64,000 nucleotides of DNA from Chloroflexota bacterium. Lineage in GTDB: Bacteria > Chloroflexota > Dehalococcoidia > Lucifugimonadales > QGNO01. Shown piece after piece: positions 1-64,000 of the stretch. Numbering within the stretch: the first letter of the stretch is position 1; every line of letters begins with the position of its first letter. The notes beneath the pieces are model-generated. The model was not told the origin of the DNA and did not search any database. It worked only from the letters and a program-made list of their open reading frames with translations. The position numbers and the translations under genes are program-made. The stretch lies in contig QGNO01000002.1 in the NCBI GenBank assembly GCA_003228195.2, positions 86,824-150,823 on the forward strand. Reading direction: 5' to 3'.

Positions 1-1151
1 AGATTCAAGGTATCTAATCCTCGCCCCTGTAAACCACGATGATACGTCACAATGTCAGGGGTAGCACTACCCAATATCACAGTCGCTCTTGATGCCTGGC
101 CAATCTGCATTGCGACAGTCCGTGCATGATAACGAGGTTCCTGATCCTGTTGCTTATAAGTCCACTCATGCTCTTCATCCACAACTATAAGCCCTAGTGG
201 TTCTAAAGGAACGAACAGGGCGCTTCTGGAGCCTACTACTGCGTCATACTCCCCGTTCTTTATGCCCCACCAAATCCACCGGTGTTGAGCTTTTGGCAAT
301 CTACTATGAATCACTGCAACTCGACCAGGGAACCGGGCTTCAAATCTCTCCATAGTTTGGGGTGTAAGCGATATTTCAGGCACCAAAACGATTCCCTTCT
401 TTCCAATCTCAATGCAATGCGCTAGCGCTCTAAGGTATACCTCCGTTTTCCCACTCCCTGTAACTCCATGCAAAAGGAAAGTCTTGTAGGAGTTTTGTGT
501 GATCGCTCCATATATGCTATTAAGAGCAGCCTCTTGATGAGGAGTAGCTGTCAAATGTCCTGCTGAATAGTCTGCTCGGTTGTCAACGGTAACATTCATG
601 TCAGATCCACTAATTGGATTACGCCATTTCCAAACTCTCCGCAAATTTCCATTGTCGATCATATCCTCGATAAATGATCTACCCTTAGGCCCAAGGGCCC
701 GCCGGAAGGAACGTTCATTAACACGCCCAGAACGTTTGCCGAACATAGACAAAACGTTTTGTTCTAAAAACTTGAAATCGCCACCATCTAGGGAACCCCC
801 GATTTGCTCTAGATAAGCAGTGGTTCGATTTCTAAATCCTGGTGGCAACATTAGGCTAATCGCAGAATACAGCGAAGACTTATAATACTCCGAGATCCAA
901 CATGCGACATCAATTTGTTTCTGGCTAAGAATAGGACCTGAAGGGTCGGAAGCAGCAATGGGCCTAACAATGTCCAAGTTGGTGTTGTCTTTGACGTCAA
1001 TCACTAAACCATCAACCATTCTCGGCCCAAAGTCGACTTGTACCATCTGGCCAAGTTCGACTTTCATCCCGTCCGGCACACCATAAGTGAAAGTGCGGAC
1101 ATTTCTAACAGCAGCATCAACTGCTATTTCAGCAAAAGAATATCTTCGCAT
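1..1151 (-). CDS. priA: Primosomal protein N' (PriA helicase), truncated at window edge
   Basis: Reverse-strand translation from ATG at 1151: MRRYSFAEIAVDAAVRNVRTFTYGVPDGMKVELGQMVQVDFGPR...FLLHGVTGSGKTEVYLRAL...VLVPEISLTPQ...VVDEEHEWTYKQ; Walker A and DEEH motifs typical of PriA. Confidence 0.93.
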   Translation of the reverse strand, partial: MRRYSFAEIAVDAAVRNVRTFTYGVPDGMKVELGQMVQVDFGPRMVDGLVIDVKDNTNLDIVRPIAASDPSGPILSQKQIDVACWISEYYKSSLYSAISLMLPPGFRNRTTAYLEQIGGSLDGGDFKFLEQNVLSMFGKRSGRVNERSFRRALGPKGRSFIEDMIDNGNLRRVWKWRNPISGSDMNVTVDNRADYSAGHLTATPHQEAALNSIYGAITQNSYKTFLLHGVTGSGKTEVYLRALAHCIEIGKKGIVLVPEISLTPQTMERFEARFPGRVAVIHSRLPKAQHRWIWWGIKNGEYDAVVGSRSALFVPLEPLGLIVVDEEHEWTYKQQDQEPRYHARTVAMQIGQASRATVILGSATPDIVTYHRGLQGRGLDTLN

Positions 1152-1263
1152 CCTTGTATTCTGGGGAACTGTATCCAAAAGAACTGACGAAATGAGCGAG
1201 AACCGTGGAGTTTTTCCTGAGCTTAACTAGAGGTCACCAATGAGAGAGTGCAATTAATCAAGG

Positions 1264-1635
1264 CTAGCGACGGCGTTCCTTGATACGGGCGGCTCTGCCA
1301 GTAAGGCCTCTCAAATAGTATAGCTTCGCTCTCCTAACATCACCACGGCGAACTACCTGTACTCTGTCCAGTCTGGGCGAGTAAATAGGGAATGTTCGTT
1401 CCACTCCTACACCATGCGTTATACGACGCACTGTAAAAGACCTGCCAGGTCCACTAGCCTGCTCACGTATAACTACACCCTCAAACGTTTGTACGCGCTC
1501 ACTCCCCCCTTCACGTATTTTCACACCGACACGAACCGTGTCGCCAGGATGAAATTCTTCTACATTGGGGTTAGCTTTTATGGAAACAACGCTGTCAATA
1601 TTCATCACATTCTCTCTAACTAACTCTTTGAACAC
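1264..1635 (-). CDS. rplS: 50S ribosomal protein L19
   Basis: [60 protein letters not shown] is the L19 signature. Confidence 0.97.
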
Positions 1636-1712
1636 CTAGTTTAGCTCCAAGGCCGGTCTGTGTAAAGCCAAGCGCTTGTGAAATACTAATATCAGGTCGC
1701 TAGACGGATACA

Positions 1713-2414
1713 CTAGTCAGACTTATCACTGGACGGTCTTTCTGGGTGCAAATCAGGTCTTCGTTTCAAAGTTCTTTTCAGTGACTGTTCCTGCCGCCAT
1801 TTAGCCACGGCTCCATGATTGCCAGACAAAAGGATTTCCGGCACTTTCCAGCCCCGGAAATCTGGAGGTCGCGTATATTGTGGATATTGCAATAATCCCG
1901 AAAAATGGGAATCTGTAGATGCAGATTCTTCAGACCCCAAAACTCCCTCCTTGAGTCGGGCAACCGCATCTACCACCACCATAGCTGGTAGCTCGCCACC
2001 CGTAAGAACGTAATCACCAATACTGAGTTCTTCCGTAGCCAAATGTTCCCGAATACGCTCATCAAATCCTTCGTAGTGACCACATATAAACGCGATTTTG
2101 TCCATTTTGGAAAAACGAACTGCAATCGATTGCTTAAATACGTTTCCTTGTGGTGTAAGTAATACTATCGGGCACTTGGGATTTTTACCCAAGACTGAGT
2201 CAACTGCTTGGAAAAGTGGCTCTGGTTTTAATACCATCCCTGGACCACCTCCATAAGCGTAGTCATCTACTGTACTGTGGCGATCGATCGCGTAATCTCT
2301 AATGTTATGAAGATTAATTTGTAATAAGCCACGTTCAATGGCACGACCTAAAATACTAGCCTGTAGCGGTACATTGAACATCTCAGGAAAAAGCGTAAAT
2401 ATCTCAATGATCAT
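1713..2414 (-). CDS. trmD: tRNA (guanine37-N1)-methyltransferase
   Basis: [14 protein letters not shown]...[17 protein letters not shown]...[12 protein letters not shown]...[24 protein letters not shown]. Confidence 0.97.
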
Positions 2415-2420
2415 GGTCTA

Positions 2421-2864
2421 TTACACTCTCTCTAAAACTTCTCTAAGACTTGCTGGTATGGGTACTGACCTTCCTGAATCTAAACTAACCGTCACAAAAG
2501 TCATGCTACCGCGGGCAGCAATCACACCGTTTTGTTTATTTGCGGTATAACCCAATCTTGCCGAGGTGTTCCCAACATTTTCGACACGTACTGATATCTC
2601 AATGACTTCATCAAGTTGGATAGGAACTTTGAAATCACAATTAACATTGACTCTCGGAATATTTACCCCTAATTCATTAAATGTCTCATTGGTAAACCCT
2701 ATGGAACGAAGGAATTCGATCTCTCCTACTTCAAAAAAACGAAGCATAGCGGTGTGATGAATCGCTTTAGAAGCGTCAGTGTCTGACCATCGTACACGAA
2801 CTTTTTGACTGAAAACATTTCCTTCCGATAATTCAGGCATATGGCCTCCTAATAACTTAACCAA
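2421..2864 (-). CDS. Hotdog-fold acyl-CoA thioesterase (4HBT family), candidate DHNA-CoA hydrolase
   Basis: VRVRWSDTDASKAIHHTAMLRFFEVGEIEFLR is a 4HBT/YbgC-like motif; sits directly downstream of menA. True start may be the internal MPELSEGN. Confidence 0.8.
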   Translation of the reverse strand: MVKLLGGHMPELSEGNVFSQKVRVRWSDTDASKAIHHTAMLRFFEVGEIEFLRSIGFTNETFNELGVNIPRVNVNCDFKVPIQLDEVIEISVRVENVGNTSARLGYTANKQNGVIAARGSMTFVTVSLDSGRSVPIPASLREVLERV

Positions 2865-3778
2865 GTAAACCTAGAAAAACATATGCCAATAGCTAAAAAT
2901 AGACCGTACCACCAGTGAAGGCTGGCTGAACCTCTTAAACCCAATGATAGAGCTGTTTGGTTACTAAATTGTCCGATGTGGCGCCAGACTCTGTAGCCGA
3001 TTGGCAAGGCGATCAATGACGAAACTACTGGCCATTTGAGGCTACCAAATACAAAAAGAAGTACCGGCACTGCGAATCCAATTAGCACTAATCCTAACCA
3101 AAGGTATCTTCCAAATCTGCGGCCAAAAAATGTTACCAATGTAATCTTGCCGGACTGCAAATCTTCCTCTCTATCTCTAATGTCATTAGAAACCAGAATG
3201 GCTGAAACGATACAACCAACCCCAGCTGCAAGAAAAATTGCCTCTATGGTTACAGTGGTTGTGTAAACATAATACGTACCGACCACCATCACTAATCCCA
3301 TGAATATAAAAACTAACGGCGCTCCCAATGCATAGTTGCCTAATGGTCTAGAACCACCGGAATAAAGATATGCTATACCCACACTTACCATACTCACTGG
3401 GAGTAAGATCCAATCCGTTACTGAAACTATATATAGCCCCATTATTGTCGCTAAACCATACGCAACGATCGAGCCTTTTTGCACCGCGTAGATACTGAGA
3501 TGTCCCAAAAATATTACCTTATATGCCGGCACTACTTGTATCCTCTTTTTTGTTTCTTTGTGATCGGAGTATTCATCTGTGAGGTTAGCTCCTATCTGAA
3601 CCATCAATGAAGCTGCAAATACTAGGGCAAAAAGGACAAGATCAAACTGATACTCAGCAAATGCGAGCGCAGATCCAACCAGTACTGGGACTACTGAAGC
3701 TGTGAAAGTAAAAGGTCGTGAAGCCCTATACCAAACTAAGATGTACTCCCATATGTTTTCACTACGTCGTCTATCCAT
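2849..3778 (-). CDS. menA: 1,4-dihydroxy-2-naphthoate polyprenyltransferase (UbiA family)
   Basis: Multi-TM; NLTDEYSDHKE and NDIRDREEDLQSGKITL are UbiA/MenA aspartate-rich motifs; men cluster context. Confidence 0.88.
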   Translation of the reverse strand: MDRRRSENIWEYILVWYRASRPFTFTASVVPVLVGSALAFAEYQFDLVLFALVFAASLMVQIGANLTDEYSDHKETKKRIQVVPAYKVIFLGHLSIYAVQKGSIVAYGLATIMGLYIVSVTDWILLPVSMVSVGIAYLYSGGSRPLGNYALGAPLVFIFMGLVMVVGTYYVYTTTVTIEAIFLAAGVGCIVSAILVSNDIRDREEDLQSGKITLVTFFGRRFGRYLWLGLVLIGFAVPVLLFVFGSLKWPVVSSLIALPIGYRVWRHIGQFSNQTALSLGLRGSASLHWWYGLFLAIGICFSRFTWLSY

Positions 3779-3804
3779 GATAATTCTTAGATCTATTCTC
3801 TGAC

Positions 3805-4614
3805 TTACCAGGGATGCTGTCGAAATCTACTGAAATCAGGATCTCGCTTCTCCAGAAAGGCGTTCCCTCCCTCTTTACATTCATCGGTAGTGTAATATAA
3901 GGCAGTGGCACCGTGAGCAAGATTTTGTATACCATAAACATGATCTGTGTCTGCATTAAAAGCGTGCTTCAAAAATCTAAGCGCCGTCGGACTCTTCTCT
4001 AAAAGTTCCTGGCTCCACATGTTCACTGTCGCTTCAAGTTCGGATTGCTTCACCACAGCATTAACAAGACCCATGTCTAAGGCTTCCTGCGCTGTGTAAC
4101 GCCTGCATAAAAACCAGATCTCTCGAGCCTTTTTCTCACCGACCACACGCGCTAAGAAAATGGCCCCGAATCCCGCGTCGAAACTCCCGTACTTCGGCCC
4201 AATTTGCCCAAATATCGCTCTGTCTGATGCTATTGTAAAATCCGATATCACATGAAGGACATGCCCTCCTCCAATAGCATATCCATCCACCATTGAAATC
4301 ACCGGTTTAGGAATCTCCCTTATCAGTCTATGCAGATGCGTCACCTGTAATTTTATCGCTCCTGCTTGATCCTGATACCCTCCTTCACCCCTTGTTTTCA
4401 CATCACCACCTGTGCAAAAATTACCATTCTCCCCAGTCAACACAACTACACCTATCTCATTATCATCCCAAGCGTCTTGAAAAGCGTTTCGCATCTCATC
4501 AACCGTCTTCGGGCGAAAAGCGTTGAGCACTTCAGGGCGATTAATCGACACTTTTGCAACGCCTTCCCGTTTCGTATAAATGATATCCTCGTATTCAAAC
4601 ATCTTATCCTCCAA
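3805..4614 (-). CDS. menB: 1,4-dihydroxy-2-naphthoyl-CoA synthase
   Basis: Crotonase fold; [60 protein letters not shown] typical of MenB. Confidence 0.93.
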
Positions 4615-4620
4615 TTCTGA

Positions 4621-5814
4621 TTATACAGCTCCAATATCTTTCAATCTTCTAATGTCGTGCTCAGACATCCCAGCCGTTTCTCCCAGTATCTCGAGAGTAT
4701 GTTCTCCCAACAAAGGAGAGGGGCCAGCTGGCCCCGTCTCATAGTCTCCAAACTTAAACGGTGAGTTTGCAACCCGCCATTCCCCTTGAGAACGATCCGG
4801 AATTTTCGCGATCATCCCTCGGTGTTTCACCTGAGGATCATTGACAACTGCAGCAATGTCATTAACTGGTCCACACGGAATGTCAGCCTGCATCAATAAA
4901 TCTAACCAGTAGTCTGCGTCACCCTTACTAAATATGTTTTCCAAGAGTGGCGCCAAATCTTCATAATGGTCCATCCTGCCTCTATTACCTTGAAAACGTT
5001 CGTCTTTAGCCAAGTCAGGTTCGTCGATAGCTTGGCAAAAACGATGCCAAACCGACGAATCATCGGTAAGAATCGCTATAACAAAATCACGGTCTTTTGC
5101 CTTAAAAATTTGGAAGGGAGCCGCAACTGGATGGCGGACACCTATGGGCCCTGGAACGTTTCCTGTAGCAAAATATCTTGATAGGGCATTTTCTACCATC
5201 ATTACCTGACAATCTAACATCGACATATCTATGTACTGGCCCAACCCATTATTACCACGCTTATAAAGGGCAGAAACTATGGCGAGGGCCGTAAATATAC
5301 CAGCTGCACTGTCACCCAAGGAAACACCAGGTCGCACAAGTGATCCATCTGGCTGGCCAGTCAAACTAATTAAGCCCCCCATCGCCTGCACTACTATATC
5401 CAATGCAGGTCTTTGGGCCTCTGGACCATCCTGTCCGAAACCAGAAATGGAAGCGTATATTAGCTTCGGATAATCACCTCTGATATTTTCGTAATCCAAA
5501 CCGAATCTGCGCATAGTTCCAGGCACAAAATTCTCAACCAAGACATCTGAATCCGCAAGTAACGATCTGACGACTTGCTTGCCCTCTTCTGAAAACAGGT
5601 TTATCGTTATGCTTTTCTTGCCTCGATTGATGCTTATGAAGTATGCAGCTTGGTCACCAACTAGAGGCCCCAGATTCCTAGCAGGGTCACCCTGCCCAGG
5701 CCGCTCCACCTTTATAATGTCCGCGCCTAAATCTGCCAAAAGCATTGTGCAAAACGGACCAGATAGTAACCTAGTCAAATCTAACACTCTAATACCATTT
5801 AAGGGCCCTTTCAT
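4621..5814 (-). CDS. CaiB/BaiF family III CoA-transferase embedded in the men locus
   Basis: MKGPLNGIRVLDLTRLLSGPFCTMLLADLGADIIKVERPGQGDPAR...ISGFGQDGP...GQYIDMSMLDCQ (candidate catalytic Asp present). Confidence 0.92.
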   Translation of the reverse strand: MKGPLNGIRVLDLTRLLSGPFCTMLLADLGADIIKVERPGQGDPARNLGPLVGDQAAYFISINRGKKSITINLFSEEGKQVVRSLLADSDVLVENFVPGTMRRFGLDYENIRGDYPKLIYASISGFGQDGPEAQRPALDIVVQAMGGLISLTGQPDGSLVRPGVSLGDSAAGIFTALAIVSALYKRGNNGLGQYIDMSMLDCQVMMVENALSRYFATGNVPGPIGVRHPVAAPFQIFKAKDRDFVIAILTDDSSVWHRFCQAIDEPDLAKDERFQGNRGRMDHYEDLAPLLENIFSKGDADYWLDLLMQADIPCGPVNDIAAVVNDPQVKHRGMIAKIPDRSQGEWRVANSPFKFGDYETGPAGPSPLLGEHTLEILGETAGMSEHDIRRLKDIGAV

Positions 5815-6951
5815 ATGCTTCCTCCAATATTCGGTGATTTTATGAAAATCAAACAGGTCTCTTGGCGAGGGTTCGGCATACCTTTCAAGAACCCATATTC
5901 AACAGCACAAATCAGTGCAACAATCCGATACGGGTTGTTAATTTTCTTGCGAGCAAGTGATGGTACTACAGGGGTAGGTGAGGCTTCACCAATAGGGTCA
6001 GGAAGCGTCGCTGAGATTACAAGTGCAGGAAAATATCTAGAGAAATTTTCAGTAACTTTATTGAACCAAGAATTATCTTCTTCATCTGACGTTGATTTGG
6101 TTAATAACTCTGAAATCCCTCCCACCATAAGATTCGGAATTGAAACAGCATTAGTAGATTTGCTTGGCAAGTTACTCGGATACAATGTTAACAAAGATAT
6201 GATTAGCGCCACCCCAGCATTACCTGTAAACGCGCTTATCGCCTCTGTTTCTCCTAAGCAAGCCGCCCTCGAAGCCAAACTGGCTTTCGAGGCAGGTTTT
6301 GAAACAATAAAACTGAAAGTGGGGCAAGGAACAATAAAACAAGATGAAGCTCTAGTAGCAGGGGTGCGAAATATGGTGCCGAGTGATGTTAAGATCAGGA
6401 TAGACGCGAACCAGGCGTGGAACATCGATGAGTCCATTAAACGCCTCAATAAACTGTCCTCGTATGACATCGAATACGTCGAGGACCCCGTAACCCCCGA
6501 CTGTTTAGAAGATATGCATCGGCTAAAGCAATCGGTCTCAGTCTCAATAGCGGTGGACGAGCCTTTGGCAAACCGTTCACATGAGTCTATTTTGAAAATA
6601 GCTGAAAACGCAGACATTATAGTCATCAAAGCTGGACGGCTTGGCGGAATCAAACCTTCGCTCAAAATAATGCAACTAGTACGTAACCTAGGGAAAGAAG
6701 TGGTAGTGACTTCGTCCCTCGAATCCGGTGTTGGGGTCACAGCAAGTGCACATTTATGTGCCAACTTGGGTGAACACAATTTCGCCCACGGCTTGGGCAC
6801 TACTCCACTGTTGGCAAGCGACCTGCTATCAGCAGCAGCTTCACCGTGGCAAGGGAATTTCATAATGCCAACAGGACCTGGGTTAGGTATATCAATAGAC
6901 GGAGGACTACTCGAGAAATTTAGCCTAGGCCCCCAAGGTAAAGTCACTTAA
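5815..6951 (+). CDS. menC: o-succinylbenzoate synthase (enolase superfamily)
   Basis: KLKVGQG, DANQAW, EDPVTP, GGIKPSLKIMQLVRNLGKEVVVTSSLESGVGVTASAHL; SSLESGVG typical of OSBS. Likely start is internal ATG at 5842 (MKIKQVSW). Confidence 0.87.
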   Translation: MLPPIFGDFMKIKQVSWRGFGIPFKNPYSTAQISATIRYGLLIFLRASDGTTGVGEASPIGSGSVAEITSAGKYLEKFSVTLLNQELSSSSDVDLVNNSEIPPTIRFGIETALVDLLGKLLGYNVNKDMISATPALPVNALIASVSPKQAALEAKLAFEAGFETIKLKVGQGTIKQDEALVAGVRNMVPSDVKIRIDANQAWNIDESIKRLNKLSSYDIEYVEDPVTPDCLEDMHRLKQSVSVSIAVDEPLANRSHESILKIAENADIIVIKAGRLGGIKPSLKIMQLVRNLGKEVVVTSSLESGVGVTASAHLCANLGEHNFAHGLGTTPLLASDLLSAAASPWQGNFIMPTGPGLGISIDGGLLEKFSLGPQGKVT

Positions 6952-7810
6952 TCGCCTCATGGTGCAAATTTTCCTTTAGGAATTTGAAAACCAACTCTTT
7001 AAATATGACGGGTTGCTCCAAATGGATACAGTGCCCTGCCTGACTAACCACTTTCAAACTACAGTTACTTATATTCCTGTCCATTTCAGTCGCTACTTGT
7101 AAGAATTTTCTGTCTTCTTCGCCAGCCAATAGAAGTGTCGGCACATTGATCTGTCCAAGCCTACTGTAATACTGCGGCTGCGCCCCTGATCCAATACCCC
7201 TTAAGCTATTAGCCAAGCCTATCGGTTTGTTCAGAAGCCTCTGAGATCTGAGCCGTTTACGAATGAGCTCTGACAATCTATTCTGGCTATCCCACATAGG
7301 TAGCGCTTCCCAATAGTTCACAAATTCGGTAACTCCCGCTTCTTCTATCCAATTAGCCAGAGCCTGATCATCCTTGGTGCGTTGTACTCGCTCTCCAAGT
7401 TTAGATATTCCAGGGGACGCGCTTTCCAGAACCAAGGCGGCGGAACGATCAGGCATTCCTAATGTAGCGCCGAGTGCAATCCGACCACCAAGTGAATATC
7501 CAATCCATGCAACCTGCTCGAACTCTAGATGATCGAGTAATTCTCCAAGGGCTTTTACATGGATTTCCATCGTGTATAAGTCACTACTATCAGGAGAGTC
7601 AGATTCTCCGTGACCGGGTAGGTCCACAGTTACAAGTTTGTAGTACTTACTTACTGATGCTCCAAAAGCTCGCCAAGTTTCTCGATTTCCAGTAAATCCA
7701 TGCAGGAATACCAGCGGAAATCCCGAACCAACTTGACTAAAGTTGAGATATGCTCCTCCAAGAGCATTGACTGATAAGCGACTCAAATTAGAACTCCAGA
7801 CTAGGTTCAA
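6944..7810 (-). CDS. menH: 2-succinyl-6-hydroxy-2,4-cyclohexadiene-1-carboxylate synthase (alpha/beta hydrolase)
   Basis: FLHGFTGNRETWRAF, VDLPGHGESDSP, WIGYSLGGRIALG; adjacent to menD. Confidence 0.87.
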   Translation of the reverse strand: MNLVWSSNLSRLSVNALGGAYLNFSQVGSGFPLVFLHGFTGNRETWRAFGASVSKYYKLVTVDLPGHGESDSPDSSDLYTMEIHVKALGELLDHLEFEQVAWIGYSLGGRIALGATLGMPDRSAALVLESASPGISKLGERVQRTKDDQALANWIEEAGVTEFVNYWEALPMWDSQNRLSELIRKRLRSQRLLNKPIGLANSLRGIGSGAQPQYYSRLGQINVPTLLLAGEEDRKFLQVATEMDRNISNCSLKVVSQAGHCIHLEQPVIFKELVFKFLKENLHHEAIK

Positions 7811-7849
7811 TTAGAGGTGGATAAAATCTACCTGACCATAAGGTCAATT

Positions 7850-9670
7850 TCATAGTGCAGAATACAAATCCTTTTGGTTTTTTACTGTCTCCGAAATAGC
7901 GTTCCAAACGTCACCGTGCAATTCAACGTTATCGACCCGGTCGCCCGGAATCTCTATCAACGATATTCCCTCACTCGAAAGACTCTCATTAACTGCTCCG
8001 TCAAAAGCGTTCCAATCTTGTGTAAATGAGTAATTCAAACCGTACAAATCGGCCGTAGACCTGAAATTGAGACCATGTGGCGTACCAAAATATTCTTCAA
8101 AAAAATCTGTGTGGTCCGCTTGAGGCAGAAAAGAAAATATTCCACCACCATTGTTATTTAAGACAACAATCGTAGCATTCAATCTATGTAATTTTGCAGC
8201 CAATAGCCCGTTCATATCGTGGTATAAGGATATGTCCCCTATAACAAGAACGACTTTTCTTGTCCCTGCAGCAGCAATCCCCAACGCGGAGGACACTACT
8301 CCGTCGATACCGCTAGCTCCACGATTTGCAACGAAATTAACAGACTTAGGAGACGTATGGTAAAAAGTATCCAAGTCACGGACTGGCATGCTGTTACCAA
8401 CAAAAAATGCGGTGCCATCGTCGATTAGGTTTGACAATCTTGAAAATACCTTACCTTCGAACATGCAGTCATATGAATCTATCTGTCGCTCTATTGCTTG
8501 GCGCACTGCCAAATTTGTTTGCATCCACCATTGACTCCATATGCTGTGCTCTCGTTCCTCGTTAACCAAAGGAGTCAAAGCCTCGCAAAAGCTCACAGGT
8601 GAAACATTGAAGAATTGAGAGACAATCCGAAATGGGTCGCGCCAATTATCGCCCTCATCCACCAAAACTTGATACGCATTCTTGTGCTTCTCCAGATATT
8701 GGGCAAGTGATTTAGAGACAGGCAAAGGTCCAAATCTTATTATCAAATCTGGGGAAACAAGTGTAGACAAATCGTCATCTCTCAAGTAGGCATCGTAAGT
8801 GTCTAACACCATCGATCTATCATGCGAACCAACACGAACACCAGAAAGAGCATCTGCAAATATGGGATATTTCCATTTACTAGCCAATTTGGTTATCAGA
8901 TTTGCAAACCCCGTCTGGTAGTTAGTCCCGCAGACAATTAAGCCATGCTCAACCCCACTCATATAACTGGCCAAAGTTTTCAAATCCTTCATATTTGGCA
9001 TATTTTCATATACAGAGTTCAACACAAACGGATCGCCAGTAACACGCCCGTGCCACGCCTCTAAATCACCTTCCAGAATCTTTTCAGGGAAATCAGTTAG
9101 GATAATTGAGGGTTCAAGGGGTTCTCGGAAAGGAAAATTGACATGAACTGGACCTTCTGGCGAACCGCTAGAGGTCGCATAAACCTTACATGCTAAGGTT
9201 CTAATGTACGCCATAGAATCTGTAGTAACTTCCTTAGCCTCAGCATTTACGGAAAGTTTTACATGATCACCATAAATACGGGTCTGGTCAATTGTCTGCA
9301 ATGCCCCCCAATTAACCAATTCTGGAGGTCTGTCAGCCGTAAGAACAATTAACGGAACCAAGCCGTATCGAGCCTCAGCTACCGCAGGTAAGAAATTCGC
9401 ACTAGCGGTTCCAGAAGAGCACACCATTGCCACAGGTCTACCCATATTCCGAGCCATTCCAAGTGCGAAAAATCCTGCTGATCGTTCATCAAGATGAGTC
9501 CATTTTCTTATGCCAGAGTGCCGAGCGAACGAAATCGCTAACGGAGATGAACGAGAGCCAGGACAGATGCAAACGTCCCGCAACCCGCTACGTGCCAACT
9601 CATCGACAAATGCCCCGGCAAAAGCATAATTTCGGTTTTCGAACTTCACGCTACTCCCCTCCAAGAGCAC
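7850..9670 (-). CDS. menD: SEPHCHC synthase (ThDP enzyme)
   Basis: FVDELARSGLRDVCICPGSRSSPLAISFARH...ERSAGFFALGMARNMGRPVAMVCSSGTASANFLPAVAEA...NNNGGGIFSFLPQ. Confidence 0.97.
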   Translation of the reverse strand: MLLEGSSVKFENRNYAFAGAFVDELARSGLRDVCICPGSRSSPLAISFARHSGIRKWTHLDERSAGFFALGMARNMGRPVAMVCSSGTASANFLPAVAEARYGLVPLIVLTADRPPELVNWGALQTIDQTRIYGDHVKLSVNAEAKEVTTDSMAYIRTLACKVYATSSGSPEGPVHVNFPFREPLEPSIILTDFPEKILEGDLEAWHGRVTGDPFVLNSVYENMPNMKDLKTLASYMSGVEHGLIVCGTNYQTGFANLITKLASKWKYPIFADALSGVRVGSHDRSMVLDTYDAYLRDDDLSTLVSPDLIIRFGPLPVSKSLAQYLEKHKNAYQVLVDEGDNWRDPFRIVSQFFNVSPVSFCEALTPLVNEEREHSIWSQWWMQTNLAVRQAIERQIDSYDCMFEGKVFSRLSNLIDDGTAFFVGNSMPVRDLDTFYHTSPKSVNFVANRGASGIDGVVSSALGIAAAGTRKVVLVIGDISLYHDMNGLLAAKLHRLNATIVVLNNNGGGIFSFLPQADHTDFFEEYFGTPHGLNFRSTADLYGLNYSFTQDWNAFDGAVNESLSSEGISLIEIPGDRVDNVELHGDVWNAISETVKNQKDLYSAL

Positions 9671-11072
9671 TAAGTAAAGGCTGAAACTTTAGCTCTGTCT
9701 CCTGGAATTCTTTCCTAATATCGGATCCTTCTACGATTCCTGCACCCGCAAACAGGGTAGCTTGGTTGCCTCTAATCAAAGCTGACCTTATGGCAACACT
9801 GAACTCACCATCACCTTTGTGGTCCATCCAACCAACCGGCGCAGCGTACCAACCCCTATCCCCCTCAAGATGTCGGATAAGGTCCAACGCGGTACTGCTA
9901 GGCACACCTCCCAAAGCTGCAGTTGGATGCAACATTTCGACAAGGTCCAAAATGCCTTCTTTATTTTTCAGCCGGCCAGTAAACGAAGTACGTAAGTGTT
10001 GAACATTCTTTAGCTTGATCACAGTGGGTTCTAGTTCCCAATCGAGCTGTTCGCAGCTTTCTCGCAGCACCTCTATTAACATATCCACCACCATTTGGTG
10101 TTCGCGGCGTTCTTTATCGCTTACCAACAGGGCTCTAGCCAGAACTTCGTCTTCCTCACTATTTATTCCTCTTTTAGCTGTTCCAGCCAAACATGAAATA
10201 TCTACAATTCCACTGTTCAAACGAATTAGAGCCTCAGGAGTGGCGCCAATGAAGCAAGATCCAGCAGTTGCATGTGCAAAAACACAACAGTCCGGGTAGG
10301 TCTGAACAAGATTCTGTAGTGCTGCTTCAGCCGAAAAATCACCGTTGCCGACAAGCATCTTTCGACGTGCGAGTACGACTTTACTTAAAAGGCCATTCTC
10401 GATGGAATTCAAAGCCTGCTCTAGCCAACTTTCCCATTCATCATAAGAACCGGAACTAGCATCAACGATTCGCGGCTGGATATACTTGAAAGACTCAGAT
10501 TGACACAAGAATTCGATTTGGCCAATCAAGCCCTGAGCCTGTCTATTTGGATCGGTTTCATCACTAGTCAACACATTCACTGTTACCCAAGCCTCTCCAC
10601 TTGAGAAAGTAAATACGAATTTAGGCAAAATGAATCTTGCATCGTGGAACCCTGACCAAACATTCGATTTTTGGATCCTACTATCAAACCTTATTCCGCC
10701 AATGAAAACTGGACCCTTTAAAGAATCTTCGGGGTGTTCAATTATAGCCAATTCTAATAGGTCGTTGTATTCATCATTGATACTGGTAATAGAGTCTCCA
10801 GAATTTGATACCAGTTCCTTAGTACAACCTATTCCAACTACCCAAATGTCACGGTCTGGCTTAGCCCAAAAAGTTCGCTCGGCCTCAAGCCTCCTGGCCA
10901 TAGCGAAAATGTCTATTGGACCACTAGTGTCCGCAAGGGGAAATGATAAGCTAACCAATACAGTCTTATTTTGAGAACGAGCCGATTGGGAACCTCGCGA
11001 AATCAAATCTGCAAGTTGTTTTTCATAACTCTTCAAGCCCTTTGATTTCGTCAGAAAGTTTTCCATTACCAT
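9651..11072 (-). CDS. menF: Isochorismate synthase
   Basis: Chorismate-binding fold: KVVLARRKMLVG, SCLAGTAKRG, HLRTSFTGRLK, LHPTAALGGVPSSTALDLI, GAGIVEGSDIRKEFQETELK. Confidence 0.95.
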   Translation of the reverse strand: MVMENFLTKSKGLKSYEKQLADLISRGSQSARSQNKTVLVSLSFPLADTSGPIDIFAMARRLEAERTFWAKPDRDIWVVGIGCTKELVSNSGDSITSINDEYNDLLELAIIEHPEDSLKGPVFIGGIRFDSRIQKSNVWSGFHDARFILPKFVFTFSSGEAWVTVNVLTSDETDPNRQAQGLIGQIEFLCQSESFKYIQPRIVDASSGSYDEWESWLEQALNSIENGLLSKVVLARRKMLVGNGDFSAEAALQNLVQTYPDCCVFAHATAGSCFIGATPEALIRLNSGIVDISCLAGTAKRGINSEEDEVLARALLVSDKERREHQMVVDMLIEVLRESCEQLDWELEPTVIKLKNVQHLRTSFTGRLKNKEGILDLVEMLHPTAALGGVPSSTALDLIRHLEGDRGWYAAPVGWMDHKGDGEFSVAIRSALIRGNQATLFAGAGIVEGSDIRKEFQETELKFQPLLSALGGE

Positions 11073-11076
11073 AAAC

Positions 11077-11727
11077 CTAAGATAATTCTAAATACTGATC
11101 TGGCGCGCCTACACTTCTAAGCAAAGATAAAATCAGCGTATTAGTCGCATCGGTTAAAGGATTAGGTTGTCCGACAATTAACCATCTCATAATGATTTCG
11201 TAAATGGCTCCAAACCACATATGGGCGATCAATTCGGTGTCCTGAGGTTCAATCTGGCCAACGGAAATCGCATTATCCAATTCTATCTTTATGAAAGTTG
11301 AAAATTTCTCACGCATAGGCAGAAACTTCATATCATTGGACTTGCCATGGCCGAGTACGTTTATAAGGAGTACATGCGCTATCTTCCTTCTCTTAGAAAA
11401 CGTACTCAGCAAAGACCCTATTCCTGTTACAACTCTACCTAGAGGAGTTGGTTCGTTTCTAACATTTTTCAGGGTCGCCTTAATAAGTTTTTCACTCATA
11501 CGGTCTACTAGGGCCATAACCATTTTCTCTTTGCTGCTAAAGTGAAAATAGAAACTCCCTTTAGAGGTGCCGGAGACATCTACTATTTCTTGCACGCCTG
11601 CCCCAGTGTAGCCATGTTGAGCAAGTACGTTGACGGCCGCATCCAAAATTCGTTGCCTGGCATTTAGTGGATTGACTAAAGATGATTTTTCCATGATTAA
11701 CAGACCGATTGGTCTATAATTAGCCAT
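11077..11727 (-). CDS. TetR/AcrR family transcriptional regulator; probable true start at 11694
   Basis: RQRILDAAVNVLAQHGYTGAGVQEIVDVSGTSKGSFYFHFSSKEKM is a TetR HTH; 4 nt upstream of menF on the same strand. Confidence 0.92.
   Translation of the reverse strand: MANYRPIGLLIMEKSSLVNPLNARQRILDAAVNVLAQHGYTGAGVQEIVDVSGTSKGSFYFHFSSKEKMVMALVDRMSEKLIKATLKNVRNEPTPLGRVVTGIGSLLSTFSKRRKIAHVLLINVLGHGKSNDMKFLPMREKFSTFIKIELDNAISVGQIEPQDTELIAHMWFGAIYEIIMRWLIVGQPNPLTDATNTLILSLLRSVGAPDQYLELS
11702..11715. promoter_or_regulatory. Candidate TetR-family operator palindrome AGACC-N4-GGTCT
   Basis: agaccgattggtct; 8 nt upstream of the internal ATG (11694) of the TetR gene; arms AGACC/GGTCT. Confidence 0.5.
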
Positions 11728-11762
11728 TTTCCAACAACGGGATCAGTGTGTCAAATGAATGT

Positions 11763-11786
11763 GGCACAAACTATTAAGTTTGTGCC
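11763..11786. repeat. Perfect 9-bp inverted repeat (GGCACAAAC-tattaa-GTTTGTGCC) between moaB-like gene and TetR gene
   Basis: Perfect arms in the intergenic region; possible terminator or operator, but no T-tract on either side. Confidence 0.55.
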
Positions 11787-11825
11787 CTTATGCAACACCA
11801 TTAACTAGTCTCATTTTCCATTCAC

Positions 11826-12440
11826 TTAGCTGTCATGTGATATTGGAGGGTCCTTGAGTAAACCTAGTGCATGAGGAATAACGGGCATTAATACGTCCAA
11901 GCACTCTTGTACAGCCTTAGGGCTGCCAGGCATATTAATAATCAAAGTATCTTCCCTTACTCCCGCAACCGATCGGCTCAAAACCGATAACGGCGTTATG
12001 TCCATAGTCCGAATTCTCATGGCCTCTGCTATACCCGGTACTTCCCGGTCAATTATCGCGAGGGTCGCCTCAGGAGTAACATCTCTCTTAGTTAAACCAG
12101 TACCCCCTGTAGTTACTATAAGATCTAGATTTTCCGTGTCTACCCAAGTTCTAAGTACTTCCTCAATGACGTGCCGTTCATCTGGCACTACTTCGTATTT
12201 TTCGACAACAAAACCCTTGGAAGAAAATACGTCCATGATAAGAGTCCCACTAGAATCAACGCGGATACCGCGGGATCCCAAATCGCTTGTAGTGAGGACA
12301 CCTAATGTAGGCATATTGTCGCAATCATAGCATAACTGAAATGATGTTCCGACATAAATACAGAACAGATGTTCGTATTTTGTGCAATTAGGCACTCTGC
12401 CGAGGGATTTTTTACTATTTTCAGCAATACGTATTGACAA
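11826..12440 (-). CDS. MogA/MoaB family molybdenum cofactor biosynthesis protein; likely internal start MPTLGVLTTSD
   Basis: GVLTTSDLGSRGIRVDSSG...LDLIVTTGGTGLTKRDVTPEATLAIIDREVPGIAEAMR...INMPGSPKAVQECL. Confidence 0.92.
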   Translation of the reverse strand: MSIRIAENSKKSLGRVPNCTKYEHLFCIYVGTSFQLCYDCDNMPTLGVLTTSDLGSRGIRVDSSGTLIMDVFSSKGFVVEKYEVVPDERHVIEEVLRTWVDTENLDLIVTTGGTGLTKRDVTPEATLAIIDREVPGIAEAMRIRTMDITPLSVLSRSVAGVREDTLIINMPGSPKAVQECLDVLMPVIPHALGLLKDPPISHDS

Positions 12441-12510
12441 TATCTTCGTCTAATGGTAAAAAACAGCGGAATTAGTAATTTTTAGATTATTTGCTAATTT
12501 CATCATGTAG

Positions 12511-13476
12511 ATGCCTCTAGTTGAATTTGATATGTCAGAACATGAATACCATAAACCAGCCCTAGTGAACGAAGTTATGTCCCTGCTAAACATAAAGCCG
12601 GGGGATAACTGTATAGACGCTACGATAGGTGATGGTGGGCATGCAAAGGCTATTCTTGACGCCAGTGCGCCGAATGGACAATTGCTGGGAATCGATGCGG
12701 ACCCCCAATCCATTCTTCGAGCAAAAAAGCGGTTGACGTCTTATTTCGAAAGAACTCAGTTGGTTAATGACAATTTTTCTAACTTGGAAAGAATCTCAAA
12801 CAATAAATTCAACAATCCTGTCACGAGCATTCTCATAGACCTAGGTTTGGCATCCTGGCATTTCAAATCTGCTAATCGCGGATTCAGTTTCTCGGACGAA
12901 TCGGATCTAGACATGCGCCTCAATCCTAATCAAGATCAATCAGCATCTTACATAGTAAATAACTACTCGCAGAGCGATCTTTCGAACCTTATATACAAAT
13001 ATGGGGAAGAGCCTAAGGCTCGTAGAATAGCCAATTCTATAGTGGAAAATAGACCCGTAGAAACCGCGGCTCAGCTGGCTGATGCCATACAAAAAGTCTC
13101 TCCTCGAAGAGGAAAACGTATTCATCCAGCCACTCGCACATTTCAGGCAATAAGAATGGTAGTGAATCGAGAGTTGGAAGTTTTGGAATCAGTCCTCTTT
13201 CAAGCTGAAAGAGTGCTCGAGAAAGGCGGGAGATTGGCCGTTATTGCCTATCACTCTCTTGAAGACCGAATAGTGAAGTCATTCATGAAACGAGAGTCAC
13301 ATGACTGCCTTTGTGGTCCAGAAATCGCCAGTTGCATCTGCGACCACAAAGCCAAATTAGAGCTATTAACTAAGAAAGTTGTCAAACCTAGCAGAGATGA
13401 AATTTTGTCCAATCCAAATTCGAGGAGCGCGAGACTTAGGACTTGCATAACCCTTGGTACGCTTCCAGAAACTTAA
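12511..13476 (+). CDS. rsmH: 16S rRNA (cytosine1402-N4)-methyltransferase
   Basis: HKPALVNEVMSLLNIKPGDNCIDATIGDGGHAKAIL...GLASWHFKSANRGFSFSDESDLDMRLNP...RTFQAIRMVVNRELE...YHSLEDRIVKSF. Confidence 0.97.
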   Translation: MPLVEFDMSEHEYHKPALVNEVMSLLNIKPGDNCIDATIGDGGHAKAILDASAPNGQLLGIDADPQSILRAKKRLTSYFERTQLVNDNFSNLERISNNKFNNPVTSILIDLGLASWHFKSANRGFSFSDESDLDMRLNPNQDQSASYIVNNYSQSDLSNLIYKYGEEPKARRIANSIVENRPVETAAQLADAIQKVSPRRGKRIHPATRTFQAIRMVVNRELEVLESVLFQAERVLEKGGRLAVIAYHSLEDRIVKSFMKRESHDCLCGPEIASCICDHKAKLELLTKKVVKPSRDEILSNPNSRSARLRTCITLGTLPET

Positions 13477-13481
13477 TTTAG

Positions 13482-13660
13482 CCGGTTGAGGGAGGTTGCC
13501 AAAAAATCGGCGCCTTCCACGAACTCAATAACAATTTATATTACGTGTGAGGCAGGCCTTAACAAAAATTAATATAACCGGTCAAACCCTCGTCACAGCA
13601 GTGACCTCTCTCAACCGGTCCAAGAAAACGAGGGGAGTGGCGCATCGGCCCGGAGGGCCA
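13482..13660 (+). promoter_or_regulatory. Structured 5' leader of ftsA (long-range stem, internal hairpin, SD-containing hairpin)
   Basis: CCGGTTGAGGGAGG (13482-13495) pairs with CCTCTCTCAACCGG (13605-13618), one G-U; GTCAC-AGCA-GTGAC hairpin 13592-13605; GGCCC-GGA-GGGCC 13647-13659 covering the SD. Confidence 0.45.
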
Positions 13661-13664
13661 AAAT

Positions 13665-14918
13665 ATGACTAACGGCAACTTATACATGGCCATAGATGTT
13701 GGAACTACTAAGGTCTGTACCCTGATAGCCCAAGTTTCTCCTGATGGAGAGCTGGAGATCATTGGCACAGGCGTAGAGCCGTCCCGTGGCATGAAGAAGG
13801 GCCTAGTTGTCGAGATAGACGAAATGAAACAAGCAGTGGTGAATTCCGTCGCACAAGCCTCAGAGGGCATAGAACGGGATTTGCCAGGCGCTTGCATTGG
13901 GGTAACTGGAGCACACATTATTAGCGTACATACAAGCGCCACGTTGCCGAATCTCAATGGCGATCCAAACAAGGTAATTACTCGAGCAGAAATGGATCGG
14001 GTGATTCAACTGTCGCATCCCAAAGTTAATGCTGGTCAAGAGCTAATTCATGTTATTCCTCAAAACTACATCGTTGACAACGTTGGTGGAGTCCGAAATC
14101 CAGTGGGATTAAAAGGGCACCAACTCACGGTGGAATCACACGCCGTCATAGGTGAAGCGACTTCTTTCGACAATGTAGTGCGTTCTGTAGAAAATTCTCA
14201 GCTCCAAGTCAAGAGCATGGTGCTCGAACCACTTGCCAGTGCTGAAGCAGTCCTGAGCGCCGAAGAAAAAGAGACAGGGGTTGTATTAGTAGATATCGGT
14301 GGAGGTACCGCCGATTTAGCGATATTTATCGGTGGAGCTATGGTGCACACTGCTGTTATCCCAGTTGGAGGATTTCAATTTACAAACGACTTAGTTATAT
14401 CGCTGGGAATCCCTTACGAAGAAGCAGACAAAGCCAAAGTTGCACAAGGCCACGCTATACCAGACGAAGTCGAACCAGATGAGATGGTAGCGGTTAAAGG
14501 TTACGACGAAGAATTGCCTCACATGGTCAGAGCTAGGGACATTAGTAGAATTCTGAACGATAGAACAGATGAACTCTTACGCCTAGTGCTAATGAAAGTA
14601 AAAGAGAGTGGGCTTAGAGTGATGCCCCCCGCAGGAGTGACATTCACTGGCGGAGGAGCGAACTTGAGAGGCTTAGAGGAACTGGCAAGAGACATGTTCC
14701 CTGGACCGGTAAGAATTGCACAACCAAAGGATATTTTGGGGCTTCCTGAAGAACTGAAAAGCCCTACCTATTCAACAAGTATTGGAATCCTATTGTGGGG
14801 AATCCATCACCCCACAGAACAAATAGCCTACCGAGGTATCAATGATAACGGTAGTAATGGTAAAGGTCGGCGCTGGCTGCAGTGGCTAGCACAATTCATC
14901 GGCGCCGCTAGGAATTAA
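13665..14918 (+). CDS. ftsA: Cell division protein FtsA
   Basis: MAIDVGTTKVCTLIAQVSPDGELEIIGTGVEPSRGMKKGLVVEIDE...VVLVDIGGGTADLAIF...FTGGGANLRGLEELA. Confidence 0.97.
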   Translation: MTNGNLYMAIDVGTTKVCTLIAQVSPDGELEIIGTGVEPSRGMKKGLVVEIDEMKQAVVNSVAQASEGIERDLPGACIGVTGAHIISVHTSATLPNLNGDPNKVITRAEMDRVIQLSHPKVNAGQELIHVIPQNYIVDNVGGVRNPVGLKGHQLTVESHAVIGEATSFDNVVRSVENSQLQVKSMVLEPLASAEAVLSAEEKETGVVLVDIGGGTADLAIFIGGAMVHTAVIPVGGFQFTNDLVISLGIPYEEADKAKVAQGHAIPDEVEPDEMVAVKGYDEELPHMVRARDISRILNDRTDELLRLVLMKVKESGLRVMPPAGVTFTGGGANLRGLEELARDMFPGPVRIAQPKDILGLPEELKSPTYSTSIGILLWGIHHPTEQIAYRGINDNGSNGKGRRWLQWLAQFIGAARN

Positions 14919-14934
14919 ACCCGAGGAGGGAGTT

Positions 14935-16032
14935 ATGTCTTCTGAAGCTCTTATTGATCATTCTTCTGAGAGAATTGGTCAGGCAATTGTAAAGGTCGTA
15001 GGTATAGGGGGGGGTGGCTGCAACGCCGTAACCCGAATGTACCACGAGCGTATTCTAGGCGTGGAATACATGGCTGTGAATACAGATGCCCAACACCTTA
15101 TGCAATTGGATGTACCTACCAAAATTCGTGTGGGCGACAAATTAACCAGAGGCCTCGGGGTAGGCGGCAATCCAGAGATTGGGCGTGACTCCGCCGAGGA
15201 GAGCCGTGATGAGCTATATGAAGCCACTCGTGGCTCAGATATGGTATTCGTAGCCGCTGGCATGGGTGGCGGCACGGGCACAGGAGCTTGTCCAGTTGTT
15301 GCAGAAATAGCTAAGGAAAGTGGCGCTCTGACTATCGCCGTAGTAACTAAACCTTTCAACTTCGAAGGTCATCGTAGGAAGAAACAAGCCGAGGATGGAA
15401 TCAATTTACTCAGAGACAGAGTTGATTCCTTAATTGTAATTCCGAACGACCGCCTATTGGATATGTGTGAAGAGAATGTAACCACGGAGCAAGCATTTAA
15501 ACTAGCAGATGACGTTCTTAGGCAAGCCGTTCAAGCTATCGCCGAACTAGTGACAATATCTGGGACTATAAATCTGGATTTCGCGGATGTTAAGTCGATA
15601 ATGAGCGGAGCGGGACCAGCCTGGATGGCCATAGGGACCGGAAGCGGCGAAAATCGGGCCGTGGAAGCAGCCCACAACGCTATAAATAGTCCGCTCCTCG
15701 ACGTATCCATAGAAGGCGCGAAGGGAGTATTGCTGAACGTCGCTGGTGGAGCCGACCTTACAATGCATGAAGTTCACAAAGCAGTGAAAGAGATCGAACA
15801 AATTACAGACCCGAACGTCAACCTTATTTTCGGGATGGTCCAGGACTTAAAGCTAGAGGATGAAGTGAAAGTAACGATAATCGCCACCGGGTTTCCCGGA
15901 GTCGATGCGTTCATTCCTGAGGATCAATTAGAACAACTTGTCTTTGATATCGATGGAAAAGATGACCTGGACGTGCCACCCTTTCTGCGAAGACACCCAT
16001 CTTTACGTCGAAGAGGACGACAAGGATTATGA
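14935..16032 (+). CDS. ftsZ: Cell division protein FtsZ
   Basis: [60 protein letters not shown]; acidic C-terminal linker ends [14 protein letters not shown]. Confidence 0.98.
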
Positions 16033-16146
16033 GTTGAATTAGTAGAACCTTCTCCGGTTGCCCATAACAATATCTGTTTTTTTCAGGGGACATCATTGGC
16101 AAGCCGGAGCTAATTAGGTAGTCTCGGACTCCTCCCCCGAGACAAC

Positions 16147-16195
16147 CATCAAAGAAAACCCGTTAGCTGATATAGCTAACGGGTTTTCTTTGATG
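16147..16195 (+). terminator. Terminator-like perfect 22-bp inverted repeat downstream of ftsZ
   Basis: catcaaagaaaacccgttagct-gatat-agctaacgggttttctttgatg, with T-rich 3' arm; symmetric, so could act on both strands. Confidence 0.85.
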
Positions 16196-16248
16196 TGAAA
16201 CTAGTGAATTTTCACAAATTCAACAAGCGCATTCCATGACCAAATTGC

Positions 16249-16277
16249 TTGACATGCCATGCCTCAAGGTGTATAGA
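16249..16277 (+). promoter_or_regulatory. Sigma70-like promoter upstream of nrdR (TTGACA-N17-TATAGA)
   Basis: TTGACA 16249-16254, 17-nt spacer, TATAGA 16272-16277. Confidence 0.65.
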
Positions 16278-16289
16278 TAGTACTTGCCT

Positions 16290-16309
16290 GATCACAACGT
16301 GTTGTGGTC
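16290..16309. promoter_or_regulatory. Palindrome GATCACAAC-GT-GTTGTGGTC near predicted nrdR transcription start
   Basis: 9-nt arms with one mismatch, 13 nt downstream of the -10; possible repressor operator. Confidence 0.45.
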
Positions 16310-16371
16310 GGTTGTTGGTGGTACCCTACCAGTAGTGTAAATGGGGTTAATTTTGGAGCGAGTGCAGACAA

Positions 16372-16953
16372 ATGCTATGTCCATATTGCGGTCATGACGA
16401 TTCTCATGTCATCGACTCCCGCGATGCTGGAGATGGCATACGTAGACGAAGAGAATGCCTACAGTGCGGCCTGCGCTACACAACGTATGAACGAGTCCAA
16501 ACTACTGCGCTTTCTGTTCTGAAGCGAGACGGGCGTAGGGAAGAATACAACCACGACAAATTACACAACAGCATAATTGTTGCTTGTGCCAAGCGACCGC
16601 TGGCAACCGGGGCCATCGAGAGAATCGAGACAGACATAGAAGAACAGCTTCAAAGTCTGGGGCGAGCGGCCATAAGAAGTTCCGCAATAGGAGAAATGGT
16701 GATGGAGAGATTGCGTTCGTTAGACCGTATAGCGTACATACGTTTTGCGAGCGTCTATCGTGACTTTGATGACTTAGAAACCCTCAGGAGCGAAGTCGAA
16801 GCAATGCTTTCTGCTAGTCAGCCGAGAACTCCCCCAGAAAACCAGGGTACTTTGTTCCCTCTGGAGGAAAATAATCGAGGTAAAAGCCGTCGAGGCAGGC
16901 CGCTGAAGCATCAAAGGAATTTACGAAAGAGATTAAAGCCCAACGTGTCCTAG
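16372..16953 (+). CDS. nrdR: Transcriptional repressor NrdR
   Basis: MLCPYCGHDDSHVIDSRDAGDGIRRRRECLQCGLRYTTYERVQ zinc ribbon plus ATP-cone. Confidence 0.97.
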   Translation: MLCPYCGHDDSHVIDSRDAGDGIRRRRECLQCGLRYTTYERVQTTALSVLKRDGRREEYNHDKLHNSIIVACAKRPLATGAIERIETDIEEQLQSLGRAAIRSSAIGEMVMERLRSLDRIAYIRFASVYRDFDDLETLRSEVEAMLSASQPRTPPENQGTLFPLEENNRGKSRRGRPLKHQRNLRKRLKPNVS

Positions 16954-17204
16954 CGAAAACTAGCGGCATAAAGACTGACATCCTCAAAAACTGACCGAAA
17001 AATGAAGAAAGTATTACTGGCATTAAATAACAGCAAAGCATTAATATCCAAATGGAACTTGCCGAAGTCAGTGGCATTCAATGTGAGCCCAAGAAATTTT
17101 GCCCTGACGGGTAAAGCAGGTCTTCATCTGAGATAACTCATTTTCATTGAATATGAAGTTCGGCTCCTAGGAAGGGGCATACTGCTGGCATTAGATAGAA
17201 GGAG

Positions 17205-19508
17205 TTGGTACGAATGAACACAAACAGAATTAAGCCGCAATTGAAGGAGAATGCACACACTATTCTTCAAACTCGTTACTTGGTAGGCTCAGAGACCGCG
17301 CAGGATCTCTTCCTTCGAGTTGCTAAAGCTGTAGCTAAACCAGAGGATCCTAAAACACGAGAGTCATGGGCAACTACTTTCTACGACTTGATGGCGACAA
17401 CTAAGTTTCTGCCAAACTCCCCTACCCTGTTTAATGCTGGAACAGGACAGGGAACTCTTTCAGCCTGTTTCGTTCTTCCTATAGAAGACACCATGGAAAG
17501 CATAATGGAGACGGCTCGCTCATCAGCTATGATCCAAAAATACGGCGGTGGACTTGGATATTCGTTCAGTAACTTACGCCCACGTGGCAGCGGTATAAAA
17601 ACTACCCAAGGGAAGGCTTGTGGACCTATATCGGTTCTAGAAATGCTCAGCTCCCTCTCCGACATGATAACTCAGGGCGGAAAACGCCACGGCGCAAACA
17701 TGGGGATATTGGATGTGTCTCATCCAGAAATATTAGATTTTATTCATATGAAAGATGATGACGTCACAGCTCAAAATTTCAACATATCAATAGCCGTTAC
17801 TGACGATTTCATGAAAGCGGTTGAGAATAATGAAAATTGGGATTTAATAGTTCCTCCAAATAGCGGCTCGAAAAGTGCCGGTGAAGTCGTTGAAACTGTT
17901 CCAGCCAGGGACATCTGGAATAAAATCATCGAGTCGGCCTGGAGGACTGGGGACCCTGGCTTGTACTTCATAGATGAAGCTAACCGCCATAATCCAACCC
18001 CTCATCTAGGCAAGCTTGAGAGCACAAACCCTTGTGGCGAAGTGCCTCTACTGGCTAATGAAGCCTGTAATCTGGGATCTATTGATCTCGGAAAGTTTGT
18101 CACGCAAGGTCTTGGCTCACCAATTTTCGATTTCGAGTCCCTAAAAGAAGTGAGTCGGATAGCAGCCAGATTTCTAGACAACGTGGTTTCTGTTAATGAC
18201 TTTCCCACTAAGGCCGTAAAAAAAGCGGTCGACACTACTAGAAAAACTGGTCTAGGAGTGATGGGTTGGCATGATGCCATTATAAAAATGGGTATGCCTT
18301 ACGAATCAAGAGATGCCCTAGAGTTAGGAAGTAAGGTTATGGCCACAATTAACGAAGCTGCAAAAGCGGTTTCCATAGAACTTGCAAAGGAGCGTGGTCC
18401 TTACCCAGGCTGGCTGCCCCAAACACCTGGCGAGGAGCCAATAAGAAATGCAACCAGGACTTGCATAGCTCCTACGGGAACCATAAGCGCAATAGCTGGT
18501 GCATCTAGCGGTATTGAGCCAATTTTCGCATTAGCGTTCGTCAAAAACGTGCTTGATGGAAAACAATTAAGGGAAGGTAACGAACATTTCATTGAAATAG
18601 CACATGAAAGAGGATTCTACTCAGAGGGGTTAATGGACGAGGTGGCTAAAACGGGATCATGCCAGCAGGTCGCTGAAGTACCAAGTGATGTCAAGGAATT
18701 ATTTAAAGTTGCGAATGAAATTGCGATCGAAGCCCACATACGAATGCAGGCTGTCTTTCAAGCAGAGACTGATCTTGCAGTAAGCAAGACCATAAATATG
18801 GCCAATTCCGCCACCACAGAGGATATAGAAGGTGCCTACTGGCTTGCATACAGAAATAACTGTAAGGGAATAACGATATACAGAGATGGCTCGAAGTCCA
18901 TGCAAGTCCTAGAAGTCAACAGCACGAAAGAACAAGCAGCCGAATCAGAACTTTTGAGCTTATCTGGCCTGAAATTCAAAAGACTACGCCCTCTTCAAAT
19001 GCAAGGAGTTACTGAGCGTGTGAGAACAGGGCACGGCAACACCTACGTCACGATCAACTACGACCAGGAAAAACAACCTTTCGAGGTATTCACAACGCTC
19101 GGAAAAGCCGGGAGTTGTGATTCCGCCAATCTTGAGGCAATAACCAGACTAGTTTCTTTGGCCTTAAGGTCAGGTGTTTTAGCTGAAGACATAGTAGATC
19201 AACTCCAAGGGATCACTTGTCATCCAGTTTGGGATCAAGGAGTTATGGTTAGATCAGGCCCTGACGCTTTGGCACAGGTTCTAAGAAAGCATACTCTACA
19301 GGAATCTGACGAGACCGCTGAACCGTATGGAGCACAATTAGGATTGGAAATCGCCAATACGGTCGGGGCCAAAACAGAAATCACTAAGGAGAGCAACCAG
19401 CCAGTGTCTGCAGTCGGATTCAGTTGCCCAGAATGTAGCGGACCAGTAGCTTTTCAGGAAGGTTGCGTGATATGCCAGTCTTGCGCTTGGAACCAATGCG
19501 GAGGCTAA
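17205..19508 (+). CDS. nrdJ: Vitamin B12-dependent ribonucleotide reductase (class II)
   Basis: TKFLPNSPTLFNAG, QKYGGGLGYSFSNLRPRGS, ESTNPCGEVPLLANEACNLGSIDL, CIAPTGTISAIAGASSGIEPIFA; C-terminal CPECSGPVAFQEGCVICQSC. Confidence 0.95.
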   Translation: MVRMNTNRIKPQLKENAHTILQTRYLVGSETAQDLFLRVAKAVAKPEDPKTRESWATTFYDLMATTKFLPNSPTLFNAGTGQGTLSACFVLPIEDTMESIMETARSSAMIQKYGGGLGYSFSNLRPRGSGIKTTQGKACGPISVLEMLSSLSDMITQGGKRHGANMGILDVSHPEILDFIHMKDDDVTAQNFNISIAVTDDFMKAVENNENWDLIVPPNSGSKSAGEVVETVPARDIWNKIIESAWRTGDPGLYFIDEANRHNPTPHLGKLESTNPCGEVPLLANEACNLGSIDLGKFVTQGLGSPIFDFESLKEVSRIAARFLDNVVSVNDFPTKAVKKAVDTTRKTGLGVMGWHDAIIKMGMPYESRDALELGSKVMATINEAAKAVSIELAKERGPYPGWLPQTPGEEPIRNATRTCIAPTGTISAIAGASSGIEPIFALAFVKNVLDGKQLREGNEHFIEIAHERGFYSEGLMDEVAKTGSCQQVAEVPSDVKELFKVANEIAIEAHIRMQAVFQAETDLAVSKTINMANSATTEDIEGAYWLAYRNNCKGITIYRDGSKSMQVLEVNSTKEQAAESELLSLSGLKFKRLRPLQMQGVTERVRTGHGNTYVTINYDQEKQPFEVFTTLGKAGSCDSANLEAITRLVSLALRSGVLAEDIVDQLQGITCHPVWDQGVMVRSGPDALAQVLRKHTLQESDETAEPYGAQLGLEIANTVGAKTEITKESNQPVSAVGFSCPECSGPVAFQEGCVICQSCAWNQCGG

Positions 19509-19557
19509 GAACAATAGTTATCTAGTCAGTATCTTACAGGAAAATTAACCTAAAGCC

Positions 19558-20022
19558 GTGACCGGGAGGGACCCAGTTATGCTGGAGGAATATCGAAGGA
19601 TTCGTTGGATAATAGACGGGAATCTGCCTCAAATAGAATCTGTTCGCCCAGACGTAACGCCTCTGTCAAGATACACGGATGACTTGATTACAGAAGCTAT
19701 AAAACAAAAACGGTGGATATTGACTTCAAACCGACTTTTTCTCCGCGATAGCAATATCCCCTCTAACTGCCCACCCATTGGCATCGTTGATAGTGCCTCG
19801 TGTTCCGTAGAAGGCCTGCTAAGAAATCTCTTACATTTAGAGTTTCGTCTTCTTAAGCGCAAAGAAAGATATTCCCAGCTCATTAATTCGACAGAAAGAT
19901 TTTTCATAGAAATGGACAGGTCAACATTTAAAGTTAACTCCAAAGGTGGATTTGAGGAGTTAGAAAGTTGGAAGGTGCCTAGTTTCGCGATAACACAAGG
20001 TGTCGAGGGTGCCCCGGCCTAA
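19558..20022 (+). CDS. Hypothetical protein, weak PIN-like (DUF5615/Mut7-C-type) resemblance
   Basis: RWIIDGNLP...TDDLITEAIKQKRWILTSNRLFL resembles PIN-like 'DxNL...VLTxDxDF' patterns; weak. Confidence 0.5.
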   Translation: MTGRDPVMLEEYRRIRWIIDGNLPQIESVRPDVTPLSRYTDDLITEAIKQKRWILTSNRLFLRDSNIPSNCPPIGIVDSASCSVEGLLRNLLHLEFRLLKRKERYSQLINSTERFFIEMDRSTFKVNSKGGFEELESWKVPSFAITQGVEGAPA

Positions 20023-20035
20023 TGACCGAGGCACC
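20008..20035 (+). terminator. Hairpin overlapping stop of the preceding ORF (ggtgccccgg-cctaatga-ccgaggcacc)
   Basis: 10-bp arms with one mismatch; no long T-tract. Confidence 0.4.
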
Positions 20036-20086
20036 TGTCTAGGATAACCCTGGCGTGTTTATTATATTTTATTTCGCCTAATTGCT

Positions 20087-20176
20087 GGGGCATCCTTGCA
20101 CCGTACCGATCGATCCCCAACCGAGGGTTCCCTCGGTACTCTAGCGATCCGCCGCCTCCTGCGGGCGTTTTTCTTT
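20087..20176 (+). ncRNA. Candidate structured small RNA or leader ending in an intrinsic terminator
   Basis: GGGGcATC...GATCCCC, ACCGAGG-GTTC-CCTCGGT (20120-20137), then cgccgcctcctgcgggcgTTTTTCTTTT. Confidence 0.4.
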
Positions 20177-20193
20177 TCGGCCCTTAAAAGGTT

Positions 20194-20232
20194 ACTGGAA
20201 GCTCCCTCGCATATGCGACGAGCTCTTCCAGT
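20194..20232. repeat. Nested inverted repeat upstream of pdxA
   Basis: ACTGGAAGCTC ... TCGCATATGCGA ... GAGCTCTTCCAGT. Confidence 0.6.
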
Positions 20233-20361
20233 GAACATAAGCTATCCTTATACGTCTATTAAGCCCTTTAATGCTCATTGACTGTGAAAGTCCTTCGATT
20301 ATCGATTCATAATACGAATGTGGCAAACGAATACTCAATAAGATTAGACTAGCAACCAACT

Positions 20362-21414
20362 ATGTTCAGCAATATAATCTTAACCATCAAAAATGATACG
20401 GAGAGAACCATGTCTACTCGACCAGTGATTGCGATTACGTTAGGAGACCCATGCGGAATAGGCCCAGAGGTAGTTGCGAAAGCGCTGTCTAGCCGAGAAA
20501 TATACAACGTTTGTGTGCCATTAGTGGTTGGGAGTATCACAGCTATGGAGCAAGGCATAAAAATCGCTGATGCTTCGCTTGCTATAAGGAAAGTTGGGTC
20601 GATTTCTTCGGTCAAATCCTTACCTGGAGAAATTTCAGTGATCGATACCGGTTGGATCCCTCTAGATTCTATTCAAATGGGCAAAATATCAGCCGATGCA
20701 GGAAGAGCCAGCGTTGAATGGGTTAAATATGCTGCTCAATTATGCCTGGACGGAGAGGTCGACGCTATCGCTACCGCACCAATACACAAAGAAGCAGTTA
20801 TTCTTGCTGGTTACAAAGAAGTCGGACATATGGAAATTTTGCAAGCTATGACTCAAGCCCCCCAAGTTGCCACTATGTTGATATCAGGAATCCTAAGAGT
20901 GGTTCACTTGACCACGCATCGACCGCTTAGTGAGGCAGCAAATGCTGTGACCAAAGAAAATGTCTTGGCAAAAATAACTTTAACTAACGACTCTTTTAAG
21001 CAATGGGGATTTAAATCTGCCCGTATAGGGGTCGCTGCCCTTAATCCACATGCTTCTGACGGCGGTTTGCTCGGATCAGAAGAAAGTGAAGCGATAGAAC
21101 CTGCTATAAGAGAAGCAAGTGCTCAGGGCATAAACGTTGTCGGGCCAGTTCCAGCAGACACTATATTTCACCAAGCGATCAAGGGAGATTATGACGTCGT
21201 ACTCGCAATGTATCATGATCAAGGGCACATACCCATTAAGGTATACGGGTTCGAACAAAGTATTAGTGTCAATTTGGGTCTCCCGCTGACACGAACGTCT
21301 GTTGATCACGGTACAGCCTTCGACATAGCAGGGAAAGGTATTGCTCAGGCAACTAGTATGATCGAAGCTATAAAATTGGCTGCCTCGATCGCATCGGGGG
21401 ATGGTATGATCTAG
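20362..21414 (+). CDS. pdxA: 4-hydroxythreonine-4-phosphate dehydrogenase; likely start at 20410 (MSTRPVIAITLGDP)
   Basis: VIAITLGDPCGIGPEVVAKAL...TAPIHKEAVILAGYKEVGHMEIL...ALNPHASDGGLLGSEE...AMYHDQGHIPIKV. Confidence 0.95.
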   Translation: MFSNIILTIKNDTERTMSTRPVIAITLGDPCGIGPEVVAKALSSREIYNVCVPLVVGSITAMEQGIKIADASLAIRKVGSISSVKSLPGEISVIDTGWIPLDSIQMGKISADAGRASVEWVKYAAQLCLDGEVDAIATAPIHKEAVILAGYKEVGHMEILQAMTQAPQVATMLISGILRVVHLTTHRPLSEAANAVTKENVLAKITLTNDSFKQWGFKSARIGVAALNPHASDGGLLGSEESEAIEPAIREASAQGINVVGPVPADTIFHQAIKGDYDVVLAMYHDQGHIPIKVYGFEQSISVNLGLPLTRTSVDHGTAFDIAGKGIAQATSMIEAIKLAASIASGDGMI

Positions 21415-21465
21415 TAAGTTTGAATATAATTTACTCTTATAGCTAGATCAATAGATAAACTAAGC

Positions 21466-22311
21466 TTGATACAATATGAATGCAATTATTATGGTGGCAT
21501 TTTCGTGAATATAACATTCATCGGCGGGGGGATAATGGCAGAAGCCATTATCAGTGGCATACTGCAACATGGAATGGCAAAACCACGAGACATTCGAGTA
21601 AGCGATCCCGCCGCCCAAAGGCGCCATCACCTCACAAACGAATATGGGATAAATGCCACCGACAGTAATTTAGAAGCGGTGGCAGATTCAGACCTATTTG
21701 TCCTAGCAATTAAACCTCAACATTTACTAGATGTTGCGCGTGAAATTAAACATTCAGTAGTGCCCGAACAAACTGGTGTTTCCATCGTAGCAGGAGCCAC
21801 GTTAGAAACATTAACAGGCCATTTAGAGCATCAAAGTATCATCCGCGTCATGCCTAATACTCCAGCCCAAATTGGTGAAGGCATGAGCCTTTGGATCGCT
21901 TCATCTTCAGTAAACGAAGAACATAAAAAATCGACTCGTGAAATCCTTGAAACTTTAGGGAAAGAGTTAGAAGTCAACAATGAAGCCTATATGGATATGG
22001 GAACTGCCCTCAGCGGCAGCGGTCCAGCCTTCGTTTTTCTTTTCCTTGAAAGTTTAATAGATGCAGCGATTGCTCTGGGCATGCCAGCTTCAATGGCAAA
22101 TGCATTAGCAAAACAGACGTTGCTAGGTAGCGCCAAACTCGTCATAGAATCAAGTGACGATCCCACTAAACTTCGAAAAATGGTGACTTCCCCAGGTGGA
22201 ACTACAGCGGAAGGCATCAATATATTTCAAACTATGAATTTTGAGGGAATTGTAAAAAGTGCACTTAGAGCATCGTATGAAAAAGCCAAGGAGCTTGGAG
22301 GTACAAAATGA
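21466..22311 (+). CDS. proC: Pyrroline-5-carboxylate reductase; likely start at NITFIGGG
   Basis: ITFIGGGIMAEAIISGIL...RVMPNTPAQIGEGMSLW...ALSGSGPAFVFLFLESLIDAAIALGM...VTSPGGTTAEGI. Confidence 0.95.
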   Translation: MIQYECNYYGGIFVNITFIGGGIMAEAIISGILQHGMAKPRDIRVSDPAAQRRHHLTNEYGINATDSNLEAVADSDLFVLAIKPQHLLDVAREIKHSVVPEQTGVSIVAGATLETLTGHLEHQSIIRVMPNTPAQIGEGMSLWIASSSVNEEHKKSTREILETLGKELEVNNEAYMDMGTALSGSGPAFVFLFLESLIDAAIALGMPASMANALAKQTLLGSAKLVIESSDDPTKLRKMVTSPGGTTAEGINIFQTMNFEGIVKSALRASYEKAKELGGTK

Positions 22312-22568
22312 ACTTAGCCGCTCTAATTGGATCCATCACTACTCTCCTTTACCTGATCATTCTTGCCAGAGTCTTGCTATCATGGTTTCCTAACGCCTCA
22401 CCGCAGAATCCCGTGGTGAATTTCATTTATTTTATGAGTGAACCGATTCTTTCACCGATAAGACGGCTAATGCCAAGGACTCCGTTTTTTGATTTCACCC
22501 CTATGGTAGCTATAATATTAATCACCATTCTTCAGGCAGTTTCCCTGAGAATAGTAGAATGGCTTTGA
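22308..22568 (+). CDS. YggT family protein
   Basis: 86 aa, two TM; LIILARVLLSWFPNASPQNPVVNFIYFMSEPILSPIRRLMP. Confidence 0.92.
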   Translation: MNLAALIGSITTLLYLIILARVLLSWFPNASPQNPVVNFIYFMSEPILSPIRRLMPRTPFFDFTPMVAIILITILQAVSLRIVEWL

Positions 22569-22665
22569 CTCTAAATACTATTCCAAACATATCAAATACC
22601 ACCTTCCATCTTTGTGCAACTGACGAACCACTTGTAAGATGTGATTTTAACCAAAGAGGTGATTA

Positions 22666-24174
22666 ATGAAAATCAAAGTAAGTAAAGAAAACATCGGCAA
22701 TATCGATACAGACGCTCTCGTTGTAAATTTGTTTGAAGGTGATAAGAAGCCGGCCGGCGCGACTGGGGAAGTAGATAAACTCCTCGACGGCACAATTTCA
22801 CAGCTTATTCAAGAAGATGAAATTACCGGCAAGAAAAATGAGGTCACCCTGATTCATACGCTTAATAAAATGCCGGCATCCAGAGTGATGGTCGTTGGGC
22901 TAGGGGAGAAAGCCAAGTTTTCCTCAGAAGTATTGCGGCAGGTTATGGGAACCGCGGCCCGTCGTCTCAGGAGCGTCAACGTAAAACGTATAGCTAGCAT
23001 TGCTCATGGAGCAGGTATAGGAGGAATGGAAGCTACAGTTTCAGCCCAAACCATTGCTGAAGGTGCTCTCCTTGGACTATATAAATTTGATAAGTACAAG
23101 ACATTACTCAACAATCGATCGAGCATAGACGAATTAGCCATAGTAGAACAAGACGATTCCAAAATCAGTCTACTAAAAGCAGGGGTTAATAAAGGACAGA
23201 TAGTTGCTGAGGCTACTAATTTCGCACGTGACCTAGGAAACGAACCCGCTAATATATTAACGCCGACAGAACTTGCTAATCGAGCCGAAAAAATGGCCAA
23301 GAGAGTAGGCTTAGAATACGAATCCTTGGATAGAAAGCAAATGGAAAAACTTGGTATGGGTGCTTTGTTAGCCGTTGCAGCTGGAAGCAACCGGCCACCA
23401 AAGTTTATCATTCTCAAATACATAGGAGATCCAAGAAATGAAGATAATAACCTGGCTCTCTGTGGTAAAGGCATTACATTCGACTCTGGTGGCATATCTA
23501 TAAAGCCAGCCGAGGGAATGGGCGCCATGAAAGGTGACATGGCAGGAGGCGCTTCCGTAATAGGCGCAATGATGGCTATAGCGCAAATCAAACCCAAGAT
23601 TAACGTTATGGGCATCGTTCCAGCGACAGAAAACATGTCCGGCGGATCTGCTTTCCATCCGGGAGACGTTGTCCGAACGATGTTGGGGAAGACTTTTGAA
23701 ATTATAAGCACAGATGCGGAAGGCCGCATGGTACTTGCTGACGCTTTATCTTACGCAATAGAGCATAAACAAAAGCGATTAGTAGATGTTGCTACATTGA
23801 CTGGTGCAGCTAGTGTCGCTCTAGGGAATCTGGCTGCAGCAATAATGGGTAATGATCAGTCACTAATCAACCACATTATTTACGCAGGAGAAAATTCCGG
23901 GGAAAGATTTTGGCAACTACCCATGTGGGAGGAATACCGGGAACAAATTGTAAGCGACATCGCAGATATCAAGAACTCAGGCGGGCGAGCCGCTGGAACC
24001 ATAGCGGGCGGTTACTTTATACAAGAGTTTACGGAAGGGGTTCCTTGGGCCCATCTTGACATAGCAGCGCTAGCTCGTACCGATCGCGAAAGAGGATACA
24101 CCGTTAAGGGGCATACTGGTTTCCCAGTGCGTACTTTAGTCAGATTGGCTGAAAACCTTGCCAGCGTTAAATAA
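22666..24174 (+). CDS. pepA: Leucyl aminopeptidase (M17)
   Basis: LALCGKGITFDSGGISIKPAEGMGAMKGDMAGGASV...STDAEGRMVLADALSYA. Confidence 0.96.
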   Translation: MKIKVSKENIGNIDTDALVVNLFEGDKKPAGATGEVDKLLDGTISQLIQEDEITGKKNEVTLIHTLNKMPASRVMVVGLGEKAKFSSEVLRQVMGTAARRLRSVNVKRIASIAHGAGIGGMEATVSAQTIAEGALLGLYKFDKYKTLLNNRSSIDELAIVEQDDSKISLLKAGVNKGQIVAEATNFARDLGNEPANILTPTELANRAEKMAKRVGLEYESLDRKQMEKLGMGALLAVAAGSNRPPKFIILKYIGDPRNEDNNLALCGKGITFDSGGISIKPAEGMGAMKGDMAGGASVIGAMMAIAQIKPKINVMGIVPATENMSGGSAFHPGDVVRTMLGKTFEIISTDAEGRMVLADALSYAIEHKQKRLVDVATLTGAASVALGNLAAAIMGNDQSLINHIIYAGENSGERFWQLPMWEEYREQIVSDIADIKNSGGRAAGTIAGGYFIQEFTEGVPWAHLDIAALARTDRERGYTVKGHTGFPVRTLVRLAENLASVK

Positions 24175-24225
24175 CTAACAGAGTACGTGCTAGACACATG
24201 ATCCAGGAAAAACCTTAGTAGGTAT

Positions 24226-25527
24226 ATGGCTAGACAAGGAATGGAAACACCCAAAATATACATAGAGACCCATGGATGTAAGCTTAACGAAGCAGACACC
24301 CAAAATCTGTCAAAGCAGCTAATTGAGGCTGGATACAGATTAACTGTAACCCCAGAGCGGGCTAATGTTCACATAGTTAACACATGTACAGTAACCCATG
24401 TGGCAGACAAGAAAGCTAGACAAGCCATTCGAAAAGCAAAGCGAATCAACAAGCAATCTCTGCTGGTTGTTACAGGTTGCTATGTCGAAAGATCTCCAGA
24501 AGCAGTCTCCCAATTGGAAGGGATAGACCTGTTAATAGGCAACAGAATGAAGCACTCAATAGTCGAAGACATTAGTACACTTTTGAATTTCGTTTCACCA
24601 AAAGCACAGGTCTCGCCAAGCCCAGACGAAGAGTCTATCGCAGCTAATGCGTTGCGTCCGATGATCAAAATCCAAGAGGGATGCAACCAAGTCTGTTCAT
24701 ACTGCATAGTGCCAAAAGTTCGTGGCACGGAACGAAGTGTTGATCCTAACACACTAATAAAAATGGTAAATAAGGCATCTCAAGAAGGACACATGGAGGT
24801 AGTGCTCACTGGCACTCAACTCGGATCGTACGGCTTTGATCTAGTTGATGCGTCTCTCAACACGCTGCTCTCTAGAGTATTGAAAGAAACGACCATACCG
24901 AGGCTTCGAGTATCCTCTTTGCAGCCTCAGGAAATTAATGACGAACTAATTCAACTTTGGGACAACAAGCGACTTTGTCCACATTTTCATTTGCCCCTAC
25001 AAAGTGGATCTTCTACAGTGTTGTCAAGGATGAGAAGAAGATATTCCGTTGAACATTACAGACAAGCCGTTGAGAAAATTAGGGCTCGCTTGCCCTCTGC
25101 TACAATAACAACAGACGTGATTGTGGGATTTCCAGGGGAAAGTGAGAAACAATTCACGGAAACTTACAATCTATGCAAGGAAATTAAATTCGCGAATTTA
25201 CACCTTTTCCCGTACTCTTCACGGCCAGGCACCTCAGCATATTACCTCTCAAACAAGGTGGGGACAAAAGACATTAGGGCTAGGATGAATCTGATGCTCA
25301 ATCTAGCGAAACTACAAGCCTCGGATTACAAGAAGAGTATCTTAGGTACAACAAGCAAGGTACTATGGGAAACGCACAAGAAAATTGGGAATGCTACGAC
25401 TTGGTCTGGGCTAACTGACAACTATATTCGAGTAACGACTACGTCCGATAAACCACTACGGAATGTTATAACTCCAGTGGAGCTGGAAAAATTTACTAAC
25501 GGCGTAGTATGGGCACGAATTCTGTAG
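24226..25527 (+). CDS. mtaB: tRNA t6A37 methylthiotransferase (MtaB-type radical SAM)
   Basis: PKIYIETHGCKLNEADTQNL...IVNTCTVTHVADKKARQAIRKA...IKIQEGCNQVCSYCIVPKVRGTERS...PLQSGSSTVLSRMRRRY. Confidence 0.93.
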   Translation: MARQGMETPKIYIETHGCKLNEADTQNLSKQLIEAGYRLTVTPERANVHIVNTCTVTHVADKKARQAIRKAKRINKQSLLVVTGCYVERSPEAVSQLEGIDLLIGNRMKHSIVEDISTLLNFVSPKAQVSPSPDEESIAANALRPMIKIQEGCNQVCSYCIVPKVRGTERSVDPNTLIKMVNKASQEGHMEVVLTGTQLGSYGFDLVDASLNTLLSRVLKETTIPRLRVSSLQPQEINDELIQLWDNKRLCPHFHLPLQSGSSTVLSRMRRRYSVEHYRQAVEKIRARLPSATITTDVIVGFPGESEKQFTETYNLCKEIKFANLHLFPYSSRPGTSAYYLSNKVGTKDIRARMNLMLNLAKLQASDYKKSILGTTSKVLWETHKKIGNATTWSGLTDNYIRVTTTSDKPLRNVITPVELEKFTNGVVWARIL

Positions 25528-25572
25528 TCAATGGCCTCTGGAAGCTCAAGCGCTACTCTAATCTAACCCACC

Positions 25573-26409
25573 TTATAGAACGACAGAACGGAAGCTGTAG
25601 TGTCCGTTTCGACGCTCCAAATACCCGGCCTTTTGGTCATGTCCATGGCTAAATATCATCAACCAACCACTACTTTCAGCCTCTTTCAAAATCTCCCGTT
25701 TCCAAGCCAGGGTCTCTTCCGGGTCGTGATCCACCGAAGCTATGCATGTCAAATCTAAGTGGTGTCGAGTTGGTATCAAGTCACCCATGAAGGCAACTTT
25801 TTCACCGCCGTAGTTGACCAAAACTATTTGATGCCCCGGCGCTGGACCATTAGCTACTTTCACCCGGACCCCAGGCGCCACATCCTCGTCGCCATCAAGC
25901 AGACATAGTTGTTCACGATCTTTTAGGGGCATGAAATCTTCTCGATTAAAGTATCCCGCACCTCTCTCAGTAGGCTCTATAGCCTGTTTCCAAGCATCAG
26001 ATTGAACATAATAAGTAGCGTTTGGAAAAGTAGGGACTGGGGCCCCTGATCGATCTAAACGTGTGCTTCCTCCACTGTGATCAAACTGAAGATGTGTAAG
26101 GATTACACCTGTTACATCTTTTGGCCCAATGCCATAACTTCTGAATTCGCGGCCAAGTCGGCTAGTTCCCAAACCAAACTTGTCCTTAGCAGAATCAGAC
26201 TGTTTAGTTCCAACCCCAGTATCCACCAAAATGCACTTATCGCCGTTCTTGATAAGCAAGCAGTTTAATCCCATCGTTACACGGTTTCGGCGATCAGGAG
26301 GTTTTTTTTGTTCCCAGTCTACCTTCGGAACAGAGCCGAAAACACACCCACCATCTACCTTTATAATCCCGTCACTGAGAAGCATTAAAGAGGTACCTTG
26401 AGTTCTCAT
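25573..26409 (-). CDS. MBL-fold metallohydrolase
   Basis: LVDTGVGTK...VILTHLQFDHSGGSTRLD...VAFMGDLIPTRHHL...FSHGHDQ. Confidence 0.9.
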   Translation of the reverse strand: MRTQGTSLMLLSDGIIKVDGGCVFGSVPKVDWEQKKPPDRRNRVTMGLNCLLIKNGDKCILVDTGVGTKQSDSAKDKFGLGTSRLGREFRSYGIGPKDVTGVILTHLQFDHSGGSTRLDRSGAPVPTFPNATYYVQSDAWKQAIEPTERGAGYFNREDFMPLKDREQLCLLDGDEDVAPGVRVKVANGPAPGHQIVLVNYGGEKVAFMGDLIPTRHHLDLTCIASVDHDPEETLAWKREILKEAESSGWLMIFSHGHDQKAGYLERRNGHYSFRSVVL

Positions 26410-26675
26410 TTTTTTGACACCTCCATAAAAAAAGTTAGCTTATCGACATTATCCCGACGCACGAAACCAACCAATCACAGTTTCCTTAATGGGGTATTAT
26501 GGCTTGATCAGCCATTCGACCTACAACACAAAACGAACCCACAACTAAGCCGTCGCAACTCGCCAGAAGCACCCCTCAAGAAAGCCCAGATTCACTAAAG
26601 AACCGTAGGAGGCGACAGTTCTTGGTGCACCTTAACCGTGCTTGGAATGTCTGTCAACCCTAGATTTTAATTCGA

Positions 26676-26704
26676 TTGAATCATCTTTCAATTTGGATTA
26701 AAAT
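26676..26704 (+). promoter_or_regulatory. Sigma70-like promoter (TTGAAT-N17-TAAAAT) upstream of J-domain gene
   Basis: TTGAAT 26676-26681, 17-nt spacer, TAAAAT 26699-26704. Confidence 0.5.
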
Positions 26705-26786
26705 TAACCCTTAACAATGGGCCAGTATGGGGCCTGTAGCAAAAACTCGTCGACCAAAATGAGTGAGGTGAAGTATCCGACTACCG

Positions 26787-27113
26787 TTGTTTCTTGTCAC
26801 TTGGATGGGAATTCTAATAGCTCGGTTTCTGCTACGTCAACTAGGAATACAAGGATCCGCCAGAGAGAAAACTCAGTATCGGACTTACAATTCTCATGGG
26901 CGTCCTTTTGGTTCGAGAATCAATACAAGATCCCCGTACGAAATCTTGGGGGTAACTCCCAAATCTACAAGAGATGAAATCAAAAAAAAATACCGTGCAC
27001 TAGTACACCAATATCACCCTGACAAGGTTGCTCATCTGGCGGTAGAGTTTAGGGAGGTTGCTGAAAAGCGAATAAGAGACATCAACGCCGCATATAAGGA
27101 ACTAACCCGTTAA
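26787..27113 (+). CDS. J-domain protein (DnaJ-like) with N-terminal hydrophobic segment
   Basis: SPYEILGVTPKSTRDEIKKKYRALVHQYHPDKVAHL...RIRDINAAYKEL, HPD motif; N-term WMGILIARFLLRQLG. Confidence 0.87.
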   Translation: MFLVTWMGILIARFLLRQLGIQGSAREKTQYRTYNSHGRPFGSRINTRSPYEILGVTPKSTRDEIKKKYRALVHQYHPDKVAHLAVEFREVAEKRIRDINAAYKELTR

Positions 27114-27192
27114 CCTCCTTGGATCACTCAATTGCGCATTCTATAAGGCGTGCTGCGGGAAGTCATTATGATACATTTGTGCGTGTAAACCA

Positions 27193-28485
27193 ATGGAATC
27201 TAAAGGTAACATACGTTATAGACTGGCCCACCGTACTCCTTTCTTCTATGGATGGATAATTGTTCTAGCAGCCTTCCTTGGTTCGTTTGCCGGGGGCGGA
27301 CTCCAAAGCTTTACATTCGGTGTTTTCATAAAACCAATGTCAGACTCCCTTGGATGGAGTCGCGCTGCCTTAGTAGGTGCCCTAACAGTCCGTACTTATG
27401 TGTCAGCTCTGCTGGGGCCCTTATTTGGCAGAGTAGTCGACCAACATGGGCCTCGGCACATAATGGCCGCATCAGCACTCATAGGAGGAATTGCTGCTTT
27501 ACTTCTAACACAAGTTAGGGAACTCTGGCAGTTTTACGCTATCTTCGCTCTTCTAGGACTAGCTGGTGGAACTGGAGCTGGAGCTCTGGTAGTACAAGTG
27601 ACAGTAGTTAAATGGTTCGTACGATTAAGAGGAAGGGCTGTTGCACTCAGTACCATGGGGAACGCTGCGGCCGGAGCGATTCTAGCCCCATTTGTAGGAT
27701 TCGTTATTATCCAGTCTGGTTGGGAAAGTGGCTGGACAACCATGGCGGTGATTTTCCTAGTGTTGCTTCTTCCAGTTTCTCTACTAATGGTCAGACAGCC
27801 AGAAGACGTTGGACTATTTCCAGATGGTGCCAAGACCAATGAAGAGCTCAATCAAACCTACGCAAGCAGGTCAGGCAGGGAATCTGCCGTGTCATGGACA
27901 CTAAAGGAGGCTTTAAGGACTAAGGCCTTATGGCTGATTCTCGCAGCCCAAGTGGTCGGCGGAGCGCCAGTTTCTTCAATTGTGCTCCATGAATTCAGCT
28001 TTGTAACGGATGAAGGATTCAGCTCGATATTGGCTGCAACCATTCTAAGTACTCACGCGGTATCTGCTTCGATGGCAAGGCTCATTTGGGGATTTTTAGT
28101 AGAACGGTACCATGTAAGATACTGCTTCGCTATCTCAAGTTCTGGTGCCGCAATAGGCGTCTTGTTCCTGCTAGTGGGCTTAAAATTAAACTTCTTACCA
28201 CTACTCTTCTTATTTGCAGTAGTTTACGGCATCAATGTAGGAGGACATGCAGTACTTACCTCAGTCGTAACTGCCAACTATTTCGGACGAGATTTTGTAG
28301 GTACCATTAGAGGAACTCTCATGCCAATCACTACCACATCAGTAGCTCTAGGACCTGTTGCTGTAGGACTTGCGTACGATTTCCTAGGATCATACTTCCA
28401 AGCTTACGCAGTTATGCTGATAATGTTCTTTATCTCCGCAATCATAATGCTCATGGCCAAGCCTCCAACAAAAATCATGGAGTGA
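27193..28485 (+). CDS. MFS transporter ('FYGW' monocarboxylate/oxalate-formate antiporter-like)
   Basis: 12 TM; TPFFYGWIIVLAAFLGSFAGGG...GPLFGRVVDQHGPR. Confidence 0.9.
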   Translation: MESKGNIRYRLAHRTPFFYGWIIVLAAFLGSFAGGGLQSFTFGVFIKPMSDSLGWSRAALVGALTVRTYVSALLGPLFGRVVDQHGPRHIMAASALIGGIAALLLTQVRELWQFYAIFALLGLAGGTGAGALVVQVTVVKWFVRLRGRAVALSTMGNAAAGAILAPFVGFVIIQSGWESGWTTMAVIFLVLLLPVSLLMVRQPEDVGLFPDGAKTNEELNQTYASRSGRESAVSWTLKEALRTKALWLILAAQVVGGAPVSSIVLHEFSFVTDEGFSSILAATILSTHAVSASMARLIWGFLVERYHVRYCFAISSSGAAIGVLFLLVGLKLNFLPLLFLFAVVYGINVGGHAVLTSVVTANYFGRDFVGTIRGTLMPITTTSVALGPVAVGLAYDFLGSYFQAYAVMLIMFFISAIIMLMAKPPTKIME

Positions 28486-28541
28486 AGACCTCACTGGTTT
28501 CACCGATTGTTATCAAAAAGAACCTTGAGATTTCCTCGAAA

Positions 28542-28760
28542 TCATTTCTTCTGCTCATCTTTATATTTCTTACAAGCTATAGCTAGGCGCTTCCAGCGAC
28601 ATAACCGTTGTTTCTGGCAAAACACAACGTTTCTTTTTGAATATTCTTCTATACGCAGGTTGCATTGTTCATAACTCCACCAGGCACCCATACGGAAATC
28701 CCACACTGATATAGGATGGATCAGGGGACATTTGGGTGATTTACAATCGATTGATTTCTT
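28542..28760 (-). pseudogene. Cys-rich small ORF without canonical start, possible gene remnant
   Basis: Open frame KKSIDCKSPKCPLIHPISVWDFRMGAWWSYEQCNLRIEEYSKRNVVFCQKQRLCRWKRLAIACKKYKDEQKK*; first ATG only at FRM. Confidence 0.3.
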
Positions 28761-29095
28761 TTATTCCAGGTGCAGATGTTAATAATCAAGAGTTGTTTTT
28801 GGAACAGCCAGGAGAGGCACTCGGTAAAACTGTACGATGCCCAAATAGGCAAGAACATGACAATCGCTGCCTCCAATGACGCAAATAACATTTGGGTCGG
28901 TTATGAAAACGAGCATGCGACGACTTTTGACAACAAGTATCCTTTCAAAGAAAAACTTTAGTTAATACAAACTTCAAACACTCAAGCGAAATAGTTGGCA
29001 TCGCAACCGACACAGAAGATCAAGTGGCCATTCTTTACAAAAGTAACCGCGATAAAAGTCGAGCGAGATTAACTTTAGAGTTCCCCCCTGAATAA
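28706..29095 (+). pseudogene. Possible multi-frameshifted remnant of an unidentified coding sequence
   Basis: Coding-like peptides in successive frames: QELFLEQPGEALGKTVR; VKLYDAQIGKNMTIAASNDANNIWVGYENEHATTFDNKYPFKEKL*; FKHSSEIVGIATDTEDQVAILYKSNRDKSRARLTLEFPPE*. Confidence 0.3.
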
Positions 29096-29138
29096 ATCAA
29101 TGTTACCCTATGGGATGAGAGGTAATAACACTTAAAAA

Positions 29139-29321
29139 ATGAATCCGTTGACACCAGAAGAAATGCAAGTCCTGGCATCTGCCCTAGGAACTACCGTGCC
29201 TGAAGCTGAACTACCTTACATTACGAAGGCCGTTAGTGTCGTGTTGCGCACCATCGGACAACTTAAAACCGCTGAACTACACGACATAGAACCAACATTC
29301 TCTTATCGCGTGCCAAACTAA
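29139..29321 (+). CDS. Small GatC/AtzG-like protein (putative amidase partner subunit)
   Basis: 60 aa; LTPEEMQVLASALG...VSVVLRTIGQLKTAELHDIEPTFSYRVPN resembles the GatC C-terminal 'L...VEPTxxxxP' layout. Confidence 0.45.
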   Translation: MNPLTPEEMQVLASALGTTVPEAELPYITKAVSVVLRTIGQLKTAELHDIEPTFSYRVPN

Positions 29322-29338
29322 GGTTTGCAAGAGTTCCA

Positions 29339-30106
29339 GTGATCCCTCTATCTAATACTGAGCTAGATCAGAGTAGACATAAGCGCCCCCTAGTCACATA
29401 CCTCCTAGTGGTAGTTAACTCTTTGGTATTCATATATACACTTTTACTCAGCAGTGAAGTCACCGTGTTTTACTACACCTTCGGAGTTATACCTGACGAG
29501 TTCACCTCAAGCCAAGCCTTTGAACATCTGTTACTGATTGACGGTGCGCGAAATATCGACACTCCATTCCCCACATGGGTCACTTTGCTATCTTCCATGT
29601 TCATTCACGGTGGCTTCCTGCATTATGGAAGTAACATGCTCTACTTGTGGGTATTTGGAGACAATATAGAATCGCACATGGGGCACCTGCCTTATCTAGC
29701 TTTTTATTTGATCGCAGGGGCTATAGCTGGCTGGTCTCAAATAATAATAACTCCTTTGTCTCAATTACCGACCATAGGGGCGAGTGGCGCCATTGCTGGC
29801 ATACTAGGTGCCTATTTCATGATTTATCCTCATAGTAAAATACGCACCTTAGTAATCTATTTCTTCATAACAGTTATCCAATTGCCTGCCACACTAGTGT
29901 TAGGAGTATGGATAATCCTTCAATTCTGGGGAGGCCTCGGGGCAGTAGCAAATGCTGGCGGTGGAATAGCTTATTGGGCACACATCGGCGGATTTGCAAC
30001 TGGAGTAGCCGCAGTAGTCGCTTTCCGACTTTTGCTAAGGCTACCCTTATGGCCAACCAGACGCCCTCCACCTCCACCAGTTTTCTGGCGCGGTGAATGG
30101 AGATAA
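29339..30106 (+). CDS. Rhomboid family intramembrane serine protease
   Basis: MFIHGGFLHYGSNMLYLWVFGDNIE...TIGASGAIAGILGAYF...YWAHIGGFATG: GxSG, HxxxN and C-terminal His. Confidence 0.96.
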   Translation: MIPLSNTELDQSRHKRPLVTYLLVVVNSLVFIYTLLLSSEVTVFYYTFGVIPDEFTSSQAFEHLLLIDGARNIDTPFPTWVTLLSSMFIHGGFLHYGSNMLYLWVFGDNIESHMGHLPYLAFYLIAGAIAGWSQIIITPLSQLPTIGASGAIAGILGAYFMIYPHSKIRTLVIYFFITVIQLPATLVLGVWIILQFWGGLGAVANAGGGIAYWAHIGGFATGVAAVVAFRLLLRLPLWPTRRPPPPPVFWRGEWR

Positions 30107-30130
30107 ATAAACCACCAAGAAAAAGATAAA

Positions 30131-32086
30131 CTAAAGCCTGTCCTCAAACCAATTCAGCAACCTTTCGTCATAATCTAATCTATTTGAAGGTTTGCCTGCC
30201 TGCCTGAAACCGTGATGTTCCCCTGGATACCTAACGTAAACTACAAACTTTCTGTAGTATCGAAGGGCATTAAAGAATTGATCAGACTGGAATGTATTGC
30301 AACGCAGATCTGCCGCACCATGCATAATAAGTAATGGAGTACTAATATTTTGCACATATGTTATAGGCGAAAGCCGCATATAAGAATCAAGATTTTCGAA
30401 CGGAGGGCCATTCATTTCTTTATATCTCGGAACCGTATTGTCTGTATAAGCAAAATGGGAGAACAAGTCGCATACCCCAGCGCCAGCCACAGCCGCCTTA
30501 AATCTATCAGTTTGCCCAATAGACCACTGAGTCATATATCCCCCATATGAATATCCAGTGATACCAAGTCGCTTTTCATCAACCCAATCCCGTCCAATCA
30601 CATGATCTACCGCCGCCATAAATTCCGGAAAATCTAGCTCACCACGTCCGCCGTGTAAATAACGCGCAAAATCTTCTCCCCATCCAGTGCTACCCCTAGG
30701 ATTTATCTGTAAAACGGCACACCCTTGTGACGGTAGCGAAAGCGGATATGACCCCTGAAAATTATGTTGAAAAGCTCCATGTGGCCCCCCATGGATATCC
30801 AGAACCATTGGATATTTCTCCCCCTGCTTCATATTTAACGGTTTGATTATCCAGCCCTCTATAGAAGCACCATCTGCCATTGATATGGCTACAGGTTCGA
30901 TTTCGGGAAATTGTATTAGCTTCAAGAATTCATCATTAGCATCCGAAACCTTCTTAACATATTGACCGGCAGGTCCATATCTGTAAATTTCCCCTGGATG
31001 CTTTTGATCACTGACTAAAGAGGCGATATCCCCTTGATGAGAAACCGAGAAAGCATTAATGCACTGTTGCCCAACTATTAGCGAGCTAACTGATCCATCT
31101 AAATCGAAAAGACTCAAGTGTATATCAGCACCATCATGGACTCTGGCCAACAAGCCACTGCCATCCGCCGTCCAATAGATGGGAGATGGCGGCCCCCCAG
31201 GCATCTGGGAGCCTGCCTGCACGCTTCTATCAAGACCCTTGGATATCTCTACAGTGTCGCCACCGGTAGCAGGGATAACCCACAATCTGTCGACACGCCC
31301 AGCAATGTCATCGGTTTCTCCGACACTGCAGAAAGCAATACTTTCTCCGTCAGGCGAAAAGGCTGGCGCAGAAGAATTACCAAACCCATTCGTCAGTCTT
31401 GCGATTTTCCGATCCTTAATGGTAAGCAGCCATAAATCTTCTATCGGATCCCTATCGCGATTTGAGTGCCTGGCAGAAATAAAAGCTAATGACAAACAAT
31501 CTGGAGACCAGGAAATTTGCGAGTTATTGTAGTCTCCTTCCGTAAGTTGTATCGGACTTTCACCATCTAACCCAACAACGAATAACTGCATTTTACTTCC
31601 GTCAAAATATCCCTGCCCATTGAATTTGTACTTGAGGTCAGTAATTAACAAAGGTGGAGGTGTGTCGTGCGCCGATACCGTTTCAACCGATTCATTCACC
31701 TTAGATGTAAATGCGATCGACTTAGAATCTGGAGACCAGGAAAGTTCAGAAACACCTCCTTTGAGATCTGTGATCTGGATTGCCTCTCCACCTTTCATTG
31801 GCAAAATATGAACTTGATTAGAACCACCTGCTCGGTTAGATAGGAACGCCAAATAACTTCCATCGGGCGACCAACGAGGTTGAGAATTACTGCTGCCACT
31901 TAACGTTAACTCTCGTGGTGCGGCGTCATCTTCATATAGCCATATGGAAGACCTATACGTATCACGCTCTCTATCTATTTCCGATATAGAACAGACAATA
32001 AAACTACCGTTAGGGCTAATCTGTGGATCTGTTACAGTTCTTAACTCAAACAAGTCGTCGGCTTTGTAACCGCGTTGCTTTACCAT
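30131..32086 (-). CDS. S9 family (acylaminoacyl/prolyl oligopeptidase) peptidase
   Basis: WSPDGSYLAFLSNRAG propeller repeats; ITGYSYGGYMTQW nucleophile elbow; HGAADLRC, GEHHGF. Confidence 0.93.
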   Translation of the reverse strand: MVKQRGYKADDLFELRTVTDPQISPNGSFIVCSISEIDRERDTYRSSIWLYEDDAAPRELTLSGSSNSQPRWSPDGSYLAFLSNRAGGSNQVHILPMKGGEAIQITDLKGGVSELSWSPDSKSIAFTSKVNESVETVSAHDTPPPLLITDLKYKFNGQGYFDGSKMQLFVVGLDGESPIQLTEGDYNNSQISWSPDCLSLAFISARHSNRDRDPIEDLWLLTIKDRKIARLTNGFGNSSAPAFSPDGESIAFCSVGETDDIAGRVDRLWVIPATGGDTVEISKGLDRSVQAGSQMPGGPPSPIYWTADGSGLLARVHDGADIHLSLFDLDGSVSSLIVGQQCINAFSVSHQGDIASLVSDQKHPGEIYRYGPAGQYVKKVSDANDEFLKLIQFPEIEPVAISMADGASIEGWIIKPLNMKQGEKYPMVLDIHGGPHGAFQHNFQGSYPLSLPSQGCAVLQINPRGSTGWGEDFARYLHGGRGELDFPEFMAAVDHVIGRDWVDEKRLGITGYSYGGYMTQWSIGQTDRFKAAVAGAGVCDLFSHFAYTDNTVPRYKEMNGPPFENLDSYMRLSPITYVQNISTPLLIMHGAADLRCNTFQSDQFFNALRYYRKFVVYVRYPGEHHGFRQAGKPSNRLDYDERLLNWFEDRL

Positions 32087-32201
32087 CCTCTCGCTCCTCC
32101 ATTTTTTATTGGGAAACTAATCTATACCCTATGATTTATGCGTCTATGCTTGCAACTCAGCAAATTTCAAAGGCCCGCAATGAAGACAAACCTTTCTAAA
32201 T

Positions 32202-33113
32202 ATGAATTTTATGCTGCCAGCATGTAAAATACATAGCATAATGCCAAAATTAACAGCAAAAGATAGACGTCTACGGCTCAGAAAAACACTTTCAGGCAGC
32301 AAATGCATAAACCCCATATCAGTTTTTGATCCTGTATCTGCCCGAATTGCTCGCTCTTTAGATTTCGAAGTAGCCATGCTAGCGGGTTCGGTAACGTCCG
32401 CCGTAGTCCTCGGAGCACCGGACATAGTCGTATTAACTCTAAGTGAATTCGTGGAGCAGGCTCGCAGAATAACGAGAGCCGCCGACTTAAGCCTAATAGT
32501 AGACGCTGATCATGGATATGGTAATGCGCTTAACGTTATGCGAACTGTCGAAGAGCTGGAACACGCTGATATTTCGGCACTAACCATAGAAGACACCTTT
32601 CTTCCAAAGCCGTTCCAACAAACTGCTAATCAAAAGTTGCTCGGTTTAGAAGCAATGGTTTCGACACTCAGGGCAGCCCTGGTAGCTAGAAGCGATCCTT
32701 CACTCGTAATTATTGGCCGTACCGCTGCTTTAGGCTTTGAAGGGATAGAAGAAACTGCAAAAAGGGTAAAAGCCTATTCTGAAACTGGAGTAGATGCGAT
32801 ATTTCTGACGAACATTACAAAATGGGAAGAGCTTAACACGATAAGAAACTTTACAGACCTCCCCATAATGCTTGGTAGCACTCCTGAGAACATGGATGAT
32901 CTAGAAAAATTAGCCGAGATGGGAGTCCGTCTCGCTTTGGCAGGGCACACGCCTTTCCAAGCCTCGGTAAAGGTGATCCATGAAGTGATGTTACACCTCA
33001 AACAAGGTGGCTCATCTCGTGAACTACAGGACAAGATAGCGACACCAGACCTTATGGGTATTGCAACCGATGAACAATACTACACTTCTTTGCAAAAAGA
33101 TTTCCTGGAATGA
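32202..33113 (+). CDS. Isocitrate lyase/PEP mutase family protein
   Basis: ARSLDFEVAMLAGSVTSAVVLGAPDIVVLTLSEFVEQARRI...LIVDADHGYGNALNVMRTVEELEHADISALTIEDTFLPK. Confidence 0.88.
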   Translation: MNFMLPACKIHSIMPKLTAKDRRLRLRKTLSGSKCINPISVFDPVSARIARSLDFEVAMLAGSVTSAVVLGAPDIVVLTLSEFVEQARRITRAADLSLIVDADHGYGNALNVMRTVEELEHADISALTIEDTFLPKPFQQTANQKLLGLEAMVSTLRAALVARSDPSLVIIGRTAALGFEGIEETAKRVKAYSETGVDAIFLTNITKWEELNTIRNFTDLPIMLGSTPENMDDLEKLAEMGVRLALAGHTPFQASVKVIHEVMLHLKQGGSSRELQDKIATPDLMGIATDEQYYTSLQKDFLE

Positions 33114-33173
33114 CATGGGCCCTCTAAACTACTTTTTGAAAAGATGCGACCTTAAATTAGAGTATGCCCGTCA

Positions 33174-34328
33174 TTGTCAGCCAAGAGTCAGCCATATATA
33201 TTGGCAACCCATATGAGTTATACAACTGGTCCTAAGGTAGTAATTGTAGGTGCCGGCGTAGTTGGTGGAGCAGCCGCCCACTACCTCACCCTCGCGGGTG
33301 CGAAAGTGACAGTAGTAGACAAAGACCCAATAGGCATACATGCGTCCGGGCTAGCACTTGGCGGGCTTGGTCCGTTGTCAGGAGCAGGTATCCCAAATCC
33401 TATAGGAACCCTATCAATAGAAAGCTGGCAACTTCATCTCGATTTAAGCAAATCGTTAACAGACGAGTACGATTTCAAGTTAGAAAAATCATTAAATATT
33501 ATTTTCGACAACCAACAACTCGAAACGATACGCAGCTTACTAGATTGGCAAAAATCTCAGGATGGGTTCAAGGTCGAATGGCTAGATAAATCGGATGTTC
33601 TGGACATTGAGCCTCGAATAGTCTCGGCGTTCTTGGGAGCTGTAGTAACTGAACCGACTGGAATAATAGACACCTATAAGTTCAACAATGCACTTATATC
33701 AGAAGCACAGCGCAATGGTGCCGACCTTGTAGTAGGAGAGGTTAGCAATATTCAATCGACTGGCAGCGCCTGCAATGTCTCCATAGATGGAGGGAAGACC
33801 TTGATCTGCGACAAGGTGATAGTTGCGATGGGTCCCTGGTCACACCAGGCTTCAGAATGGCTCGGTTTCAACATTCCAATTACTCCCTTAAAGGGACAAA
33901 TACTCCGACTCAAGGCGGAAGGACCGCCTATCCCTCATATTAGCTGGAGCGGCGCGGATATATACGGGAGTTATGCAGTTACGAAATCTGACGGGTTGGT
34001 CTGGGTAGGGACCACAGAAGAGCATGGTGGATTCGATGACAGGCCATCTTCTATTGGAAGACAGACAATTATGCGGTCAGTGGTGAGTATCTTGCCTCAG
34101 TTAGCCCAAGGTGAAATTATAAAGCACACCGCCTGTTTGCGCCCCCTTAGTCCAGACGGACTCCCCGTCTTAGGATTCTTACCTGGAAATCCAAAAATAG
34201 TAATTGCTAGTGGCGCCGGAAGGAAAGGGATCCTTTTAGGACCCGTAATGGGTAAATCCGCCGCCGATTTAGTTCTAAACGGATACACTAGTTCAAACAT
34301 ATCTGCCCTGAGTCCTGATCGGTTTTGA
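33174..34328 (+). CDS. FAD-dependent oxidoreductase (DAO family, glycine/D-amino-acid oxidase-like)
   Basis: KVVIVGAGVVGGAAAHYLTLAGAKVTVVDKD Rossmann; GPWSHQASEWLGFNIPITPLKGQILRL; RPLSPDGLPVLGFLPG. Confidence 0.9.
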   Translation: MSAKSQPYILATHMSYTTGPKVVIVGAGVVGGAAAHYLTLAGAKVTVVDKDPIGIHASGLALGGLGPLSGAGIPNPIGTLSIESWQLHLDLSKSLTDEYDFKLEKSLNIIFDNQQLETIRSLLDWQKSQDGFKVEWLDKSDVLDIEPRIVSAFLGAVVTEPTGIIDTYKFNNALISEAQRNGADLVVGEVSNIQSTGSACNVSIDGGKTLICDKVIVAMGPWSHQASEWLGFNIPITPLKGQILRLKAEGPPIPHISWSGADIYGSYAVTKSDGLVWVGTTEEHGGFDDRPSSIGRQTIMRSVVSILPQLAQGEIIKHTACLRPLSPDGLPVLGFLPGNPKIVIASGAGRKGILLGPVMGKSAADLVLNGYTSSNISALSPDRF

Positions 34329-34415
34329 ACCCAATCATCAAAAAGCCAATTGCTGACATTCTGATTCCTCGTATCTGCGAGTGAGATCAAAGAAAATTAC
34401 AATCGGATAAGTGCT

Positions 34416-35696
34416 TTGCAAAAAGAATCTTCATATAAACCGAAAGTTTTCTACGGATGGTGGATTGTTTTCGCCGGATTAGCCGGAATGTCCATAAGCG
34501 TCGGATTTGCAAATCATGGTCTAAGTGCTTTCATAATACCAATCGCTGATGAGTTCAACGTAGACATCGCGGTCGTCGCAACGATATTGGTTCTAGGAAG
34601 AATAGAGACCGCCTTCATAGGCCCTGTAGAAGGTTACTTAGTAGACAGATTCGGCCCAAGAACAATGATGTTCATTGGAGTGCCCATTCTGGGGGTAGGG
34701 CTTCTAGTAGTCAGCATAACATCTAGCCTTCCAACGTTCGTCGCTTCATTTTTGTTAGGAGTGGTTCTGGGCACGAGTCTGGGATTTAGCATGCCGATCT
34801 CCACAGCGGTTGCTAACTGGTGGCGAGAGAAACGCGGGCGGGCTTTCGGTCTGATGTGGTTAGGATTTAGTGTAGGTGCCCTTTTGGTATGGCCAATTAA
34901 CCATGTCATAGAAGCTTACGGATGGCGGTGGGCATTTCGAGTTATGGCAATACTAACCTTTGTAGTCGGATTTCCAGTTTCCGCTGTCATGCGACATAGA
35001 CCTGAGGACTATGGAATGGTTCCAGATGGTGAACGTTCTAAAGAAAATAATGGCCTTTCTGTTCCAAGCGAGAACAAAGCCGTCAACAGCATTCAGGAAC
35101 AAGAGATCAACTTCACAGTTTGGGAGGCCTTGAAAACGCCTGCACTTTGGTATTTTACAATGGCGATTTCTGTCAGAGGAGCTGTCACAGGCGCCGTAGC
35201 AATCAACCTGTTCCCATTAGTTGAGTCGCTTGGAGGATCATCAAGCCAAGCCGCATTTCTTTTCGTTATACACGCAATATTCAGCGCACCAGGCAGACTT
35301 TTCTTCAGTTGGGCTGGTGATTGGTTTAACAAAAGGTATCTTATGACAGTGCTTCTTGGCCTACTCGGCATAGCTATTTTGACTATGTCGCAAGCAACTT
35401 CCATAACATCATTAACTCTTCTCTACGCCCCATACGCATTAGTCTGGGGAGGTCTGTCGTCCCTTCCACAATCATTCCGTGCAGACTTGTTTGGCAGAGA
35501 ACATTACGCTTCAATACAGGGAGCGATCGCCCCTTTCAGAACCGGGTTCACTTTTGCAGCGCCAGTCTTCGCAGCTTGGATGTTTGATCAAACAGGATCT
35601 TATCAAATACCTCTTATGGTATTCGGAATTTTCGCATTCATTGCTATGGGAATGATCTTCATGGCCAGACCGCCTGAAAAACACGCATCTACTTAG
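34416..35696 (+). CDS. MFS transporter ('FYGW' subfamily)
   Basis: KPKVFYGWWIVFAGLAGMSISVGF; 12 TM; GYLVDRFGPRTMM. Confidence 0.9.
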   Translation: MQKESSYKPKVFYGWWIVFAGLAGMSISVGFANHGLSAFIIPIADEFNVDIAVVATILVLGRIETAFIGPVEGYLVDRFGPRTMMFIGVPILGVGLLVVSITSSLPTFVASFLLGVVLGTSLGFSMPISTAVANWWREKRGRAFGLMWLGFSVGALLVWPINHVIEAYGWRWAFRVMAILTFVVGFPVSAVMRHRPEDYGMVPDGERSKENNGLSVPSENKAVNSIQEQEINFTVWEALKTPALWYFTMAISVRGAVTGAVAINLFPLVESLGGSSSQAAFLFVIHAIFSAPGRLFFSWAGDWFNKRYLMTVLLGLLGIAILTMSQATSITSLTLLYAPYALVWGGLSSLPQSFRADLFGREHYASIQGAIAPFRTGFTFAAPVFAAWMFDQTGSYQIPLMVFGIFAFIAMGMIFMARPPEKHAST

Positions 35697-35729
35697 ATCG
35701 AGCTAGATTCAGATCCGTAATTTGTCAAC

Positions 35730-37334
35730 CTATTGGCGCAGAGATTTTCGATTTATCTCTCTTAACTTAAGTAACGGCGACTCATTATGCCCAAAAATCT
35801 TTATCAAGCCTAAATACTGAGTGTACAGTGCGTCGTAAACGTGTTTGTTCTTCGCAATAGGTTTAACCTTAAGAATTGAGTCGGGTACCATCGCAGCTGA
35901 GGCAGCCATTACAGAATCATACACTCCGCTCGCTACTGCACCTAGCAGCGCTGCCCCAAACACACTCGAATTCTGTACTGCTGAAACCTCAATTTCAAGG
36001 CCAGTAACATCTGAATATATCTGCAATAACATGCTGTTACTTGTAAGTCCACCACCAGCACGAAGTCCATAAACTGGAATGCCGGCGTTACAAAACGTAT
36101 CTACAACATACCTGGTCCCAAACGCAGTTGATTCAATCAATGATCTATAAACATCTTCGGGGGTTGTTTGAAGTGTATAACCAATCACAGCACCACTGAG
36201 ATCGCCGACAACTTCAGGTTTCCTACCTCCGTTCCACCAATCTAAAGCAACCAAACCGTTTGCACCTGGGGATAATTTTTCAGCTTTCTCAGTCAAGTAT
36301 TCGTGAGATTGATTAACTTGCTCTGTAAACCAATTGAAGGCATCACCCACAGCCACTTGAGGCACCCCATAAAGGAATTGTCCAGGGAAAATAGCGTCTC
36401 TAGCGACCCCAGCTATTCCCGGTACAACAGCCTCTCTCCCAGAAAGCAAGAAATGTACTGTCGATGTTCCCATCATCATGTACATAACACCATCAGTGGC
36501 AATACCTCCACCTATAGCCCCTGCTGGCCCGTCAATCGTGGGAACAGAAACGCGAATACCCGGCGGCAGGCCCAACCATTGTGCCCAATCGGGCCTCAAA
36601 TAACCAGCGCTAGTGCCAGGACTAGCTATAGTTCCTGCCCCCTTGGACAAATAAAAGTCAGCAAGCCCAGGGTCTACGGATTGCAGATACTCTCTAGAAG
36701 GCGGGCCATCCACTTTGCTGATATACGCCAAATATTCAGCACCGAATGAGTTTCTTTGAAAATTACCAGTGAGTTGCCAAACCAACCAATCACTTTCCTC
36801 TACAATGATGTCTGCTTCGCGATATATAGTAGGATCTTCTTTAAGTAACTGCAGGGCTTTCGCAAGCATAAATGCAGGCGAGACCGCCCCACCACAACGG
36901 TTAATCCACATCTCGCCACGTTCGAGGGCAACTCTGGTTAGCAAGTTGGCTTCAGCTTGCGCCGAATTGTGTTTCCAGAGTTTTGGCCAAGCGTGAGGTT
37001 TTAAGTTCCTGTTTCCCAAAAAAACTAGGGGCGTACCATCACTCTTTACCGGCAACACTGTACAGCCTGTAGAGTCGATACCCATGCCACCTATCAAGGA
37101 AACATCAACTTCTTCTGCAACTTTCCTGACAACAGCGATCATGGAGTCCAGCCAGTCCTGTGGGTGTTGCAAAGCCCACTGCGGAGGCAAATCTACGTTA
37201 CCGTATGGTAATTGTCCTTCTATAACTCCATGTTGATACAATTCAGTGGCACTTGCATGGACGGAACCGTTTTCTGTATCAACAACTTGCGCACGTACCG
37301 AGAGAGTACCAAAATCTAAACCTACGACAAGCAT
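35730..37334 (-). CDS. FGGY family carbohydrate kinase, ribulokinase-like
   Basis: MLVVGLDFGTLSVRAQVVDTENGS...GMGIDSTGCTVLPVKSDGTPL...MMGTSTVHFLLS...GLRAGGGLTSNSMLLQIYSDV. Confidence 0.9.
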   Translation of the reverse strand: MLVVGLDFGTLSVRAQVVDTENGSVHASATELYQHGVIEGQLPYGNVDLPPQWALQHPQDWLDSMIAVVRKVAEEVDVSLIGGMGIDSTGCTVLPVKSDGTPLVFLGNRNLKPHAWPKLWKHNSAQAEANLLTRVALERGEMWINRCGGAVSPAFMLAKALQLLKEDPTIYREADIIVEESDWLVWQLTGNFQRNSFGAEYLAYISKVDGPPSREYLQSVDPGLADFYLSKGAGTIASPGTSAGYLRPDWAQWLGLPPGIRVSVPTIDGPAGAIGGGIATDGVMYMMMGTSTVHFLLSGREAVVPGIAGVARDAIFPGQFLYGVPQVAVGDAFNWFTEQVNQSHEYLTEKAEKLSPGANGLVALDWWNGGRKPEVVGDLSGAVIGYTLQTTPEDVYRSLIESTAFGTRYVVDTFCNAGIPVYGLRAGGGLTSNSMLLQIYSDVTGLEIEVSAVQNSSVFGAALLGAVASGVYDSVMAASAAMVPDSILKVKPIAKNKHVYDALYTQYLGLIKIFGHNESPLLKLREINRKSLRQ

Positions 37335-37415
37335 AATTTCCTACAATAACCCTTCATAATGACATAATGAAAATTTCAAAGTATGTAATTTACTGACCTG
37401 AAAAGATGCGGATGA

Positions 37416-38855
37416 CTAGGAAATTCGAGGCCTTAGATGTTCCCAAGGTCTTGCTTTCTCAAACGCCGCGGAGGCCTGCAACACCAGATTTTCTTTCCCA
37501 ACTTCCGCAACTATTTGTATTCCGACAGGCATCCCATTACTAGCAAAACCACAAGGGACGCTTGCTGCCGGATTTCCTGACATATTGAAAGGGTAATTAT
37601 GCCCATACCATCCCGACATGGGGTCTATAGATTTCCCATCAATCAGATTAGGTCGCTCGGAGCCCTTGAAGGCAGTTACAGATACTGCAGGAGTTATCAA
37701 GAGGTCAACTTTGCGGAAGTAATTTCTTACATATGATCGGTGTTTCTCAAGCTCCGCAAGGGCTTGCGCATACTCTATGCCGGTCACTTGGCCTCCCAAT
37801 TCTATAGCCTCGCTGATATATGGCATCATTTTGGCACCCCATTCATTAATCAAATGGCTGTTATTTGCATAAGAAGCTGGACCACGCAAACTAACCAGCG
37901 TCCTGTGGAGCGACTCTACGTCTATTTCGAATATATCATCTGAAAACTCTGCTCCAAGTTCGATTAATCCCCTGAAACCGTCTTCACTAATCGCTCGGAC
38001 TTCAGGATCCACAGGAACAGAACCAAGATTTGGAGTCCACGCTACACGTAATCCTTTAATCCCGTCGTCTAAACCAGACAAGAAATCAGGCGGAGTGTCC
38101 TGCATAGTACCTTGCCTAGCCTCTCGATGCGGGCCAGAGACAACATTAAGAAAAAGAGCCGCATCTCTCACATTCCTCGAAATCGGTCCGTCTCTAGAAA
38201 AATCGACGGGATTCCAACTCATCAAGCCCTTTTCCCTCCTTGGCACCCTCCCTTGAGTGGCCATAATTCCATAGACGCCACAAAATGCACTAGGGATCCT
38301 AATGGAACCAGCTCCGTCAGAACCGTGGGCAATAGGGTTAAGCCCTGAAGGAACCGAGGCAGCGGCTCCACCACTTGAGGCTCCGCTAGTCATCAAAGGA
38401 TTCCAAGGGTTGTTACAATTAGGTTTTAAATTATTTTCAGTCACGCCCCCTCCCTCACCAAATTCCGGGGTGTTGGTCTTCCCGATAATTATGGCGCCGG
38501 CTTCTCTCAACCGCGCCACAAACAAGTCGTCTTCATCAGGAACAAAATGCTCATAAGCCAAAGATCCCTTCGTAGTTCGTATTCCCTTAGTAGCCGCCAA
38601 ATCTTTTATGGAAACTGGGACTCCATGGAGGACACCGAGAGCCTTTCCTTCCATAACAGCAGATTCAGCAGCCTTAGCAGCTTCGAGCGCATGCTCTTCA
38701 GCCACAGTTATAAAGGCGTTTAGCTCAGGATCTAATGTCGCAATTCTCTCGAGGTATAGCTTGGTTATCTCCAAAACTGAAACCTCTTTGCGACCGATCA
38801 ACTCTCGAATTTTGTAGGCAGGCGTAAATGCCAAATCCCTGTCTTCCACTGTCAT
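37416..38855 (-). CDS. Amidase (amidase-signature family)
   Basis: GVPVSIKDLAATKGIRTTKGS...GKTNTPEFGEGG...TSGASSGGAAASVPSGLNPIAHGSDGAGSIRIPSAFCGVYG: Ser-Ser-Lys triad motifs. Confidence 0.95.
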   Translation of the reverse strand: MTVEDRDLAFTPAYKIRELIGRKEVSVLEITKLYLERIATLDPELNAFITVAEEHALEAAKAAESAVMEGKALGVLHGVPVSIKDLAATKGIRTTKGSLAYEHFVPDEDDLFVARLREAGAIIIGKTNTPEFGEGGGVTENNLKPNCNNPWNPLMTSGASSGGAAASVPSGLNPIAHGSDGAGSIRIPSAFCGVYGIMATQGRVPRREKGLMSWNPVDFSRDGPISRNVRDAALFLNVVSGPHREARQGTMQDTPPDFLSGLDDGIKGLRVAWTPNLGSVPVDPEVRAISEDGFRGLIELGAEFSDDIFEIDVESLHRTLVSLRGPASYANNSHLINEWGAKMMPYISEAIELGGQVTGIEYAQALAELEKHRSYVRNYFRKVDLLITPAVSVTAFKGSERPNLIDGKSIDPMSGWYGHNYPFNMSGNPAASVPCGFASNGMPVGIQIVAEVGKENLVLQASAAFEKARPWEHLRPRIS

Positions 38856-38879
38856 GCTCCCTAAATAAGCCTCAGTCTG

Positions 38880-40331
38880 TTAACTGAGCAACTTTTTCGC
38901 ATAAGCTTTCAGCATGTGTATGTGTGAAAGTTCGCATTCAATCAACCCCCCAACAATATCTGACCCATCTATAACAAAGTATTCATCACCAGACGGGCCA
39001 ACGCCACCGCCACCCACACCAACACTACGAATCATCGGTAAACCAAGGTCATTCTTATACAGAGACCAAGGCCCTCCACCACCACTATATGGAGCGATAA
39101 TCAACGGAACTTCCATTTCCTCAAAAGCCTCTACGACTGCCTGAACTAATTCGGTTTCAGTGCCAGTCTGCGAAGAATCGTTTGCAGCTAAAACATCCAA
39201 CTCGAGATCTCCAAAACCTTCCGCCTCCAAGTGATCCCGGATTTGTTTAATTACCTTGTCTACACTGAACCCACGAGGCACTCTTATATCGAATCTAGCA
39301 GCCGCAGTATTGGGCAATGTAAACGGCATGGTTCCTGCACCCATGAGCCCAGCCCTCAGGCTATTGATATTCAAACTAGGCCCATAAAAATAATTGAGTA
39401 CTGTCTCGTCTTCACCAAGATCGCCTGCTGGAGTTTTGATAGCAGCAACCCCAGGTAACACTTGATTCCAACTGCCTCCACCCATCGCACTTCGGAAATC
39501 AAACGCAGCCTTTCTTTCCTCTTCGTTAGGAGGGGTCAGATCATCGTAGAAACCTTTAATGGTTATGTCATTTCCATTTTTGCCAGTTAACGTAGCCAAA
39601 GCCTGAACTAATCGCCAAGACGGACTGTCTACAACGGATTTAGTCATTCCATGAGCAGGCGCTCCTTGAGGACCCCTACCCCATTTTTCACCGCTACAAA
39701 TTAAATCCGCATATATCATCCCTTTGAATCCAAGGCTCATGAGAGCACGCCCTTGTCCATCCTGAGAAGCTCCCGGACTGAAGTTAGCCTTAGCCGTGGC
39801 CAACCTTGGGCGATACTCCTCATACATTTGTGGCCATGTTGGGCTCCCCAAGATCTCATCACCTTCTAGCAAAAACATGACGTTGAAAGGAAGCTTACCC
39901 TCAACAGCGTTGATAGCCTCCAGAGCGTTTAGCCATGCAATATAAGAACCTTTCGAAGGCGCACCTCTGCCAACTAAAACTCTAGAATACGGCCCCATTG
40001 AAGTCAGAGCCCCACTCCAGGGTGGATTGTCCCATTTTTCATGCGGGGCGACTGGCCTAGTATCAAAATTTCCATATACAACGATGGTATCTTCGGCTCC
40101 AGCATCGTAATAAGCCCAAACGCCTGGAAGGTCAGGTGCTCCTACAAGCTTCGCCTCAGTGCAACCTATCTCCTTGTGTATCTCAACCAGTAATTCAGCA
40201 CATTCCCTTACTCCATTGTCCTCCGTAGATACACTCGGCTGCTGGACAACACTTTGTATACGCTGAATATGTCGATCTTTGTTTTCTTCGAGATAAGCCC
40301 TTATTTTCTCTAAACCAATACCAATTCGCAT
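38880..40331 (-). CDS. M20 family metallopeptidase
   Basis: VYGNFDTRPVAPHEKWDNPPW, GRGAPSKGSYIAWLNAL, FLLEGDEILGSP. Confidence 0.9.
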   Translation of the reverse strand: MRIGIGLEKIRAYLEENKDRHIQRIQSVVQQPSVSTEDNGVRECAELLVEIHKEIGCTEAKLVGAPDLPGVWAYYDAGAEDTIVVYGNFDTRPVAPHEKWDNPPWSGALTSMGPYSRVLVGRGAPSKGSYIAWLNALEAINAVEGKLPFNVMFLLEGDEILGSPTWPQMYEEYRPRLATAKANFSPGASQDGQGRALMSLGFKGMIYADLICSGEKWGRGPQGAPAHGMTKSVVDSPSWRLVQALATLTGKNGNDITIKGFYDDLTPPNEEERKAAFDFRSAMGGGSWNQVLPGVAAIKTPAGDLGEDETVLNYFYGPSLNINSLRAGLMGAGTMPFTLPNTAAARFDIRVPRGFSVDKVIKQIRDHLEAEGFGDLELDVLAANDSSQTGTETELVQAVVEAFEEMEVPLIIAPYSGGGGPWSLYKNDLGLPMIRSVGVGGGGVGPSGDEYFVIDGSDIVGGLIECELSHIHMLKAYAKKLLS

Positions 40332-40463
40332 GACTCCCTCCTATTGCCACAGTATATTGACAAGTGTCTGCGATTCTATGAGGGTTAGGGTATCGAGTCA
40401 AACCTAGGTTTATTCCCAAAATGTTGCATAGCCACTAAGTAGGATTAAACGAAGGAGTAATAG

Positions 40464-41354
40464 ATGCCCAGCATTGAAGACATAATCCTAAATCAAGGTA
40501 AATGGACAGGTATCTCGGGAGTCCGTCTTCACCTATCCCACACATTCGTAGAGGATGCAGCCCGATTTATGGTGCTGGACAACCCTGGTCACGCCTTTAT
40601 CCTGACCGGTTTCTTTATACCTCTTGGCTGGGATTCGCTTGAGTCGCCTATACCTGAAACGGGTTCGGTAGAAAGTGACGGACCTCCTGGTGCTTACTTC
40701 TTAGGGAGAGCTCTAACAAATCTTGGCTGGAAAGTCACATATGTCGTCGATCATTACGCGTCTTTTACGCTGAAAGGCCAACCAACAGTTGAAGAAGTTA
40801 TCGAATTCCCTATTACTGATGAAAAAAGTAGCGAAGATTTTGCTAAAGAGCTGCTCGCAAAATACAATCCAAGCGTACTAGTCGCAATAGAAAGGCCGGG
40901 AATGAGTGCAGAAGGAAAGTATCAATTCGTAGGTGGCACGGATGTAACTGTTCGCACCGCCAAACTAGACTATCTTTTCCGACATCATAATGCGACTGTA
41001 GGTATAGGAGACTGGGGCAACGAAATCGGCTTGGCAAATATCTCTGAATACACAGGCCCTAACTTACCGAGCAAAGCGCCTACCATTACAGAGTCCAATC
41101 ACCCAATAATCGCAGCCGTTTCAAATTGGGGCGCTTATGGTCTTATAGCTGCAATATCCAAAATAGCAAACCGCAATTTACTGCCCCATCCAGACATGGA
41201 ATTCGATCATATCCAAAGGCTTATTGAATATGGAATGGTGGATGGGAGAGGGCGCTCAGAATGGATCGTTGACGGATTTGGCCCGGAAGAAAACAGGCGT
41301 GTCCTAGTTGACCTTTGGGATCACCTGTACTCTGCTGGCATTACCAAACTATAA
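40464..41354 (+). CDS. D-glutamate cyclase-like (DUF4392) protein
   Basis: AFILTGFFIP...ETDGPPGAYFLGRAL-type segment, VAIERPGMSAEGKYQFVGGTDVT...DYLFRHHNATVGIGDWGNEIGLANI. Confidence 0.8.
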   Translation: MPSIEDIILNQGKWTGISGVRLHLSHTFVEDAARFMVLDNPGHAFILTGFFIPLGWDSLESPIPETGSVESDGPPGAYFLGRALTNLGWKVTYVVDHYASFTLKGQPTVEEVIEFPITDEKSSEDFAKELLAKYNPSVLVAIERPGMSAEGKYQFVGGTDVTVRTAKLDYLFRHHNATVGIGDWGNEIGLANISEYTGPNLPSKAPTITESNHPIIAAVSNWGAYGLIAAISKIANRNLLPHPDMEFDHIQRLIEYGMVDGRGRSEWIVDGFGPEENRRVLVDLWDHLYSAGITKL

Positions 41355-41440
41355 ATTATCCGCCTTTATAACCTAACGCCGCCGCGAATGATATATGATC
41401 GCAGAATGCTCATGTTAGAATATACGGACTGGCACTTGAA

Positions 41441-42139
41441 ATGGATCGAAAACCACTAAACATCTTACACACTTCAGACATTCATATAGGAAGTGATACC
41501 TATCCAAGAGAAGCACTAGAAGGGTTAGAAAAAGTGCTCACTATGGCTGATTCTCTCACAGTCGACGCACTCCTAATTGCGGGAGATCTTTTCGACAGGG
41601 CGACAGTTTCCAAGAAAAGCGTACAGTACGTTTTCAGTTCTTTATCGAATTTGAAATGCCCTGTCGTGATACTTCCTGGCAATCATGACACTCTATTAAC
41701 ATCGGATTCATTTGAACAACCGCCATTGCAAAATAGTGTTCATATTATAAGAGACCCGGCAGGAGAAATGCTCACTTTCAAGGAGTTGACCCTATCAGTC
41801 TGGGGCTGTCCAGTTTATCAACACATACCAAGTTTCCATCCTATAGGCCAACTTCCGGAAAGACCGGATAACGGTTGGTATGTTGCTATCGGCCATGGGA
41901 TAGTTTTAGATTCCTCTAGTTTCGAAGACAGGGGATCTCCGATAACCCACGAAGAGTTAGCAAAAGCAAACTGCGACTACATCGCTCTAGGGCATACTCA
42001 CGTCTTCAGAGACGTCACAAAGGGAAAAGCTGCTGCCTTTTACAGTGGAGCTCCATCCGGCGGACAAGAGAAAACCGTTGCCCTGGTAACTCTGGATCCG
42101 GCTCAAGGAGTAACCACTCAACGCTTACTAGTTCCCTAA
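41441..42139 (+). CDS. Metallophosphoesterase (SbcD/Mre11-like)
   Basis: LNILHTSDIHIGSDTYP...ALLIAGDLFDRATV...VVILPGNHDTLL...IALGHTHVF. Confidence 0.92.
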   Translation: MDRKPLNILHTSDIHIGSDTYPREALEGLEKVLTMADSLTVDALLIAGDLFDRATVSKKSVQYVFSSLSNLKCPVVILPGNHDTLLTSDSFEQPPLQNSVHIIRDPAGEMLTFKELTLSVWGCPVYQHIPSFHPIGQLPERPDNGWYVAIGHGIVLDSSSFEDRGSPITHEELAKANCDYIALGHTHVFRDVTKGKAAAFYSGAPSGGQEKTVALVTLDPAQGVTTQRLLVP

Positions 42140-43218
42140 TCAAACGCCTTCAAATAATCGACTGTCTTAGCATCTAGCTTCAATATCACGGATGAAACCA
42201 GATCAACCGCATAGTCAAAGTCTCGTCGATTAATGATCCCGTTATGACTGTGAAGATACCTTGTAGGAACCGCGATATTAATACTAGGCGCTCCGCCTCT
42301 GGTGCGCTGCATTTCTGCTCCGTCCTCACCATAACCACTCAAAACGTTAAATTGCAGAGGGATTTTATTTTCTGCTGCAACGTTCAAAAACAAATCTCTC
42401 AATTTCAGATTAGGCAACATAGAATTATCATGAAGAAAAATTGACGGTCCATCTCCCAATTTCTCTTGTGCCTCATCCTTTGTGATTCCCGGGTAATCAC
42501 TCGCTACCCCAGATTCCAAGCTAATTCCTATATCTGGCGCCACTTGGTAACTGCTAGTATGGGCCCCTCTAAGTCCAATTTCCTCCTGGACTGTAGCCAC
42601 GCCATAAACCGTGTTTGGAATCGATTTCTTCTTCAGGGTCCGCATAATTTCAATCACAAGAGCGACTCCTATTCGATCATCCCACGCTTTTGCTAGATAT
42701 AAATCTTCACCATTTAAAACCGTAAATTTACTATCCGGAGCGATAGGGTCACCTGGCCGAATGCCCAATCTAGATTCCGCGTCTTGTTGATCGGTAGCCC
42801 CAACATCAATAAACATGTCTTGCCGCTTAAAAACCCGTTGCCTAGCTTCCGGTTCCATCACATGAACGGTCTTGATTCCAGTAACTCCCGAAATTGACCC
42901 ATTCTTGGTTAGGATTTTCCATCTCTGATTTATCAGAGACTGGTCCAACCAGCCACCTATGGTTTGAAATTTTATAAACCCCTCTGGGGTAATAAATTTC
43001 ACCATCAGGCCCAGCTCGTCCATATGTCCAGCTAACATAATACGAGGAGTATCAGATTCACCGTCCATTCGTGATATTAACGATCCGACCCCGTCTGTCT
43101 TCAGTTCATTGCATATAGGCTTTAGCTCTCTTTCTACGATGCTCCTTACAGGGCCTTCGAATCCAGACGGACCATAAGCATTTGTAAGTTCTTCCAAGAG
43201 TCCTTGAACTCTATCCAT
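42136..43218 (-). CDS. M42 family metallopeptidase (glutamyl aminopeptidase/endoglucanase-like)
   Basis: YGPSGFEGPVR, MLAGHMDELGLMVKFITPEGFI, AKAWDDRIGVALVIEIM, VATVQEEIGLRGA, RYLHSHNGIINRRD. Confidence 0.95.
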   Translation of the reverse strand: MDRVQGLLEELTNAYGPSGFEGPVRSIVERELKPICNELKTDGVGSLISRMDGESDTPRIMLAGHMDELGLMVKFITPEGFIKFQTIGGWLDQSLINQRWKILTKNGSISGVTGIKTVHVMEPEARQRVFKRQDMFIDVGATDQQDAESRLGIRPGDPIAPDSKFTVLNGEDLYLAKAWDDRIGVALVIEIMRTLKKKSIPNTVYGVATVQEEIGLRGAHTSSYQVAPDIGISLESGVASDYPGITKDEAQEKLGDGPSIFLHDNSMLPNLKLRDLFLNVAAENKIPLQFNVLSGYGEDGAEMQRTRGGAPSINIAVPTRYLHSHNGIINRRDFDYAVDLVSSVILKLDAKTVDYLKAFD

Positions 43219-43221
43219 TGA

Positions 43222-43854
43222 CTAAACCTCCTTAGTATCCATGCGCAACTGCAAATAGTTCTGGAATTTTTCCTCGAGATTATTGTCGCTCAAGAAAGAT
43301 CCTCGACGAGCCGTACTTAGAGCCAAGCTGGAACGCTGTTCAACATCACGCTGTATAAGGCAATAGTGAACTGCCTGAACTACAACAATTACTCCAAGAG
43401 GGCTTAAATATTGGTTAATAACGCTGGCTATCTGTTGGGTCATGCGTTCCTGCACTTGAAGTCTTTTAGCAAACATTTGTACTACTCTTACAAGCTTAGA
43501 TAATCCGGCCAGTGCCCTACTTTCAGGATCGGGGATGTACCCAATATCTACCCTGCCACGAAACGGGACAACGTGGTGTTCACACATAGAAGTAAATTCA
43601 ATATTATCAAGAATTATCATCTCCCCAAGACCATCAACCGGATAATCAGTATGCTCAACTTCAAGCGTATCTCCCAAATGCGTTGCAGGATCTTCAAGCA
43701 TACCGTCGGTACAGCTAAGAAGTTCTGCAGCCCAACGATCAGGAGTTCTAGCCAATCCATCTCTATCAGGATCTTCTCCCATTAACTCTAGTACCTGTCG
43801 CAGGAGGGGTTTTAGTTTTTCAAGCTGTTCTCTTCTAGTGATGGTATCGCCCAC
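43222..43854 (-). CDS. folE: GTP cyclohydrolase I
   Basis: GEDPDRDGLARTPDRWA...MIILDNIEFTSMCEHHVVPFRGRVDIGYIPD...LAGLSKLVRVVQMFAKRLQVQERMTQQIA. Confidence 0.96.
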   Translation of the reverse strand: MGDTITRREQLEKLKPLLRQVLELMGEDPDRDGLARTPDRWAAELLSCTDGMLEDPATHLGDTLEVEHTDYPVDGLGEMIILDNIEFTSMCEHHVVPFRGRVDIGYIPDPESRALAGLSKLVRVVQMFAKRLQVQERMTQQIASVINQYLSPLGVIVVVQAVHYCLIQRDVEQRSSLALSTARRGSFLSDNNLEEKFQNYLQLRMDTKEV

Positions 43855-43870
43855 TTATGCCTCCCAATTC

Positions 43871-44656
43871 CTATTGCCTCTTACTTTTCAAATGACCGCC
43901 CAAATGGCTACCAGAGTCGACTCTTATAGTTTCTCCCGTAATCGTCTCACTGCGCAAAAGAGTGACAACGAGCTCTGCTATTTCCTCTGAAGACGATTCT
44001 CTTCCAAGTGGAGTATTGGAAACTACGCCTTTCATCCACGACTCTTCGGTCATTCCAGGGTGTCTGATAACTGGACCTGGAGCGATTGCATTGACTAAAA
44101 TGCCGCTCCCAGCAAGCTCCAAAGCAAATGCACGAGTCATAAAATCAATCGAAGCTTTTGCCGTTAAATAGGGGAGATAATTGCGATTAGGTGTTTCTCC
44201 TGCAGCGGAATCTCCAAACATCAGAATGTGCCCTTTCGTAATCTCTGAATTGTTCCTCATGTGATTAGAGGCATATAGAGCAATGAGATAGTTTCCCTTA
44301 GCTGTAGACATCGCTTTGTCCCATTCACTCCCACCCAATTCTGTAACCGGTGTCCTTGAAAAATCAGAGGCCAAGTTGATAACGAACCAAAGTCTTCCAA
44401 GTTCGACTACAGATTCCGAAATGATCCGTTCAACATCAGATTCAACGCTGATATCTCCCTGCACCAAGTGAATTTTGTCTACCTGTGGCGCCAACTCACT
44501 TATCAATGCTGAGACCTCGTCTACGGATTCCCTATAAGCTATTGCCAAATCGACTCTTTCCTTGGCTAGACGCCGAGCGACGACCGAGCCAAGTCGTTTA
44601 GACCCTACAATCAATGCTGTTTTACCTTCTAAAGAAAGCAAATGAGACTCCCACAC
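43871..44656 (-). CDS. SDR family oxidoreductase, possibly pteridine-reductase (FolM/PTR1)-like
   Basis: KTALIVGSKRLGSVVARRLAKERVDLAIAYRES...YLPYLTAKASIDFMTRAFALELAGSGILVNAIAPGPV; KRLG at the nucleotide loop; next to folE. Confidence 0.83.
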   Translation of the reverse strand: MWESHLLSLEGKTALIVGSKRLGSVVARRLAKERVDLAIAYRESVDEVSALISELAPQVDKIHLVQGDISVESDVERIISESVVELGRLWFVINLASDFSRTPVTELGGSEWDKAMSTAKGNYLIALYASNHMRNNSEITKGHILMFGDSAAGETPNRNYLPYLTAKASIDFMTRAFALELAGSGILVNAIAPGPVIRHPGMTEESWMKGVVSNTPLGRESSSEEIAELVVTLLRSETITGETIRVDSGSHLGGHLKSKRQ

Positions 44657-44828
44657 TTTTCTATTTCAGGCTATCGCGCAGGTCATTGTACTATAGAGAT
44701 CTCAATTAGATTAATCGTTTGTAAATCCATGCGTTGCCACAACAAATCACCGTCGCATATTCCTCTCTATCCACTCCCTCTCCTCTAGTTCATCATCAAA
44801 ATAGATAAAGCGATGAAACATTTTCGTG

Positions 44829-44960
44829 TCACCCCGCTTGCGTCGTAAATCTGAGCGCATTGACCTTGATCCAGAAATGCAATTCCCCAGTCTTAAGGTC
44901 CGATAAGACCACATCAGTAAAAGTACCACCTACATCTATGGCTAATGCATACTCGACCAA
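44829..44960 (-). pseudogene. 5' remnant of hydantoinase/oxoprolinase A subunit (HyuA-like)
   Basis: Reverse translation VEYALAIDVGGTFTDVVLSDLKTGELHFWIKVNALRFTTQAG*; hallmark DVGGTFTDVVL then premature stop. Confidence 0.6.
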
Positions 44961-45015
44961 CAGAGCTCTCCTTAACTCAATACAACGTAAATTCTTAGGT
45001 ATCTATTGATGGTTA

Positions 45016-45102
45016 ATCAGTGGATCAGTGGATCAGTGGATCAGTGGATCAGTGGATCAGTGGATCAGTGGATCAGTGGATCAGTGGATCAGTGGATCAG
45101 TG
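45016..45102. repeat. 8-bp tandem repeat (ATCAGTGG) x ~10.9
   Basis: Directly readable: ten exact ATCAGTGG units plus ATCAGTG, no mismatches. Confidence 0.98.
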
Positions 45103-45231
45103 TAGAATAGTACATTCATTTAACGAAGGACAATTGCGAATCCAAATCAACCCAGAGTTTCAACATCTGGAAATTAGTGTTAAGAGCGAACACAATCGGT
45201 TATTACCTGACAAGGAATCTTCCCTGAAAAC

Positions 45232-45939
45232 ATGATGCGAAAAACAACCATACTCCTGATACTATCAATCGCTTTGCTAACGATATCGTGCGGAGGCAAC
45301 ACTCAAGAACCACCAATGCCCAACGCCGATCCATCAAGCGAATCGTTAGTTCCGACACCTACAACTGGAGATAAGAATGAGAGAGATAAGGGCAATGCAG
45401 TCAAGATAACTCTTAAGCCCGCCTCCATTGCACGCTACAGGATAACTGAACAACTCGCCAGAAGGAATTTACCCAACGATGCCGTCGGAGAGACTAAAGA
45501 TATTATCGGTGACATATATTTAAAACCTGATGGCTCGGTAGACTCAAAACCATCCCTGATAACAATAGGCTTGGCTTCTCTAAAAAGTGACGAGGGAAGG
45601 CGAGACAGATATGTGAGAAATAATACATTGGAAACGGAAAGCTATTCGACCGCCACGGTTATTCCAAAGGAGTTCATCGACTTGCCGTGGCCTCTTCCGA
45701 ACAATCAGGAATTCCTATTCAGCATGTTAACTGATACCACGATACACGGCGTTACTTCAAATCTTCTTTGGAAAGTAACTGCAACATCCGAAGGAGGACA
45801 GCTTTCGGGTAGTGCCAAAACCAACTTTACTTTTGACACTTTTAAACTCACTCAACCTAAGTTGGCTTTCATACTAAGCATCAAAGACAACATACGCCTA
45901 GAGTTGGATTTCTTAGCCGAAGTGCGGGACCGCCCTTAG
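45232..45939 (+). CDS. Lipoprotein with YceI-like domain
   Basis: Lipobox LLTISCGGN; ARYRITEQLARRNLPNDAVGETKDIIGDIYLKPDG...LKSDEGRRDRYVRNNTLETESY...TDTTIHGVTSNLLWKV. Confidence 0.78.
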   Translation: MMRKTTILLILSIALLTISCGGNTQEPPMPNADPSSESLVPTPTTGDKNERDKGNAVKITLKPASIARYRITEQLARRNLPNDAVGETKDIIGDIYLKPDGSVDSKPSLITIGLASLKSDEGRRDRYVRNNTLETESYSTATVIPKEFIDLPWPLPNNQEFLFSMLTDTTIHGVTSNLLWKVTATSEGGQLSGSAKTNFTFDTFKLTQPKLAFILSIKDNIRLELDFLAEVRDRP

Positions 45940-45946
45940 GTTACTT

Positions 45947-48511
45947 TCAGTCCTTGGGCTTGCGACGTAGTAGCGACCACCTCGTTCCTCCGAAAATAAA
46001 ACCCTTTATCTCATCTGAGTACCTTTGATAAGCCAGGCCAGTCATCAGGAAAGTGATCCCTAAAGTAACAAACGCAACTACCCTATACACTGGTTCAAGC
46101 TGGAATATATCGAACACATACAGCTTAAATATAGGAATTCCCAGGAAAAGTAACCCAGCGAGGCGCACGCTGCCGTAGTTCTTTAACATGCCGACAACTA
46201 TCACCGATGTTGCGTATCCAGTCCAGAGAAGGGTAAGCGTAAAATGCATGGGACTTGCCAAGTCTGATCCTAATTCCAACTCCCGACCGTTGAAGAAACG
46301 AATTACTTCCGTTGAAGTAGCCCATACTATCAATACGTTGGCCAGTACTAAAACGATCTTAACCACCTGTACCTGTATTACACTTTTTTCTGGATATCCC
46401 ATATCCAAAGGCACAAATTCCACCGGATTTTCTCTATAAAGGTAAGCACCGCCTGCAAGAGCCCCAGACAATAACAAGAAAGCTAGGAAACTAGCGTTAA
46501 TAACCGGCGTGTATCCTGCGAGGGAGTGCTCAAAAAGAAAAGTGTCCAAAAGGATGAACTTCAAAGTTGCTATAACAATCAAAGCAAGACTTGCTCTTTG
46601 GATAGTTTTCGAACCAGTCCTATATGCGGCACCAGACATGATTAGTGAATAAGTAGCCCACAGAACCGTTATGGATACGGTACTACCGAACGCTGTTCCA
46701 CTTCCGAACAAGGTTTGGTAATTAACACAAGAGCCAGGTACTGCATAGCAGCTATCGAAATATGACACTATTTCGGCGCTGAAAGCCCATACCGTTAAAA
46801 AATGCGCGGCAACTAGCAGGGCAGGTTTTGATTGAATCTCCCATCCCGTGAGATTTTCTCTTTGCCTCGTGTATAGATAAGCGCCCAGATAGAAAGCTGG
46901 GACAGCAAAAAGAAAGGTCAGAAACCTGTCATTTAGTATAAGTTGAAACGTAGAAGCATCTATCGGGGTGTCTAGAAATACCAACCTGAAAACCGCGAAT
47001 CCTAAAACCGCAAACGCGAACGCCCTAGCCTTCGAATTACCAATAACAAATCCTATCCATATAAGAACCGTTCCATATGCAGCAAGGGCGACTGTTATCC
47101 AGGTACCTGTGAATTGCATCGGTATAGCGACGGTAAGAAATATCAAGCCTATCGCAATCGAAAACAGGGCAACCCTGGGTGACACTCCTGGTCGCCTTAG
47201 AGACACAAATCCAAAAACACCGTAGAAGGCTGAAAGAGCTAGAGTTATAAGCCCAAACCAATCCTGATAATCAGTCCACAGCAGTGCAACTGCCTGACCA
47301 TAGAAAGCTGCAGCATTAGCAAACATTATAGCCAAGCTCTCTCTGCCGGGTTCCTGTTTCCAAATAATGTGAAAAAGTGTCGTTGCGCCTACAAAAACCA
47401 AGAATATAAGTAGAAGACCGACAACGGATAGCACCAATCCGTCAGTAGGAGTTTGGTAAACCAATACAGCGCTGACAAAGTAGCTACCTGTCAGTCCAGC
47501 TAAAGTAAACCAAGGCCAATTGCGCACTGCGGCTATACCCAGTATGCCAGCAGCCACAGCAACCGTGTAAGGCCACAACATTATTGCTCTTGTATCAGAC
47601 GCACCCGAGTCTATGAGCAAAGGATTAGCAAACGCACCGAAAAGGCTCAGGGAAGCGATAACTTTGGAGTTGTACCTAAGCGTCAAGAATCCACCCATAG
47701 CTACTACCAGAACAAGTAAAATAAATCCGAGCCACTGAGAAGAATCGGATTCCCTAAGGAACATAATGGCATAGGCAGACACGTATAAGACAGCGATACC
47801 ACCACCAGCTGCAGCCCTAGCCCATTTCGGGAAAACGTTTCGAGCGAAATCTCCAACTACTACTAAGGCCAATCCGATTGAAATGGCTAAAATAAACCTA
47901 CCGGTCTCGCCAATCCAGTTTCTCTGGAAAGCCAGTCCCAAAAAGAAGCCTATACCTATAACCAACGATACCGAACCGATTATTGCCAGCCAATTCATGC
48001 CAAGAACTCGTTCCCAGTTTATGGCCTTCTTAATATTGGCTATATAGGGTGTCCACTGAGGTTGAGAAACATCCCGACGCTCCGAGACCAGCCTAGTGGG
48101 TTCTACTCGAGAAGACTCCTCTCCACTAGTACCATCTCCTCTTTGGGCCGTAGATGAACCACAGCTAGTACAAAATCGAGCGCCCTCGCGGAGATTTGAC
48201 CCACACCTGGCACATTTTTCAGCACCATGTTCTGACAAAACAGCTTCCCGCTGCTCAAAACTCTCAGGGGCCTCCTGATCCGTTAGTTCCTCAACTACCG
48301 AGTCAGACTTGCCTTGTTCAATCGCTGTGATTCTCTCTGAGAGCTTTAAGAGTTGCTCCCGTGCCTCCTTGAGCTTGGCCTCGGTGTCATCAGTTCTTTC
48401 CCCAGAAATCGCCTCATCAACGACCAGTGAGGAGCCGCAATAGATACAAAATCGGACCCCTGAATCATTCTCTTTTACGCATTGCGGACACTTTATGATT
48501 TCGTAACTCAT
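45947..48511 (-). CDS. DUF2339-type multi-TM membrane protein with two N-terminal zinc ribbons
   Basis: CPQCVKENDSGVRFCIYCGSS and CARCGSNLREGARFCTSCGSS; more than 20 hydrophobic segments; NWERVLGMNWLAIIGSVSLVIGIGFFLG. Confidence 0.8.
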   Translation of the reverse strand: MSYEIIKCPQCVKENDSGVRFCIYCGSSLVVDEAISGERTDDTEAKLKEAREQLLKLSERITAIEQGKSDSVVEELTDQEAPESFEQREAVLSEHGAEKCARCGSNLREGARFCTSCGSSTAQRGDGTSGEESSRVEPTRLVSERRDVSQPQWTPYIANIKKAINWERVLGMNWLAIIGSVSLVIGIGFFLGLAFQRNWIGETGRFILAISIGLALVVVGDFARNVFPKWARAAAGGGIAVLYVSAYAIMFLRESDSSQWLGFILLVLVVAMGGFLTLRYNSKVIASLSLFGAFANPLLIDSGASDTRAIMLWPYTVAVAAGILGIAAVRNWPWFTLAGLTGSYFVSAVLVYQTPTDGLVLSVVGLLLIFLVFVGATTLFHIIWKQEPGRESLAIMFANAAAFYGQAVALLWTDYQDWFGLITLALSAFYGVFGFVSLRRPGVSPRVALFSIAIGLIFLTVAIPMQFTGTWITVALAAYGTVLIWIGFVIGNSKARAFAFAVLGFAVFRLVFLDTPIDASTFQLILNDRFLTFLFAVPAFYLGAYLYTRQRENLTGWEIQSKPALLVAAHFLTVWAFSAEIVSYFDSCYAVPGSCVNYQTLFGSGTAFGSTVSITVLWATYSLIMSGAAYRTGSKTIQRASLALIVIATLKFILLDTFLFEHSLAGYTPVINASFLAFLLLSGALAGGAYLYRENPVEFVPLDMGYPEKSVIQVQVVKIVLVLANVLIVWATSTEVIRFFNGRELELGSDLASPMHFTLTLLWTGYATSVIVVGMLKNYGSVRLAGLLFLGIPIFKLYVFDIFQLEPVYRVVAFVTLGITFLMTGLAYQRYSDEIKGFIFGGTRWSLLRRKPKD

Positions 48512-48569
48512 CTAATTTCACCTAGCTCTATTCAGAGGAACATAATAGCATTTGACGCTTGTCTACACA

Positions 48570-50000
48570 TCAGCTAACAGATACAAGGGATACATTTTTC
48601 CACGACATCAACGATACGGACGCTGCTATCGCAACACCTATCGAAGCAAGTAGAAAAACTCCCTGGAAAGCTGCGATGAATCCGTTAACTTGGCCTCCAT
48701 CACCAATCGATAACAACGAACTGGCTATGGAAACTGAGCAAACGGATCCAATTGTCTGACTAAAAGATAAACCAGCCGAAGCAGATGCATATCTTTCACT
48801 GGATGAAATATTTAGTGCATGTGTTATGGAAGCCGTCATAAACATACCCAAACCGCATCCCACAAAACTGATCCTCATCGCAACGTCCAGTAAACTCGCA
48901 TGTGCACCCAAGCTGCTCATCCAAAAGAGAGCGAAGCTAACCATTATTAAGCCTGCCGTCAAAAGATAGAACGGTTTTATGCGGTCGGAAAGTCTCCCAC
49001 CAATAATAGATGCGGCCGACTGAAGAGTACCCAAGGTGGCCATTAATAAGCCCAGTTGAGCTGATCCAAAACCTAGCGACCCTGATACGTAAAATGGGAA
49101 TACAAACCATATAACGAAAATCCCTAGAAATGCCAAGAAAGTTGTCAGTACTAAGATCGGGTAATGCCTGGATCTCAAGCCTGATAATTTAAAAGCAGGT
49201 TGCTTAACCGTTAGCTGGACTATAAAGAAACCGATGAACGCTAGGACAGTTAGAAGTAGAAGCCAAAGATTTAACACTGCCCCCCAACCGCGTTCTGATC
49301 CGACCGATAAAGCACATACAAAAGCTACAACGCCTACTAGCAATAGCGACAAACCTAACAAATCAAACGGCCTTGAGGAGTCGTTCATAGTGTTACCCCA
49401 AGGTATTACAAGTAGCGAGAGAAAGATAACTAAGAAACCTATAGGAATCCTAAAAATAAAGATGTATCTCCAACCAATACCATCTACTAAAACACCAGCT
49501 GCTAATGCGCCCGTTACCATTCCCAGAGCCAACCCTGCCGTCACAACTCCTATTCCAATACCCCGTTTTTTCTGCGGAAACGCCATTCCTACTATCGCTG
49601 GGGCAGTCGCGAAGGTCATACCCGCACCTATCGCCTGAAAAACGCGGAGACCGAATATCCCAAACAGATTAGGAGTTATCCCAATCGCAAACACACTTAT
49701 CGTGTATACAATTAACCCCAGAATAAATATCCTTTTAAGCCCTATCCGATCAGCTAACCCACCTGCACCTATCACAATAGCAGCACGAACCGATAGGTAG
49801 GCTATTATGATCCACTGAATTACCGGCAAAGAGGCTCCAAACTCTTCCGTGATCGCCGGCAAAGCAACATTCACGGTGGAGTCAAGAGACAAAAGATACA
49901 AGCCGAGCCCTGCACTAACCGCAATCAACCAACGTTGAGTCAGCGATATGCGATCGTAGCTAAATTTTTCAATTTTCAGTTTCCTAAACACAAGCCTCAA
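48570..50000 (-). CDS. MFS transporter (DHA2/EmrB-like, ~14 TM)
   Basis: LSLDSTVNVALPAITEEFGASLPVIQWIIIAYLSVRAAIVIGAGGLADRIGLKR. Confidence 0.92.
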   Translation of the reverse strand: MRLVFRKLKIEKFSYDRISLTQRWLIAVSAGLGLYLLSLDSTVNVALPAITEEFGASLPVIQWIIIAYLSVRAAIVIGAGGLADRIGLKRIFILGLIVYTISVFAIGITPNLFGIFGLRVFQAIGAGMTFATAPAIVGMAFPQKKRGIGIGVVTAGLALGMVTGALAAGVLVDGIGWRYIFIFRIPIGFLVIFLSLLVIPWGNTMNDSSRPFDLLGLSLLLVGVVAFVCALSVGSERGWGAVLNLWLLLLTVLAFIGFFIVQLTVKQPAFKLSGLRSRHYPILVLTTFLAFLGIFVIWFVFPFYVSGSLGFGSAQLGLLMATLGTLQSAASIIGGRLSDRIKPFYLLTAGLIMVSFALFWMSSLGAHASLLDVAMRISFVGCGLGMFMTASITHALNISSSERYASASAGLSFSQTIGSVCSVSIASSLLSIGDGGQVNGFIAAFQGVFLLASIGVAIAASVSLMSWKNVSLVSVS

Positions 50001-50250
50001 AAGATTATGCCCGCATACTTACCACAGGAAGTTTAATTTACACTCTTAATCGATTCCAATTGGTAGCGAAGTGAATAAACAGATTTGGCAGCGCCATATA
50101 TGCTATATGAACACCATCTGTAAGAGTCTATAATGCTAGGCACACACCTAACTATCAATGAAAACAATACCCCTCAATAACGTATTGTCCCTAATAGTTT
50201 ATCAGGATTAATCTCGTAGGTATGAACAAAATAAGATATTCGGATGGAAC

Positions 50251-51525
50251 ATGGATCGGTCCGAGATAGCACTGGGATACATAAGGCATCCAAGCCGCAT
50301 ATTTTATGGCTGGAAGCTCGTAGGTCTCTCACTGTTCTTATTCGGAGTAGTTCTAGCACCCACTTTCCTAGGTCTAGGAACCTTTTTCGTCGCTCTTGAG
50401 AGGCATTTTGGCTGGAGTAGAGCTGCCCTATCTGGTGCGTTTTCCCTCAGTCGAGTAGAGGGAGCTCTACTCGGACCTATCGAGGGATATATGACTGACC
50501 GAATAGGGGCACGTCGAGTTATACTCATCGGCCTTTTGATACTGGGGGTGGGGTTAGTAGCTCTCGCCTTCATACGCAACCTGATTGATTTTTATGTCGC
50601 GTTTCTCATTATCTTCACCGGTGCGGGGCTGGGAGGATTCATTCCATTAATGAGCCTGATAAACAACTGGTTCACTAGGCGGAGGGCGCTCGCTACTGCC
50701 ATAGGCATGTCAGGAAATAGTGTGGGAGGACTAATTGTCCCTATCTTAGCCTGGTCGATCACCTCGTTTGGTTGGCAAAGTACTGCATTCAGTATTGGGG
50801 TAATCATTCTTGCGCTGGCTTTCCCTGTAACAATGGCTATAAGAAACCGCCCAGAAGATTATGGGCTTCTACCGGATGGGGATTTGGAACCCGAGCAATC
50901 TACCAATTCGGATACAGAGGCAGAGTCGGCGAATACAGTGGATTTCACTATGATGCAGGCTTTAAAGACATGGGCTTTCTGGTCAATAGCCATAACTCAT
51001 GGATTGGGAGCTACAGCGTTCGTAACTATAACTATCCATATAATACCGGCCCTTACAGACACCGGCATGTCACTTCAAATGGCTAGCACAGTCGTCGCCA
51101 CTTACACCACTACCGCAGTCATAGTGCAAGTGTTTTCAGGTTTCCTAGGCGATCGCTTTCCAAAACCTCCACTTATAGCAATGTTCATTACTATTCAGGG
51201 ATTCGGGATACTCATATTGGCAATGTCGAGTAGCCTTCCAATGGCTTTCCTGTTTGCCTTCATTTTTGGCATAGGATTTGGGGGCAGAGTCCCACTCTTA
51301 GTATCTATACGAGGAGAGTATTTTGGCAAAAAGGCTTTCGGCACTATCCTAGGTATGTCTCAGGTACCGATGAACATTATTATGGTCGCGGCCCCGGTAC
51401 TCGCAGGGCGACTATACGATACACAAGGGTCTTATCTCGTAGCATTCGTAGGCCTTTCGGTGGTGTGTTTTGCTGGGGCTATATTAATACTTACCACTCG
51501 TAAACCTAATCTTACGAATAGTTAG
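50251..51525 (+). CDS. MFS transporter ('FYGW' subfamily)
   Basis: HPSRIFYGWKLVGLSLFLFGVVLAPTF; GYMTDRIGARRVILIG. Confidence 0.9.
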   Translation: MDRSEIALGYIRHPSRIFYGWKLVGLSLFLFGVVLAPTFLGLGTFFVALERHFGWSRAALSGAFSLSRVEGALLGPIEGYMTDRIGARRVILIGLLILGVGLVALAFIRNLIDFYVAFLIIFTGAGLGGFIPLMSLINNWFTRRRALATAIGMSGNSVGGLIVPILAWSITSFGWQSTAFSIGVIILALAFPVTMAIRNRPEDYGLLPDGDLEPEQSTNSDTEAESANTVDFTMMQALKTWAFWSIAITHGLGATAFVTITIHIIPALTDTGMSLQMASTVVATYTTTAVIVQVFSGFLGDRFPKPPLIAMFITIQGFGILILAMSSSLPMAFLFAFIFGIGFGGRVPLLVSIRGEYFGKKAFGTILGMSQVPMNIIMVAAPVLAGRLYDTQGSYLVAFVGLSVVCFAGAILILTTRKPNLTNS

Positions 51526-51601
51526 TACAGAAAGATAAATTTAAGGTACTATTGCCTGAAAATGCGATCTTATCAGGTATCGAATTAAGGGAAATAGGTG
51601 T

Positions 51602-52933
51602 ATGCAAATAGACGGAATGCTCTCCGGGGTCAGGGTCCTTGATTCGACAACTAATGTCGCCATGCCCACAGCAATGCATATTCTCGCTGACATGGGCGCA
51701 GAGGTTATTAAGATCGAAGGCCACACCAGGGAAGAGGCATCTAACCGAGATGGTCCATTTCAGTTCCTTCAACACGGAAAACTAGGTGTGACTATCAATT
51801 TGAGAGGAGACGGTGGCTTAGATCTCTTCAAGGACTTGGCCAAGGTAAGTGACGTACTAGTCGAGAATAACCGTGCAGGAACCTTTCAAAGACTCGGATT
51901 GGGATATCAGGAGCTTGTAAAGGTTAACCCCACTTTGATCATGCTCTCCAACACCGGATTTGGTCAAACGGGGCCGTGGAGAAGATACACCGGAATAGGC
52001 TCCTTCCTAGAGCTCACAACCGGCGTCAGCAATCAGACCGGTTATATGGATCAGGGGCCACGACAGGTTGGTGGAGCCTGGATTGACATCCATGCCGCAT
52101 GGATGACCGTGTTCTCCATACTAGCTGCCCTTAATTTCAGAGCTGAAACGGGTAAGGGGCAGCATATAGACTTCGGAATGTATCAGGTAGGTGTAACCAC
52201 GTTAGGGGTCGAACTACTCGACTTCTTTTCAAATGGCCGTAATGGCACCCGAATGGCTAATCGACACCCCTATCACGCTCCTCACGGAGTTTATCCGTGT
52301 ATTGGCGACGATAAATGGATAGCTATCGCCGTGGAAACATCTGAACAATGGGACTCTCTTAAGGGAATCATGGGGGACCCAGAATGGGCAAACAGCTCAA
52401 AGTTTTCAAGCCCGATTGAACGGCATCAAAATCAAGATAGCCTTGATGAACATCTGAAAGCGTGGACTATAACCTACGATGCATATGAATTAATGCATCT
52501 TTTGCAAAATAGCGGGGGCACAGCTTCGATTGTGCCTAATTCAGCAGAAATAATGATCGATCCACACATGAAAGCTAGAGGCTTTTACGAAAAAATGGAG
52601 CACTCACCTGAATCCGGCTTTGGGACCAGAATGTTTGTGGGCAGGCCATGGAAAGCTTCGAAGACCCCTTCATATTTCAGGAGGCCCACCCCATATCTCG
52701 GGGAACACAACGATACCATATTTGGCGAACTCCTAGGTCTCAACAAAAAAGAGCTCGGAGACCTGGAATCCGCCAACGTTATAGCGGAAGTTCCTCCGAA
52801 GCCAAAAGAGAAGAAGGGTAAAACAGCAGCTGGTGGACTACAGAACTTAAACAACCCCGGACCTTCACTTGAAAACGGCACTTTAGCGTATATCGATGCT
52901 GACTACCAAAAGCGTCTGGGAGTAGAAGAATGA
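51602..52933 (+). CDS. CaiB/BaiF family III CoA-transferase (non-canonical active-site region)
   Basis: GVRVLDSTTNVAMPTAMHILADMGAEVIKIEGHTREEAS...NTGFGQTGPWR...GKGQHIDFGMYQVGV; Gln where Asp is expected. Confidence 0.9.
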   Translation: MQIDGMLSGVRVLDSTTNVAMPTAMHILADMGAEVIKIEGHTREEASNRDGPFQFLQHGKLGVTINLRGDGGLDLFKDLAKVSDVLVENNRAGTFQRLGLGYQELVKVNPTLIMLSNTGFGQTGPWRRYTGIGSFLELTTGVSNQTGYMDQGPRQVGGAWIDIHAAWMTVFSILAALNFRAETGKGQHIDFGMYQVGVTTLGVELLDFFSNGRNGTRMANRHPYHAPHGVYPCIGDDKWIAIAVETSEQWDSLKGIMGDPEWANSSKFSSPIERHQNQDSLDEHLKAWTITYDAYELMHLLQNSGGTASIVPNSAEIMIDPHMKARGFYEKMEHSPESGFGTRMFVGRPWKASKTPSYFRRPTPYLGEHNDTIFGELLGLNKKELGDLESANVIAEVPPKPKEKKGKTAAGGLQNLNNPGPSLENGTLAYIDADYQKRLGVEE

Positions 52934-54153
52934 TTCCAGGTCTATTTGGCAACATCCGTGTTATCGACCTTACTACTGACGTCGCCGGTCCTTTCGCTAC
53001 AAAGCTATTTGCCGACTACGGCGCAGACGTAATAAAGGTCGAGCCTATTAGTGGTGACATTTCCAGACAGATGGGCCCGTTCCATGAAGACGACCCACAT
53101 CCCGAAAAGAGTCTCTCTTTTCTGTTTCTTAACTGCAATAAAAGAGGCATCACTCTAAATCTCGAGACTAGACTCGGACAAAAAATCCTCAGAGAGCTAA
53201 TAAAAGATGCCGATCTCCTAATTGAAAATAACCCTCCGGGGCATATGGAAAAACTTGGACTAGGTTATACGGATCTTGAAAAAATCAATCCCAACTTAGT
53301 CATGACCTCTATTACTCCTTTCGGTCAAACCGGCCCTTATAAGGATTTCTCAGGAAACGACCTTATCTACTACGCCTTTGGCGGACAAATGTACATCAGT
53401 GGCGCATACGACCGGGAGCCCCTTAAACACGGTACTCCACAAAGTCTTTATCTTGGAGGTATGGTAGCCGCCTACTCTACGGCAGGAGCCCTTTTTGCAC
53501 GCAGGGCACTTGGATCCGGCCAGTATATAGATCTCTCTTTGTCAGAAGTGATGGCTGCAGACCAGTTTCAGACTATAGTTCGGTATGGGTTCTCCGGGGA
53601 AGTGACCAGGCGGTCACCGAAAAATGATGCAGGAGACCCAAAGGGCACTACGTTTAACGGAATAGTACCCGCAAAAGACGGATACATCCGCCTCTCTGCC
53701 AGCCCCCCGAATAGGCTGTACCCAAGATCCGGAGGCACTCCATGGAAAGAGTACGCAGATATCCTTGGGGAACCTGAGTTAGGGGAACAACTTGAAAATG
53801 CCAACAACACAACAGACAGGGACAAGATACTCCTTCCAGTGATAAGCGACATTCCGAAGTTCGAATACTTCCACAATCTGATGACCAAGGACTGGAACGC
53901 AGCAGTTGTACAAACACCTGAAGATCTATCAAACTGCCCACACTTAGAGGAACGCAATTACTTCACGGAGATAGAGCATCCCGTGGTTGGCAAAATTCGA
54001 TTCCCCGGAGAAATCATAAGATTTCCTGAGTCCCCATGGAATTTACGTCTTCCAGCCCCTCTACTCGGACAACATAACTCTGTAGTTTATGGTGAGGAGC
54101 TTGGCTACTCAGAAAACGAGATAGTACAGCTAAAACAGATGGGCTCGATCTGA
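52930..54153 (+). CDS. CaiB/BaiF family III CoA-transferase (Glu at candidate catalytic position)
   Basis: NIRVIDLTTDVAGPFATKLFADYGADVIKVEPISGD...ITPFGQTGPYKDF...GSGQYIDLSLSEVMA; ATGA overlap with upstream gene. Confidence 0.92.
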   Translation: MIPGLFGNIRVIDLTTDVAGPFATKLFADYGADVIKVEPISGDISRQMGPFHEDDPHPEKSLSFLFLNCNKRGITLNLETRLGQKILRELIKDADLLIENNPPGHMEKLGLGYTDLEKINPNLVMTSITPFGQTGPYKDFSGNDLIYYAFGGQMYISGAYDREPLKHGTPQSLYLGGMVAAYSTAGALFARRALGSGQYIDLSLSEVMAADQFQTIVRYGFSGEVTRRSPKNDAGDPKGTTFNGIVPAKDGYIRLSASPPNRLYPRSGGTPWKEYADILGEPELGEQLENANNTTDRDKILLPVISDIPKFEYFHNLMTKDWNAAVVQTPEDLSNCPHLEERNYFTEIEHPVVGKIRFPGEIIRFPESPWNLRLPAPLLGQHNSVVYGEELGYSENEIVQLKQMGSI

Positions 54154-54185
54154 GATTCTGTTCTGACTTCGTAACGCCGATCCAT

Positions 54186-57100
54186 ATGAATAAATCTGTA
54201 CTTACAATACTAAAACTATCGACAGTTTTAATGCTGATTCTAACTGGATGCGGGAGTGACGGAAGTACGTCCGTTTCCGACAAATCAACACCTGAGCCTA
54301 CGGCAACCAAAATTCCCACTACCGTTGCGGCAACTCCTGCGCCGACTAAAGATAACCAAATCACCGCAACCGCGAACGTCAACCAGGGACAAAAAGATAA
54401 AGCCAGATCACCTACCCCTGCTATACCGAGTAATGATAAGACGCAAGCGACGGGATCATCCATCTCAACTCCCACTCCTACACCCAGCCCGGAAACACTA
54501 CATAAATTCCAAGGATCCGGAAGCACCACGACAGAAGCGTTTATTACAAACCAATCAGCGAAAGTGGGGATAGAATACAAGGGAGGCCCAATATCAGTAG
54601 GCCTACTTGAAGGCAACCCCTCACCCAGAAACATTTACGACGGACCAGTAAGCGACTCCAATTCATACAAAAGCAGGGCGATCGAACCGGGAAGCTACGG
54701 AGTTGTCGTGACATGTGAAGGCCCCTGTCAGTGGACCATAACTATCGAATCTTCAGAAACAGCATCAACTTCAACCACACAACAATCCAAGGCTACGAAA
54801 GAAACTGCCCAATCGAGCACGATGAACGGCAGCGACTCAAAGAGCAAACAGAAGATAATTCCCGAAATAGTTAAAGCGGAATGGGATGTTTTCGAATCTA
54901 AACAGGCTTCAAAAATTCTTTCTGCACCTAAAACGGGGTTAATAACTCTCAATTACGACTCGACCACAACCACAACCAACGTATCGGGAGTTGCCGGATC
55001 CGTACCATCGAAAGCTCACGTTATGGTAGCGAATCTGGAGTTAGGAGACTTTGTTGTAGTAGCAGCGGATGGCAACGGTTCTTTTGACGCAAACATAAGT
55101 GGACATCCGGGCACTCACATCATGGTTAAACAAGATACAACTCAGCAAATTTTCAATGCAGAGAATCCTGCTGAAACTCACGGACCAAACACTCTGAGAA
55201 CCATCTTCCCTCCAGGTGTGCTAATACCAATTCCAATGGAAAATAACGGAGGTGGGTTGAATTTCAGCTCAGCTGCACGGCTATCTAGTGACGAAGATGC
55301 ACCTTGGACAATCGACGGGAGCGCCTCTAAAAAAGCCCTTACATTAGGGCAATCTATTCCAATATCCGGAACAGTCTCGATCCGAACGGGCGAAAAGACA
55401 CCCCCGTCCAAAGCCAAATTAGACTTTCAGTCAGAGTTCCTAGTCAACTCTAGCGGACGGCAGGTAGGTGGGTCACGCATCTTTACCACTAATCTGTTTA
55501 CTCCAACCAATCTTCCAATAGAGAGCAAAGGCCTCTTAGGTAAACAGTACCGTCTAGGAGAAGCAGACTTAGATTGGAAATTCGACGGAGATAATTGGAC
55601 CAGTGACTTTTCTGCGACCTTAACGCCAGGAGACAGGTCACCTACAGGCTTACATCTACTTAAAGCATCTTTAAACGGCGTTTCAAGCCTGCCAAGGAAA
55701 GGGAATCAGAATGTCCTTCATCGTTCTTTTCTCCAAGAAGCATCTTTAGGCACAATGACCGTCGGTGAAACCGGGGCGATGACTCTTACTTCCACTCTGT
55801 TAGCAGATGAACTCAGTGAAGGGTCACGAGGCGGAGTAATTTCGAGAGAGGATCAGGGCATATTTGATATAATTCACCGAGCAGGAGTGAGGCATCAACC
55901 TGTCATCTCAAGGCTGGACGGATACGGAAAATCTTGGAGCTACCGGCTGGAACCGTACATGCCGCTCCTAGGAGTTGTTGACAGATCACCTCCAGCCACT
56001 CCTTCAATCAAATTTGACTTTGCAGCGAGCAACCTCACGGTGGCGGTATTAAGGCCAGACGGTAAAACAGATACTCTTGGACCTGCACCTTTAGCAAAGT
56101 ATGCGGTCAAATCTCCACGAACCCCCTGGCACAAGACGGTTTCGGAAGGAGGAGGCAACTTAGGTGAGGTCCCGCAACTACAGTCGGATGTTGACGCTTT
56201 CAACTATGAATTTCCTGCTGACGGAAATTATGTTGTCACTCTTAACGGTGAGATAAAAGACATCTCCGGACGTACATATGCGATCACCGGGACCTACGAC
56301 ATAACTGTAGCAAACGTACTAGACATTGAAACAAATATCCTGCCTGGAACACCTTTTGATATCGGCGATAGTTTCCCAGTTGGCCTGCGGGTTATGCCAG
56401 GCTTGCCGGCAACTATCGATTACACAATAACCCGTGTCGGATCAGACGGAATCAGCAAAACGGACAAAATTTCAGGGAAGGCCAATGATCACGGTTGGTG
56501 GGACGGAGACGGAAACACTGTAACGTTCGATAAAGACGGTGAGTACCGACTGGATGTGGAGGCACGTTACTCTGATTCAGTGGACAATCTTTGGGTAGGA
56601 AGAATGAGCTTTGGGAGCGCGATAGCGACTGAAAACGCACCGATGATCCTCCACGGAAGGCGCGGCCCCAATAGAGTTTCCAAGATACCTAAGCCCTGGG
56701 GATTCAGCAGTGACTTCGTTGACACAGATGCTGACCATATTCAATTCCCCTATTTCGCCGGCGACGTTATGTGGGGCAAAAACAAAGGGAACCTTGCAGA
56801 CTCGGTTGCGGTGCTGACAAGCTTACAACTAATTGATGAAACGCATCCTCTGATTGCCAGGATCAAGGAAAATGTAGAATCCGTTGACGGTATAGCTGCT
56901 TCCAAGCTAATCAAGGTAGGGCAGGTTCCGATAAAAACAGATGCTGATCTGGCTTCGCCTGAGGCGGTAGATCTTTGGGCATACGTATACGCATCAGTCC
57001 AAAAGCCTGGCATTCGTGTACGCGAGCACGTACTCGGTGATGACTCGGGCGGTACTTACTGGAGATTTGATGATGCATATCACATGCAATCAGGGAACGG

Positions 57101-58724
57101 CAGAGAAGGCGACCTTCCGGGAGACTTTAAGTTCATGTACGCAGCAACAGCTGTTACAGATCCAAAATTAAAGACAGGAGTGTACGCAACATACGGGTCA
57201 GGATGGGTGCTCGCACCTGACAGTGATCCTATGGGTGCCCGATTCATGCCGCCATTCCAGGGCTCCGCTGGAGGACCGGACGGCGGTCCGCTCTTTAAAA
57301 TTCATGGTCGTGAAATTGATATTTTCTTCCTCCCACTTGGGGTGAGGCCCGGTGCGATCTTTGAGGTGGGTGAAACTTTCAGAATGGCTGGCCCAATAAT
57401 GCCTACGTTAGACAGCTATGTGAGTTACACAGTTGAATCACCAAGTGGGCAAATACGGCGATTTGAAGGGTCTGCAAATTCGATAGGATATTTCTACGAC
57501 CCCAATGATGATTTCGTCATGTATGAACCAGGGCTGTGGAAGGTAAACCTGAGCGTAAGCCACATCGGGCTGACAAGCGCTGGCCTGGTAGAGTCTCCAT
57601 ACCCTGAAGGCACCCCGTTAACTCCGGATGGTACGTTCAGTTTTGTTGTTAAAGGCACTGAAACCGAGTTACTTGAAATTAAAACCGACCTTTCGAACTT
57701 AACACCCGCTGAGTGGTTTAGTAACGTTAGAAATGCCAGGTTCGAGGCAAAAATCCCTACGGGATTCAGCGCAGATTCGGCGCGAGTAATAGTCACAATG
57801 CCAGGGATTGTCCTGGTAAACAAGGAAATCTCTACTGGCGGGAACGAACTGATCTGGGAACTCGATGCAGAAGATTTGAACTCTCTAGCCAACAACTTTG
57901 ATTACGAATACGGTATTGCCGATACAATACAGATTACCTTTTTTGCTAAAGGAACCCTTAATGGGAAGTCCTCACAAGCTACCGGGACGATGGTTACGCA
58001 TGGTGCTAGGGTCCCCCGCGTACCAAAGTTCGAAATCAAGAAAGCTGACCTCCCTGAACTGTCCACTTTCCTTACAAACAAAACGGATCAGTTTATTGTC
58101 GATTTAGAGCACGTGGCCGGAGGACATCCTTTCAAAGGGTCCGGTGCTAATGATCCAGACGATGGAGCCCATGTAAATTGGGACAACAGTAGTAACCGAT
58201 GGCCAAAAGGAACTCCCGTTACGGAATATCCCGCAATATATGCAGTCGCTGACGGCTACGTAGAAGCGGTGAATACCTACGAACCAGTCGGCGGGACAAA
58301 CTTTAAGTATTCATTTCATTATTTCTTTGCCCAGACAAACGGTGTCGGCATGAAAGTTCATATGTCTATCGAACCTTCAACTAATCCTAGAGACAGCTCT
58401 TTTTATGAGCCTTTTATCAAGGTGAAGGAAGGCCAGTCGGTCAGGAAGGGAGATATCATGGCCTACATGTATCTTGAACCGAATGACGACTACCCAGGGC
58501 CCCATATCCACTTCAGTATCCAGCCAGAGGGTCACAGCCAACAGGCACCTGCAATATTTACTGATAAGATACTTGATGAATTCTACTCAAAGTGGGGGAT
58601 TTTTAAATTCGACCGCCAGGGTAGTCCAAGTGACAGTGACGTAGCCATGCCAAAGTGTTGGGGTTACAAAATTACTGCATCGGAAAACCCGTATGGCTCC
58701 GGTGCCTCCGATTGCTTTAGTTAA
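54186..58724 (+). CDS. Very large (1512 aa) lipoprotein, Ig-like/beta-rich, C-terminal M23/LytM-like domain
   Basis: Lipobox LILTGCGSD; Thr/Pro-rich linker; C-term AHVNWD (HxxxD) ... IYAVADGYVEAV ... KVHMSIEP ... VKEGQSVRKGDIMAYM ... GPHIHFSI (HxH). Confidence 0.75.
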   Translation: MNKSVLTILKLSTVLMLILTGCGSDGSTSVSDKSTPEPTATKIPTTVAATPAPTKDNQITATANVNQGQKDKARSPTPAIPSNDKTQATGSSISTPTPTPSPETLHKFQGSGSTTTEAFITNQSAKVGIEYKGGPISVGLLEGNPSPRNIYDGPVSDSNSYKSRAIEPGSYGVVVTCEGPCQWTITIESSETASTSTTQQSKATKETAQSSTMNGSDSKSKQKIIPEIVKAEWDVFESKQASKILSAPKTGLITLNYDSTTTTTNVSGVAGSVPSKAHVMVANLELGDFVVVAADGNGSFDANISGHPGTHIMVKQDTTQQIFNAENPAETHGPNTLRTIFPPGVLIPIPMENNGGGLNFSSAARLSSDEDAPWTIDGSASKKALTLGQSIPISGTVSIRTGEKTPPSKAKLDFQSEFLVNSSGRQVGGSRIFTTNLFTPTNLPIESKGLLGKQYRLGEADLDWKFDGDNWTSDFSATLTPGDRSPTGLHLLKASLNGVSSLPRKGNQNVLHRSFLQEASLGTMTVGETGAMTLTSTLLADELSEGSRGGVISREDQGIFDIIHRAGVRHQPVISRLDGYGKSWSYRLEPYMPLLGVVDRSPPATPSIKFDFAASNLTVAVLRPDGKTDTLGPAPLAKYAVKSPRTPWHKTVSEGGGNLGEVPQLQSDVDAFNYEFPADGNYVVTLNGEIKDISGRTYAITGTYDITVANVLDIETNILPGTPFDIGDSFPVGLRVMPGLPATIDYTITRVGSDGISKTDKISGKANDHGWWDGDGNTVTFDKDGEYRLDVEARYSDSVDNLWVGRMSFGSAIATENAPMILHGRRGPNRVSKIPKPWGFSSDFVDTDADHIQFPYFAGDVMWGKNKGNLADSVAVLTSLQLIDETHPLIARIKENVESVDGIAASKLIKVGQVPIKTDADLASPEAVDLWAYVYASVQKPGIRVREHVLGDDSGGTYWRFDDAYHMQSGNGREGDLPGDFKFMYAATAVTDPKLKTGVYATYGSGWVLAPDSDPMGARFMPPFQGSAGGPDGGPLFKIHGREIDIFFLPLGVRPGAIFEVGETFRMAGPIMPTLDSYVSYTVESPSGQIRRFEGSANSIGYFYDPNDDFVMYEPGLWKVNLSVSHIGLTSAGLVESPYPEGTPLTPDGTFSFVVKGTETELLEIKTDLSNLTPAEWFSNVRNARFEAKIPTGFSADSARVIVTMPGIVLVNKEISTGGNELIWELDAEDLNSLANNFDYEYGIADTIQITFFAKGTLNGKSSQATGTMVTHGARVPRVPKFEIKKADLPELSTFLTNKTDQFIVDLEHVAGGHPFKGSGANDPDDGAHVNWDNSSNRWPKGTPVTEYPAIYAVADGYVEAVNTYEPVGGTNFKYSFHYFFAQTNGVGMKVHMSIEPSTNPRDSSFYEPFIKVKEGQSVRKGDIMAYMYLEPNDDYPGPHIHFSIQPEGHSQQAPAIFTDKILDEFYSKWGIFKFDRQGSPSDSDVAMPKCWGYKITASENPYGSGASDCFS

Positions 58725-58762
58725 GTCTGATCAACCTAAACCAATAGAAAGGACTGCCTAAG

Positions 58763-60622
58763 CTGAACCTTAAGAAAACGCTCCCCACCTTTTTGTTACT
58801 GTTCGCAGCCTTGGTATTGATGTTCGTTAGGTGTGGCAGAGACCTGCTGGTATCTGACCCAAAGGCGCCACCAGATATAACGAGGACGATTTCCGAACCT
58901 GTCGAGCCAGAGCCAGAGCCAGAGCCAGAGCCAGACGATATAGCACCAACATCGGCTTCGGCTATATCCGTATCACCTAATGGGACTCTTGTAGCAGCAG
59001 TTAATCCTGACAGTAACTCTATAACCGTGCTCAATGCGATCACTTTAGAAATACTTGGTGAAACCCAGGTAGGAAAAGATCCAAGGACGCTGTCTTTCAC
59101 GCCTGACTCGAGAAATATTATTGTTGCGAATCAAGGCTCCGGAACGATATCGATAGTAGATATACGTAATAGTGTTTTAAAGGCAGAGTACCTGGTAGGA
59201 CCGAGGCCGTATGGAGTGGTAAATGACGGCAAACGAGCATACGTGACTGAGTCCGTAAAAGGACAAGTGGTCACGATTGCACTAGATAGCGGCACAGTGG
59301 AAAGGCGTATCTCTGTTGGTCCTTCCCCAACAGGGCTAGCGATAAACTCAGCTAAACAGCAACTTTTCGTGACACATCTTTTTGATGGGGCTTTAACAGT
59401 CCTTGATACTTCAACATCTGAAGTTGGGACGAAGGTCCATTCCGGTACGGAGGCAAACATCTCTCAATTCGTAGCTATTTCACCTGATGGCAGCAAGGCA
59501 TATCTCCCACAAACCAGGTCTAATGTTGCAAACACCGCAAGGCTCTTTGACACAACTGTTTTCCCAATAGTAAACGTGTTCAACATTGAAAATCTCAATC
59601 TTTCGGTGGAGAACAGGATAACGTTAGATACGGCTGATGAACCTGTGAATATGCCTTTTTCTGTAGCGCTATCACCAGACGGAAAGAGAATTTATATAAG
59701 TAACGCAGGTAGCAACGATATATCCGTAATTGATCTTGGCAGTAACAAGGGGGTAGCGCACATATCCGTAGGATCTAACCCTCGCGGAATAGCCATTACA
59801 CCAAACGGTTCCCACCTATTCGTCAACAACGTACTCGACGGAACGGTTTCAGTAATCGATACGCAGTCCTTCGAGATCATACGAACCGTAAAAGTAACGG
59901 ACATACCTTTGCCGCCTCATGTATTGGAAGGCAAAAAAATCTTCAATTCAGCCAGTTCGCCCTTGCTTACAACTGACAACTGGATCTCCTGTGCAACCTG
60001 CCATTTTGACGGCTCTATGGATAAGCGGACCTGGCTCGGGTTCCCAGACGGGCCACGGAACACCCCGTCTCTCTTGGGAACAGCAGAGACACTACCACTT
60101 CACTGGTCGGGAGATTTTAACGAATTACAGGACGTCGAAATCACTATAAGGAAGATCCAGTTCGGAGACGGCCTAATCAAAGGTCAAGCTTACGATTCGC
60201 TGGGGACTAATCACGCCGGGCTATCTAAGAAACTGGACTATTTGGCATCCTACATGGCCTCATTGACTCTCTCGCCATCCCCTTACAGAATCGATACAGA
60301 TCTCACTGTTCAGGGCAAAACTGTTTTCGAAAATCATGGTTGCGCTACCTGCCATATCTCACCACTTTATGCAGACTCAAGATCTCACGATGTTGGTACC
60401 GGTGATCCTAAAGAAGAGAAAAATCCTCACGGTACCAGCACTAGTTTCGACACACCAACGCTGCGTGGAATCTGGGCTACGGCTCCCTACTTCCATGACG
60501 GCAGCGCAAGAACTTTAGAAGAGGTACTCCAATCCGGAACCACCCATGACATCGCGAGCGAATTAACGGATAATGAACTAGAAACTTTAGTTGACTTCTT
60601 AAGAGGGCTCCCATTCGAATAA
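58763..60622 (+). CDS. YVTN/YncE-like beta-propeller fused to MauG/CCP-like di-heme cytochrome c; possible CTG start at 58763 (ORF track starts at TTG 58793)
   Basis: Repeats SPDGKRIYISNAGSNDISVIDL / NPRGIAITPNGSHLFVNN; two CxxCH: ISCATCHFDGSMDKRTW and GCATCHISPLYADSR; FDTPTLRGIWATAPYFHDGSARTLEEVL. Confidence 0.85.
   Translation: MNLKKTLPTFLLLFAALVLMFVRCGRDLLVSDPKAPPDITRTISEPVEPEPEPEPEPDDIAPTSASAISVSPNGTLVAAVNPDSNSITVLNAITLEILGETQVGKDPRTLSFTPDSRNIIVANQGSGTISIVDIRNSVLKAEYLVGPRPYGVVNDGKRAYVTESVKGQVVTIALDSGTVERRISVGPSPTGLAINSAKQQLFVTHLFDGALTVLDTSTSEVGTKVHSGTEANISQFVAISPDGSKAYLPQTRSNVANTARLFDTTVFPIVNVFNIENLNLSVENRITLDTADEPVNMPFSVALSPDGKRIYISNAGSNDISVIDLGSNKGVAHISVGSNPRGIAITPNGSHLFVNNVLDGTVSVIDTQSFEIIRTVKVTDIPLPPHVLEGKKIFNSASSPLLTTDNWISCATCHFDGSMDKRTWLGFPDGPRNTPSLLGTAETLPLHWSGDFNELQDVEITIRKIQFGDGLIKGQAYDSLGTNHAGLSKKLDYLASYMASLTLSPSPYRIDTDLTVQGKTVFENHGCATCHISPLYADSRSHDVGTGDPKEEKNPHGTSTSFDTPTLRGIWATAPYFHDGSARTLEEVLQSGTTHDIASELTDNELETLVDFLRGLPFE
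58904..58933. repeat. Hexanucleotide repeat (GAGCCA)x5 encoding EPEPEPEPEP
   Basis: gagccagagccagagccagagccagagcca read directly. Confidence 0.95.
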
Positions 60623-60663
60623 CTTAGGTGATGGTGTTCGGCGATCATAGTTGAGATTAGCTC

Positions 60664-62109
60664 ATGAATAACAAAATCATTTCCCTTATTATCGCTTTCT
60701 CGACCTTCATATTACTGATCACAGGGTGCGGTGGCGATGAACCGCCTGCACAGTATATACAGGCTACACCAAACCCTGAATCTCTAGTCGAAACGCCAGC
60801 GCCTACCGCCACTCCAATTATGGTTACCACTAAACCTTTAACTAAAAATTCAGGCGATCCCGCTCCTACGCCGACGACGGCCTCTGTGAACCAACTATTA
60901 ACGCCAGATCAGACCACAGCTGCAACTTCCACATCACCTGCCATATCAAACGAGTCCAACCAAAAAACGAACTCTGAAGCCAATAAATCAGTGTCTAAGT
61001 CCAGGGATAGAATGTTCATGCGGACGGGAGAAAAAACGGGCGTTTTTAGTTGCACAGAAGACAAAACCAGGGAGTTCCCGTCGCCGATAGTCAAACCGGA
61101 AACCCTTACTGATATCGAACCAATGGGAAAGATGGCGAGTTCCCACGTTACACCAACTGACCATCTCTACGTTCACTGGTCACAACCGGCAGCCGGAGTA
61201 ACGGAATACGTGATGGCACCAGCAGATGGGCAAATCGTCGAGATTAGCAGATTCCCCAGTGACGCCTCTCCAAGATTTGATCCTTCAATAACCATCCCTG
61301 ATTACCGAATGGTTATTATGCACTCATGTGCCTTCTTCACTATCTTTATTCATCTCGCGGAATTAGCCCCTGACATCATTAAACAGACAGGCCCGATCCC
61401 ACTTGGCAATCAATGGTCTTCCACCAGAACCGGGCCTATCGACGTCAAAGCTGGTGATCCCCTATCCAAAACAAACGGTGGTGACGGGCTAGACTGGAGT
61501 GCTCACGATGCCGACGTCCTACTTTCGGGATTTATTGAACCTGACCGCTACAGTGGAGAGCCGTGGAAGATACACACCGTAAACCCTTTCCAGTACTACA
61601 AAGAACCTTTGAAATCCCAACTTCTTTCAAAAGTAGTCCGTAAAACGGAACCTAGAGCGGGGAAAATAGATTACGACATTGAAGGTACTATAGCCGGGAA
61701 CTGGTTTCTTGAGGGAACAGATGATTACAGCGGCAACACAAACGAATCTGCATACTGGAAGGGGCATCTAACACTAGCCTACGGCTACATTGACCCCACC
61801 CAGATACGAATCTCGCTAGGTTTTGATTCAGGCATAGATGACAAGCAACTCTGCAACGTGTGTTTCGGGGCCTATGGAATTCGGGATAACAAACCTGACC
61901 CTGCCTCAATCGGGCCTGCTGACGGCCTGGTCAAATACGAGTTGATGTCCAGGCAAGGTCCTAATCATGAACAAGTCGGAGATACATCGCTCGGAACGTT
62001 ACTTGTTCAACATATGAGTAACAGGACCTTAAAGGTTGAGTTCGTGCTAGGTAAAACCCCGGATCAGATAGCCGAGTTTTCGGATGATGCTAAAATTTAT
62101 AAGCGGTAG
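60664..62109 (+). CDS. Lipoprotein with degenerate M23/LytM-like domain
   Basis: Lipobox LLITGCGGD; TPTDHLYVHW...YVMAPADGQIVEISRFPSD...YRMVIMHSCAFFTIFIHLAEL...VKAGDPLSK...LDWSAHDADVLLSGF. Confidence 0.72.
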   Translation: MNNKIISLIIAFSTFILLITGCGGDEPPAQYIQATPNPESLVETPAPTATPIMVTTKPLTKNSGDPAPTPTTASVNQLLTPDQTTAATSTSPAISNESNQKTNSEANKSVSKSRDRMFMRTGEKTGVFSCTEDKTREFPSPIVKPETLTDIEPMGKMASSHVTPTDHLYVHWSQPAAGVTEYVMAPADGQIVEISRFPSDASPRFDPSITIPDYRMVIMHSCAFFTIFIHLAELAPDIIKQTGPIPLGNQWSSTRTGPIDVKAGDPLSKTNGGDGLDWSAHDADVLLSGFIEPDRYSGEPWKIHTVNPFQYYKEPLKSQLLSKVVRKTEPRAGKIDYDIEGTIAGNWFLEGTDDYSGNTNESAYWKGHLTLAYGYIDPTQIRISLGFDSGIDDKQLCNVCFGAYGIRDNKPDPASIGPADGLVKYELMSRQGPNHEQVGDTSLGTLLVQHMSNRTLKVEFVLGKTPDQIAEFSDDAKIYKR

Positions 62110-62137
62110 TGAACGCATTCCAGAACCCAAGAATTAC

Positions 62138-62923
62138 TTAACTCTGATCACTATCCGGTGACTTCCCAAGAAGTGCATCACTTGCAATATTTTTTACTTC
62201 TTCGGAGAAGTCTGCATCCGATATCCATTCAATATATTCCGGATCAGAGACAACGATCTCTTCAAGGGACCTGCTACGGTACTTCCCGAACCCCAATGCC
62301 GCTTTGCCTTCCAGCCAGATAAATTTGCCCTCCGAGTCTATTCGTTCCGGTTCGCTACCGTAAAAAAAGTCGTGAAGTCCCTTTACATCGCGAGGTAGTT
62401 CCGGATAGTACTCCATTTGAGCGTCCAAGATTTCGGCGGTGGCTTTTATATCTGCTGCTGATGAATGCGCCTCTTCGAGCTCCTTTCCACAGTACTTTAA
62501 GTAGGCCGCGGCCAGGTCTCGTCGCTCGAAATGATGGAAAATAGCCATAGAGTCTACAATCTTCGCATCATCTAAGGAAAACTCCACATTTGCACGCCTA
62601 AATTCCGACTCGAGCATAGGTAAATCGAATCGCTTTGCATTGAATCCCGCGAAGTCGCACCCATCTATAAACTCTCTAAGGCTTCTTGCGTACTGTTGAA
62701 ACGGGGGCTCGTGTGCTACATCCTCATCCGTAATTCCGTGAACAGCCGTAGCGCCGAACGGTATAGGAATACCGGGGTTAATGCGTTTGCTTCGAATCTC
62801 CTCAGTGCCATCTGGATGTCTTTTTAGCACCGTCAATTCCACAATTCGGTCCAAGCCTGTGTTTAGACCAGTAGTCTCCAGATCAACGAACAGAAGGGGT
62901 CTTTCAAGTATGAGTTCTGGCAT
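62138..62923 (-). CDS. DEDDh 3'-5' exonuclease (DnaQ/RNase T-like)
   Basis: LLFVDLETTGLNTGLDRIVELTV...AVHGITDEDV...FAGFNAKRFDLPML...AHSSAADIKATAEIL. Confidence 0.93.
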   Translation of the reverse strand: MPELILERPLLFVDLETTGLNTGLDRIVELTVLKRHPDGTEEIRSKRINPGIPIPFGATAVHGITDEDVAHEPPFQQYARSLREFIDGCDFAGFNAKRFDLPMLESEFRRANVEFSLDDAKIVDSMAIFHHFERRDLAAAYLKYCGKELEEAHSSAADIKATAEILDAQMEYYPELPRDVKGLHDFFYGSEPERIDSEGKFIWLEGKAALGFGKYRSRSLEEIVVSDPEYIEWISDADFSEEVKNIASDALLGKSPDSDQS

Positions 62924-63020
62924 AATCTAATCTCTGAACTAAAATTTCCCGCAGTATATAACAGTATTGGCACGAAGGTTAAAGGCTAACTTTATGAGAA
63001 ATGAGTGGTAAATATGAGCC

Positions 63021-63257
63021 GTGTGGGAGGATGCCCTGCAGGGTGATGCTAATGCTGCGAATACAGCCCTAAGGATCAGCTGGATGCGTAATAGACTGCT
63101 AGGCCTTGATGCTCCCCATAGCGTAGAGGCTAGGATAGATGTGCTCTCATGGAACCATGACGATACGAGTTTCATAGACCTTCGCAAGGAAGTCTTCGTC
63201 CTCTCGTCTTGTCGACCATCTCCGAAGACTTTGGCAAAGAGGTTAGGTGGTCAATAG
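63021..63257 (+). pseudogene. 5'-truncated ORF, weakly resembling terminase-small/HTH-like 'ALxGD...RLLGLDAP' proteins
   Basis: DALQGDANAANTALRISWMRNRLLGLDAPHSVEARIDVLSW; in-frame TGA immediately upstream at 63015, no plausible start or SD. Confidence 0.3.
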
Positions 63258-63351
63258 TAGCGATATCCTTACATAGTCACGAAGAGTATTCTGACCAACG
63301 GTTTGTTCAGAAACGCCAGGGTACAGTAGGATAAAGCCTGATTCACTTTAG

Positions 63352-63454
63352 GGACGATTAACATCAAGCACTTACAGGGTGCAACGGCTAGAGCCATACC
63401 AACGTATTTTTTACACGCAGGAGGTCAATGGTTCGAGCCCATTATCGTCCGCCA
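63352..63454 (+). tRNA. tRNA-Val(TAC)-like gene or remnant: intact acceptor pair, T-arm and CCA but abnormal middle
   Basis: GGACGAT 63352-63358 pairs with ATCGTCC 63444-63450; T-arm AATGG-TTCGAGC-CCATT; CCA encoded; TTTACAC anticodon loop + GCAGG 3' stem, but no CCTGC 5' stem partner; ~100 nt. Confidence 0.45.
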
Positions 63455-63632
63455 CAACCAAGAGATTGATTCAATTGAAGAATATTACTCCAAATATATG
63501 GTATAATCTTCGTGAGTGGCAGATGTTTTCACCCCTACACCCGATATCTAAAGCGTCTTTTGTGCCCCATCAGGACTCTCTAAGGCATCACCCCTGTATT
63601 GGTGACTGGATCCTGCCACCTTATTCAAGTGT

Positions 63633-63649
63633 GGCGGCCTAATGCCGCC
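63633..63649 (+). promoter_or_regulatory. GC-rich hairpin (GGCGGC-ctaat-GCCGCC) in the 5' UTR of the RRM gene
   Basis: Perfect 6-bp stem, about 20 nt upstream of the TTG start. Confidence 0.5.
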
Positions 63650-63671
63650 GGTTTACGGAGAGGAAAAGGAA

Positions 63672-64000
63672 TTGAGAATATACGCAGGGAATCTTTCATA
63701 TCAAACAAGCGAACAAGAACTACGCGAGGCCTTCGAAGCCCATGGGGGCGTACAAGAGGTTTCAATGGTTCAAGATCGTGACACAGGCCGCTCGAAGGGG
63801 TTCGCCTTTGTTGAAATGCCGACCAGTGAAGAAGCTGAGGCTGCGATCGCCGCACTCAACGGCACGGAAATATCCGGTCGCACGGTCACGGTGAATGAAG
63901 CTAGACCTCGGGCGGAGCGGAGTTCTGGCGGCGGCGGCGGTCGTGGCGGCGGCGGCGGCGGTAGTCGGGGCGGCCGCGGGGACGGAGACGATGACGCAAG
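63672..64000 (+). CDS. RRM-domain RNA-binding protein with Gly/Arg-rich tail, truncated at window edge
   Basis: From TTG: LRIYAGNLSYQTSEQELREAFEAHGGVQEVSMVQDRDTGRSKGFAFVEMPTSEEAEAAIAALNGTEISGRTVTVNEARPRAERSSGGGGGRGGGGGG; RNP1/RNP2 motifs. Confidence 0.93.
   Translation, partial: MRIYAGNLSYQTSEQELREAFEAHGGVQEVSMVQDRDTGRSKGFAFVEMPTSEEAEAAIAALNGTEISGRTVTVNEARPRAERSSGGGGGRGGGGGGSRGGRGDGDDDA

Follow-up and report, generated by a model that had tools for sequence, protein, structure and literature searches.

In the classical menaquinone pathway, the activation of o-succinylbenzoate (OSB) to OSB-CoA by MenE is regarded as an invariable step, and it serves as a criterion for scoring the pathway as present or broken in a genome. 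The locus described here lies in a stretch of 64,000 nucleotides from a Chloroflexota bacterium (contig QGNO01000002.1, positions 86,824 to 150,823; hereafter the window), and the question that it raises is how OSB is activated in an organism whose menaquinone (men) cluster contains no acyl-CoA ligase gene and includes a family III CoA-transferase (CoAT) as the candidate OSB-CoA-forming enzyme.

The cluster runs from 11072 to 2421 on the minus strand, with the exception of menC, which is on the plus strand. Enzyme names were assigned with curated NCBIfam models, each scored against its own cut-off, and MenF, MenD, MenH, MenC, MenB, and MenA of the classical (MenFDHCEBA) pathway all exceed these thresholds: menF, isochorismate synthase (9651..11072, minus; TIGR00543, 337 bits vs. 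cut-off 225); menD, SEPHCHC synthase (7850..9670, minus; TIGR00173, 468 vs. 244); menH, SHCHC synthase (6944..7810, minus; TIGR03695, 259 vs. 209); menC, o-succinylbenzoate synthase (5842..6951, plus; TIGR01927, 145 vs. 131); menB, DHNA-CoA synthase (3805..4614, minus; PRK07396, 408 vs. 380); and menA, DHNA polyprenyltransferase (2849..3778, minus; TIGR00751, 115 vs. 102). CoAT (4621..5814, minus) is located between menC and menB, with its 3' end 6 nt from the menB start, and matches PF02515 with 416 bits against 23 over the full length of the model (positions 1–366 of 366). The last gene, which overlaps menA, encodes a hotdog thioesterase (2421..2864, minus; 4HBT_2, YbgC/FadM-type; 71.4 bits vs. 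cut-off 68.7), a possible DHNA-CoA thioesterase. This gene content and the position of CoAT had been proposed by a previous reading of the DNA letters (the sequence-only reading), and both are borne out by the models and coordinates. Upstream of menF a TetR-type regulator is encoded (11077..11727, minus), and a TetR-like gene at this place is also present in several relatives (L121, L249, L264).

For menC, the earlier claim was right about the presence of the gene and missed its opposite orientation. The gene is divergent from CoAT and convergent with menH, whose end it overlaps by 8 nt (6944-6951). Its ORF opens at 5815, and the ATG at 5842 agrees better with the starts of its relatives; the start codons of menC and CoAT are back to back (CATATG), or 27 nt apart if menC starts at 5842. 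The inversion within the cluster implies that promoters must be located inside adjacent genes or that transcription reads through them. It is kept in every CoAT cluster showing that region and is also found in two clusters without CoAT (L258, L263).

The genome-wide search for MenE that the sequence-only reading had put forward as a check was performed on 1,522,803 bases in 28 contigs, with a completeness of 90.3% and a contamination of 1.85%, and no MenE was found. The MenE model (TIGR01923) matched one protein, at 134 bits where 330 are required; the same protein is the only one recovered in the AMP-binding superfamily search of this genome, which found no FadD-type ligase, and is an acetate--CoA ligase (886 bits vs. 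cut-off 729). Since the rest of the men pathway is present above cut-offs, OSB-CoA must be made. The genome also encodes the succinyl-CoA synthetase beta subunit (478 bits, above cut-off), so succinyl-CoA is likely available.

The linkage of CoAT to men genes was followed in the relatives. MenB loci of 245 genomes of the class were extracted and annotated; the usual order of complete men clusters is F-D-H-B-(A)-C-E, and two genomes (G002 and G040) have a window-like arrangement with CoAT. A wide scan of 84,980 species, one genome each (GTDB 220), in which the CoATs of the window, G002, and G040 were the queries, gave at least eight loci inside men clusters, comprising seven at 56–64% identity and a partial copy (L153) with 61% identity over 263 residues; among the matches listed, the other 72 loci have at most 50% identity and lie outside men clusters. 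A further search at order level brought in G270 as well as another locus of G325, which raises the men-linked CoATs, window included, to at least 11 loci in at least 10 genomes from at least six families of Dehalococcoidia/Chloroflexota. As far as the contigs extend, the arrangement is menF-menD-menH-[menC inverted]-CoAT-menB-menA, with one gene more in G270, and its occurrence in at least nine other genomes is beyond chance; the conserved linkage to menB on which the sequence-only reading had made its proposal depend is therefore observed. The additional gene of G270 (L249:10992-12677) lies between CoAT and menB and encodes a 561-aa protein with zero Pfam matches.

Downstream of menA, three related genomes of family f104 encode a PAC2-family protein (L120:7463-8392, L122:9113-10057, L123:7277-8215; assignment run on the L120 copy) at the place that the thioesterase occupies in the window. 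No hotdog thioesterase was found in the men clusters of relatives where the contigs run past menA. This lack of an in-cluster thioesterase in most relatives would suit a role of CoAT after MenB, in which CoA is moved from DHNA-CoA to another acceptor in place of thioesterase hydrolysis and OSB is left untouched; such a role is very improbable, given that the window's own cluster has a thioesterase and that OSB activation in its genome would be left unexplained.

With regard to the catalytic residue, the sequence-only reading had placed the candidate Asp in DMSMLDC. The alignment excludes this motif, although its D196 and D201 are also well conserved, and predicts as nucleophile D168 in RPGVSLGDSAAG (SLGDSAAG; codon at about 5311-5313), which is aligned with the RPGVAMTD motif of human SUGCT and is collinear with Asp169 of formyl-CoA transferase. 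D168 is conserved in all 11 men-linked sequences and in 117 of 119 others, and the following residue, 169, is Ser in 11/11 men-linked CoATs and in 0/119 relatives, which mostly have Ile, so that S169 marks the men-linked group. The predicted monomer has a mean pLDDT of 82.5 and a pTM of 0.82, with low confidence at 137–164 and 223–231, and compares with family III structures with TM values up to 0.90; the second-ranked fold match is the succinate-bound formyl-CoA transferase from Brucella. The window's genome has 17 family III CoA-transferases in 1.5 Mb, and among those compared none is closely paralogous to CoAT (at most 37% identity). Two more family III genes lie in tandem at 51602-54153, one of several such pairs in the genome.

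The 11 men-linked CoATs group as one clade, with 100/100 support, in a tree built from 73 CoA-transferases. The nearest non-men homologues (440–540 bits) occur commonly throughout the class, whether or not a genome has menE or menD; the men-linked clade branched off from this broader group as a specialised lineage. The ancestral function of the group was probably something other than the men role, because these nearest relatives are widespread with or without menE.

The distribution of MenE was analysed on the same genomes. No MenE above the TIGR01923 cut-off was found in the CoAT genomes; for G270 the result comes from the superfamily search and from the tree. The cut-off alone was rejected as a test, since G014 and G201 encode men-linked MenE with 295–302 bits, under 330; divergent true MenE can fall below the threshold, and a tree of AMP-binding proteins longer than 400 aa was used instead, with a few fragments left out and some long branches flagged. 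In this tree 28 men-linked MenE cluster together in a single clade (100/99 support) that contains no ligase of the ten CoAT genomes. Counting as MenE the proteins over the cut-off or men-linked, the enzyme is present in 0/10 menD-bearing genomes with CoAT, some of which are from beyond the class sample, versus 43/58 without CoAT (Fisher p 1e-5, uncorrected for kinship). If MenE were encoded in all eight CoAT genomes of known completeness, the odds that incompleteness hides it in every one of them would be about 2e-6.

The co-occurrence of CoAT with men loci lacking menE, suggested by the sequence-only reading as a check, is found in one direction: the CoAT genomes have no MenE-clade ligase, but some men clusters without menE are also without CoAT. 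In about 15 other genomes of the class that carry menD, both CoAT and a recognised MenE are lacking; some of their clusters end at a contig edge, and others, such as those of G001, G043, G061, and G142 (93–97% complete), do not. The absence of menE alone does not, therefore, imply replacement by CoAT. Men clusters, or parts of them, without menE or CoAT are seen at L109, L260, L262, L261, L257, L258, and L263, in genomes without MenE over the cut-off, and no candidate ligase or CoA-transferase was found beside menC in L109, L095, L082, L260, L262, and L261. An unlinked CoAT copy was considered for the genomes lacking both; high-scoring homologues are present in most of the 15 and are equally common in the controls, i.e., genomes with MenE and genomes without menD, and the unlinked 440–540-bit homologues lack S169, so they provide no evidence for such a copy. 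Pairs of menB and menA, with MenB over the curated cut-off, occur at L060-L063 and L105-L108; no menD match was reported in their genomes (G069, G136, G179, G221, G020, G103, G194, G223).

In the genomes lacking both enzymes an unlinked generic FadD-type ligase may suffice, and the same could be supposed for the CoAT genomes, most of which, the window's genome excepted, contain FadD-type ligases. According to this explanation, the activation of OSB would fall to a ligase that is unlinked or unsampled, either of FadD type or a MenE encoded in the 10% of the genome that is missing, and CoAT would be otherwise employed near menB. It draws on the class clusters that have neither gene, and we regard it as unlikely: the window's genome gave no FadD-type enzyme, CoAT has no close paralogue among the compared family members of its own genome, and it is inside the men cluster in 10/10 genomes, none of which has a MenE-clade ligase.

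On genomic grounds, the proposed takeover of the MenE step by a dedicated CoAT is well supported, and the predictions of the sequence-only reading at this level (no MenE, linkage to menB, no MenE-clade ligase) held. That CoAT makes OSB-CoA by CoA transfer, as a non-orthologous replacement of MenE, is a likely conclusion from these sequence comparisons, in which the family serves to infer OSB as acceptor, as well as the donor and the reaction mechanism. By analogy with its members, D168 would be acylated by the donor acyl-CoA, the likeliest being succinyl-CoA; an aspartyl-CoA thioester would then form on D168, from which CoA would pass to the aliphatic carboxylate of OSB. This ping-pong transfer would supply OSB-CoA to MenB, and the dedicated CoAT clade would have displaced the ATP-dependent ligase of these Dehalococcoidia, whose menaquinone pathway is otherwise classical.

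A special case of the same explanation concerns the donor. In CaiB-type members of family III, CoA is recycled from product to substrate, and an equivalent reaction here would be DHNA-CoA + OSB -> DHNA + OSB-CoA, in which CoAT would replace both MenE and the DHNA-CoA thioesterase, CoA would be purely catalytic, and no ATP would be required at this stage. The relatives whose contigs pass menA and show no hotdog thioesterase in the cluster are consistent with this donor, which is nevertheless rather improbable, as the window has a thioesterase gene overlapping menA and SUGCT, the closest solved relative, uses succinyl-CoA. If the replacement of MenE by CoAT is true, it would save ATP, account for "incomplete" menaquinone pathways in uncultured Chloroflexota, and provide a role for one of this group's many CaiB/BaiF paralogues of unassigned function.

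An expansion of CaiB/BaiF acyl-CoA:CoA transferases, with a proposed ATP saving in acid activation, was described in SAR202 Chloroflexota (PMC5395668). This system shares with CoAT the family and a part of the phylum; it was discussed for the degradation of dissolved organic matter, and quinones are unmentioned in the text of PMC5395668 by word search. In algae, low-specificity peroxisomal CoA transferases were speculated to be the first OSB activators (PMC6189191). No report of a bacterial OSB CoA-transferase was found in a full-text search of open-licence papers, a scope that does not exclude its presence in subscription literature.

Among characterized enzymes, the closest solved relative of CoAT is human SUGCT (PDB 9br6/9br7; 287 bits, TM 0.90, 36% identity), also of family III, with the Asp in the same RPGxxxxD motif. 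SUGCT is a succinyl-CoA:glutarate CoA-transferase and resembles the reaction proposed for CoAT in its succinyl-CoA donor and dicarboxylate acceptor; its role is in glutarate/HMG metabolism, whereas that predicted for CoAT is in quinone biosynthesis, and the score of CoAT against the succinate--glutarate CoA-transferase equivalog NF052585 (317 bits) is below the cut-off of 750. The nearest model suggested by the sequence-only reading was instead BbsEF (PDB 9fn0, 9fol), the succinyl-CoA:(R)-benzylsuccinate CoA-transferase, which belongs to the same family, has a similar fold (TM 0.86), and acts on a succinylated aromatic acid whose chemistry is close to that of OSB. However, BbsEF has two subunits and functions in toluene degradation, whereas CoAT is a single gene in its cluster, and the 26–28% identity and 142–144 bits of BbsEF, half the score of SUGCT, led to its rejection as a direct relative; CoAT is far nearer to SUGCT and to enzymes of the formyl-CoA-transferase type. 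CoAT would thus resemble BbsEF in the proposed chemistry, without close kinship. Finally, MenE (TIGR01923) performs the same step with the same product, OSB-CoA, as proposed for CoAT, but through an unrelated fold and chemistry, the ATP-dependent adenylation of the PF00501 superfamily.
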